Positions 1 through 36,672 of a DNA stretch of 36,672 nucleotides are shown piece by piece. The stretch comes from a virus. Position 1 is the stretch's first letter, and every line of letters starts with the position of its first letter. Both the position numbers and the translations under genes were made by a program. The DNA is taken from positions 1-36,672 of IMG/VR virus record IMGVR_UViG_3300031539_000137. The stretch is one strand, 5' to 3'. Below the pieces are notes generated by a model. The model saw only the letters and a program-made list of their open reading frames with translations. It searched no databases and was not told the origin of the DNA.

Positions 1-134
1 AGACACGGCCACGAACAATCCAGGCCGGGGTTCCAGCCCTCGGCCACGCGCCTCTCGCAGACGGAGCGCAGGTCCACCTGGTGATAGAAGGCGCCGACCC
101 CTTCCTGGAACCCGGTCACCTGGAGCCCGACCAT
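1..134. repeat. Terminal direct repeat, left copy
   Basis: These 134 bases recur at 36539-36672 with a single difference (C at 127, T at 36665). The reading frame that crosses the joint stays open, so the repeat marks circular closure or terminal redundancy rather than a chance duplication. The unique genome length is therefore about 36,538 bp. The mismatch changes Gly to Glu in the overlapping gene and may be a population variant or a read error. Confidence 0.95.
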
Positions 135-173
135 CAACAGCACCATCTTCGCCATCATCGTTGGATAAGGCAT
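1..173 (-). CDS. Small hypothetical protein, N-terminal part (continues at the right end)
   Basis: The ATG at 173 lies two bases past the TAG of the MmcB-like gene (176-178), with AGGA seven bases upstream as ribosome binding site. Read through the circular joint (1 to 36538) and on to the TGA at 36457, the protein is 84 residues. It begins MPYPTMMAKMVLL and ends GDYWLVDLPGGSLHI. The N-terminus is hydrophobic; the rest is soluble-looking with three Cys. I do not recognise a family. Tight spacing to the upstream gene supports membership of the early operon. Confidence 0.6.
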   Translation of the reverse strand, partial: MPYPTMMAKMVLLMVGLQVTGFQEGVGAFYHQVDLRSVCERRVAEGWNPGLDCSWPC

Positions 174-175
174 GA

Positions 176-700
176 CTATTCCTGGCCCGGCCGGGGATCA
201 GTGAACACATCCCTCGGCAGATCCTTTTTCTGCATCCGCGTAACATTTCTCACTAGCGAGGCCACGAACCGCCAGTCTAGGCGGGTTGCCTCCAGACGCG
301 GCGCCTCCTTCAGGATCTCACTCTGACCAGTTTCGTATACCACCAGGAGGCCACAATCTTTGGGGATTTCCATTGGCGCGATCAGCCCACGAGGTGCGGC
401 GAAGTAGAAATAGTCGCTCACCTCCATGGCAGGTATTCTCTTGTCTGGATCCATCTTCTCCGCCATGAAGTCCGATCGAGAGACCTTGATCTCGTAGGCT
501 ATCTTGCGGAAGTTCTCAGATGGGTAGCAGTTCAGCGCGTAGGCATCGATTTGTTGAAGGGCCTTGGCCCGAATCCACTTATGGCGATCCACCCGTGTTC
601 GGTAATCGTATCCCGTGCCGATACGCAGTTCCCTCACCAGGATCCACTCCGGTAGTTGATGTCTGCGCTTGATCGCCTCGTAGACCTCATCAGCATTCAT
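176..700 (-). CDS. MmcB-like PD-(D/E)XK nuclease / DNA repair protein
   Basis: This 174-residue protein resembles the MmcB family, restriction-endonuclease-fold proteins linked to DNA repair. The recognisable core is Asp52 in IDAYALN, then EIKVSRSDF at 70-78 (Glu70 and Lys72 as the ExK pair), followed by SDYFYFAAPRGLI near 96-107, a block conserved in the family. Asp52, Glu70 and Lys72 would form the metal-dependent nuclease site. The start at 700 has a GAGGAA ribosome binding site. It sits in the early operon with RusA- and SbcCD-like genes, which suggests replication, recombination or host-DNA processing. The fold assignment is fairly secure; the biological substrate is unknown. Confidence 0.7.
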   Translation of the reverse strand: MNADEVYEAIKRRHQLPEWILVRELRIGTGYDYRTRVDRHKWIRAKALQQIDAYALNCYPSENFRKIAYEIKVSRSDFMAEKMDPDKRIPAMEVSDYFYFAAPRGLIAPMEIPKDCGLLVVYETGQSEILKEAPRLEATRLDWRFVASLVRNVTRMQKKDLPRDVFTDPRPGQE

Positions 701-784
701 GATCTATGATTCCTCGGGCCGGAGCAGGTGCCCCACAGCCTCCTCCGGCCCCACCGCCGGACGCCTAGGACATTCCAGCGGCGA

Positions 785-1393
785 TTACCTTCCCCATTTC
801 TTCCACCGCTCCACGATTTGCTTCGGCGTCAGCTCGCGATGGTGCATACATCGCTTCGCCGTGCACTGTTGGCAGTAGACTTCTCGCTTGCTCTGCCCCC
901 TCGGTATCGGCCGGTGAGAGAAGCCCACATCCATGCAGGCGTACTCGCTGCCATCGCTTCGCTGCGTCCGTGGTCTCTCCCCCTCCGCCTCCTCCACGAT
1001 CGCCCTCACCCTGTCCAGCAGCTCGGCCTTCTCCCTCTTGGTCCGCACCCACGCGGCTTTGTTCCGCTTCGTCGTGCACTGCCTGCAGCGGTGCTGAGAG
1101 CGAGCGAACTCGGAGCGTGCCTTCCAGTCCTTGCACCCGCCGCAGTACCTCCTGCCCAGCGCTTTCTGCTCTGCGACGAACCGGCGCTCCTGCGCCACCC
1201 TCTCCGCAGCCTGTCGCTTCCACAGAAGCCGCTGCCTTGGCGGTTGCCCGTTGCGCGACGACCTCACGCTTCTCTCCTCCACGCCGGCCTTCCGTAGGGC
1301 CGCCATGACGCCGCAGTGCGAGAGGTCAAGTAGGGCGACGGCCTCAGTGGTGGTCATCCATCCCGCGGGATCCCAGGCGGCCTCCTGGCTCAT
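785..1393 (-). CDS. HTH / zinc-binding hypothetical protein
   Basis: A 202-residue basic protein. Its N-terminus (about 12-40) looks like a small helix-turn-helix of the excisionase/MerR type (TTTEAVALLDLSHCGVMAAL). A zinc-ribbon-like module follows with CGGC near 84-87 and CRQC near 102-105, and a second CQQC plus CMHH cluster near the C-terminus. The linker is rich in Arg, Lys and Glu. The start overlaps the stop of the ParB-like gene by ATGA, so the two are translationally coupled. A DNA-binding role is inferred from the HTH and Cys pairs; no named family is recognised. Confidence 0.6.
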   Translation of the reverse strand: MSQEAAWDPAGWMTTTEAVALLDLSHCGVMAALRKAGVEERSVRSSRNGQPPRQRLLWKRQAAERVAQERRFVAEQKALGRRYCGGCKDWKARSEFARSQHRCRQCTTKRNKAAWVRTKREKAELLDRVRAIVEEAEGERPRTQRSDGSEYACMDVGFSHRPIPRGQSKREVYCQQCTAKRCMHHRELTPKQIVERWKKWGR

Positions 1394-3096
1394 CCGTCCT
1401 CTTCCTCGAGCACAGCGTCTTCGGCGATCTCATCCACCAGCTGAGCCTCCAGCTCGGCCTCTTCTTCCGTCTCTTTGACGAACTCCCACGTGCTCTTCTC
1501 CCCTGTGATGGGATTCATCAGCTCGTCCGACCGGTTCCAGTCTGTCAGAACCGGGTTCCTCACACAGGTCAGGAGCGCCGCGAGCTGCTTCCGATTCAGC
1601 GCCCCCGAGCGCAGATATTCCATGCTGGCCTTTCCGCTCTTGCACGGTAGCCAATGACCCATTGCTCCATCGCCCGCGACCTTACCCAGCCAACCGAGCA
1701 GGATCTCCTCAAAGCAGGCCTGATCGATTTCCGGGATCCGGCTCGCGTCCTTCAGCCCGAAGGCCGAGCAACGCGGAACAACGATCTCCCCGCTCTGCCA
1801 AAACGCCGTGGCCACGTACTTCGCCTCCTCGAGCCCGCACTGTTGCTTCTGATCGGGGCCCCGGAACTGGAGACAATGCTCACAGGCCTGGGCGAGCCAA
1901 TGCCCACAATCCACGCCCTCCGACAACTGCCGATCGTAGAAGGCCCGCAACCCCTCCAGCATGGCCACTGTCTCCTCGAGATCCTCCTCCTCATCCTCCT
2001 TGAGACTCCGCTGTCTCACATCCTTCAGCGCGAGGATGTAGCAAGAAACGTCGGTACACCACCGGCCGTGGTCCACGCAACCCCGGCATGTCTCTTGGGC
2101 ATCAGGGTACGGCAGCCGCACCGCATCGATGGCGATCAGGCAGTGCGTGCAGGTCTTCGTCTCCGGTTCGCCGCAATCTCGCCAAAGACCCTCTCCGGCG
2201 AACAGGCACTTCTCGCACTCCCTGCCGTTCTCCAGTTGCCAGTCCTCCAACTGCTGCGCTTTCTGCCCACACGCCTTGGCGAAGCGATCCATGCCCCAGT
2301 ACCCTGCCAACGCCGGCCGCTGCAACATGTAGGCTTTGCTCAGCGCCACCAGGACGTGCCCTCTCTTCTCCTGCGGGACGGCTTCCAGACAGCCATCCAT
2401 CATGGCCTTGACGTTGATCCGCTCCGGAGACCACGGTTGGTCATCCGGCAGGTCCCAGTATGCTGGGTCCGCGGCCGCCGCGATCTCTTGAATGATGCTG
2501 GTGGCCTCCCTGGTCGGCCTGCCCTCGATGTGCTTGGCCACGGCCGCCTGATAGGAGGCCGGCAGTTGCGCCAGCTTCCTGGCCACGCTTTCCTCTACCG
2601 CACGCGCGGTGACCTGCTCCTGCACCTCGGGCGCCAGGTCCAGCAGCCTGATCTTGTCACTGACCCATTGCTGGCTCTTCCCATAGATCTCGGCCAGTTT
2701 CTTCTGCGTCAGGCCTTGCTGCTCGATCAGGGCGTGCAGCGCCTCCGCCAGCTCGAGTGGGTTCAGGTTCTGGTGGTAGAGGTTGTCGGCTACCACCATT
2801 TGCTGGAGCCGGTACATCCAAGCGGGATCATTATCCTCAGCCCATTGCGCCCCATTGAGCTGTGTTATCTGAACCAGTTCGATCCCGGCCTCCCTGGCAG
2901 CAGCGACTCGCCGATGCCCATAGACCAGTTCCCACTCTCCATTCTCATTGAGAAATACGCCCGGCGGGTTGATCACGCCGTGCTCCTTCACCGAGGCCAC
3001 GAGCTCGTCGAACTCGGGCCCGCTATAGCCGTCCTGGCGTGTCTGCCAGCGGCTGTCTACGATCTCCGCCACGTGAACTTCCACAGTCTCACTCAT
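1390..3096 (-). CDS. ParB/RepB/Spo0J-type protein with Cys-rich C-terminal region
   Basis: 568 residues. The N-terminus (about 1-110) is a ParB/sulfiredoxin-fold domain with the diagnostic YGHRRVAAAREAG motif near 58-70. A KorB/ParB-type HTH follows (QGLTQKKLAEIYGKSQQWVSDKIRLL, about 127-152). From about 270 the protein departs from ParB and carries many Cys pairs (CEKC, CTHC, CRGC, CEHC), suggesting one or more metal-binding modules, and it ends in a highly acidic tail. ParB proteins bind DNA and CTP and act in partition or transcription. No ParA ATPase is nearby, so plasmid-like partition is not supported; a transcription or replication role is more likely (inference). Confidence 0.8.
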   Translation of the reverse strand: MSETVEVHVAEIVDSRWQTRQDGYSGPEFDELVASVKEHGVINPPGVFLNENGEWELVYGHRRVAAAREAGIELVQITQLNGAQWAEDNDPAWMYRLQQMVVADNLYHQNLNPLELAEALHALIEQQGLTQKKLAEIYGKSQQWVSDKIRLLDLAPEVQEQVTARAVEESVARKLAQLPASYQAAVAKHIEGRPTREATSIIQEIAAAADPAYWDLPDDQPWSPERINVKAMMDGCLEAVPQEKRGHVLVALSKAYMLQRPALAGYWGMDRFAKACGQKAQQLEDWQLENGRECEKCLFAGEGLWRDCGEPETKTCTHCLIAIDAVRLPYPDAQETCRGCVDHGRWCTDVSCYILALKDVRQRSLKEDEEEDLEETVAMLEGLRAFYDRQLSEGVDCGHWLAQACEHCLQFRGPDQKQQCGLEEAKYVATAFWQSGEIVVPRCSAFGLKDASRIPEIDQACFEEILLGWLGKVAGDGAMGHWLPCKSGKASMEYLRSGALNRKQLAALLTCVRNPVLTDWNRSDELMNPITGEKSTWEFVKETEEEAELEAQLVDEIAEDAVLEEEDG

Positions 3097-3284
3097 CTCT
3101 TCCTCCTCGGTCTCGTCATCCTCTCAATCCTATCCATGGCGAGTTTCCAGCACTTAGACGAACAGACACTCCAGCCCTTTCCCGACTGCGGCGATGACAT
3201 TGTGCTAGTCATCTCACCTGCGGCGATGGCGTCGCTCAAAAGCCTCTCGCAAATGACACATTTCCGCGTGTCTTCTGGATTCAT
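3093..3284 (-). CDS. Small zinc-finger-like protein
   Basis: 63 residues with CVIC at 9-12 and CSSKC at 41-45, a pattern that fits a single treble-clef or zinc-ribbon site. The C-terminus is basic (RMTRPRRKR). The start overlaps the stop of the gene before it by ATGA, and its own stop overlaps the ParB-like start by ATGA, so it sits in a tightly coupled series. It may bind DNA or a protein partner; function is unknown. Confidence 0.6.
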   Translation of the reverse strand: MNPEDTRKCVICERLLSDAIAAGEMTSTMSSPQSGKGWSVCSSKCWKLAMDRIERMTRPRRKR

Positions 3285-3520
3285 CTGACCACCTCCGGCT
3301 CGATGTACTCGATCTCTTGTTTTGGCATCGTCCAGACGATCTCACAGTAGCATGATGTGCATTCGTTGAATTCACCCGCCTTCGGCCCATCCTCACCCCA
3401 GCAATCCTGCATCGCCTCCTCGCCACAATGGCCGATGCAGGCCTGACGAATAACCTGCGGCGGAAAAGCGATCCAGGTCTTTTCATCCTCGCAACGTTGA
3501 ATGCCCACTAGCTCTGCCAT
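3281..3520 (-). CDS. Cys-rich small hypothetical protein
   Basis: 79 residues starting at the ATG that overlaps the upstream TGA (TGATG, 3520). Cys residues fall in CIGHC, C and CTSCYC clusters (about 27-60), enough for one zinc site. The N-terminus (MAELVGIQRCEDEKTW) resembles short phage proteins with a metal-binding knuckle, but I cannot name a family. It is coupled on both sides to other small early genes. Confidence 0.55.
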   Translation of the reverse strand: MAELVGIQRCEDEKTWIAFPPQVIRQACIGHCGEEAMQDCWGEDGPKAGEFNECTSCYCEIVWTMPKQEIEYIEPEVVR

Positions 3521-3954
3521 CACGCCACCTCCGGCTCCAGCCACTGCAACTCCAGGCTCCGATTCGTCCGGCGGTATTTCTGGATCCCCGCCAGCTTCCT
3601 CCAGTACCTGCGCGCCAGGTGCCAGTGCGCCCCCCGGGTTCCGAACTGCTTCAGCTCGCCGAAGCGCCGCACATCTCCCACGTTGGCGATGTAAGTTTGG
3701 TTCTCATCCCGGCAGCAGAAGTGGATCTCATCGATGCCCATCCGAGACATCTTCTCGAGCACGCACGGCGCGATCCCCCAGGCGTCCAGATCTCTCATCA
3801 GGTCCCAGTGGACCGTTACGTCGTTGACGTAGGCATAGTAGCCGGCGCCGTCCCGCACGTGGACCCAGATGAACTTGCCCAGGGTGATCTGCCTCTGCAG
3901 CCCCGGCTCGTGCGTGATCAGCAGGCACTCTACCGGCCTCGAGCGAGGAATCAT
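3520..3954 (-). CDS. Hypothetical early protein
   Basis: 144 residues if begun at the ATG at 3954, which overlaps the TGA of the upstream microprotein (ATGA). An ATG at 3978 is also possible and would add eight residues. The sequence is soluble and rich in aromatic residues and His (WVHVRDGAGYYAYVNDVTVHWDLMRDLDAW), with no transmembrane segment. No family is recognised. It lies just downstream of the replication initiator. Confidence 0.55.
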   Translation of the reverse strand: MIPRSRPVECLLITHEPGLQRQITLGKFIWVHVRDGAGYYAYVNDVTVHWDLMRDLDAWGIAPCVLEKMSRMGIDEIHFCCRDENQTYIANVGDVRRFGELKQFGTRGAHWHLARRYWRKLAGIQKYRRTNRSLELQWLEPEVA

Positions 3955-4058
3955 GCCAGCAATCTGATCAGCACCCATGCCGCCCCCGCGATCTCACACA
4001 CCAGCAGCCCCAGCACGATGAGACACCCCAGCCAGCTCAGGTCACCCTTGGTTTCCAT
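3951..4058 (-). CDS. 35-residue single-span membrane microprotein
   Basis: A short reading frame fills the gap after the replication initiator. ATG 4058 comes one base past the initiator TGA (4060-4062), and its own TGA overlaps the next ATG by ATGA. The peptide has a short polar N-terminus (METKGDLSW) and one hydrophobic span of about 23 residues. Perfect coupling on both sides argues that it is translated. Function is unknown. Confidence 0.5.
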   Translation of the reverse strand: METKGDLSWLGCLIVLGLLVCEIAGAAWVLIRLLA

Positions 4059-4059
4059 C

Positions 4060-4761
4060 TCAGTGCCTCACGAACTCCTTGTACCGTCCCTGGATGTACC
4101 GATACCGATCGTCCGGGTCCGGCTGGACGTCGGGGATCTCCCATCCTCCTCCGACGCATTTCACCACCCAACCCGTCCCCAGGATCCTGCCCTGCGCTGC
4201 CTCTCGGGCTCGGTACTCCATTACGGTCTCCAGATATTCCGGTGTGATGTGCTCCTCTCTGGCCAGCCTCTTCACCACGTCACCGACGAGCCCCATGCCC
4301 CGCAGCAGTTCCTCGTTCCGCTGGATTCTGTCAACGTCACCCTGATTACAATACTGTTGTTGTTGTGACTCTTCTGTTTCATCAACAGCAACAACATACT
4401 TATTCTTAATAGGGTGACGTTGTAGAGCGTCACCTGAGTGCAAAGAGGTGACGCTGGGGGCGTCACCTGAATCGTGGCGTACGAGCAGATATGTTCTGTA
4501 TCGCCCCTCGACCCGTCGCCTCTCTACCAGGCCGTACTGCGCCAGGTCGCTGAGCCTCTGTCTGATCCCCCTCGGGCTGATGACCTGTCCTTCCAGGTCG
4601 CTGAGTGTCTGTGATAGCTGCTCGTAGGTCTCGTTCAGCCACTCATATTGGTGCGTCCACGCTAGCGCGTAGAGTACCAGGTAAGTCCACCTCAGGTGAA
4701 TCGGCACGTCCGACCGTCTCAATGCCGCCGTGGGATAGAGGGTGTACCTGGTCGGGATCAT
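4060..4761 (-). CDS. Winged-helix replication initiator / DnaD-like protein
   Basis: 233 residues from ATG 4761, which overlaps the upstream TGA by ATGA. Residues about 20-95 form a winged-helix domain (WTYLVLYALAW, then RGIRQRLSDLAQYGLVERRR, a typical recognition helix plus wing). Residues about 98-142 are polar, low-complexity linker, and the DNA encoding them carries a cluster of GGTGACG repeats and an AT-rich island. The C-terminal part (about 145-233) is helical with a GTGWVVKCVGGGW stretch. This layout, an initiator with a repeat-bearing linker region, parallels lambda O. No helicase or polymerase is encoded, so host machinery would be recruited. The specific family is not certain. Confidence 0.6.
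   Translation of the reverse strand: MIPTRYTLYPTAALRRSDVPIHLRWTYLVLYALAWTHQYEWLNETYEQLSQTLSDLEGQVISPRGIRQRLSDLAQYGLVERRRVEGRYRTYLLVRHDSGDAPSVTSLHSGDALQRHPIKNKYVVAVDETEESQQQQYCNQGDVDRIQRNEELLRGMGLVGDVVKRLAREEHITPEYLETVMEYRAREAAQGRILGTGWVVKCVGGGWEIPDVQPDPDDRYRYIQGRYKEFVRH
4335..4467. other. Candidate replication origin: GGTGACG repeats plus AT-rich island
   Basis: Five copies of GGTGACG or its complement occur at 4335-4341 (inverted), 4413-4419, 4428-4434 (inverted), 4447-4453 and 4461-4467 (inverted). The last four form two inverted pairs with 8- and 7-base centres. Between the first copy and the rest lies an AT-rich stretch (about 4343-4412) that stands out from the GC-rich surroundings. It contains an 11-bp inverted repeat (4355-4365 / 4383-4393, one mismatch). 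Position inside the initiator gene matches lambdoid origins. The origin function is inference. Confidence 0.55.
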
Positions 4762-5012
4762 AGGCCCTCCAGCCTCAGTTGCTCGGCGATCACTTCCTGC
4801 TTCGCCTCGATGTATCTCACCCGCAGATCGCTCAGCCAGTCCCACAGTGAGAGGACCGCCTCATCCTCCTCATCGCCCATGGTGATCAGCAGGGCCCCGC
4901 TCCCGTTCTCCGCCATGAACCGGCAAGGGATGCCCATCTCCTCCAGAGCCTTGAGGAAGGCCAGCGGCATCTCCTCGCTGTACGGCAGGCGGAGCTCAAT
5001 CTTTCCGCTCAT
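4758..5012 (-). CDS. Small hypothetical early protein
   Basis: 84 residues from ATG 5012, with AAGGAGC as ribosome binding site just upstream; a GTG at 5015 is an alternative. It is an acidic, soluble alpha/beta-looking protein (ELRLPYSEEMPLAFLKALEE...GDEEDEAVLSLWDWL). Its stop overlaps the initiator start (ATGA) and its start overlaps the end of the upstream gene. No family is recognised. Confidence 0.55.
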   Translation of the reverse strand: MSGKIELRLPYSEEMPLAFLKALEEMGIPCRFMAENGSGALLITMGDEEDEAVLSLWDWLSDLRVRYIEAKQEVIAEQLRLEGL

Positions 5013-5274
5013 CACGCTCCTTGGGCTTGGGCTTCCTCTTCGCCTTCTTCCTCTCGGTCCTTATCAGCTCGAAGAAGTCTCCCTGCTCGTAGTACAGGCT
5101 GCGTATCCTCTTCGTCTCGCTGAAGAGGTCATCGATGTACTTGCCGGCCTTGATAGTGACCTTATCCGCTGGGTCGCCCTTCGCATCGATGAAGGCTTCT
5201 GCATAGCGGCAGGTCATCATCACTAGTTCCAGGAAGTCGATCGCTGCCCTTGTACTGGCGCTCCATGCACTCAT
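4996..5274 (-). CDS. Small basic hypothetical protein
   Basis: 92 residues from ATG 5274 (TGATG overlap with the preceding small frame; GTG 5277 is an alternative). The N-terminal two thirds are helical, and the C-terminus is very basic (RTERKKAKRKPKPKERDERKD), suggesting nucleic-acid contact. No known domain is visible. Confidence 0.55.
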   Translation of the reverse strand: MSAWSASTRAAIDFLELVMMTCRYAEAFIDAKGDPADKVTIKAGKYIDDLFSETKRIRSLYYEQGDFFELIRTERKKAKRKPKPKERDERKD

Positions 5275-5423
5275 CACCGCTCCTCAGTGGGGGACACCAA
5301 GGCACTTCTCGCTTCCAAGAGGGGGCGGCTCTGTAGCGGGCCTCCCCGGATGGGCGGATCTACAGGTTCCCGCCCCCTCATCTCTCTCAGCGCCGCCCCG
5401 CCGTCTAGCCAGCGCCTTGACAT
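5274..5423 (-). CDS. Possible 49-residue protein
   Basis: The interval between the RDF-like gene (ends 5484) and the next gene carries one open frame, ATG 5423 to TGA 5274. Its TGA overlaps the downstream ATG (TGATG). The product is Arg/Pro/Gly-rich (MSRRWLDGGAALREMRG...) with no clear fold, and its ribosome binding site is weak. The coupling is the main support. The remaining bases 5424-5483 hold no other feature I can see. Confidence 0.35.
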   Translation of the reverse strand: MSRRWLDGGAALREMRGREPVDPPIRGGPLQSRPLLEARSALVSPTEER

Positions 5424-5483
5424 GGCCCACACTGGCAGACCACGTCCTCGGCTTACGTCACGAACGGGGCAGCGTTTTCCATC

Positions 5484-6446
5484 TCAGAACGGCAGATCCT
5501 CATCCTCTCCGTTACTCGTCTCCACGTAGGGCTCTCGCTCGAGCAGCGAGTTGTCCATCTGCTCTTCCTCCGGGCCCCAGATGTCCTGCTCACTGATTCT
5601 CTCCATGGCCGGCAGCACCACCCTACCCGCTTCGACCTCTTCCATCCACAGCGGGTCCAACTCCAGCTCCGGCGTGTAGACCTCCTTGATCAGCCTGTTC
5701 TCCACCTTGCCCCTGACTCTGACCTTCATCCACATCTCTTCGGGGCCCATCAGGTTGAGTAGCCACCTCGCAGGATAGGCGATGGTGGGACGTCCCAGCC
5801 GTAGTCTGATCCACTCGGCTCCGGTTTTGAGCTGCGAAATCAGATCACGCATCGGGTTCCAGTGGAAGGTTAGCTGATAGCAGCCGTGGCGAGTGATGCC
5901 CTCGATGGCAAACCGTAGCCGTCCTGTCGGCCGGCAGCGCCCCGGGCCGTAGCGGGGGCATTCCATATAGAGACATCTCAACCCATTGGTGCCGATCCGC
6001 TCCGCCGTGCCATAACCGTTGCCGTCCTGCCACAGCTGCGCGAGCCCCATCTCCTCTATCACGCTCCAACGTGCTACCGCACCGTACACCACTGGGGTCA
6101 TAGCGTAGTCCTTGGCCACGTGGCACCTGTACAGCACCTTCTCCCCATCTCCCATGCAGACGACCTCGCCATTGCCCATGAAGAGCATGGCGTGATGGGG
6201 GATCACGTCCTCAAAGCGCTCCATATCGAAGTGGATCCGGAGTTGCCTGGGCTGATCTTCCCCGGTGGCCACCTTCACGTCGTCGGGCACCACAAAGTAG
6301 GGTGTGGCCTTCGGTGTAGTCACCGGCTTGCCATCCCTCACCACGTGCTCCCCTTTCTTGTCCAGCACCGGCACGGTTATCCCCATGCCCACTCGCCCGA
6401 TCACCTTGGGCCGCAGCCTCTGTTCTGCCACTTGTTTGATTGTCAT
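5484..6446 (-). CDS. Gp3-like recombination directionality factor candidate
   Basis: 320 residues. The N-terminal half matches my recollection of the phiC31 Gp3-like family, which directs large serine integrases toward excision: a VIGRVGMGI start block, a PKATPYFVVPDDV block, RQLRIHFDMERFEDVIPHHAM, a GNGEVVCMGDGE block, then CLYMECPRYGPGRCRPTGRLRFAIEGI with four Cys likely binding zinc. The genome also encodes a large serine integrase, the expected partner. The protein ends EDEDLPF, very like the acidic tip of bacterial SSB that recruits DNA-repair proteins. It lies in the early operon beside SbcCD, as expected for an RDF that also takes part in replication. Family membership is recalled from motif layout, not a search. 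Confidence 0.65.
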   Translation of the reverse strand: MTIKQVAEQRLRPKVIGRVGMGITVPVLDKKGEHVVRDGKPVTTPKATPYFVVPDDVKVATGEDQPRQLRIHFDMERFEDVIPHHAMLFMGNGEVVCMGDGEKVLYRCHVAKDYAMTPVVYGAVARWSVIEEMGLAQLWQDGNGYGTAERIGTNGLRCLYMECPRYGPGRCRPTGRLRFAIEGITRHGCYQLTFHWNPMRDLISQLKTGAEWIRLRLGRPTIAYPARWLLNLMGPEEMWMKVRVRGKVENRLIKEVYTPELELDPLWMEEVEAGRVVLPAMERISEQDIWGPEEEQMDNSLLEREPYVETSNGEDEDLPF

Positions 6447-7672
6447 CTTGCCTCCTGCATCAATTCCTCCGCCGCCTTCATCAGCGCTTCTCGCTCCTCC
6501 GGCGGCTTGCCGTTGCTGCCAAACCAGGCATCCAGGAGCTCCAGGGGGTTCATCTCCTGGTAACTCAGGCCATCCAACCTGGTCCTGGTCTCCCGGTCGA
6601 TCTGCTTCACCACCGTGGCCCTCAGGGCGCCTTCCAAGGCCTTGTGTATCGCGCCCTCGTCCAGCAGCGCCGCCGCTTGCGCCGTCCCTTCGATGATCAG
6701 CCGCACCACCGCGCCGTCGATCTTGTTCTCCATGATCGACTGGATCACCGCATTGGTGGGATCCGTCCCGTCCAGATGGACCTGAATGGTCTGGAACCTC
6801 CGCACTGGCAGCGGCACGAACTCCACCTCGGTATAGGCGCCGTCCCCGAACAGTTCGTCGCCCTGGTGCTCGGCGAGGTTCACCACCACAAAGCCCTTCT
6901 CCTCCATCTCCTCGCCGAAGTCCAGCCGCTCGATGCTGCCCGAATAGATGACCGGGGGGTCATCATGGAGCCGTTGGAACTTGTGGAGGTGCCCGAGGGC
7001 CACGTAATCGAACTGTGGAAGGGCCACCGCCTCCAGGGGGATCACCACGTCGCTGCCCAGCATCACGCTCCGCTCCCCGCCAAAGGCCCCTCCCTCCACT
7101 GTGAGGTGAGCGGCCAGGATGGCGGGCAATCCCGGCTGCAGCCCGAGTGCCAGCCGCCCGATGGTCTCACTAACGGCCTCTGCGATCAGCCTGTTGACCT
7201 CCTCCGCCGGCAGGCCAGCCACCTTTTCCGATGCCATCAGCTTCTGCCGGGTGGGCCAAGGGATCCCGACCACCTGCACCGATCCCGAGGTCGTACCGAG
7301 GTGAATGATCTTGGGCCGATCAATGATGGAGACTCCCTCCACAGCCAGGGTCTCCAGGATCTCCGCCGTATTGGCTTTGGCCGGATCGCCGGGCAGGTCG
7401 TGGTTCCCCACGATCCAGACCAGCGGGCATCTCTCGGCCATACTGGCGATCCGCTGGGAGAGTTCCCTCACCAATGTGGGCGTCGGGTTCCGGGTCTTAT
7501 AGCCATCGCCCGCGAAGATCACCAGGTCCACGGCGTGGCTCTCCACGTACTCGACTATGGCATCGAGCGACTTGAGAAAGTCCTCCAACCTGGTGCTCAG
7601 GCCGGTGTCCGGCACGATGGGCCCGCTGTCATCCGCGCCCAGGTGCGCGTCAGCGAAGTGCAAGATCTTCAT
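6443..7672 (-). CDS. sbcD: SbcD/Mre11-like nuclease
   Basis: 409 residues from ATG 7672, chosen because the family's first motif (ILHFADAHLG) begins right there and the ATG overlaps the upstream TGA. Calcineurin-like phosphoesterase motifs appear in order: DAH at 8-10, AGDGYKTRN, GNHD and GHLHKF, which together bind two Mn ions. Mre11/SbcD partners Rad50/SbcC to process DNA ends and hairpins. The SbcC-like gene lies just upstream, separated by one small gene. Phages T4 (gp46/47) and T5 (D12/D13) carry comparable pairs for recombination-dependent replication. Length is normal for the family. Confidence 0.9.
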   Translation of the reverse strand: MKILHFADAHLGADDSGPIVPDTGLSTRLEDFLKSLDAIVEYVESHAVDLVIFAGDGYKTRNPTPTLVRELSQRIASMAERCPLVWIVGNHDLPGDPAKANTAEILETLAVEGVSIIDRPKIIHLGTTSGSVQVVGIPWPTRQKLMASEKVAGLPAEEVNRLIAEAVSETIGRLALGLQPGLPAILAAHLTVEGGAFGGERSVMLGSDVVIPLEAVALPQFDYVALGHLHKFQRLHDDPPVIYSGSIERLDFGEEMEEKGFVVVNLAEHQGDELFGDGAYTEVEFVPLPVRRFQTIQVHLDGTDPTNAVIQSIMENKIDGAVVRLIIEGTAQAAALLDEGAIHKALEGALRATVVKQIDRETRTRLDGLSYQEMNPLELLDAWFGSNGKPPEEREALMKAAEELMQEAR

Positions 7673-7941
7673 GCCGTTGGCTCCTTCCTTTTCCGCTTCA
7701 GTTCCCGGATCGGGGTGAGGCCGGGATAGCAGATGGCCACCTGCAGGGCGCAATCCATCAGCGCCTCGTCCTCCGAACCATCGTGGATGCCCAAGCGAGG
7801 CAATTCCATGCTCTCGCCTGTCGATCGGAGTGTGGCAGTGATGACCCGGCGTGTAAATTGACGTTCCTCGGCGTGCAATTCGATGATATGACCAGTCGGG
7901 GCCCGGTAGGTGAAGTAGTTCCTTAATTCCCGTTCATCCAT
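7669..7941 (-). CDS. Small protein between the SbcC and SbcD genes
   Basis: 90 residues from ATG 7941, preceded by GAGG at suitable distance; a TTG at 7947 is an alternative. It is a mixed alpha/beta soluble protein (MDERELRNYFTYRAPTGHIIELHAEERQF) with a basic C-terminus (ELKRKRKEPTA). Its stop overlaps the SbcD start by ATGA. The position inside an sbcCD pair suggests an accessory role, but no family is recognised. Confidence 0.55.
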   Translation of the reverse strand: MDERELRNYFTYRAPTGHIIELHAEERQFTRRVITATLRSTGESMELPRLGIHDGSEDEALMDCALQVAICYPGLTPIRELKRKRKEPTA

Positions 7942-7951
7942 CGTCAATACC

Positions 7952-10216
7952 TCAATTCACGCTTATCAGGCTCCCCGCCGGACCTTTGACCACCTCGATC
8001 CGGTTCGGGAACGCCTCTCTCAGCTCCTCGATGTGCGTCACCACCAGGATCAGCTCGAAGTCGCCGGCCACCGACTGAATGGCCTCCACCAGCCGATCTC
8101 GGCCGCTGGCATCCTGGCTCCCAAACCCCTCATCCATGATCAGCGTCTGCAGCCGGGCCCCGGCTCTCCGCGCCAGCAGCTTCGAGATGGCGATCCTGAT
8201 GGCGAAGTCCAGCCGGAACCTCTCGCCTCCACTGAACAGGTCGTAGCTCCTCACCCCCAGCTCATCGCTCACCTGGATGTCCAGTGTCTCGCTGATGTCA
8301 CCCTTCTTCGTCTCCCGTTGGCTCTCGAAAGCCACGCTCATCCGCCCATCGGTCATCCTGGCCAGCAGCTCATTGGCCTGCTCCTCGATCTCTGGCAGCA
8401 CCGTCTCGATGATCATCGCCTGGATGCCTTTCTTGCCGAAGGCGGTGCGGAGCTGGTCGTACATCGCCTTGCTGCGGGAGGCCTCCTCGAACTGCTGCTC
8501 GAGCTTCTCCTTCTCGCCGGCCAGATACCGGCAGTGCTCGATCTGCTGCTGCGCCGCTCCCACTCGCAGGTTGGCCCGCGAGAACTCCTCAGCCAGGCGG
8601 TCTACGGTGCCTTGCAAATCCTGTTTCTCCCTGATGATCCGATCCATCTCCGCCATTTCTGCCCGCAGCGCATCCCGTTTGGCCGAGAGTTCAGCTACTG
8701 CTTCTTCCAGCCTGTCCGCTTCCGCCTGCCACTCAGCAATGCGCGCCTGCCTCATTGCCTGGTATCGAGCCTTGGTTTCGTCGATGGCCTGCTGGAGCTT
8801 GGGGACACGCTCTCGCCATTCTGCGAGTTGATTCTCTTCTGCCTCCAGTTTGGCCAGGCGGCCCACCAACCCTGTTTCCTTGGCCCGCAGCTCCTTCTGA
8901 TTTGCCAAGTTCATCTCAATGGCCCGTAGTCGGCTCTGGCAACTGGCTATCTGGCTATCGCGCTGCTCGATCCGTTCCTTGTTCTGGCGATATTGCGCGG
9001 CCTTCTCTTCACCCTCGCCCTGCTTGCCGGCCAGGATCTCCGCACGGTGCTCTTCGCTCAGCTCAGAATGACAGAGAGGACAGGTGCCCCCCAACCCCTG
9101 GAGGGTCTTCATCTCCTCCTTCAGGGCGTCCATGTCCTCCCGCAGGTTACTATTGGTAGCCGTCAGGGTGGCCCTTTCCTCTGAGAGCGTTGCCCTTTCG
9201 CCCTCCTCTATCTGCCTCTTGTCTTCGAGGTCAGAGAGATCATCCAATTGGCACCTTACATCCCTCAGGAGTTTCTTGGATTTCTCCATTGCCTGCGGAT
9301 CCAGGCGAGCGATCCGCGCCTCGACCTCTTCCAGCTCCTTTTGGTACTGCACGGATTGATCGACCGCCGAGTGAAGTTCCTCGCCCAGGGTTTCATCCGC
9401 ATTGCTGATCTTCCTCTGGATAGCCCCTCGCTCCGCTATCTTTTGCCGACCCTGGTCCTCGATCTCGACCAATGATGCCCGTTTCAAGGAAAGCTCGGTG
9501 GCCTTTTCTTTCACTGCGCTGAGGGAATGTTCAGCCTCTTTCAATTCCCCCTGGAGCCTGTCCACCTCTGAGGCCGCAGCATTCAGGTTGGCCTCGTGAT
9601 CCGCCTGGCGCTCGAGTTCCTCCGTCATCTGCTCTGCCCGGGCCTGGATCCGCATCACCTCCGCTTCGGCCTCCCTGGCCTTCGCCTTGGCCCGCTCCTC
9701 GAGTCCGTCCCATAGTCCCAGGTCCAGGATCTCGCCCAGGATCCGCTTTCTCTCGCCCGGCGGCTGATTGGTGAACTCATCGGCCCTACCCTGGAGAAGG
9801 AGTGCGGAGTTGATGAAGAGGTGGTAGTCCATGCCGATCGTGGAGTCGATGATCTCCTGGGTCTCCTTGATGGAGTCACCTGTCATCGGCTTCCAGTGGC
9901 TGTTGCTCTCTACCTGGAACTCCAGGGTGGAATTCCCCCGGCCGGCGCTGTCCCTCTGGCGGATGACGCGGTACTCCTGGTCCCCGAGCTGGAAGTCCAG
10001 GCGGACCTCCATCTGCTCCTCGCCCAGGTGGATCAGCTCATCATCGCGCCGGGCTCGCGCCTTGCCCCACAACGCCCATGTGAGCGCGTCGATGATCGCC
10101 GACTTGCCGTGACCGTTCTCGCCGGCCAGACACGCCAGGTGCAGGCCCGAGAGGTCCAGCTCCGTCGGTTGGGCGTAGGGCATGAAGTTGGTCATGCTCA
10201 GCCGTGTAGGTCGCAT
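7952..10216 (-). CDS. sbcC: SbcC/Rad50-like ATPase
   Basis: 754 residues. The Walker A motif GENGHGKS is at 32-39. Long coiled coils flank a zinc hook (CPLC at 379-382) that dimerises Rad50-type arms. The C-terminal lobe carries the ABC signature SGGERFRLDFAIR and Walker B LIMDEGFGSQD. With the SbcD-like nuclease it would bind and trim DNA ends in an ATP-dependent way. It is shorter than E. coli SbcC (about 1,050 residues) and close to phage and archaeal forms. The start at 10216 has a GGAGAAG ribosome binding site. Confidence 0.93.
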   Translation of the reverse strand: MRPTRLSMTNFMPYAQPTELDLSGLHLACLAGENGHGKSAIIDALTWALWGKARARRDDELIHLGEEQMEVRLDFQLGDQEYRVIRQRDSAGRGNSTLEFQVESNSHWKPMTGDSIKETQEIIDSTIGMDYHLFINSALLLQGRADEFTNQPPGERKRILGEILDLGLWDGLEERAKAKAREAEAEVMRIQARAEQMTEELERQADHEANLNAAASEVDRLQGELKEAEHSLSAVKEKATELSLKRASLVEIEDQGRQKIAERGAIQRKISNADETLGEELHSAVDQSVQYQKELEEVEARIARLDPQAMEKSKKLLRDVRCQLDDLSDLEDKRQIEEGERATLSEERATLTATNSNLREDMDALKEEMKTLQGLGGTCPLCHSELSEEHRAEILAGKQGEGEEKAAQYRQNKERIEQRDSQIASCQSRLRAIEMNLANQKELRAKETGLVGRLAKLEAEENQLAEWRERVPKLQQAIDETKARYQAMRQARIAEWQAEADRLEEAVAELSAKRDALRAEMAEMDRIIREKQDLQGTVDRLAEEFSRANLRVGAAQQQIEHCRYLAGEKEKLEQQFEEASRSKAMYDQLRTAFGKKGIQAMIIETVLPEIEEQANELLARMTDGRMSVAFESQRETKKGDISETLDIQVSDELGVRSYDLFSGGERFRLDFAIRIAISKLLARRAGARLQTLIMDEGFGSQDASGRDRLVEAIQSVAGDFELILVVTHIEELREAFPNRIEVVKGPAGSLISVN

Positions 10217-10254
10217 CTTCTCCTCCCAGAGAAACTATTGGCCCTCTCTAGTGT

Positions 10255-10551
10255 TCAAGGCAGAGCCAGAACCACTGTGACCAAATCCGGCCCACTTTGT
10301 TGCTGAACAGAGTCCACCTGTGCCAAGTGGTCCGTCTGCATTTGATGCAATAGGTTCGGTACATCATCTCCTCCTATAGAAACTAGCAAGCGCAGGACCG
10401 CCCGTCCGATCTCCTCGTCCGTCGCCTGCGCCGTGATCGTCAAGCCGGGGGCGCGGTCAGAGCCGCCGCTAACTCCAACCGCGCCCCGTCCAATAGTGTA
10501 TACAGGCTCAGTGCCCGTCAATTCTTGGCCCTTACCTACCGATCGGGACAT
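10255..10551 (-). CDS. Hypothetical early protein
   Basis: 98 residues starting at ATG 10551, overlapping the end of the upstream microprotein by 20 bases. The N-terminus is Gly/Ser-rich and probably disordered. The middle (TDEEIGRAVLRLLVSIGGDDVPNLLHQMQ) looks helical. No domain is recognised. It is placed between the Cro-like gene and sbcC in the early transcript. Confidence 0.45.
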   Translation of the reverse strand: MSRSVGKGQELTGTEPVYTIGRGAVGVSGGSDRAPGLTITAQATDEEIGRAVLRLLVSIGGDDVPNLLHQMQTDHLAQVDSVQQQSGPDLVTVVLALP

Positions 10552-10612
10552 GGATCCCCAGCAGCTCCAGCACGGTCCAGATCACCAGGACCGCCATGAT
10601 CAGCCCGGCCAT
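10532..10612 (-). CDS. 26-residue membrane microprotein
   Basis: An ATG at 10612 follows the TAA of the Cro-like gene by four bases and has a strong GAGGGGG ribosome binding site. The peptide (MAGLIMAVLVIWTVLELLGI...) is one hydrophobic span. It is too short for family assignment. It resembles the early membrane peptides often found in phages. Confidence 0.45.
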   Translation of the reverse strand: MAGLIMAVLVIWTVLELLGIHVPIGR

Positions 10613-10616
10613 CACG

Positions 10617-10838
10617 TTAGTCCCCCTCTGAATGTCGCTCACCGTTTCCTCCATCCCCGCTGAACACGTCCGGCCAGAGCCTCAGCATGGCCATGATCAC
10701 CTTTGCCCCTGGCTGCCGTTTGCCCGAGTACAGCAAGCTGAGGTGCGGATGGCTGATCCCCAGCAGGGCCGCGAAGTCCTGCTGGAGCTCGATCCCCAGC
10801 TCACTCTGCTTCTCCCTCAGCAATCCCACTACGTCCAT
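10617..10838 (-). CDS. Cro-like HTH regulator
   Basis: 73 residues from ATG 10838, preferred over GTG 10865 because CAGGTG lies eight bases upstream and the GTG would sit almost at the transcription start. Residues about 14-55 form an XRE-type helix-turn-helix (QQDFAALLGISHPHLSLLYSGKRQPG). It is the first gene of the leftward early transcript and diverges from the repressor gene, the standard place for Cro. It probably competes with the repressor at the intergenic operators to commit the phage to lytic growth (inference). Confidence 0.75.
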   Translation of the reverse strand: MDVVGLLREKQSELGIELQQDFAALLGISHPHLSLLYSGKRQPGAKVIMAMLRLWPDVFSGDGGNGERHSEGD

Positions 10839-10882
10839 CGGTAGAACACCTGTACGCTCGCGCACTCCCTTTTTCCGTTAGT

Positions 10883-10911
10883 ATTATACCCCAGACTTTT
10901 ACCGTTGTCAA
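10883..10911 (-). promoter_or_regulatory. Leftward early promoter, perfect consensus
   Basis: On the minus strand TTGACA (10911-10906) is followed after exactly 17 bases by TATAAT (10888-10883). Both hexamers match the sigma70/sigmaA consensus fully. It drives the Cro-like gene and the whole early operon. CCGTT repeats at about 10874 and 10902, one beside each hexamer, are possible operator half-sites. Confidence 0.9.
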
Positions 10912-10975
10912 GTAGCCACAGCAAACTTTAAGGTTCCTGGGGCTTTTCAATGCCCACAAGCGGCAGTAAATCGCC

Positions 10976-10981
10976 TATAAT
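10976..10981 (+). promoter_or_regulatory. Rightward repressor promoter (-10 box)
   Basis: TATAAT at 10976-10981 lies 27 bases upstream of the repressor ATG, but no good -35 hexamer is present at 16-19 bases spacing. A strong -10 with a weak -35 fits a promoter activated by its own product, as at lambda PRM. An imperfect palindrome (ACTTTAAGGT, about 10925-10934) between the two promoters is a candidate operator. Confidence 0.6.
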
Positions 10982-11008
10982 AAAATAAGACTTCGACGGC
11001 GCTTGACC

Positions 11009-11437
11009 ATGGCACTTGGACCGACCATCCGCAGGTTGCGGCAAGAACGACAGCTGCAGATCAACGAACTGGCGATGAGGCTCTCGCGACCCGATCCCTC
11101 GTACCTCGGAAAGATCGAGCGCGGAGAAGTTCCGAATCTGAGTTCTGAATTGATGGCTCAGATCGCGATGGCCCTCGATGTCAGCATAGACTATCTCTAC
11201 ATGGAGGCGGGAGTTCTCCCGGCCGACCATGACCCGGGTGAGCTTGATTCCACGGAACGCGACTTGATCAGAGCCATCCGTGGCATTGGGTCTCCGAGCG
11301 TCCGGCAGCGAGTGCTCGAGCAACTCACCTGGATCGCAGAGGTAGCCAGGGATGCGGACCTGGCCCGGCAGCCGCGTTTGAAGTTGGCGGCAGAGGAGCA
11401 CGAAGAGTATCAATCAAAGCAGCAAAGTGATGAATAG
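11009..11437 (+). CDS. XRE-family lysogeny repressor
   Basis: 142 residues from ATG 11009; an upstream TTG at 11003 is in frame but less likely, and no clear ribosome binding site is visible. Residues about 3-60 form a classic XRE helix-turn-helix (TIRRLRQERQLQINELAMRLSRPDPSYLGKIERGEVPNL is the relevant block at 5-43). The C-terminal part is helical and polar, with no S24/LexA peptidase motif. It is therefore unlikely to be inactivated by RecA-stimulated self-cleavage. It diverges from the Cro-like gene and heads the rightward lysogeny operon. Role inferred from position and domain. Confidence 0.8.
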   Translation: MALGPTIRRLRQERQLQINELAMRLSRPDPSYLGKIERGEVPNLSSELMAQIAMALDVSIDYLYMEAGVLPADHDPGELDSTERDLIRAIRGIGSPSVRQRVLEQLTWIAEVARDADLARQPRLKLAAEEHEEYQSKQQSDE

Positions 11438-12274
11438 ATGTCAGCGAATGGCCCAGATCTTCTCTCCAGGGGAATAAACGCCGTCAACGAGGGTCGAGCC
11501 TCCGAGGCCCGAACGCTTCTCATGCACTTACTACAGACAGATGAGCGCAATGAGAGAGCTTGGCTCTGGCTCAGTGCCGTCGTGGATACAGATGCCGAGC
11601 GCATGAACTGTCTGGAGAAAGTGATCGCCATCAACCCCGATAATCAACACGCCCTCCGGGGTTTGGCTGCATTGCGTCAGCGACAGGCGACCATAGCAGC
11701 ACCCAGCCCGGAGGCCCCAACACCATGGTATTTCTCGACAACGACCCTGGCTCTTACGTTTCTGTTTTGCACTCCGGTGTGGGCACTGCTGACTCTGGCC
11801 GACCGTCGCCATGGCAGGGGGACAAAGATCTTCGCCGGTCTAGTCGCAGCCGCATATCTTGCGCTCGGTGGTTATCTGATACTGTATGCAACACAGGGCG
11901 CCCAATTCACGACTCTGGTCGCGGGACCGGGAGACGTGCGTTTCGGCTCCGAGATACATGAGTCCACGGCAGGGGTCTCGCTGCGGGGCGAGAGTATGCA
12001 TTTCGCCGATGGGACACCCGGCGATCAGGTAGCGTGGATCGCATCCCTGGACGCACCCGCGCGCACGACCAACTTGAACATCGTGCTTTCAATGGGCACC
12101 GCAGCCGGGGGCGAGGCAGTCATCGCCAGCAACCCACTACAGTTGGCCGATCCTGGATACGACACCATCTATGGCATCCTCTCACCGGCGTTGTATTTCA
12201 CCGCTGGCACTTATACTCTGCGACTTATGTCAGGCGATTCCATTCTCGCCCAAGGGCAGTTCAATGTGCCTTGA
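11438..12274 (+). CDS. TPR membrane protein, probable lysogenic cargo
   Basis: 278 residues. The ATG directly follows the repressor TAG, so the two are almost certainly co-translated in the lysogen. Residues 5-85 form tetratricopeptide helices with the AWLWLSAVVDTDAERMNCLEKV block I associate with Chloroflexota proteins. Two transmembrane segments lie at about 98-120 and 131-150. A beta-rich C-terminal domain (about 155-278) would be extracytoplasmic. Nothing indicates a role in integration or virion assembly. Expression with the repressor suggests lysogenic conversion or superinfection exclusion at the host surface (inference). Confidence 0.7.
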   Translation: MSANGPDLLSRGINAVNEGRASEARTLLMHLLQTDERNERAWLWLSAVVDTDAERMNCLEKVIAINPDNQHALRGLAALRQRQATIAAPSPEAPTPWYFSTTTLALTFLFCTPVWALLTLADRRHGRGTKIFAGLVAAAYLALGGYLILYATQGAQFTTLVAGPGDVRFGSEIHESTAGVSLRGESMHFADGTPGDQVAWIASLDAPARTTNLNIVLSMGTAAGGEAVIASNPLQLADPGYDTIYGILSPALYFTAGTYTLRLMSGDSILAQGQFNVP

Positions 12275-12278
12275 CTTC

Positions 12279-12292
12279 ACCGAGCGCTCGGT
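12279..12292. repeat. Dispersed palindrome ACCGAGCGCTCGGT, copy 1
   Basis: A perfect 14-bp palindrome just after the TPR gene stop and 49 bases before the integrase ATG. The same core occurs at 21563, 27896 and 35171. It could be a regulator operator, a host-type dispersed repeat or part of the attachment region. Confidence 0.8.
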
Positions 12293-12302
12293 AAAATCAT
12301 CC

Positions 12303-12325
12303 CCCTCTCCCCCTGCGGGAGAGGG
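12303..12325. repeat. GC-rich hairpin before integrase
   Basis: CCCTCTCCC and GGGAGAGGG pair perfectly over nine bases around a five-base loop. No T-run follows, so it is not a typical terminator. Hairpins of this type are common between genes in several GC-rich bacteria. Being next to the integrase, it may also mark the phage attachment region. Confidence 0.6.
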
Positions 12326-12340
12326 TTGCGGTGACGGGTA

Positions 12341-13858
12341 ATGCGCTGCGTGATCTGGGCCGCCGTCAGTTCCCCCGGCCAGGCCTCCGAGGAGAAGGAC
12401 TCTATCCCCTCTCAGATCGAGGCCGCCCGCGAGCTCATCCAGCGCAGCGACGGCTGGCACGAGGTCCAGGAGCCGCTCGTCATCCCCGGCCACTCCAGGA
12501 GCTACATCTTCCTCGCCGATGCCGCCGCCGACATGCCTGTGTACACAGACCTCATGCAGTTGGCTCGTCAAGGCGAGATCGATCTCCTCGTCTGTCGTGG
12601 ACGTGATCGTCTGGGCCGGACCGATGCGCTGATCGCCCAGATCGAAGAGTACCTGGCCTCCTACAACGTCCAGGTGCTCTCCCTCTCCATGCCCACCAAG
12701 ATTCAGGAGCCGGGTGAGTTCGCCGCCAAAGGGAACCGGCCGGCGATCTGGATGCGGAGCATCGAGAGAGCCAAATCGCAGGACGAAGTGGCGGAGCTCA
12801 GGGCCAGGCACCGCATGGGCATGAGGAAGCGCATCAAGAGCGGCCTCCATGCCAGCAAGGTGCCCTATGGTTACCGGCTGGGCCCCGATGGCTACGGGGT
12901 CCCTCATCCAGCGGAGGCCTCAGTAGTCAGACTCCTGGCCAGGTGGACCCTGGAGGGCCTGCCCTATCGCGAGATGCTCAGGCGGCTGCCTTCTCATGCC
13001 AGCGGCCACCATCCCACCAGTGTGACCATGATCCAGCAGGTCCTCCGCAACCCCTACTATCGCGGTGCCGTCGCCTATCACCGCAAGGACCGGAAGACCC
13101 ATCGCTGGCGCGATCGCTCCCAGTGGCTGGTCGCCCCTGGCTTGCACGAAGGCATCCTCGATGAGGACATCTGGGAGCGCGTGCAAGCGGAGATGGACGC
13201 TCGGCGCCGGCAGGGATCCCGGGCCGCCGTAGTGATCAGACCCCTCTCCGGCTTCCTCTTCTGCGCCGAGTGTGGAGAGGGCATGATCATCCGTGGCGGC
13301 AATCCCGATTATGGCTATATGTATTATGCCTGCGAGAATTGCGCCGATCGAGACGGCGTGCATCGCAACACTATCCGTGACGACGTAGCGCACCAGGCAC
13401 TCATCGACTGGCTGCTGGAGAGGGCACTCAAACCCGAACTTCTTGCTGAGGAACTGGATCATCTCAGATCAGCCAATCTCGACGACGCACAAGGAGAACT
13501 GCGATCCCTCTCACAGGTTGTGGGCAGCAAGCGCGCGGCCCTCGAGCGATACCGGAGGGACTATGAGGAGGGCTGGCTGGATCGCACCGATTACTATACC
13601 AACAAACTCCGGCTGGAGGAGGAACTCGCCGGCGCCGAATCCCGCCTGCTCGAGCTGCAGCGCAGACATGATGCCTTCGACGTCGAGCGGCTGGAGCAGG
13701 CGATCAGCGCATTCCCTCCTGAGGCCATCAGGCGTCTGCGTCAGGACTGGCGCCAGCCGGACGTGGCCAGGCCCCTCAAGGCCCTGCTCCGTCAACTGGG
13801 CATCAGAGTCGAATGCACAAACTCCTCCCTCTCCATCGCTCTGGCCCGCGCATCATAA
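12341..13858 (+). CDS. int: Large serine recombinase / integrase
   Basis: 505 residues. The catalytic domain (about 1-150) has Ser10 in AVSSPGQ, a SIPSQ turn at 21-25 and GRDRLGRTD with Asp89, Arg90 and Arg93. The recombinase domain follows (VPYGYRLGPDGYG near 174), then a zinc ribbon (CAEC and CENC near 305-335), a coiled coil (about 380-455) and a C-terminal tail: the full large-serine-integrase layout. It would integrate the phage at attB and, with an RDF, excise it. Oddity: the residue two before the catalytic Ser is Ala8, where most family members have Arg. Spacing to the upstream gene suggests expression with the lysogeny operon. Confidence 0.93.
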   Translation: MRCVIWAAVSSPGQASEEKDSIPSQIEAARELIQRSDGWHEVQEPLVIPGHSRSYIFLADAAADMPVYTDLMQLARQGEIDLLVCRGRDRLGRTDALIAQIEEYLASYNVQVLSLSMPTKIQEPGEFAAKGNRPAIWMRSIERAKSQDEVAELRARHRMGMRKRIKSGLHASKVPYGYRLGPDGYGVPHPAEASVVRLLARWTLEGLPYREMLRRLPSHASGHHPTSVTMIQQVLRNPYYRGAVAYHRKDRKTHRWRDRSQWLVAPGLHEGILDEDIWERVQAEMDARRRQGSRAAVVIRPLSGFLFCAECGEGMIIRGGNPDYGYMYYACENCADRDGVHRNTIRDDVAHQALIDWLLERALKPELLAEELDHLRSANLDDAQGELRSLSQVVGSKRAALERYRRDYEEGWLDRTDYYTNKLRLEEELAGAESRLLELQRRHDAFDVERLEQAISAFPPEAIRRLRQDWRQPDVARPLKALLRQLGIRVECTNSSLSIALARAS

Positions 13859-13915
13859 TGCGCCGCGTCCACCTCTTCCTGAAGCGACTATTCCCGCGCA
13901 TTGACTGAAACCAAA

Positions 13916-13937
13916 CCGCCCCGGTCTCCCGGAGCGG
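13916..13937 (-). terminator. Terminator of the late operon
   Basis: In the minus-strand transcript a 9-bp stem (CCGCTCCGG / CCGGGGCGG, one G-U pair) with a GAGA tetraloop is followed by TTTGGTTT. It lies between the convergent ends of the holin-like gene (13986) and the integrase gene (13858). It should stop late transcription from entering int antisense. The U-tract is interrupted, so strength is uncertain. Confidence 0.65.
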
Positions 13938-13985
13938 CTTGGCGGAGGAAAAGATACTACGCGAGCCTTGCGGCTCTCCATTTCG

Positions 13986-14366
13986 TCAATCGCCTGCTTC
14001 CTTGTTCTCGCGCTTCAGGGCGCTGCCCATCTCGTATACCGCCCAATCGATAGTCGCACCGTTTGGGATCGCGCCTACAATGTCGTGGACTAGGTTGCTC
14101 CCGAAGCCCGCTCCGACCGCGGTGATGATCAGTCCGCTGTTTCCTGCCAGCGGCAGCCCCACGGCCGGGAACAGATCCAACCCGGCCAACAGGCTCAGGG
14201 CGAAACCCGGTATGGCACATGCTACCGCCTCCACCAGGTCTCGGAGTTCCTGCCTGACCTTCTCGCCGAAGTACGGCGTGATCGCCAGGATGATCAGCTT
14301 GATGGTGCGCTCGGCCAGCTTCTCGCCCACGAACGCCACGAATGCCACTGCTCCTAGGACTTCCAC
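13986..14366 (-). CDS. Membrane protein, holin candidate
   Basis: 126 residues from GTG 14366 with a GGAGG ribosome binding site. Hydrophobic segments lie near 3-13, 22-32, 48-72 and 78-92, with a charged C-terminal tail (SALKRENKEAGD). It is the last gene of the late operon, after endolysin and phosphoesterase, a position consistent with a holin or other lysis-timing membrane protein. There is no specific family match, and a structural or superinfection role is not excluded. Confidence 0.5.
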   Translation of the reverse strand: MEVLGAVAFVAFVGEKLAERTIKLIILAITPYFGEKVRQELRDLVEAVACAIPGFALSLLAGLDLFPAVGLPLAGNSGLIITAVGAGFGSNLVHDIVGAIPNGATIDWAVYEMGSALKRENKEAGD

Positions 14367-14422
14367 CTCTCACCTCCTGTATACTTCTTGTCTACGATCG
14401 TACACGCTTTGTACTCAGTCAC
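14354..14422 (-). CDS. Possible 22-residue peptide
   Basis: GTG 14422 has a strong GGAGGAGAAG ribosome binding site right after the phosphoesterase stop, and the frame runs to TAG 14354, overlapping the holin-like start. The peptide is short and polar (MTEYKACTIVDKKYTGGERW). It may serve mainly to couple translation. The DNA contains a 10-bp palindrome TACGATCGTA. Evidence is the ribosome site and spacing only. Confidence 0.3.
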   Translation of the reverse strand: MTEYKACTIVDKKYTGGERWKS

Positions 14423-14432
14423 CTTCTCCTCC

Positions 14433-15656
14433 TCACAATCCAAACCTCCGTCTCACCTCATCCTTGAGTTTCTGCCTCTGCTCCTCCGGCAGATCCAGCC
14501 CCTCGATCAGCTCATCCTCATGGTGCCTGGCTGCCGGCACCCCCGCCCTGAATGCGAGCGCATCCCTCAGCGTCGGCAGCAAGACGATCCCTTCCGGCAT
14601 GTACACACAGGCCGGGCAGAACACCTCCGTCCGATGGTGGAAGGCGCCCAGATCCCGGAATTGATTCTCTGCCGACGTGAAGGCGCCGACCTTGATGTTC
14701 CAGCTCCAGCCTCCGAAATCGTAGCCTGCCCTCTCTGATAGACCATAGTGCCAGTACATCTCGGCGCCCGGCTCGTGATCGTGCGCGCCGGCGACCACCT
14801 TCGCGGGGAACGTGAGCTGGTATTCCCTGCGGTTGCCGTGCAGCGTGCTCAGGAAAGACCTGTACCGTGCCTTGTGAAACAGGAGATGCGAGAACTCCTT
14901 TTCGCCTTCCTCGAACTCCACAATCAGCTTCAAAAGCCCTTTGTTCTCGAAAAAGGCTATGCTCTCGTTCTGGCGATAGAGCCAGCGCAGCAGTTCCTCC
15001 CCCGCCACTCCCTGGTCGAACCATGAATCGTGAGTCCCTCCAATCTTCGAGAGCAGTTTCTTCTCGCCTACCAACTCCTGTGTGACGCTGACGATGAGCT
15101 GGGCCTGGAGCTCCACCGGGAGGACCTGGCTCAGCACCCATGCCAGATGCCTGGTGCTCCGGCTGTTCTGACGGTTGTCCCCCAGGTCGATCAGATAGGT
15201 ATTGACCGATCGCAGCAGCATCGCAATCTCGTAGAGCCACCGCGTGTAGCTCGTGGCTTTGTGCCCGAGATGCCAGTCGCCTGAGTAGACCACGATCGGG
15301 TATGGATCCCCCGGGATCCGGCGCTCCTGGATGTCCTTGGCGACCTCCAGGGCCTCCATGGCCCCCTGCGTCTCGTTGGCGATCTCGAGCAGTTTCCGCC
15401 AGTGGATGGGCTTGGCTGGCTCCTTCTCCTCCAGCCGCGCCATTACCTGCCGGTCGAACTCTGTGACCCCAAAATCGAATGCCGGAGCTGCGCCTTCTTC
15501 GGTGATCCCCTCGTCCTGGAGGGTCTTATATCGAGAGCGGATTGTTGATTTCGGTCGCCCCAGGACCTCTGTGATTTGGCCCCACGTCGCCTTCTTGGCC
15601 CGCAAGGCGATGAGCTGGCGATCCTGGTCCGTTGTCCATCCCCAGAGTCGGGTCAC
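14433..15656 (-). CDS. HTH-fused calcineurin-like phosphoesterase
   Basis: 407 residues from GTG 15656, which overlaps the previous TGA. Residues about 6-50 form a SANT/HTH-like module (TTDQDRQLIALRAKKATWGQI...KSTIRSRYKTL). Residues about 118-390 carry metallophosphoesterase motifs: GDWHLG (Asp127, His129), GDN (160-161), a GGTHDSW block in place of GNHD, and AHDHE. It would hydrolyse phosphoester bonds, possibly in nucleic acid given the HTH. The position among lysis genes is unusual, so its role is unclear. Related proteins occur in other phages, often unannotated. Confidence 0.75.
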   Translation of the reverse strand: MTRLWGWTTDQDRQLIALRAKKATWGQITEVLGRPKSTIRSRYKTLQDEGITEEGAAPAFDFGVTEFDRQVMARLEEKEPAKPIHWRKLLEIANETQGAMEALEVAKDIQERRIPGDPYPIVVYSGDWHLGHKATSYTRWLYEIAMLLRSVNTYLIDLGDNRQNSRSTRHLAWVLSQVLPVELQAQLIVSVTQELVGEKKLLSKIGGTHDSWFDQGVAGEELLRWLYRQNESIAFFENKGLLKLIVEFEEGEKEFSHLLFHKARYRSFLSTLHGNRREYQLTFPAKVVAGAHDHEPGAEMYWHYGLSERAGYDFGGWSWNIKVGAFTSAENQFRDLGAFHHRTEVFCPACVYMPEGIVLLPTLRDALAFRAGVPAARHHEDELIEGLDLPEEQRQKLKDEVRRRFGL

Positions 15657-15748
15657 AAGATCTCAACCTCGAGCTCGATTCCGGTCTCTGCTTCCACTTT
15701 CTCCTCCCAGGCCTCTGCCTCACCAGGATAGTCAAACTCGATGCTCAC
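15653..15748 (-). CDS. Possible 31-residue acidic peptide
   Basis: The 105-base gap between endolysin and phosphoesterase holds a frame from GTG 15748 to TGA 15653. That TGA overlaps the next gene's GTG. GAGGGAT lies about ten bases upstream of the start. The peptide is very acidic (EFDYPGEAEAWEEKVEAE). No function can be assigned. Confidence 0.4.
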   Translation of the reverse strand: MSIEFDYPGEAEAWEEKVEAETGIELEVEIL

Positions 15749-15761
15749 CAGCCGGGATCCC

Positions 15762-17792
15762 TCAAAGGGACCTCCCGGGCCAAGCCCCTGACCACACCAA
15801 GGCCTCCTTCAGCTTCCCGGGGCAGGCCGTGTGCCAGAGTTGGCCCTGCTCATTCACGTACCCCAGGTAGCTGTGAGGGAGCTTATAGAGGCCTCTATAC
15901 TGCCCCCAACCCTGACCCAGGAACTCCTCCAGGCGGTAAATCAGCAGCCGAAGTGAGTCAAGTTGCTGATTTGAGGGCAACTTGCTCACGAAATCGCCCA
16001 TGACGGCGACCCCGATCACCTCCGGGTTCAGGTATCCACAATCGTTGACCTCCCAGACGAGGGGCGCCGTGAAGTAGCGCTCTCCCTCCCAGCCGATGAC
16101 GAAGTGGTAGCCAATGGTGGGCCAGCCCCTCTCGTCGATGTGCATCTTGGCGATCCCCATCGGTGTCTGGGGCCCATTCGACCCGGTGTGATGGACCACG
16201 ATGCCGTTGATCTGGCCGAAGGTCCTCTTCGGGATCAGAGCCAGCTTGCTGATGGCCTTCACCTCTTCCCGGAGATCGTGCAGAGGGTACGGGTCGCGCC
16301 CTACGGCCTCCAGAAGCTCATACGGGACTTCCGGCCCAGGTCCCGGCCCTGGGCCCGGCTCCGGCCCAGGCGGAGGCCCTGGCGGAGGTTCTGGTGCAGC
16401 ATCTGCATACTGGAAAACGTAGTTCAGTGTGCAGTGCACTGTTCCCATCACCATCCCGATTCCCCGCACCGTCTCCGAGTTCCCACTGACCGCCGCCCAG
16501 TGCGGACCACCGCCCTGAGCCGGGTCATATTTCGCGGTGTTCGCCATAGCGAAGCCCACACGACCATCCGGCCCCGTGTTCTGCGAGACCTCCGTCCCTG
16601 GCCAACCCCAGCGCACGGCCTGGCTAGGCATGAGCTCCCCGCTCTGGCCCTTCACCCAGATGTCGCAGTTGGCAGGCTCGCAGCGTTCGCGCACCTCCAC
16701 CACGTAGAAACCGGGCCCCTGGCATGGCGCGATCACCACGCTGTAGGCCTCCAGCAGCTTGCCGGGATCTGTCTCACTTCCATCCTTCAGGTACGCTCTC
16801 ATCATCACCTCCGGTGTTGGTCCTGGCCCAGGATCGGGCGGCGGCTCCGGTGGCGGAGGAGCCGGCAGTTCCCCTTTCACGTACTGCTCTACGTAGAAGA
16901 CCACTGGCCTGTGGCTTCCCGGACCTGCATCGTCGCTGTGGCGGTGCTCCTGCCATCCCGTCCACCCTCCGATCCAGAACGTGATCCCCTGCACCTGCGG
17001 GTACTGATCGAGCAGCCGCAGGTACGCTACCGTGTCCTCCCCCCGCACATTGTTGTGCGCGGGGTCGATGGAGTTGCCATTTTCCCACTGGATCCCATAG
17101 CAGCCCTCCACGATGTAGATCGGCTTGCCCGAGAAATACTTCTCGTACTCCAGGAATCTCAGCCCGTGGGCCCGGTCCGCGTACTGCCCCCGCCTGAATC
17201 CATAGCAGTGCACGAAATGGAGATCCAGCCTGTCCAGTGCGTACTGGCAGAGGCTGTTGGGCCCGTAGTAGTACCGACCTTCGGGATCATTGGGGAATCT
17301 CACGTCGCGGTTCCCCACGGTCAGATGTGGGCCCCCGATCAGGACGTCCGGCTCCTCGTTCTTGGCCACGTCGATGAAGGTGGCCAGGGCCTTGCCGTAC
17401 CGCTCGATGTGCTCCAGCTTGTCTCCAAACCCTTCCCCGTAGGGCTCATTGCACGCCCAGGTCGGCATGTTGGGCTCGTTGAACGGCTTGAGCGCGATCT
17501 TCCCCGCCGGGATCCCCCTAACCATGCAGCGCCGGGCCATGATCACCGACTCCATGGCGTGGACGCCCCAGCGGTTCGGCTTGGTCCCATCCTCCGGCTG
17601 GAAATACTTCCGCAGCACCAGCAAGGGCCGCCCACCGATCTCCCAGAGGCGGACCAGCTTCCCAATCTCGGCTTCGTCCTCCACGATATTGTTCATGGCC
17701 AGCAGCGCGCTCAGGGGCGCCCAGCGCTTGACGATGTCTTCATCTGCCGGCGTGATCGGCGAGCAATTGGACAGATGCAACCCCGGTCTCAC
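15762..17792 (-). CDS. Modular endolysin: glycoside hydrolase, middle domain, amidase
   Basis: 676 residues from GTG 17792 with a GGAGGAGAA ribosome binding site. Residues 1-305 look like a clan-A glycoside hydrolase barrel: FNEPN with acid/base candidate Glu106, and IYIVEG with nucleophile candidate Glu229. A Pro/Gly linker (309-328) leads to a 135-residue middle domain (330-464), perhaps carbohydrate-binding. A second Pro/Gly linker (467-489) leads to an amidase/PGRP domain (about 520-665). That domain has VVHHTG (His534), GYHF and WHTACPG (His654, Cys657), the usual zinc ligands. It would cut glycan and stem-peptide bonds in host peptidoglycan. No signal peptide is seen, so release needs a holin. 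It sits beside the XhlA-like gene. Confidence 0.85.
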   Translation of the reverse strand: MRPGLHLSNCSPITPADEDIVKRWAPLSALLAMNNIVEDEAEIGKLVRLWEIGGRPLLVLRKYFQPEDGTKPNRWGVHAMESVIMARRCMVRGIPAGKIALKPFNEPNMPTWACNEPYGEGFGDKLEHIERYGKALATFIDVAKNEEPDVLIGGPHLTVGNRDVRFPNDPEGRYYYGPNSLCQYALDRLDLHFVHCYGFRRGQYADRAHGLRFLEYEKYFSGKPIYIVEGCYGIQWENGNSIDPAHNNVRGEDTVAYLRLLDQYPQVQGITFWIGGWTGWQEHRHSDDAGPGSHRPVVFYVEQYVKGELPAPPPPEPPPDPGPGPTPEVMMRAYLKDGSETDPGKLLEAYSVVIAPCQGPGFYVVEVRERCEPANCDIWVKGQSGELMPSQAVRWGWPGTEVSQNTGPDGRVGFAMANTAKYDPAQGGGPHWAAVSGNSETVRGIGMVMGTVHCTLNYVFQYADAAPEPPPGPPPGPEPGPGPGPGPEVPYELLEAVGRDPYPLHDLREEVKAISKLALIPKRTFGQINGIVVHHTGSNGPQTPMGIAKMHIDERGWPTIGYHFVIGWEGERYFTAPLVWEVNDCGYLNPEVIGVAVMGDFVSKLPSNQQLDSLRLLIYRLEEFLGQGWGQYRGLYKLPHSYLGYVNEQGQLWHTACPGKLKEALVWSGAWPGRSL

Positions 17793-17801
17793 CTTCTCCT
17801 C

Positions 17802-18032
17802 CTATCCCCCCAGTGACTTGAAGATCATGGCAATCACCGCAGTCCCTAACCCCAGGACCAACGCCAGCAGGATCCCCCAGACTAGCCTCGACAGCGAGGA
17901 CAGCCTCTCTATGACCATCGCCAGCTCGTGGTTAGCCACGTAGGAGTAGACGAAGGCTAGCTTGGCCAGCTCCCCCTTCGTCTTTCCCTCAGCCAGCTGC
18001 TCCGCCTCTTTCACCAGATCGTTATGCTCCAT
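17802..18032 (-). CDS. XhlA-like holin accessory protein
   Basis: 76 residues: a charged helical N-terminus (about 1-45) and one C-terminal transmembrane segment (LVWGILLALVLGLGTAVIAMIF, about 50-71) with a short tail. This is the layout of the haemolysin XhlA family, which works with a holin in phage lysis. It lies directly upstream of the endolysin gene. Assignment rests on topology and context; sequence identity to XhlA is not claimed. Confidence 0.65.
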   Translation of the reverse strand: MEHNDLVKEAEQLAEGKTKGELAKLAFVYSYVANHELAMVIERLSSLSRLVWGILLALVLGLGTAVIAMIFKSLGG

Positions 18033-18049
18033 CCCCGCGCCTTTCCCGA

Positions 18050-20050
18050 TCAGCCAACCCTTACCATCATAAACTCTGGACTGTTTGAGGCCGAGCTGTT
18101 AATGTTCAAGTTGCCTCCACTCTCCTGATACACCCCAAGCTCTACATAACTGTCTACTGCTAAATTCCATAGGGTTGAGACTGCAAAGCCGGGGAGAATC
18201 CCCGCCGAATTAGGCATCCGGAAATCTGTCACTATGTAAGTGGCCCCATCAACGCGAAGGCCCACTCCACGCTGCCCCGTAGCGTTAGCGGCCCAAACCA
18301 CCGATAGTGAAATCTGGTATTTTCCTGCTGTTCTACAAGTCAGTCGAGAGTTATTGGTAACAGTGTCATGGATGCTGTCCGTGTCCCACCTTTCAGAGTT
18401 GAAAGATAACCATGTCCACGTGGCATTCGGAATGGATTGATAGGCATTATGATAGACCCGGCAACTCGGATTGTTCAGGTGAGCATCAAACGGCTCCGCC
18501 TCACCGTGGCTGATCCCATTCAGCATCAGGTCATCGATGACCGTCAGATCCCCCACCACCAGGTCCTTGTCCGCCCCCGTGATCGTGCCGGTTGTAGTAT
18601 CGGGGTCGTATTCCGCCGAATAGACGTTGACCGTTCCTGAAACATTCTTGATAGCGTAGTTATTGACTCCCCCCGCTACGCATACGCCCTGGTGCAAATT
18701 GACCGTTCCGCCAGCGAGATAGATGCCGTGGTTGATATTGCCTCCACCTACTTGGTAGCCGTTTGCTAGGATGTGCCCACCATAAAAAGTAGCAGTTCCA
18801 CCAGTCATCGTAACGGCATTTCCACCACGGTCACCCAAGCCCAGGGCGTCGTTTTCTATTTCACAATCGTAGAATCGGTGTGCACCGTCACTAATATAAA
18901 CGTCGGAGCCATAGAACCCGTCCACCTCCCACCAGTCTACTCGGATTCTGCAATGGTGAAAGTCTACATTGCCTCCAGTTAGCCGCACAGTGTTCCAGCT
19001 CGATGCGTCAAGAGCGGAGGGCCTGCATAGGTGTAGGTTCATAATAGAAACATCAGTCGGCGCGCCAGCGACACATAGTGAAAGATGGTCGGCAAAACCC
19101 TCCGCAAGGTTGTGTGTTCCAAAGCCGATAAGGTCTACATAACTTTTAAGTGTTACCGCCTCGAACCCGAGGTCTGGTGCGATTAGTATTGCATATCTGT
19201 TGTTCGTATCCGCGTCTGTGATAGCTGCCAGTGCTGCCGTCACCGTCGAGTAATCCCCTCCGCTCTTGGCCACCCACTTGATGTTGCCCCTGGCGTGACC
19301 GATCTGGAGGTCCTCATTCCCGCCCCCACTCACCTCCGTGAGGGTGATGGGGCCCTGGGCGGTGAGCTTGTTGATCAGATAGTCCGCCGTGGTATCGTCG
19401 GAGCTGACCTTGACTTTCTCGTCAGCCCCTCCGCCTCCAGCCTGGGTCTCGTATCCCAGATCTCCCGAGCCTGTCCGGTAGACCAGCACCTTCCCATCGC
19501 CGATCGCGGTGTCGATGACGTCCACGCCCTTGATCTTGTTGGCGTCCTGTTGGTCCGCCAGATCTCCGCTCAATCCTGTGACGCTGATCTCATCCGCACC
19601 GCCATCCTGGTGTGTGGAGGCGTGGCTCTTCGGGTCCTGTGGATCAGCCAGATCTCCGCTCAATCCTGTGACGCTGATCTCATCCGCACCGCCATCTTCG
19701 TGTCTGCTGGCATGAGGAACCAGGGTCTCAATCCTCTGTACCGGTGTCTTGCCCGTTCCCGAGCCGCCACCCCCGCCGCCCACGTTGAAACCATCGAACA
19801 TCCACCGCGAAGTCGGCCCACTGCCGATCTTCTTCACGAAGATCGAATCAGCTACGGCGATGCCTTCAATCGGCCTGGCTATCACCTGTACGCCCAGCAT
19901 CGTCCCTATGTCACACAGGATCGAGCCGTTCGCCAGATTGGCCACGCTGGTCACCACGCCCACCACCGGCTCACGGTAGGCAGCCGCATCGATGATCGCC
20001 CTCGCCAGCCGCTCCTGCGATTCTCTTGATGGTCCTTTGTTCTGCATCAT
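18050..20050 (-). CDS. Tail fibre / spike with repeats, beta-helix and C1q-like tip
   Basis: 666 residues from ATG 20050, chosen because it overlaps the upstream TGA (ATGATG). An N-terminal attachment region is followed by two copies of a 30-residue repeat (HASxHxDGGADEISVTGLSGDLAD, about 118-180). Next comes a region resembling a right-handed beta-helix (VWVAKSGG-type start, then NVDFHHCRIRV, HRFYDCEIEND, ATFYGGHILANG, VNLHQGVCVAGG). The C-terminus (about 530-666) resembles a C1q/TNF jelly roll with a WTWLSFNSERWDTDSIHDT block often seen at phage fibre tips. The protein probably binds the host surface. It is the last tail gene before the lysis cassette. Confidence 0.8.
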   Translation of the reverse strand: MMQNKGPSRESQERLARAIIDAAAYREPVVGVVTSVANLANGSILCDIGTMLGVQVIARPIEGIAVADSIFVKKIGSGPTSRWMFDGFNVGGGGGGSGTGKTPVQRIETLVPHASRHEDGGADEISVTGLSGDLADPQDPKSHASTHQDGGADEISVTGLSGDLADQQDANKIKGVDVIDTAIGDGKVLVYRTGSGDLGYETQAGGGGADEKVKVSSDDTTADYLINKLTAQGPITLTEVSGGGNEDLQIGHARGNIKWVAKSGGDYSTVTAALAAITDADTNNRYAILIAPDLGFEAVTLKSYVDLIGFGTHNLAEGFADHLSLCVAGAPTDVSIMNLHLCRPSALDASSWNTVRLTGGNVDFHHCRIRVDWWEVDGFYGSDVYISDGAHRFYDCEIENDALGLGDRGGNAVTMTGGTATFYGGHILANGYQVGGGNINHGIYLAGGTVNLHQGVCVAGGVNNYAIKNVSGTVNVYSAEYDPDTTTGTITGADKDLVVGDLTVIDDLMLNGISHGEAEPFDAHLNNPSCRVYHNAYQSIPNATWTWLSFNSERWDTDSIHDTVTNNSRLTCRTAGKYQISLSVVWAANATGQRGVGLRVDGATYIVTDFRMPNSAGILPGFAVSTLWNLAVDSYVELGVYQESGGNLNINSSASNSPEFMMVRVG
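19557..19696. repeat. Two 50-bp direct repeats within the fibre gene
   Basis: Bases 19557-19606 and 19647-19696 are identical over 50 bases, with a 90-base period equal to 30 codons. They encode the two copies of the GADEISVTGLSGDLAD repeat. Such repeats can expand or contract by recombination and change shaft length. Confidence 0.9.
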
Positions 20051-21522
20051 GGTAGACCTATAAAATAAGTCTTGTATAGCTGGTATATCGTCATCCACTT
20101 CCCGGTTCCGATCTCGGGCCGGAACTCCAGCGACTTCACCGACCAGCAGAAAAGGTCAATAGCGTTATCAAATTCAAAGCTGGCGGGTGCTTCATAGTTC
20201 ACCGTCGCTGGCTCGTGGAGGTCCAGCACATGATTCAACGGGCATCTCAGCGTCAATTCATCGTCATAAGTCTTCCAGTTTCGCACGGCAGTCGCCCAAC
20301 CGTCCAGCGTGATCTCGCTGTCGCAGATCAACCCTTTGATCGTGAACCGGCGACCTCCATAGGCCTTGCTGCCAGCGGAGGCGCTGATCTCCCTCAGGTC
20401 AGATGTCAGCGCCCACAATTCAACGTAATCGATCCATGGGATTTCGGACGGCTTGTGCAATTCCAGGTCCAAAAACATCCCTTCGTCGAACTCCATGATC
20501 GGGTCCGGTGTCCCCCACCATTCCTGCCCCCGGATCACTTGGTGCGGCACTACCTTCAGCTCGCCGTACCTATCGCAGAAAGCTATCCCGAAGGTCCTCT
20601 CTGCCACGTCCTCGATAATGGTCCATAGATCCGCCTTGTCGATCTGGAGATTCGAGATGTAATTCTGGTCATACCACAATACCACGCCGTGGTACTGGCA
20701 AAAATTCGTGTGTGTCTGTAATAGATGCCACAGCGCATCGATGGGCCGAAAGTCCGCCACCGAATGCACGCCCGTCGCCGCACTCTGGCCCCAGCGCGTG
20801 TTCTGTACCTCCCCCCTCAGAAACATACTGGGACTCTCCAGCGTGTAGGTCACCGTGTCTCTATCGCCGTCATGTTTGAAGTCGCGCCCCCTCACATAGC
20901 CATAGAAGAGCCCTTGCGGGTATTTGTAGCCTCCAAAAGTCTCCTTGGTCCCACCCCAATAGTCCTCAGTCCAGATCAACATCCCCCTATGGATTGACAT
21001 CTCCGGAACGCCCGGAGTCAGTTCAAAGCTCTTGGTGCATTCCAGCACCACCTCCGTGCCGCCCTGCTCATCCGAGGCGCGCCAGCTCTTGACCTCGCCC
21101 ACGCCATCGAAACCCTGGGAACCGCTCGCGTACACCTTCACGTGTGCGTAGCTGAAATTACTGCCTCCCGCACCCGTTACGGTTAATTTGATCATCGCCG
21201 TCGTTGCTGCGGAGGTATTCACCGTTACCGTGGCAGTGCTGGCGTTGTCCAGCGTGATCCCCGTTCCGCTCTCCACGGTCCACGCCCACGTGCTCACCCC
21301 GCCGCCACCGCGCACGTAGGAATCCCCCCCATACAGATCGATCGACTCACCCGCGATCACCATCGAGTACCGAGGGCAGATTCGCACCATGGGAGGAAAG
21401 GTGAGCGGGCCGCCATTATCCTCAGTTACCTCAAAGTGGAATAATGGAAAACAGGCAAACCGCACCTCCATTCTCTGAGGGCTGGTCCGCAGTTTCTCTT
21501 CCTGTTCCGGCGTCAGTGGCAT
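20047..21522 (-). CDS. Tail tip / baseplate-associated protein with Ig-like domain
   Basis: 491 residues. Residues about 45-135 look like a PKD/Ig-type beta sandwich (YSMVIAGESIDLYGGDSYV...WAWTVESGTGITLDNASTATVTVNT). The rest (about 140-491) is a mixed beta-rich domain without a recognised name. It lies after the tape measure and before the fibre, where distal tail, hub or receptor-binding proteins are encoded. The start at ATG 21522 follows a hairpin and a GGAG ribosome site. Structural role by position. Confidence 0.65.
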   Translation of the reverse strand: MPLTPEQEEKLRTSPQRMEVRFACFPLFHFEVTEDNGGPLTFPPMVRICPRYSMVIAGESIDLYGGDSYVRGGGGVSTWAWTVESGTGITLDNASTATVTVNTSAATTAMIKLTVTGAGGSNFSYAHVKVYASGSQGFDGVGEVKSWRASDEQGGTEVVLECTKSFELTPGVPEMSIHRGMLIWTEDYWGGTKETFGGYKYPQGLFYGYVRGRDFKHDGDRDTVTYTLESPSMFLRGEVQNTRWGQSAATGVHSVADFRPIDALWHLLQTHTNFCQYHGVVLWYDQNYISNLQIDKADLWTIIEDVAERTFGIAFCDRYGELKVVPHQVIRGQEWWGTPDPIMEFDEGMFLDLELHKPSEIPWIDYVELWALTSDLREISASAGSKAYGGRRFTIKGLICDSEITLDGWATAVRNWKTYDDELTLRCPLNHVLDLHEPATVNYEAPASFEFDNAIDLFCWSVKSLEFRPEIGTGKWMTIYQLYKTYFIGLP

Positions 21523-21539
21523 CTTCTACTCCTGGGAGC

Positions 21540-21557
21540 GCCGAGCCCCAGCTCGGC
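21540..21557 (-). repeat. Intergenic hairpin A
   Basis: The minus strand reads GCCGAGC TGGG GCTCGGC, a perfect 7-bp stem, about 18 bases upstream of the tail-tip ATG. A homologous hairpin with paired substitutions lies at 25757-25774. The shared block extends into CCCAGGAG beside the ribosome site, so it may influence translation or be a dispersed host-type repeat. Confidence 0.75.
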
Positions 21558-21561
21558 ACCT

Positions 21562-21577
21562 TACCGAGCGCTCGGTA
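21562..21577. repeat. Dispersed palindrome TACCGAGCGCTCGGTA, copy 2
   Basis: A perfect 16-bp palindrome in the 58-base gap between two tail genes. Same core as at 12279; related copies at 27896 and 35171. Confidence 0.85.
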
Positions 21578-21580
21578 GAC

Positions 21581-21931
21581 TCACTGAATCTTGCTCAGGT
21601 GAAACGTCACCCCGTACACCAGCATCGTCTCCTGCCGCTCCGCCTGTGGCTCGTGACCCCAACAGGTGACGGATCGGTAAGTCCCCATGGCGCCCGTCGT
21701 CTTCGGAGGGATCTTCGCGCTCTGAGCCGCATTCTTCGCCGCATAGTACCGGTTCCAGAGCTCCGCCCAGGCCGCCTGCAAGATCACCTCCCAGTAGCAT
21801 GTCCCCTCCTCGTACCCTTGCTGGATCGGCTTCCCCGTCGCCGCCCTCCCCACGTCTTCCAAGGGCTCCGGCCGGTACTCCTGGGGATCCGGGAGATTCG
21901 AGAAGCCGCCGTTGAACTCGAACTTACTCAT
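21581..21931 (-). CDS. Hypothetical tail protein after tape measure
   Basis: 116 residues, beginning MSKFEFNGGFSNLPDPQEYRPEP, with the start overlapping the tape-measure stop by ATGA. A Trp/Tyr-rich middle (TCYWEVILQAAWAELWNRYYAA) and a beta-rich end (TMLVYGVTFHLSKIQ) suggest a small structural protein. Its place corresponds to distal-tail proteins in other siphoviruses, but no family is recognised. Confidence 0.55.
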   Translation of the reverse strand: MSKFEFNGGFSNLPDPQEYRPEPLEDVGRAATGKPIQQGYEEGTCYWEVILQAAWAELWNRYYAAKNAAQSAKIPPKTTGAMGTYRSVTCWGHEPQAERQETMLVYGVTFHLSKIQ

Positions 21932-23877
21932 CGCTTGTAGCCCGCCCCGACCTTCCTGGCCACGTTCTCGAAGCTCTTGTCGATCGCATCAGCCCATTCC
22001 CTCATCAGCCGGGCCTCCTCCGTGGACGACAGAGTCCCATCGAACTGAAACGTGTTGTTGGCCTCAATGGTGATGTTCTGCTCCACCGGCCCTCTGCTCG
22101 ATTGCAGCGCTTCCCACTGTGGCGATCCCTCCCGCCAGAAGCCGGCTTCCGGCAGGCCTTGGCGTCTCCTTTCGACGATGGCCATGGCCTCGGCATGGGC
22201 CCCGGCAGTAACGCCCTTCTCCCTCATGAACTCCTCGTGGGTCATCTTGTTCAGCGCGCCGCCGAACAATATCAGAGTGGCGGCGGCCGCCAGCACCGGT
22301 GGTAGGATTTGGATAGCCAGTCCTGCCAGGGAACCAAGCCCAAGTCCAGCAGCCGCAGTTCCCGCCTCTGCCGCCGCTCCGCCCCCTAGTGCCATCTTAG
22401 CCACCGCTAACGCCGGCAGCATTCCCATCGCCACGTTCCCGGGGATCCCCGTCGTGGCCTGCAAGGCAATCCCTCCGACCAGTAGGGTCTTTGCCCAGGG
22501 AGGCCAGGCATTGATGATCTTCAGCACTTCGCCCAGGAAGGTCGCCACCCCCTGGAAGCCCTCCGCCCAGCTCTTCAGCGATGTGCCTACTTCCTCCCAG
22601 TTGATGCTGGCCACCCAATCGGCTACCGTACCGAGGCCTTCTTTTATGGCCGTTCCAAGTTCCAATGCCTTCGCCGTCAGTGCCGGCCAGTTCTCATCGA
22701 CCCAGGCAACCATCTCCTCCAGCCGAGGTTTCAGTTCCTCAAACGTCGTCGGAACACCCATGATCCTCAGCAGTTCACGAAAACGTCCCTTCAATGTGGC
22801 CAACAGCCCTTCGGTTGTATGTGCCTGTCTATTGACCAGGTCGAACCCGTACCCCATCTCATCGAGGGCATCGTTGACGATCGATAGATTCTTCTCCATG
22901 TCCGATGCGCCCTCGCCGGCACCGGACAGGGCTGCCTCTTGTTTGGCCAATTCCTCGTTCACGTCCTCCAGTTGCTCCCTGAGTTGCACCAACCTATGCT
23001 GCTGTTTCAGGTCCGCCGCAGATTGTCTGGTCACCGAGGTCACCCGGCCCAACTGCACCCGTTCCCCCTCCTGCATGGCCAGGTTCAGCTCCTCGATGTC
23101 CCAGATCAGGTCCCGTTGCTTCCTCCGCAGGTCCTCCACCGATTCGGCTGTCACCTCGGCTCCGCCCTGGGCCACGCCATAGGCTTCCTTCAGCCTGTTG
23201 ATGGTGGAACGCGGGATGTTGAAGCGATCCTGGAGGCTGATCCAGTCCCCGGTCATCGCCTCCCTGAGCGCATAGGCGGCGTCCTCTAGGGTCTTGCCAG
23301 GGGTCGAGGCTTTGAGGACCTGCGCCGTCTTGACCATCTGCTCGAGCATCTGTTGGTTGAACCGCCCCTCCGCGTCTTTGGCGAAGGGCACCAGCATCTG
23401 CCCCGCCTGGTACACCTCTTGTGGATTGAAGCCGGGCCGCAGGGCCTCCTTCATCAGGAAATCGATCGCCTTCCCGGCCTGTTCTGCGTCCCCCACCAGC
23501 GTCTCGATCGTCATCCGCATGTTTTCGAGCTGGATGTTGGGATCGATCAGCCAGTCCCAGGCCCCCTTCATCAAGGCGCCCGTGGCGATACCCAGCAGCG
23601 CCGTCTTCAGTGAGAAGACTTTGCTGATGATGTTACCGATGAACGTCTGCGCCCCGCGGGCCATCGCCCCGATCGCGCCCAAGGCGAAGGTGGCCCCGTT
23701 ACCAATCCCCTCCTTCAGCGCCGCCCCGGCCCTGCTGGCCACCTGGGCGATCCCGCTCAGTTCGCTGCCGGCCGAGCTCCGCAACCGTGAGATGGACCGG
23801 CTCACCGAGGAGAACCCCGCCTGGGAGTCGTCTTCCACCGTCATCTTGATTGCCAGTTCCGCTACTCTACTTGCCAC
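21928..23877 (-). CDS. Tail tape measure protein
   Basis: 649 residues from GTG 23877, overlapping the stop of the frameshifted chaperone. The N-terminus has the typical VAELAIKMTVEDDSQAGFSSVSRSI start. Long helices follow, with hydrophobic blocks (about 60-105 and 480-560, Ala/Gly/Leu-rich). A coiled-coil section lies near 240-320. The protein sets tail length and is ejected with DNA. At about 1.5 angstrom per residue it predicts a tail near 100 nm (inference from the known rule). It follows the chaperone pair directly, as in nearly all siphoviruses. Confidence 0.88.
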   Translation of the reverse strand: MASRVAELAIKMTVEDDSQAGFSSVSRSISRLRSSAGSELSGIAQVASRAGAALKEGIGNGATFALGAIGAMARGAQTFIGNIISKVFSLKTALLGIATGALMKGAWDWLIDPNIQLENMRMTIETLVGDAEQAGKAIDFLMKEALRPGFNPQEVYQAGQMLVPFAKDAEGRFNQQMLEQMVKTAQVLKASTPGKTLEDAAYALREAMTGDWISLQDRFNIPRSTINRLKEAYGVAQGGAEVTAESVEDLRRKQRDLIWDIEELNLAMQEGERVQLGRVTSVTRQSAADLKQQHRLVQLREQLEDVNEELAKQEAALSGAGEGASDMEKNLSIVNDALDEMGYGFDLVNRQAHTTEGLLATLKGRFRELLRIMGVPTTFEELKPRLEEMVAWVDENWPALTAKALELGTAIKEGLGTVADWVASINWEEVGTSLKSWAEGFQGVATFLGEVLKIINAWPPWAKTLLVGGIALQATTGIPGNVAMGMLPALAVAKMALGGGAAAEAGTAAAGLGLGSLAGLAIQILPPVLAAAATLILFGGALNKMTHEEFMREKGVTAGAHAEAMAIVERRRQGLPEAGFWREGSPQWEALQSSRGPVEQNITIEANNTFQFDGTLSSTEEARLMREWADAIDKSFENVARKVGAGYKR

Positions 23878-24082
23878 CTTTCCGCCTCTTCTTCTTGGGG
23901 TGCAGCGTCGCCTCCAGCCCGATCATCTCCACAAACTCCAGCATCCGGCCCAGCGATACCCGCTCCATGATCTCGCTGTACCGCACCAGGTCCCCATCAG
24001 ATAGACGAAAGGCCATCACTCTCAGCGGCGGGTCCTTGGACCGCCCTTGGATGGCCCTGATCAGCCTTTTTGTTTCCTCCCT
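23867..24082 (-). CDS. Tail chaperone frameshift extension (GT-type)
   Basis: A 71-residue extension in the -1 frame of the chaperone gene, read after slippage at A7. It opens REETKRLIRAIQGRSKDPPL and ends in a basic PKKKRRKGGK tail. It has no plausible independent start near its beginning. It stops at TAG 23867, eight to ten bases inside the tape-measure start. The fused product would be 223 residues. This is the standard tail-assembly G/GT arrangement, where a few percent of ribosomes shift and the fusion recruits tail tube protein to the tape measure. Confidence 0.85.
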   Translation of the reverse strand, partial: REETKRLIRAIQGRSKDPPLRVMAFRLSDGDLVRYSEIMERVSLGRMLEFVEMIGLEATLHPKKKRRKGGK

Positions 24083-24537
24083 TTTTTTGGGCGGGTCGCC
24101 TCCTCTCCCCGGGCCCCTCCGTGAGGCACTATCGGCTCATCCCCCCACATCAGGCCATTGAGATACTCGAAGAGCTTCAACTGCACCCCCGTCGGCAAGA
24201 CCTCGCGCCACTCTCTGCCCTCCTTGGGCAAGGGCACCATCTGCCCCTGGGCGTCCTTCAGGTTCCAGGAGACCACCTGCTGCTCGAGCACGAAATCGAC
24301 GAACCGCTCCGAGGTCTGCTCCAGCTCCTTCCTGATCCCCTCCGCCTCGTCCTCGTTCGAGGGACCCCTGATCAGTTGCCTCTGCAGCCGGTTCATCTCC
24401 CGCTGGAACTCAGTGAACTCCTCGTCCACCGTGGCCAGCAGCGCCGCCCTGGGCAGCACCTCGATCCATTCCCCCTCGAACTCCAGCCCGGGGATGCCGA
24501 ACTGTTGCAGCTCGATCCGCTGCGCCTTGACCTTCAT
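24061..24537 (-). CDS. Tail assembly chaperone (G-type)
   Basis: 158 residues, mostly helical and charged (GIPGLEFEGEWIEVLPRAALLATVDEEFTEFQREMNRLQRQ). It lies between the tail tube and tape-measure genes. Near its end the codons CCA AAA AAA GGG contain the slippery run A AAA AAA (24088-24082), where a -1 shift yields a longer fusion. Zero-frame translation stops at TGA 24061. It would coat the tape measure during tail assembly and be absent from virions. Confidence 0.85.
   Translation of the reverse strand: MKVKAQRIELQQFGIPGLEFEGEWIEVLPRAALLATVDEEFTEFQREMNRLQRQLIRGPSNEDEAEGIRKELEQTSERFVDFVLEQQVVSWNLKDAQGQMVPLPKEGREWREVLPTGVQLKLFEYLNGLMWGDEPIVPHGGARGEEATRPKKGRKQKG
24082..24088 (-). promoter_or_regulatory. 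Programmed -1 frameshift site
   Basis: The heptamer A AAA AAA fits X XXY YYZ in the zero frame of the chaperone gene. The -1 frame is open from here to 23867. GGGAGG just downstream is Shine-Dalgarno-like and could add pausing, but I did not find a clear downstream pseudoknot. Confidence 0.8.
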
Positions 24538-24558
24538 CTTCTCCTCCCGTATCCAGGT

Positions 24559-25554
24559 CTAGTAGCTGGCGATTGCGTTGTAGAGCTCGAACTTCCCTAT
24601 CCCGTTGGTGGTATCGTCCTGCGATCTCCAGTCCACCTTGGCCGTGATGAAGTCGCCGCTGTCATCCGGCTCGTGCTCGAAGAGATTCAGGTCCGACAGG
24701 GTGATCACCAGGCGGTCGTAGTAATCCACGGTGGCCACCGTCTCCACCACGTCCACGCCCTGGAGATCGATGATCCATTCCCTGGTGGTGTCCGCGATCC
24801 AATCGTCGTATTCGTCGTCGTCCTCGAAGAGGAAGATTGCACTGCCCCTCACCGATCGCCCGCCGAACACGATCCCCTGCGGCTGCTGTGTGCCTACGCC
24901 GGCCTTGGTCAGGACGCACCCGGTCTCGATGTTCAGCTCGAAGTCCACCACCCGATCGAAGTCCGGGCCTGCCAGAGTGCAAGTCCCCTTCCAGCCAGGG
25001 AGAGGCCGGTAGGTCGGCTTGGTGAACTCTGCCGTCGCTGACTTGCCCGGCGCCATCCCCACAAACTCCGCAGCCACGTTGAGGATCGAGTCATCCTCCG
25101 CCGGCGCCCAGCCCAGGGTCAACCGGACCACGCCCATCCCCAGGAACTGCTCCACATTCGTCGCTGAGCCGGTGTACAGCCCCTTATACTGCTCGATGGA
25201 CAGACTCGGAGGTACATCGGCCCAGGTATAGGTGTGCTTCTTGTACGTGATTGCATCGGGCGCCCCAGGCGTCGGGGTCTCTGAGCCGATCACCGCCAGC
25301 AGCAGCAGCCCCAACGAGTCTGCGTACAGGTCACCCTCCAGCCGGCCCCCGCCCTGTGTGCGGCCGACCAGGGACTGCTGGTCCAGGTCCATGTCGCCCA
25401 CCTTGCCCTCGGGAGACATCTTGGCCAGGTCGTACTTCAACCCCCTGGTCTTGGTCGGCCAACAGAACCAATCGGGCGAAGCTGGGAGTTCGCCCCAGCC
25501 GTCACTCTCCTTGCACAGTCGTGCGTAGCTCAGCCTGCTCGGTCTTACTGTCAT
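24559..25554 (-). CDS. Major tail tube protein
   Basis: 331 residues, beta-rich, beginning MTVRPSRLSYARLCKESDGWGELP. It is placed immediately before the chaperone pair, the invariant place of the tail tube gene. A possible extra domain is inserted or appended (about 180-290), making it longer than simple tube proteins. The call rests on gene order plus the beta character. The start at 25554 overlaps the previous gene by about 53 bases. Confidence 0.75.
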   Translation of the reverse strand: MTVRPSRLSYARLCKESDGWGELPASPDWFCWPTKTRGLKYDLAKMSPEGKVGDMDLDQQSLVGRTQGGGRLEGDLYADSLGLLLLAVIGSETPTPGAPDAITYKKHTYTWADVPPSLSIEQYKGLYTGSATNVEQFLGMGVVRLTLGWAPAEDDSILNVAAEFVGMAPGKSATAEFTKPTYRPLPGWKGTCTLAGPDFDRVVDFELNIETGCVLTKAGVGTQQPQGIVFGGRSVRGSAIFLFEDDDEYDDWIADTTREWIIDLQGVDVVETVATVDYYDRLVITLSDLNLFEHEPDDSGDFITAKVDWRSQDDTTNGIGKFELYNAIASY

Positions 25555-25735
25555 CTGACTTCACCCCCTTGCTGTGTTTCTTGGGCTGGTATGGCTCCCA
25601 CTGGGCCCCATGATCCCAGCCCTCCGCGACCTCCTCCGGGATCTCCAGCACGTGTCCCTTCACCGGATATGTCCTGTAGCCGATGGACACCGGGCCTTCC
25701 TCGATCTCGGCCGAATACAGTTTGATCGTTGCCAT
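25502..25735 (-). CDS. Small head-tail region protein
   Basis: 77 residues from ATG 25735, which has a very strong AGGAGGAGGGG ribosome binding site; longer in-frame starts upstream would run into the preceding gene. It is a small beta-rich domain (ATIKLYSAEIEEGPVSIGYRTYPVKGHVLEIP) with a charged tail. It sits between the tail-terminator-like and tail tube genes. No family is recognised. Confidence 0.6.
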   Translation of the reverse strand: MATIKLYSAEIEEGPVSIGYRTYPVKGHVLEIPEEVAEGWDHGAQWEPYQPKKHSKGVKSDDSKTEQAELRTTVQGE

Positions 25736-25756
25736 ATGTCCCCTCCTCCTGGGATC

Positions 25757-25774
25757 GCCAAACCCCAGCTTGGC
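25757..25774 (-). repeat. Intergenic hairpin B, covarying with hairpin A
   Basis: The minus strand reads GCCAAGC TGGG GTTTGGC, a 7-bp stem with one G-U. Relative to 21540-21557, a G-C pair has become A-T and another pair has changed to G-U, so the stem is kept while the sequence changes. Flanking CCCAGGAG and GGTAAGG are shared. It lies in the 40-base gap upstream of a strong ribosome site. Confidence 0.7.
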
Positions 25775-25775
25775 C

Positions 25776-26174
25776 TTACCCCACGTCCACCACTCTGAGC
25801 GTGCACTCCCAGCCCAGGTACGGCGTCCCATTCCATTCGATCGTGCTCAGGGCTCCCCCCTGGAATAGGCACATCAGGCACTCGCCCCCCAGGCTCCGGT
25901 CCGCTGCGAAGGCCGCGGCCAGCAGCCGGGGATAATCCCTCAAGGCTCCCACCGCCGTCGGCAGATTTGCCCTCTTCTGCAGTACCAGGATGGCGATGAC
26001 GTACTCCTGCTGGAAGACGTCCGGCGCCGCCTGGAGGTCGTTCCCCATCGTCTTCTCCAGGTTGATGATCGACGGGAATGTATTCGCGCTCTCCGGCGGG
26101 TTCGAGAAGACCGTCACCCCGCTGATGGTCTCCTCCACCGTCACCACGGCCGCTATGACGTCGTCCAGGTCCAT
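25776..26174 (-). CDS. Tail terminator / neck protein-like
   Basis: 132 residues. A helix-strand pattern (DLDDVIAAVVTVEETI...FPSIINLEKTMGNDLQAAPDVFQQEYVIAILVLQKR...YLGWECTLRVVDVG) and gene order suggest a tail terminator or head-tail joining protein that caps the tail tube. It follows the connector gene. Family is not secured by a motif. Confidence 0.55.
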   Translation of the reverse strand: MDLDDVIAAVVTVEETISGVTVFSNPPESANTFPSIINLEKTMGNDLQAAPDVFQQEYVIAILVLQKRANLPTAVGALRDYPRLLAAAFAADRSLGGECLMCLFQGGALSTIEWNGTPYLGWECTLRVVDVG

Positions 26175-26180
26175 CTCGCC

Positions 26181-26771
26181 TCAGTTCAGGGCGTGGAAGC
26201 GCCGCTTGTATCGATTCAGCACTTCCACCATGTACGGTGTCAGCGCCTTCTTGTAGAACAACTGCCCCAGCTCCGGGATGGCCCCCGCGTCCTGGTACGC
26301 CTGCTCCGCGGCCTTGAAGCTCCTGGTGGCCAGCTGCACGCACACGTCCCACAGGTCGGCCAGATCGTTGTCCTCCGCTGGCGCCTCCGCGGCGTATCCC
26401 CAGCTGGCCGTGATCTGCACGTTGTTCCTGCCCTTGGTGAAGGCACTATAGTCGCCGTCGGGATCCACGAAGATCTTCATCTTGGGCGTCTCGTTCAGCG
26501 GGTAGAGGATGTAGTCCGTGGCTGCCCACGTGTCGTCCTCCACGATCACCGTTCCCTCGTCGCCCACCTCCACCATGTCGGGGATGATCAGGTATTCCTT
26601 CCCGTTGCCATCGAAGTGCTTCGTCGAGCTGGCAGCGGCGTCGAAGCACCTCAGGCACCAGCGATCGATGAACCTGCTGGCCCCGGTGATGATCCCCGCC
26701 AGCCAGTCGTCGTACTCAGCGCCGATGCTGAGCCGCGCCTCTATGTCCGCCAGGACGCAGTAGTCGCCCAT
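26181..26771 (-). CDS. Head-tail connector / adaptor protein
   Basis: 196 residues from ATG 26771 (TGATG overlap). The N-terminal helix pair YCVLADIEARLSIGAEYDDWLAGIITGASRFIDRWC resembles phage gp6-like (HK97/SPP1 gp15) connector proteins, which start with a residue-poor helical bundle of this kind. A beta insertion lies in the middle and helices at the end. It should form the ring between portal and tail. Supported by position after the capsid gene. Confidence 0.7.
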   Translation of the reverse strand: MGDYCVLADIEARLSIGAEYDDWLAGIITGASRFIDRWCLRCFDAAASSTKHFDGNGKEYLIIPDMVEVGDEGTVIVEDDTWAATDYILYPLNETPKMKIFVDPDGDYSAFTKGRNNVQITASWGYAAEAPAEDNDLADLWDVCVQLATRSFKAAEQAYQDAGAIPELGQLFYKKALTPYMVEVLNRYKRRFHALN

Positions 26772-26968
26772 CACTCCTCCACGGCCGCCCCAAACAGATC
26801 GTCAGCCTGCGCTTCCTCTGCGAAGCCGCACGCGATCCAGGACTGCCCCAGCTCCTGGGGGACATCGTACTCATTGTCACGAGCGAACGAGCCGTGCGGC
26901 CCCGAAAAGCTGGTCAGCGCCTTGATCTTCATCATCACGACCGGCGCCTTCTTACCCTTCCTCGCCAT
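26771..26968 (-). CDS. Small head-region protein, paralogue of the GT C-terminal domain
   Basis: 65 residues from ATG 26968 (GTG 26971 is an alternative) with AGGAGGCAGG as ribosome site. The segment MKIKALTSFSGPHGSFARDNEYDVP matches residues about 218-242 of the upstream glycosyltransferase protein at most positions (relevant block at 14-38). It is a short domain duplicated in tandem. It could be a minor head or adaptor protein. No named family. Confidence 0.6.
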   Translation of the reverse strand: MARKGKKAPVVMMKIKALTSFSGPHGSFARDNEYDVPQELGQSWIACGFAEEAQADDLFGAAVEE

Positions 26969-27113
26969 CACCTGCCTCCTTCTCTGGCCGTATCTCCACG
27001 GCCAATCCTGAACTCACCCACTCTCTGCCCGACTCCTTGGGCACGTCGTACTCCCCCTGCGGCGCGAAGGATCCCCCCGGCCCGGAGAACCCCGTCACCG
27101 CCTTGATCCTCAT
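26952..27113 (-). CDS. Internal-start small domain protein within the GT gene
   Basis: An ATG at 27113, in frame inside the glycosyltransferase gene, has an AGGAGGGG ribosome binding site eight bases upstream. This would give a free 53-residue protein, MRIKAVTGFSGPGGSFAPQ..., homologous to the next gene's product. The full-length frame remains open, so both a fused and a free form are possible. Confidence 0.5.
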   Translation of the reverse strand: MRIKAVTGFSGPGGSFAPQGEYDVPKESGREWVSSGLAVEIRPEKEAGDGEEG

Positions 27114-27764
27114 CGTCTGTCCCCTCCTGAAGAAGTACCTGATCTGCTGGTCGTACTCAGGAGGCACAAAACCCCTCATCTCCCCGAACCAGGCCGGCTC
27201 CACATGGGGCCAGACAATCGCCCCGTCCTCGTCCTTGTGCCCGCAGGCTACGCCGGGATGCCCCCACATCGTGAACCCTGCCTCGAGCACGTCCTCCGCA
27301 AAGGGCGTGTCACAGGGCAGCTTCTCGTGGGCCTGGAAACTGATCTGCTCCAGCACCGCCCTCCTGGCTACCATACAGCCCAGGCCCACTCCCGTCACCG
27401 GTCCGGGCCCATCCCCACTGTGCCCCATCAGATTGCATGCGCTGAAACCGCTGTGTTTCTCCCTGAACCTATAGGAGCCCAGCGCCACGTCCACGCCCAG
27501 CGCCCGCAGCTCCTTCCAGGCATCTGGCGGCGGAATGATGTCGGACTCCACGGTCATCAGGTGCGTGTAGTCCCCCGCCAGGAACATTTGCCTGCCCCTC
27601 CGGTAGTTCCAGTTGACGTTGTCCACGTCCCTCACCGAGAGGTTATCGTGCGTGAACACGTAATCTCTGGGACAGTCGAACTCCAGGGCGAAGATCGCCC
27701 ACAGCGTCTCCGGCTCCAGCCTCCAGGTCGGACAGAAGACCATCACCGTATCTAGCCGTTCCAC
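26952..27764 (-). CDS. GT-A glycosyltransferase-like protein with C-terminal add-on
   Basis: 270 residues. Residues 1-215 resemble a GT-A glycosyltransferase: a VMVFCPTWRL start strand, a VESDIIPP metal/sugar-nucleotide motif (Glu73-Ser-Asp75) and an ACNLMGHSGDG...GVGLGCMVARR block. Residues about 218-258 repeat a small domain found in the next gene. The start overlaps the stop of the other glycosyltransferase gene by 13 bases, so the two are coupled. It lies between the capsid and connector genes, which suggests glycosylation of virion proteins (inference). Substrate and sugar unknown. Confidence 0.7.
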   Translation of the reverse strand: MERLDTVMVFCPTWRLEPETLWAIFALEFDCPRDYVFTHDNLSVRDVDNVNWNYRRGRQMFLAGDYTHLMTVESDIIPPPDAWKELRALGVDVALGSYRFREKHSGFSACNLMGHSGDGPGPVTGVGLGCMVARRAVLEQISFQAHEKLPCDTPFAEDVLEAGFTMWGHPGVACGHKDEDGAIVWPHVEPAWFGEMRGFVPPEYDQQIRYFFRRGQTMRIKAVTGFSGPGGSFAPQGEYDVPKESGREWVSSGLAVEIRPEKEAGDGEEG

Positions 27765-28378
27765 GGGAGTCCGAACCTCGGCAGGTAAGCATGACGCACC
27801 ACCACGTCTCTCCGTGCGTAGACCCTGAACCCCATCTCCCTGGCCTGGGCCATCAGGCTCACGTGCTCCACTTCATCTCCGATCGGAGCGTATCTACCGC
27901 GCGCTCGGTAAACCTCCGCCGGGATCAGGTAGCAGCTCCCCACGCTGTCCACCTCCACCAGGTCCCCGCCCTCGCAATATAGCGGGTACAGCTCGAACCG
28001 CCTCCCGTCCTGGATGAAGCCCCCGATGTCGTAGAACCGATCTGGCGGGAACCGCAGGTTCCTCTCGAGGAGCACGAAGGGCGCCACGATGTCCCCCTCG
28101 CTTACCTCCGCCAGCAGCTCCACGATCCTCGCCGGCACCTCCACCAGGTCCACGTCCAGCCATAAGATGTGCGTGTGCTCTGGCCGCAGATGCCGCTCCA
28201 CCAGCTCGTTCCTGGCCCGGGCGTTGTCGGCGTACTTCCCCTCAGCGGGAGGATAGTCGTTCAGGTACAGCGCCCTCTCCCGCTGCGGCCAGGTCAGCGC
28301 CCCGTAGATCCCCTTCGAGATCTCCAGCAGCTCTTTGGGCGTGCTGACCCGCGCCGGCGTCGCTACCAGGACGTTCAT
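27752..28378 (-). CDS. GT-A family glycosyltransferase
   Basis: 208 residues. Strand MNVLVATPARV opens a Rossmann-like fold, and HILWLDVDLVEV carries the DxD motif (Asp75, Asp77) for metal and nucleotide-sugar binding. GSCYLIPAEVYRARGRY and HVSLMAQAREMGFRVYARRDVVVRH follow the usual GT-A order. The gene directly follows the major capsid gene, separated by a strong hairpin. Phage glycosyltransferases usually modify DNA or host surface; here the location suggests a capsid or tail target (inference). Confidence 0.8.
   Translation of the reverse strand: MNVLVATPARVSTPKELLEISKGIYGALTWPQRERALYLNDYPPAEGKYADNARARNELVERHLRPEHTHILWLDVDLVEVPARIVELLAEVSEGDIVAPFVLLERNLRFPPDRFYDIGGFIQDGRRFELYPLYCEGGDLVEVDSVGSCYLIPAEVYRARGRYAPIGDEVEHVSLMAQAREMGFRVYARRDVVVRHAYLPRFGLPWNG
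27895..27910. repeat. Dispersed palindrome, copy 3 (inside glycosyltransferase gene)
   Basis: TACCGCGCGCTCGGTA, two mispaired positions from a perfect palindrome, encoded within YRARGRY codons. Its 14-base core equals the complement of copy 4 at 35171. A coding location argues against a purely intergenic repeat. Confidence 0.7.
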
Positions 28379-28389
28379 CGGCTCCTTGT

Positions 28390-28414
28390 GGGGAGGGGCA
28401 AATCGCCCCTCCCC
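28390..28414 (-). terminator. Strong hairpin after the major capsid gene
   Basis: GGGGAGGGGC pairs perfectly over ten bases with GCCCCTCCCC around a five-base loop, 13 bases past the capsid stop and 11 bases before the glycosyltransferase ATG. No U-tract follows. It could act as a partial terminator, RNase barrier or mRNA stabiliser that keeps capsid output higher than that of downstream genes. Confidence 0.5.
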
Positions 28415-28427
28415 TGCTATTCAGTTG

Positions 28428-29690
28428 TTAGGCTGTCGGGTGCAGCCCGTGATAGAAGGCCGTGGCCAGCATCACGTGGCTGTCCCACCGCTCGTAGGCG
28501 CGGAACCCGATCTGGCCGGACGCCGCGTACAGTTCCTCGAGCCGCTTGACGGTCATCCCCTCCCTCAGGAAGATCCAGAAGTAGGAGAAATCGCCGATCA
28601 AGAGGGTCTTGGCGCTGGCCGCGATCGCGGCCACGTTCGGGTTGGTGACCACAGGCACCCCCAGCAACTGGTCAGGCTGCCCTGCCTGGAGCCCCGGTTG
28701 CCACAGGTACTGGTTGTCCGAATCCTTCAGCTTGCGGATGGCTTTGATCGTCGCGTCCCTGGCCATCCAGCGGGTCTGTGGCCTGCCCCGGTACTGGAAA
28801 CCCAACGCGTGATACAGGTCGATCACCTCGTCGGCCGTGATCGCCGAGGCCGAGGCGAAGTCCACCCCCTTGGTGCTGCCCGTCACCACACCCTGCGGCT
28901 GGCTGGACCCCGTCCCCGTCGTCCCGCCAGCGTCCATCGCCAGAGCGAAGGCATTCGAGAAGTCCGGGGCCAGGATCTGCCCCCACAGGTCGAACATGCT
29001 GTCCGCCACCAGCTCGTCGCTGGCCTTGGACAGGCGAGTGTACTTGTACGCCACCACGTCGATGTCCGCTGTGGTCGGCTCGACCTCGTCATACGCTGTC
29101 TCTTCGGTCGTAAGCACCGCCGCCGAGCTGGCCGTCAGGGTCGGGACATGTGCCTTCTCTCTGGTGATGCGCACCACCCTGGAAATAGGCATCATCACGC
29201 CTGCCTGGCTGATCGCCTTGACCAGCTCTGTGACCCATTCCTCGGGCACCAGCTCCAGGCCCTCGGTGGCGGTATCCTCCTGCATCGCCGCCTTGTAGGC
29301 CGTCGGGATGGCTGCCCCGGGCACCCTACGCCCGCTGTGGAGCCAGTTCTTGAAGGCCGCCACGTGGACCGCCTTGGCCCCGTCCGGCGTGAGCTGCGGC
29401 ACCTGCCCCGCGTAGATGCTCTTCAAGGCTGCATCCACGTCCACACTCTTGGTGGCCCCATCCGGAACAACGGCCTCTCCCTCCCCAAAGTCGAAGGGCG
29501 GCCGGCCGAACGCCTTGGCTGCGTCCGCGCTCCTCTCCAGCGTGCGTGCCTTCTTCTGGGCCTCCTCCATCTCGTCCATCAGCTTGTCGGCCCGGTCGAA
29601 GTCCTCCTTCGTCGGGTTCTCGCCGTCCAGGATCGCCTTCGCGTCCTCGTACGCTTTCTTCGCTTTCTCGTACAGCTCTTTCGCTGTCAT
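28428..29690 (-). CDS. Major capsid protein, HK97 fold
   Basis: 420 residues. Residues 1-60 are a charged coiled coil (delta/scaffold domain) likely removed by the prohead protease encoded just upstream. The body shows HK97-type features: GLELVPEEWVTELVKAISQAGVMMP (N-arm/P-domain entry), ITREKAHVPTLTASS, SQPQGVVTGS, LLGVPVVTNPNV and GDFSYFWIFLREGMTVKRLEE (A-domain). Order protease-capsid is canonical. Confidence 0.92.
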   Translation of the reverse strand: MTAKELYEKAKKAYEDAKAILDGENPTKEDFDRADKLMDEMEEAQKKARTLERSADAAKAFGRPPFDFGEGEAVVPDGATKSVDVDAALKSIYAGQVPQLTPDGAKAVHVAAFKNWLHSGRRVPGAAIPTAYKAAMQEDTATEGLELVPEEWVTELVKAISQAGVMMPISRVVRITREKAHVPTLTASSAAVLTTEETAYDEVEPTTADIDVVAYKYTRLSKASDELVADSMFDLWGQILAPDFSNAFALAMDAGGTTGTGSSQPQGVVTGSTKGVDFASASAITADEVIDLYHALGFQYRGRPQTRWMARDATIKAIRKLKDSDNQYLWQPGLQAGQPDQLLGVPVVTNPNVAAIAASAKTLLIGDFSYFWIFLREGMTVKRLEELYAASGQIGFRAYERWDSHVMLATAFYHGLHPTA

Positions 29691-29694
29691 CTGT

Positions 29695-30579
29695 CTAGTC
29701 TCCTTTCGATCTTTGTTTCAGCCCTGCCTCCAGCAGCCGCAGCCGTCGCCTCCGCAGCTCCACACCGCCCGCCTGGCCGGACGCCCCCGCGTCCGCTATG
29801 CCCTGCGCTCCCGCGATGAGTTGCTCCGGTAGCTCCAAGCCCGCCTCCTGGAAGAAGGCCTTCATTGACTGCACGTCCGTGAACCGCAACTCCGCCGGGT
29901 GTGTGGTCATCGTGGCCTCGATGAGTGGCCACTTGGTGATCTTCCCGTCGGGCGCGATCTCCATCAGGTCGGGCAGGGAGCGGCTGCTCCAGTTCAGCAC
30001 CCCCATCCCGATCAGCTTCTCCACTGCCGCCAGATACTTCTTCCTGGCGTCCAGTTGTCCCTCGATCCACATGCCGACCTCGTCGGCCTTCATGTCCACC
30101 GTGGTGAACTGCCCCATCGCCGTCAGCTTCAGCGCGCCATCCTGACCGTGCTCATAGAGGATCGGTCGCTGTGGGAACCAATCCAGGCAGAGCTCTGTGT
30201 CAGCGGCGAAGTAGGTATTCTCCAGGTCCTTCAGCGTGGGATTGCCCCACACCATCAGGTATCCGCCCACCTTCCCGTTGCCCAGCGACTTGATGGCCGT
30301 ACTCGCCTTCTGCGCCAGCGGCTGGAAGACGAGCTGCCCCTCGACGGGCTCCCCCAGCACGATCTTCCCGTCCTCGAGGGTGTAGTCGCACATCCAGACT
30401 GAACCGCCCCTCTCGTACCTGATGTGGTCGTCATAGACCTTGATGTTGCTGGCGTACTCCTTGCCAGCCGGCATGTCAGGGTCCGGATTCAGCAGCCTCC
30501 AGATCTGCTGATCGATCTCATCCAGGCTCATCTCCTCAACCTTCGTCGCGCTCCGCAGGTCCATCACTCGCGGTTTCAT
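29695..30579 (-). CDS. Prohead maturation protease (S78-like)
   Basis: 294 residues. The protease core (about 95-255) contains KVGGYLMVWGNP, then LYEHG with His144, and WSSRSLPDL with Ser198 or Ser199 as nucleophile, followed by KWPLIEATMTTHPAE. This matches the HK97-type serine protease fold. An extra 90-residue N-terminal region precedes it. The C-terminal tail is Ala/Gly-rich and ends basic. It would trim the capsid delta domain during maturation. It sits directly upstream of the capsid gene. Confidence 0.85.
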   Translation of the reverse strand: MKPRVMDLRSATKVEEMSLDEIDQQIWRLLNPDPDMPAGKEYASNIKVYDDHIRYERGGSVWMCDYTLEDGKIVLGEPVEGQLVFQPLAQKASTAIKSLGNGKVGGYLMVWGNPTLKDLENTYFAADTELCLDWFPQRPILYEHGQDGALKLTAMGQFTTVDMKADEVGMWIEGQLDARKKYLAAVEKLIGMGVLNWSSRSLPDLMEIAPDGKITKWPLIEATMTTHPAELRFTDVQSMKAFFQEAGLELPEQLIAGAQGIADAGASGQAGGVELRRRRLRLLEAGLKQRSKGD

Positions 30580-30580
30580 G

Positions 30581-30985
30581 TTACCTCCTCAGCCTTTCGG
30601 CGATCCTCCGCCCTGCCTCCTCCAGTCTCTTCTCCACGTTAGGCAGGGCCTCCTCCACGATCTCCAATAAGTGCTTCCAGTGTCTCATCCACTTGGGCTG
30701 CCTGGGACCCCGCACGTACGGTGCGTACTTCAGATTCGTCCCCAGAACGCCCTCCACGCGGCCCCCGATGCTGGTTGTTTTCACCAACCACTTGGTCGCA
30801 TACTGCATTGTCCGTTCATAGAGAACTCCCTCTGGCTTCGGCGGGTAGTCCGTGATCACCGATTGCATGTCCAGCAGGCTCTTGCTGGTTACGTTCTTCA
30901 GCTCCTCCCTGACTATCCTGGGCGCATCTGCCAGCCTGCTCAGCAGCTCCTCGTCGCCCTCGATCTCCACCTTGACCCTGAACAT
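30581..30985 (-). CDS. HK97 gp10-like head-tail protein
   Basis: 134 residues: VKVEIEGDEELLSRLADAPRIVREELKNVTSKSLLDMQ opening and a GVLGTNLKYAPYVRGP segment typical of the HK97 gp10 family, then a basic helical end. Members join head and tail. Here it lies between portal and protease, earlier than usual. Start overlaps the upstream stop (TGATG). Confidence 0.7.
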   Translation of the reverse strand: MFRVKVEIEGDEELLSRLADAPRIVREELKNVTSKSLLDMQSVITDYPPKPEGVLYERTMQYATKWLVKTTSIGGRVEGVLGTNLKYAPYVRGPRQPKWMRHWKHLLEIVEEALPNVEKRLEEAGRRIAERLRR

Positions 30986-31233
30986 CAGGCCCGCCTATCG
31001 GGATTCCATGCCAGGAAGCTGACCTTCCCGTCATCCGCCCTCACGAAGGCCGGCACAACCTGCTCAGTTTCAATATCCTGGTGTGAGATGCGGAGTTCCT
31101 TCCTGCGTTGCCCCGCGTCTCGCGCCGGCCCTTCGACGACCGTGCCGTCTGGCCAGGGAAGTCCGCAAAAACCAGCCTCACCCCCGAGCTGTTCCCACAA
31201 TTCGTCACTCACCAGCACACGCGCTGTAGCCAT
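30985..31233 (-). CDS. Small hypothetical head-region protein
   Basis: 82 residues from ATG 31233, overlapping the portal stop by TGATG. A soluble protein (ATARVLVSDELWEQLGGEAGFCGLPWPDGTVVEGPARDAG) with no recognised domain. Coupled to portal and gp10-like genes. Confidence 0.5.
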   Translation of the reverse strand: MATARVLVSDELWEQLGGEAGFCGLPWPDGTVVEGPARDAGQRRKELRISHQDIETEQVVPAFVRADDGKVSFLAWNPDRRA

Positions 31234-33443
31234 CACGCCTCCATCACCACTGGGGCCTCCCCACATCGACACCTCACGTGCCCTGGAGGTCCATCCCGCG
31301 TCTCGCCCTTCAGCTTCCCGGAGGGTATCACGTACGGCTCCTCCAGCGTCCTTCTCTGCTTATGCAGCGGCTTGCAGATAAGTTGGCATACCAACTCATC
31401 GTTCGCCGTCCGCCACTCGTACCCATCAACCACTCCGGTCTTGTTCCAGATCAGCCGGTTGCCCTGCGTGTAGGCTGTCGTCGCCTCTGTGGTGGCGATA
31501 GCCTCCGCCCTGCTCTTGTCCTCGAAGATGACCTCGATGCGCTTCGTCAGCTCCTTCAGCGGCTCCCCGGTCTCGATCCAGTTGGCCAGTGTCTCCCGGA
31601 CCGCCGCCTGAGTGATCGGCGTGATCTCCTTGATCAGCTTCCCCGCATATTCTCGGGCCCAGCGCAGCGCCTCCTCGTTCACCAGCGACCAGTCGAAACC
31701 CAGACCCAGCTCCGTGTCCAGGAGACCGATCCCTAGCCGGCCCGCTTCCTCGATCGCTTCCTCGAGGAGGGGCAGAATCACGCTTATCTGGACCCGAACG
31801 TGCTCCTCCCAGAATGGCTCATCCCCCAGGATGTCCTCGATCAGCGCCTTCACCGGCCGGGCCGCCATCTGCGCTTGCGATTGGAAACGTTCGATGAACC
31901 GCTTGCTTTCTTTCTTCCACACCGCCAGCAGCGCCTCCGCTGCCTTGGGCTCCCACTTCTTCCTCAGCTTCTCGTAGGGGGAGGTCTCTCCCTTCCAGCC
32001 TTTCAGGCTGCCTGGCTCGACAAGTCGAAAGGAGGCCGCAAACGCGGCCTTCACCTCCTCCTCGCTCTTGGCGCCCTTCAGCGACCTCACGATCTGGCTC
32101 TTCAGCCCTTGGGGGATCGCCTCGCTGTTGAACTCGTAGCCCCCCGGATCCTCAGCGCCTTTCACCAGCCTCAGGGCCACCGACCGCCACCGCTTGAGCT
32201 CCGCCTTCAAGTCCGCCGACTTCGCCGGCACCATGGGCGTCTCCGCTACTGGCCCCTTCACCAGTTCGGCCATCAGCATCTCGCCCCGCTCATCCTCCAG
32301 CGGGCCCACGCTCAGATACCGCTGCCGGAACTCGTTCACTGTCTGAGCCGGTCCATACGTCTTGGCTTCCTGCACCGTGAGGATCCTATCCTGCGGGCGG
32401 ATGTCCTCGAAGTTCGCTACCAGGTCCTCGCCATACCATCTCCACAGGACCTGCGCGGTGATCTCCTCGCCCACGTACACCAGCAGAGGCCAGATCGTTT
32501 TCTCCTTGAACGTCTGATCGGCTGCATTCGCATTGGCCCTGGTGGCATCCTTGGCCCACACCGCTGCCGGGATCCCATAGATGCGGTCTATCTCCTCCCT
32601 GGTGAACTCCCTGCCGGCCAGGTAGTCGATGTCCCTCTGCGCCAGACCGATGGCCTGCACGCTCAGGTCGCCTGCCCTGGCGACGGCTGTTCGCCTCGCA
32701 GAGGCGCGGAGCTCACTTACGATCTCGTCCTTGATCAGCTCGAACTCGCCCGGGGCGGTATCCTGTGGTAGGCTGATCAGCGTGGTGGGGATGGCGTTCT
32801 TCTCTCCGAAGAAGTTCCAGTTCCAGATCTGCATCGCCTGATCGGTCTTGATTGCCAGCCGGACGGCCTGGATGTCCGACATCCCCTTGTAGATGCTCTG
32901 GTGGTTCCACTGCCGGAAGTGAGCCACGAACTCTATGGGGATGACGTGCTTTCTCCCCTGCACCTCATAGGCGAAGCCATCCAGGAACTTGTCCCGGTCC
33001 TTGCTGGGTATGGGCTCCATCTTGCTCGCCGGGAGCGGCCAGATCTCCGCCAGGCCGTCACCTCCGGGAATGAGCAGCCAATAGGCATTCCCGTCTAACT
33101 TCAGCCAGCCCACCGTGTACTGCATGAGGAAGCTCCGGGCCATGAAGGGGTTGGGGCGCCGCATCAGGACCTCAAAGGGGTGATTGGAGATCGCCTCCGT
33201 CTCTTCGCCTTTTTCCCTGACTACGTCCAGCCCTGCCTGGCTGAACTCCCTGGCGATCATGTTGATGTCCGAGTAGACCCAGGAGATCTTCATCGCCAGG
33301 TCTTCGTCCTTGCGCCTGTTCCAGTCTCCGAGACTCCATAGCCCCGTCTGCGCCTCTGCCTCGAAGAAGGTCGGCCGCTCTCCCGATTTGCGGTAGCCCC
33401 GGCTCCGCAGGTACGCATCTACCACGTTGCCGATGAATCCCAT
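31233..33443 (-). CDS. Portal protein fused to MuF-like head morphogenesis domain
   Basis: 736 residues, well over the usual 400-500. Residues about 1-410 are a portal (WVYSDINMIAREFSQAGLDVV, HPFEVLMRRPNPFMARSFLMQY, GNAYWLL, then YGIPAAVWAKDATRANANAADQTF). Residues about 560-736 carry the MuF/SPP1-gp7 signature: RAEAIATTEATTAYTQGNRLIW, WRTANDELVCQLICKPLHKQ and the ending PPGHVRCRC. Portal and MuF are usually two adjacent genes; here one frame joins them through a helical linker. The portal forms the DNA entry ring. MuF proteins are minor head proteins. It lies just after TerL. Confidence 0.88.
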   Translation of the reverse strand: MGFIGNVVDAYLRSRGYRKSGERPTFFEAEAQTGLWSLGDWNRRKDEDLAMKISWVYSDINMIAREFSQAGLDVVREKGEETEAISNHPFEVLMRRPNPFMARSFLMQYTVGWLKLDGNAYWLLIPGGDGLAEIWPLPASKMEPIPSKDRDKFLDGFAYEVQGRKHVIPIEFVAHFRQWNHQSIYKGMSDIQAVRLAIKTDQAMQIWNWNFFGEKNAIPTTLISLPQDTAPGEFELIKDEIVSELRASARRTAVARAGDLSVQAIGLAQRDIDYLAGREFTREEIDRIYGIPAAVWAKDATRANANAADQTFKEKTIWPLLVYVGEEITAQVLWRWYGEDLVANFEDIRPQDRILTVQEAKTYGPAQTVNEFRQRYLSVGPLEDERGEMLMAELVKGPVAETPMVPAKSADLKAELKRWRSVALRLVKGAEDPGGYEFNSEAIPQGLKSQIVRSLKGAKSEEEVKAAFAASFRLVEPGSLKGWKGETSPYEKLRKKWEPKAAEALLAVWKKESKRFIERFQSQAQMAARPVKALIEDILGDEPFWEEHVRVQISVILPLLEEAIEEAGRLGIGLLDTELGLGFDWSLVNEEALRWAREYAGKLIKEITPITQAAVRETLANWIETGEPLKELTKRIEVIFEDKSRAEAIATTEATTAYTQGNRLIWNKTGVVDGYEWRTANDELVCQLICKPLHKQRRTLEEPYVIPSGKLKGETRDGPPGHVRCRCGEAPVVMEA

Positions 33444-33449
33444 CTCACC

Positions 33450-34784
33450 TCACGCGAAAGCTACCAGGGGTCCGCCCCGGCCCGTCAACATCTCCACCGC
33501 CCCACTGACGGCGTCTACCTGATCATCGTGGACCCCCTCGGGGAACATCTGGCACTCATTGAGGAAGCTCTCGATGTCCCACGATCCGTCGTTGACGATC
33601 TTCACGTTGCCCACCTGTGCCTGCGAGGCCCACACATTTGCCCGCGCCACTTTGTCCTTCATGGGCCTGTAGCCCCTGACCGTATACTTGCCTTGCAGCA
33701 ACGGATCTCGCATGATCTCCCTGATCAGGGCCTTGCCCGAGGCCCCCGGTTCCTGCTCCACTCCGATCGCCGTCTCTCGCCCATCGAGGGCCGCCGTCTG
33801 TCCCATCAATCTCTTCACGTTGGCCCAGCTCCGCTGAGCCTTCAGCACCTGCTCGATGTAGTAGACCTTGTCTGCAAACGAGACCCGGGCCCCTGCCGTG
33901 AAGTCCGGATCATCCTTCGACAGCTCCTTCTCCGTCGCCGCCAGGTCCCAGAACCGGACCCTTTTGGCCTCCGCCGGCGCCGCCTCCACGATCTCGAACC
34001 ACTCCCGCCGGATCACGTTGCCGGCCCCGGCCATGATGTCCCAGTCGCCCTCGAGGAGCTGCATACGCTCCACCAGGGGCAGCGCCTTCAGCCGGGCTAT
34101 GTAGGCTGGGTCCTTCTCCATCAGGTGCGGGTTGTCCCACACCGTCGATTTGATGAAGGTCCTCGCCATCCCGTCCGGATCGTTGGCTCCGCACTCTACC
34201 TCTCCCGCACCTTCCGGCTTGAACCAGCGAACTTCGCCGTCGGCGGCCGGGTGCGGATGCTTCTTATCCAGCCAGGCTCCCCACCGCCTCTTCACCCAGT
34301 TGTGGCCGACACCGCCCGGGTTCGTCCCGGCCCTGATCCTGGGTGCTACACCAGAAGTGGACCTGGCCCTGCTGAACAGATACCGGTACTGCGCCTCGGT
34401 GAAGGTGGTCAGCTCATCGAAACCGATGTAGGCATACTCCGCTGATTGGTGCTTCAACCGGTCCGGCTCCCCCTCCATGTGGCGGAAGACGAGCATCGCT
34501 CCCGCTGGGAAGCGCCACATCAGGTGCGTCTCGTTATACCGGCCCCCCAGGATTGGACACAGCCTGCGGCTGCGTTCGATCAGGCCCTCGGGTTGCTGTA
34601 GCTCTGGAAAGGTGCGCCTGAACAGGATGGCGTTGTACCCTGGCACGTGGACGTATCGCAGGGCCTCCACCAGCAGCGATTCGGTCTTGCCCCCGCCAGC
34701 CTGTCCACCATACAGAACCTCAAACGCCGGGTTCCGGTGAAACCTCTCCTGAGGCCCCCGGCTCGGCTTCCATGTCCAGCTCAT
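33450..34784 (-). CDS. terL: Terminase large subunit
   Basis: 444 residues. ATPase: Walker A GGQAGGGKT (26-34), Walker B IGFDE (Asp123, Glu124), coupling motif AGTNPGG (152-158). Nuclease: FWDLAATEKE (first Asp near 285) and HDDQVDAVSG (Asp420, Asp421, Asp424). Packages DNA through the portal. The start overlaps TerS by 65 bases; the N-terminal GPQERFHRNPAFEVL is typical of TerL, which supports it. Confidence 0.93.
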   Translation of the reverse strand: MSWTWKPSRGPQERFHRNPAFEVLYGGQAGGGKTESLLVEALRYVHVPGYNAILFRRTFPELQQPEGLIERSRRLCPILGGRYNETHLMWRFPAGAMLVFRHMEGEPDRLKHQSAEYAYIGFDELTTFTEAQYRYLFSRARSTSGVAPRIRAGTNPGGVGHNWVKRRWGAWLDKKHPHPAADGEVRWFKPEGAGEVECGANDPDGMARTFIKSTVWDNPHLMEKDPAYIARLKALPLVERMQLLEGDWDIMAGAGNVIRREWFEIVEAAPAEAKRVRFWDLAATEKELSKDDPDFTAGARVSFADKVYYIEQVLKAQRSWANVKRLMGQTAALDGRETAIGVEQEPGASGKALIREIMRDPLLQGKYTVRGYRPMKDKVARANVWASQAQVGNVKIVNDGSWDIESFLNECQMFPEGVHDDQVDAVSGAVEMLTGRGGPLVAFA

Positions 34785-35160
34785 CTATCTCCGGAAGGTA
34801 GATCATCGGTTTGGCACGTTGTTCAGTGATCTCGGTCGGCTCCCCACCCAGCAGCAAGGCCTTGTCGATCATGATCCCCGTGATCACCGCGGCCTCCTTC
34901 GCCGTGGTGTCCTTCAGCTTGTCCTTCACCTGCTGCAGTGCATCCTTCGCCGTCTCCCAGACAGCCGAGATGAAATCCGTGCGCTTTTCTCGGCGGACCT
35001 CGGCGAACTCGTCGGCGAACTTCGTTCGTTTCCAGTCTCGCAGCGTCCTCTCAGGGATGCCGCATGCCTTGCTAGCGGCCGTAGCGTTCCCGCCAGATTC
35101 TGCCAGGGCCTGGAGCCCTCTCTCGATGTCCTCATCCGTGTACTTGCTTCCCTGAGCCAT
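34720..35160 (-). CDS. terS: Terminase small subunit
   Basis: 146 residues from ATG 35160 with GAGGGAGAAG as ribosome site; in-frame codons upstream would include the palindrome and are unlikely. An HTH lies near 12-45 (GLQALAESGGNATAASKACGIPERTLRDWKR), then helices for oligomerisation and an acidic tail. It recognises the packaging site and loads TerL. First gene of the late operon. Confidence 0.85.
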   Translation of the reverse strand: MAQGSKYTDEDIERGLQALAESGGNATAASKACGIPERTLRDWKRTKFADEFAEVRREKRTDFISAVWETAKDALQQVKDKLKDTTAKEAAVITGIMIDKALLLGGEPTEITEQRAKPMIYLPEIDELDMEAEPGASGEVSPEPGV

Positions 35161-35170
35161 CTTCTCCCTC

Positions 35171-35184
35171 ACCGAGCGCGCGGT
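35171..35184. repeat. Dispersed palindrome, copy 4 (terminase leader)
   Basis: ACCGAGCGCGCGGT lies between the leader terminator and the TerS ribosome site. It is the reverse complement of copy 3's core. Its place in the late leader makes it the best candidate for a regulatory site. Confidence 0.8.
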
Positions 35185-35188
35185 AAAC

Positions 35189-35225
35189 AAAAAGGCGGCC
35201 AGCCCCTTTCGGGATTCTGGTCGCC
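35189..35225 (-). terminator. Terminator-like hairpin in the late leader
   Basis: On the minus strand GGCGACCAG pairs with CTGGCCGCC (one mismatch), enclosing a small CCC-GAAA-GGG hairpin, and TTTTT follows at once. It lies about 60 bases downstream of the late promoter and upstream of TerS. It could end early transcription or attenuate late transcription unless an antiterminator acts. Confidence 0.8.
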
Positions 35226-35281
35226 CTTCCTACGGTAACGACTCCGGCTGCCGATGCAGCCCTATGTAGTTGTCATTCGGT

Positions 35282-35311
35282 AGTATACCACAAGTTCTAG
35301 CGGTTTGTCAA
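35282..35311 (-). promoter_or_regulatory. Late promoter with extended -10
   Basis: TTGACA (35311-35306), an 18-base spacer ending in TGG, and TATACT (35287-35282) on the minus strand. Transcription should start near 35275 and enter the terminator leader before TerS. The AT content here is higher than in flanking genes. Confidence 0.8.
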
Positions 35312-35318
35312 GACCCAA

Positions 35319-35528
35319 TCATTCGATCTTCCTCAAGTCCCTTTTCTCTTTGACAGAGACAGAGAGAGAACTATTGCTGAAGTTGATGGTGATCTCTATC
35401 TGCCCCTGCTTCGTCGCGTCTATACGCTCCCGCAGCGCGTAGATCTCCATCATCACCGCCCCGGTGCGTTTCCCCAGGGACAGCCGCTGGCCGTCCTCCG
35501 TCAGGAGATCGGTGGCTCTACTCACCAC
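35319..35528 (-). CDS. Small hypothetical protein before late promoter
   Basis: 69 residues, start overlapping the upstream stop. A helical N-terminus (EDGQRLSLGKRTGAVMMEIYALRERIDATKQ) and a short beta stretch (IEITINFSNSSLSVSV). It is the last gene of the early transcript. No family is recognised; a late-gene regulator is possible from position only. Confidence 0.45.
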   Translation of the reverse strand: MVSRATDLLTEDGQRLSLGKRTGAVMMEIYALRERIDATKQGQIEITINFSNSSLSVSVKEKRDLRKIE

Positions 35529-35715
35529 CCATCACCAGGTCCCACCTTGCCGGGTCCACGTCCGCAGTCAACTCCTCCTGCGCGTCCGTGCCTCTCCAGA
35601 CCCTGACCATGTTGCTGATGATCACCCCGGCCGTGATCATCAGCGTGATGGCCCACAGGCCGAGCAGGTCAACCATCAATGCCACCTCAGCCGCGTTCAC
35701 CCTTTCCACCTCCAT
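35518..35715 (-). CDS. Small single-span membrane protein
   Basis: 65 residues with one hydrophobic segment (VALMVDLLGLWAITLMITAGVIISNMV, about 11-37) and an acidic C-terminal tail. Overlaps the RusA gene end by 29 bases and the next gene start by 11. Function unknown. Confidence 0.5.
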   Translation of the reverse strand: MEVERVNAAEVALMVDLLGLWAITLMITAGVIISNMVRVWRGTDAQEELTADVDPARWDLVMGGE

Positions 35716-36079
35716 CCTCCCTCTCTTCTATCTCGATCCTGAACCCAGGATAACACGGATCGATCACAATACTGCCCGTCTTTATGCCGATCTGGTCGTC
35801 ATCCACGCCCACGACGCCTTTCAGCGCATCGCAGATCGTCTCGTAGTAGTTATGATCATCGCGTTTCCGGCCGTCCGGATACTGGAAGTGCACCACCACC
35901 TCCACGCGCGGCTCCAGGCTCCTCCATCCCATGGCCATCATCGTCGCCTTGACCTCCCAACCCAGGCGGTCCATCCAGGCCAGCACCTCCGGTTTGTAGT
36001 TCCGCTTTGCCTCGGGGCCCAGCCGGTTGTGGTTTTTGCTGAGGTTCTTTCCCCACGGCATCTCGACCACGATCTTCAT
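35687..36079 (-). CDS. rusA: RusA-type Holliday junction resolvase
   Basis: 130 residues. The core matches RusA: KRDDHNYYETICDALKGVVGVDDDQI (72-97), with Asp74/75, Asp84 and Asp93-95 as metal ligands and Lys100 following. RusA cuts Holliday junctions and resolves branched phage DNA before packaging. The usual DxDN triplet reads DDHN here. Acidic/Gly-rich C-terminus. Confidence 0.85.
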   Translation of the reverse strand: MKIVVEMPWGKNLSKNHNRLGPEAKRNYKPEVLAWMDRLGWEVKATMMAMGWRSLEPRVEVVVHFQYPDGRKRDDHNYYETICDALKGVVGVDDDQIGIKTGSIVIDPCYPGFRIEIEEREDGGGKGERG

Positions 36080-36080
36080 C

Positions 36081-36320
36081 TCAGTTCCACCAGATCACTG
36101 CCCACGTCCCCAGCGTGGGCTTCTCTGTTCCCTCTCTCCGCTCTCCCACGAGAACCATGCTGATGGCGCCATGCCCGGGTTGCCTGGCGCACCTTACCAG
36201 GAACGCTGCCAGGTCCTCCTCCTCGATCTTTTCAGCCTCCAGATCCCTCGCCATTTCCTCTAGCGAAATCGAGTCGGTTAATCGAAGCCAACGGCGCCAT
36301 CGCTCATTCAGCCAGTTCAC
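36081..36320 (-). CDS. Small hypothetical early protein
   Basis: 79 residues from GTG 36320, overlapping the upstream frame by 17 bases. An Arg/Trp-rich N-terminus (NWLNERWRRWLRL), an acidic helix (SLEEMARDLEAEKIEEEDLAAFLVRCA) and a beta-like end. No family is recognised. Confidence 0.5.
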   Translation of the reverse strand: MNWLNERWRRWLRLTDSISLEEMARDLEAEKIEEEDLAAFLVRCARQPGHGAISMVLVGERREGTEKPTLGTWAVIWWN

Positions 36321-36450
36321 GCAGCCTCCACACCCTCACACCATGCACATAACCTTGCCAACCACACTGTGCCGCCGTCTCGCCGTCGATCTCGATCACC
36401 TCTCCCCGATCCAGCAACGCGTCCAGGTGACCCACCTGGGCCACGTCCAC
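36304..36450 (-). CDS. Possible 48-residue protein in frame after a TGA
   Basis: GTG 36450 to TGA 36304 (VDVAQVGHLDALLDRGEVIEIDGETAAQ...). It begins two codons past the TGA of the 84-residue gene and in the same frame, so the two may once have been one gene or be linked by stop readthrough. No strong ribosome site is visible. Confidence 0.4.
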   Translation of the reverse strand: MDVAQVGHLDALLDRGEVIEIDGETAAQCGWQGYVHGVRVWRLRELAE

Positions 36451-36456
36451 GATGTG

Positions 36457-36672
36457 TCAAATGTGCAGCGAACCTCCGGGGAGGTCCACCAGCCAGTAAT
36501 CCCCGAGCTGCATGGGATCCGACGTGATAGCCGCCGCCAGACACGGCCACGAACAATCCAGGCCGGGGTTCCAGCCCTCGGCCACGCGCCTCTCGCAGAC
36601 GGAGCGCAGGTCCACCTGGTGATAGAAGGCGCCGACCCCTTCCTGGAACCCGGTCACCTGGAGCTCGACCAT
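36457..36672 (-). CDS. Small hypothetical protein, C-terminal part (continues from the left end)
   Basis: The right-end copy of the gene whose true start is at 173 in the left end. In this window it runs from an internal ATG at 36672 to TGA 36457, 71 residues, and carries Glu where the left copy has Gly. The protein has a DLPGGSLHI end and no recognised domain. Confidence 0.6.
   Translation of the reverse strand: MVELQVTGFQEGVGAFYHQVDLRSVCERRVAEGWNPGLDCSWPCLAAAITSDPMQLGDYWLVDLPGGSLHI
36539..36672. repeat. Terminal direct repeat, right copy
   Basis: Matches 1-134 at 133 of 134 positions; see the left copy. Beginning at AGACACGGCCACGAACAATC, it shows the contig overlaps itself. Confidence 0.95.

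Follow-up and report, generated by a model that had tools for sequence, protein, structure and literature searches.

Does a phage protein of the phiC31 Gp3 type reverse a serine integrase, serve replication and recombination, or do both? This question is raised by a minus-strand gene in the window (the whole stretch of 36,672 bp that was analysed). The original prediction read its product as a Gp3-type recombination directionality factor (RDF) with an SSB-like terminus and a large serine integrase (LSR) as partner, one protein linking excision with replication. A 134-bp direct repeat at both ends marks the record as a complete circular phage of ~36,538 bp (Table 1).

Table 1. Coordinates of the features discussed in the text
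Feature	Position	Strand	Evidence or remark
Terminal direct repeat, 134 bp	1..134 and 36539-36672	none	record ends identical
Gp3-like protein gene	5484..6446	minus	320 aa, ATG start; Pfam PF18897 and AF2/Foldseek
SSB-Ct-like C-terminal tip NGEDEDLPF, closing low-confidence segment 290-320	5487..5513	minus	translation, tail statistics, pLDDT
Cys158, Cys163 and Cys171, then PTG stretch	5934..5975	minus	family alignment
Cys97 codon, first invariant Cys, motif VCMGDGE	6156..6158	minus	family alignment
SbcD-like metallophosphoesterase nuclease	6443..7672	minus	PF00149 E=9.1e-12; start (ATG of MKILHFADAH) inferred
SbcC/Rad50-like ATPase	7952..10216	minus	AAA_23 E=3.9e-20, SbcC_Walker_B, weak Rad50 zinc hook
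HTH protein, probable repressor	11003..11437	plus	HTH_3 E=2.1e-8
Large serine integrase (LSR), 505 aa, presumed partner of the Gp3-like protein in an RDF role	12341..13858	plus	PF07508 E=1.3e-15, PF13408 E=3.8e-10, PF00239 E=1.2e-6
Copies of palindrome TACCGAGCGCTCGGTA	12278-12293, 21562-21577, 27895-27910, 35170-35185

PF18897 (Gp3-like) was the sole Pfam family matched by the window protein (E=3.7e-14), and the SSB domain (PF00436) was absent from it. A profile search against the Gp3-like family had been named as a check on the prediction, and it gave 53.5 bits, above the curated cut-off of 23.6. The same profile matches phiC31 gp3 itself at E=1.7e-17. Zero direct similarity to phiC31 gp3 was found by BLASTP, and a profile-profile comparison with the phiC31 clade gave E=8e-6. 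PHROGs and NCBIfam returned no useful match, and a phmmer search against PDB sequences gave chance matches only. When 12 family members were aligned, four cysteines (C97, C158, C163 and C171) were invariant, with C97 located 60 residues ahead of a C-x4-C-x7-CRPTG block. The N-terminal blocks IGRVGMGI...PKATPYFVVP and GDGE were common to the window protein and its aligned homologues.

An AlphaFold (AF2) model of the window protein was built on the family alignment. It has a confident core, whereas residues 290-320 have pLDDT <50. In the model, an OB-like beta core with an inserted four-Cys (zinc) segment leads into a poorly ordered C-terminal stretch. Foldseek gave a single significant match in the PDB, to chain I of 9teh, in which the excisive synapse of phiC31 contains an Int-RDF fusion (E=1.2e-5, prob 1.00). 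The compact core model of a relative (L087, pLDDT 87) also matched the 9teh RDF (E=8.5e-7). The window protein is a true relative of the phiC31 RDF, and the Gp3-type block order and four-Cys PTG segment of the original prediction were borne out by the PF18897 match, the four invariant cysteines and the fold match.

After 9teh, the matches to the L087 core were mostly OB-fold ssDNA binders or MCM, among them a nucleotide-excision-repair complex (9pd3_N, E=0.016) and yeast RPA-ssDNA (6i52_C, E=0.032), in addition to human RPA core, Tetrahymena telomerase and MCM/CMG, with SSBs lower. Chance matches (kinesins, fluorescent proteins) were intermixed with them and none was significant alone; in Foldseek, RPA and SSB reach marginal values only (E 0.016-1, low TM-scores). 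RPA70 DBD-C is an OB fold carrying an inserted four-Cys zinc ribbon. The Gp3-like model resembles RPA70 DBD-C and Teb1C in its OB-like barrel with a four-Cys insertion, and RPA-ssDNA entries were among the first structural matches after 9teh. However, these matches reach E 0.016-0.2 only, sequence similarity is absent and neither RPA70 DBD-C nor Teb1C has the acidic tip. For an OB fold with an inserted zinc site, the four invariant cysteines are seen and the RPA, MCM and SSB matches are marginal. Four zinc ligands have been predicted in phiC31-type RDFs (PMC11530663). A paper tying the phiC31-type RDF family to the OB fold was not found in our literature search, and the modelled link of the Gp3-like fold to OB-fold ssDNA binders appears to be new.

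Close relatives were not found in single-protein scans with the Gp3-like protein (viral contigs, genome contigs and phages) or with the window integrase (viral contigs), and no Gp3-like protein was found in the records of terminase relatives. HMM searches detected Gp3-like homologues in 10 of 399 genomes from the phylum of a Clostridia bacterium and in 2/291 from the phylum of an Armatimonadetes bacterium, and seeded viral scans added ~22 further loci. In the maximum-likelihood tree, the sister of the window protein was L083 (support 98/92, in a placement that the long window branch makes less certain than these values imply), the sole other IMG/VR family member in an LSR phage. phiC31 fell in the other main branch, together with VWB and MinS1. 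Two Gp3-like proteins (L063, 9938-11284, and L066, 3445-4917) have an additional OB-like-looking C-terminal domain, and in L066 an SSB-like gene (5850-6287) is located downstream of the Gp3-like gene. L064 (2256-6693, Clostridia-type genome) has a Gp3-like gene ~1.5 kb upstream of a 547-aa serine integrase and represents a second candidate Int/RDF pair outside the actinophages.

The gene neighbourhood was then compared across the family. In the window, the Gp3-like start and the end of the sbcD-like gene upstream share 4 nt (ATGA), with the SbcC gene next upstream of SbcD; this pairing with SbcD-SbcC was missed by the original prediction. A phrog_298 exonuclease adjoins or lies near the Gp3-like gene in phiC31 (gp1), VWB (gp8), MinS1 and L070. 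Other neighbours are a RecE/Cas4-like exonuclease (L058), PDDEXK nucleases (L068 and L092), an annotated Cas4 exonuclease (SEA phages BabyYoda, Eden, SunnyD, Honk and Halsey) and a Mu Gam-like end-protection protein (L060). In L084 (2691-4793), a continuous 700-aa ORF joins an N-terminal Cas4-type nuclease-like half to a C-terminal Gp3-like half. It is an apparent natural nuclease::Gp3-like fusion, in which the N-terminal half has a weak nuclease match only (phrog_1706, E=0.0013) and an internal start is possible. The pairing of Gp3-like genes with recombination exonucleases appears to be new. Within the 33 records bearing a Gp3-like gene, to which these counts are confined, a canonical SSB was present in one and RecT in none; no SSB was found in the window record. 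The gene order, a nuclease followed by an ssDNA-type partner, is that of RecE-RecT and Red exonuclease-annealing pairs, although the Gp3-like protein is not RecT-related and annealing by it is only hypothetical.

The nuclease neighbours and the rarity of SSB and RecT agree with phiC31 genetics, where deletion of gp3 gave no plaques and a replication role was inferred by the authors (PMC3836970). Another paper assigns a part in replication to the RDFs of Bxb1 and phiC31 alike (PMC5311408). phiC31 gp3 alone gave no shift of att-site DNA (PMC3132441), in a test of double-stranded att DNA and not ssDNA. The Bxb1 RDF gp47, a metallophosphoesterase, is also needed for replication, as far as Savinov 2012 is cited in PMC3836970, and its gene likewise lies in the replication region. 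However, gp47 is unrelated to Gp3-like proteins. The SbcD neighbour was considered as a gp47-type RDF and rejected, as the two share a broad fold class only and no phmmer similarity. A dual function of a Gp3-type protein has already been reported for phiC31 gp3. The proposed link of excision and replication in one protein has this precedent and its RDF half is plausible only, while the replication/recombination role, which the prediction had not recognized as the older one, seems to be ancestral.

The window protein ends in GEDEDLPF, an acidic terminus with a P-F end on the predicted-disordered residues 290-320. A tip rule (at least three D/E in the last 8 residues and a P(x)F end; ORFs of at least 100 aa) selected 3 of 1230 ORFs, namely the window protein, the Gp3-like protein of Streptomyces phage AbbeyMikolon (...ADEPPF) and a canonical phage SSB in L075 (...EDLDLPF). 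The rough Fisher value of 1.4e-4 is to be read in the light of the rule having been fixed after the tail was known. Tip-bearing Gp3s were overlooked in ORF picking, probably in places where a longer overlapping ORF took precedence. On direct inspection, ...EDEPAF and a weaker ...GDDVPF (Eden) were found in the lytic Microbacterium lineage and, as a weaker case, ...FEDIFNNEPF in L063; most family members have no tip. The acidic tip NGEDEDLPF is beyond chance, and the SSB-like terminus EDEDLPF noted in the original prediction held, the rule also catching a canonical SSB. Tips of actinobacterial-phage Gp3-like proteins resemble the mycobacterial SSB tip DDEPPF (PMC7847540). The tip thus originated on several branches, LSR-bearing as well as LSR-less, and does not mark RDFs. 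Its recurrence across the family appears to be new. The window protein is like bacterial SSB in this tip on a disordered tail and in a weak OB-fold resemblance, and differs from it in lacking PF00436, in its zinc insert and in its marginal structural scores.

With slightly better than even confidence, we favour a reading in which the basic job of the family is phage recombination/replication, some serine-integrase phages have put the protein to use for switching to excision, and the window protein is probably also the RDF for its own LSR. The family assignment, the 9teh fold match, the four cysteines, the tip, the nuclease pairing and the rarity of LSR, SSB and RecT in phages that carry the family were established by computation, and from them we infer ssDNA binding, partner docking and RDF activity of the window protein. 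The OB-fold core with its four-Cys zinc insert would handle ssDNA produced by the upstream-encoded SbcD-SbcC or by replication, and the protein would hold the place taken in other phages by a RecT-type annealing protein or SSB. On induction, it would bind the integrase and so allow attL x attR recombination. Against this reading count the marginal RPA and SSB matches, the missing att-DNA shift with phiC31 gp3, the lack of a tip in most family members and the weak nuclease match of the L084 fusion.

The integrase side of this reading was examined with the same records. The LSR proposed as partner is present at full length, with Resolvase, Recombinase and Zn_ribbon_recom domains. Serine recombinases usually have YxRxS, with Arg two residues ahead of the catalytic Ser; the N-terminus of the window integrase reads WAAVSSPGQ and has no Arg at this position. 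A Recombinase domain was found in 7/33 records carrying a Gp3-like gene and in 2/22 of the IMG/VR set, where absence is weak evidence as many records are possibly fragments. Tyrosine integrases were found in 5/33, including VWB and MinS1. The Resolvase domain was absent from the Microbacterium/Curtobacterium phages BabyYoda, Eden, SunnyD, Katzastrophic, Celaena, Buldak, Lynlen and BAjuniper; the authors of BAjuniper reported no integrase and predicted a lytic life (PMC10652889). Lytic cluster EB Microbacterium phages have a tip-bearing Gp3-like protein and no integrase.

Compared with the gp3 RDFs of phiC31, phiBT1 and TG1, the window protein shares PF18897, the 9teh fold, a predicted four-residue zinc site, a serine integrase in the genome and a gene in the replication region. 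In contrast to them, it lies in a different main tree branch with no pairwise BLAST similarity, has an SSB-like tip and is next to SbcCD rather than a phrog_298 exonuclease. It also differs at four of the seven residues whose mutation abolishes Int binding by gp3 (G27, M105, C117, G119, P154, P168 and L170; PMC5814800). M105, P154, P168 and L170 are not kept. G27 and G119 are kept, yet they are also present in 31-32 of 32 LSR-less homologues, and in the case of C117 the window protein has a Cys two residues away. We therefore rejected residue-level proof of integrase binding, as the conserved residues are fold residues. For the Gp3-type RDF of the original prediction, family, fold and LSR stand; the inference of RDF function is weaker. 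Because the family is mostly LSR-less and the Int residues are lost or non-specific, RDF activity of the window protein is plausible only.

Accordingly, two further readings were weighed. The window protein may serve replication/recombination alone and not act as RDF, in which case excision would be the work of another, unrecognised protein. The lytic phages with a tip-bearing Gp3-like protein and no integrase, the four lost residues and the distance from the phiC31 clade are in line with this. We regard it as unlikely, though deserving real weight, because an LSR is present both in the window genome and in that of the sister L083, and RDF surfaces may diverge along with the integrase. A dedicated RDF that solely switches the serine integrase to excision, its acidic tail being incidental or a solubility feature, is rather improbable. 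In its favour, family and fold are those of the phiC31 RDF, an LSR occurs in the window phage and in that of the sister L083, and no other RDF candidate was recognised. However, the family is mostly without LSR, the gene directly follows SbcC-SbcD, phiC31 plaque formation needs gp3 (PMC3836970) and the tip is specific.

In the favoured reading of a recombination/replication protein that probably doubles as RDF, the disordered tail with EDEDLPF would dock the host partners of the host SSB tip. Self-interaction and autoinhibition are known for the acidic tails of SSB and Hfq. That the tip is likewise such a self-interaction tail, competing with ssDNA for a basic OB face and not a host docking tag, is improbable, as the terminal P(x)F suggests the SSB-partner pocket and AbbeyMikolon ADEPPF resembles the actinobacterial SSB tip DDEPPF (PMC7847540).

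A wider proposal, to which we give somewhat less than an even chance, concerns the whole Gp3-like family. It would be a separate phage ssDNA-binding/annealing class with an RPA70C-like OB/zinc core and a nuclease partner, and would often take the place of SSB or RecT. The excision switch would have been borrowed later, and several lineages, including that of the window, would have gained the SSB-like tip independently to call in host SSB partners. Few RDFs are as well characterised as phiC31 gp3, which is also used in genome engineering, yet the need for it in plaque formation has no explanation so far. Were ssDNA handling alongside recombination nucleases the root function of the family, this need would be explained and 'recombination directionality factor' annotations in lytic phages would be misleading. 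It would also provide a testable link between replication entry and prophage excision, and a new phage SSB/annealing-type family of use in recombineering for hosts such as Bacillota and Actinomycetota and for uncultured groups.

Two other features of the window were recorded. A ParB-like protein (1390-3096, minus strand; ParB_N and HTH_ParB) is encoded in this ~36.5-kb phage, and ParA was not noticed. The near-perfect 16-bp palindrome TACCGAGCGCTCGGTA occurs in four copies against 0.15 expected in the window. One copy lies shortly upstream of the integrase and another where the gene preceding the terminase begins; the palindrome is possibly a repressor operator or a ParB site.
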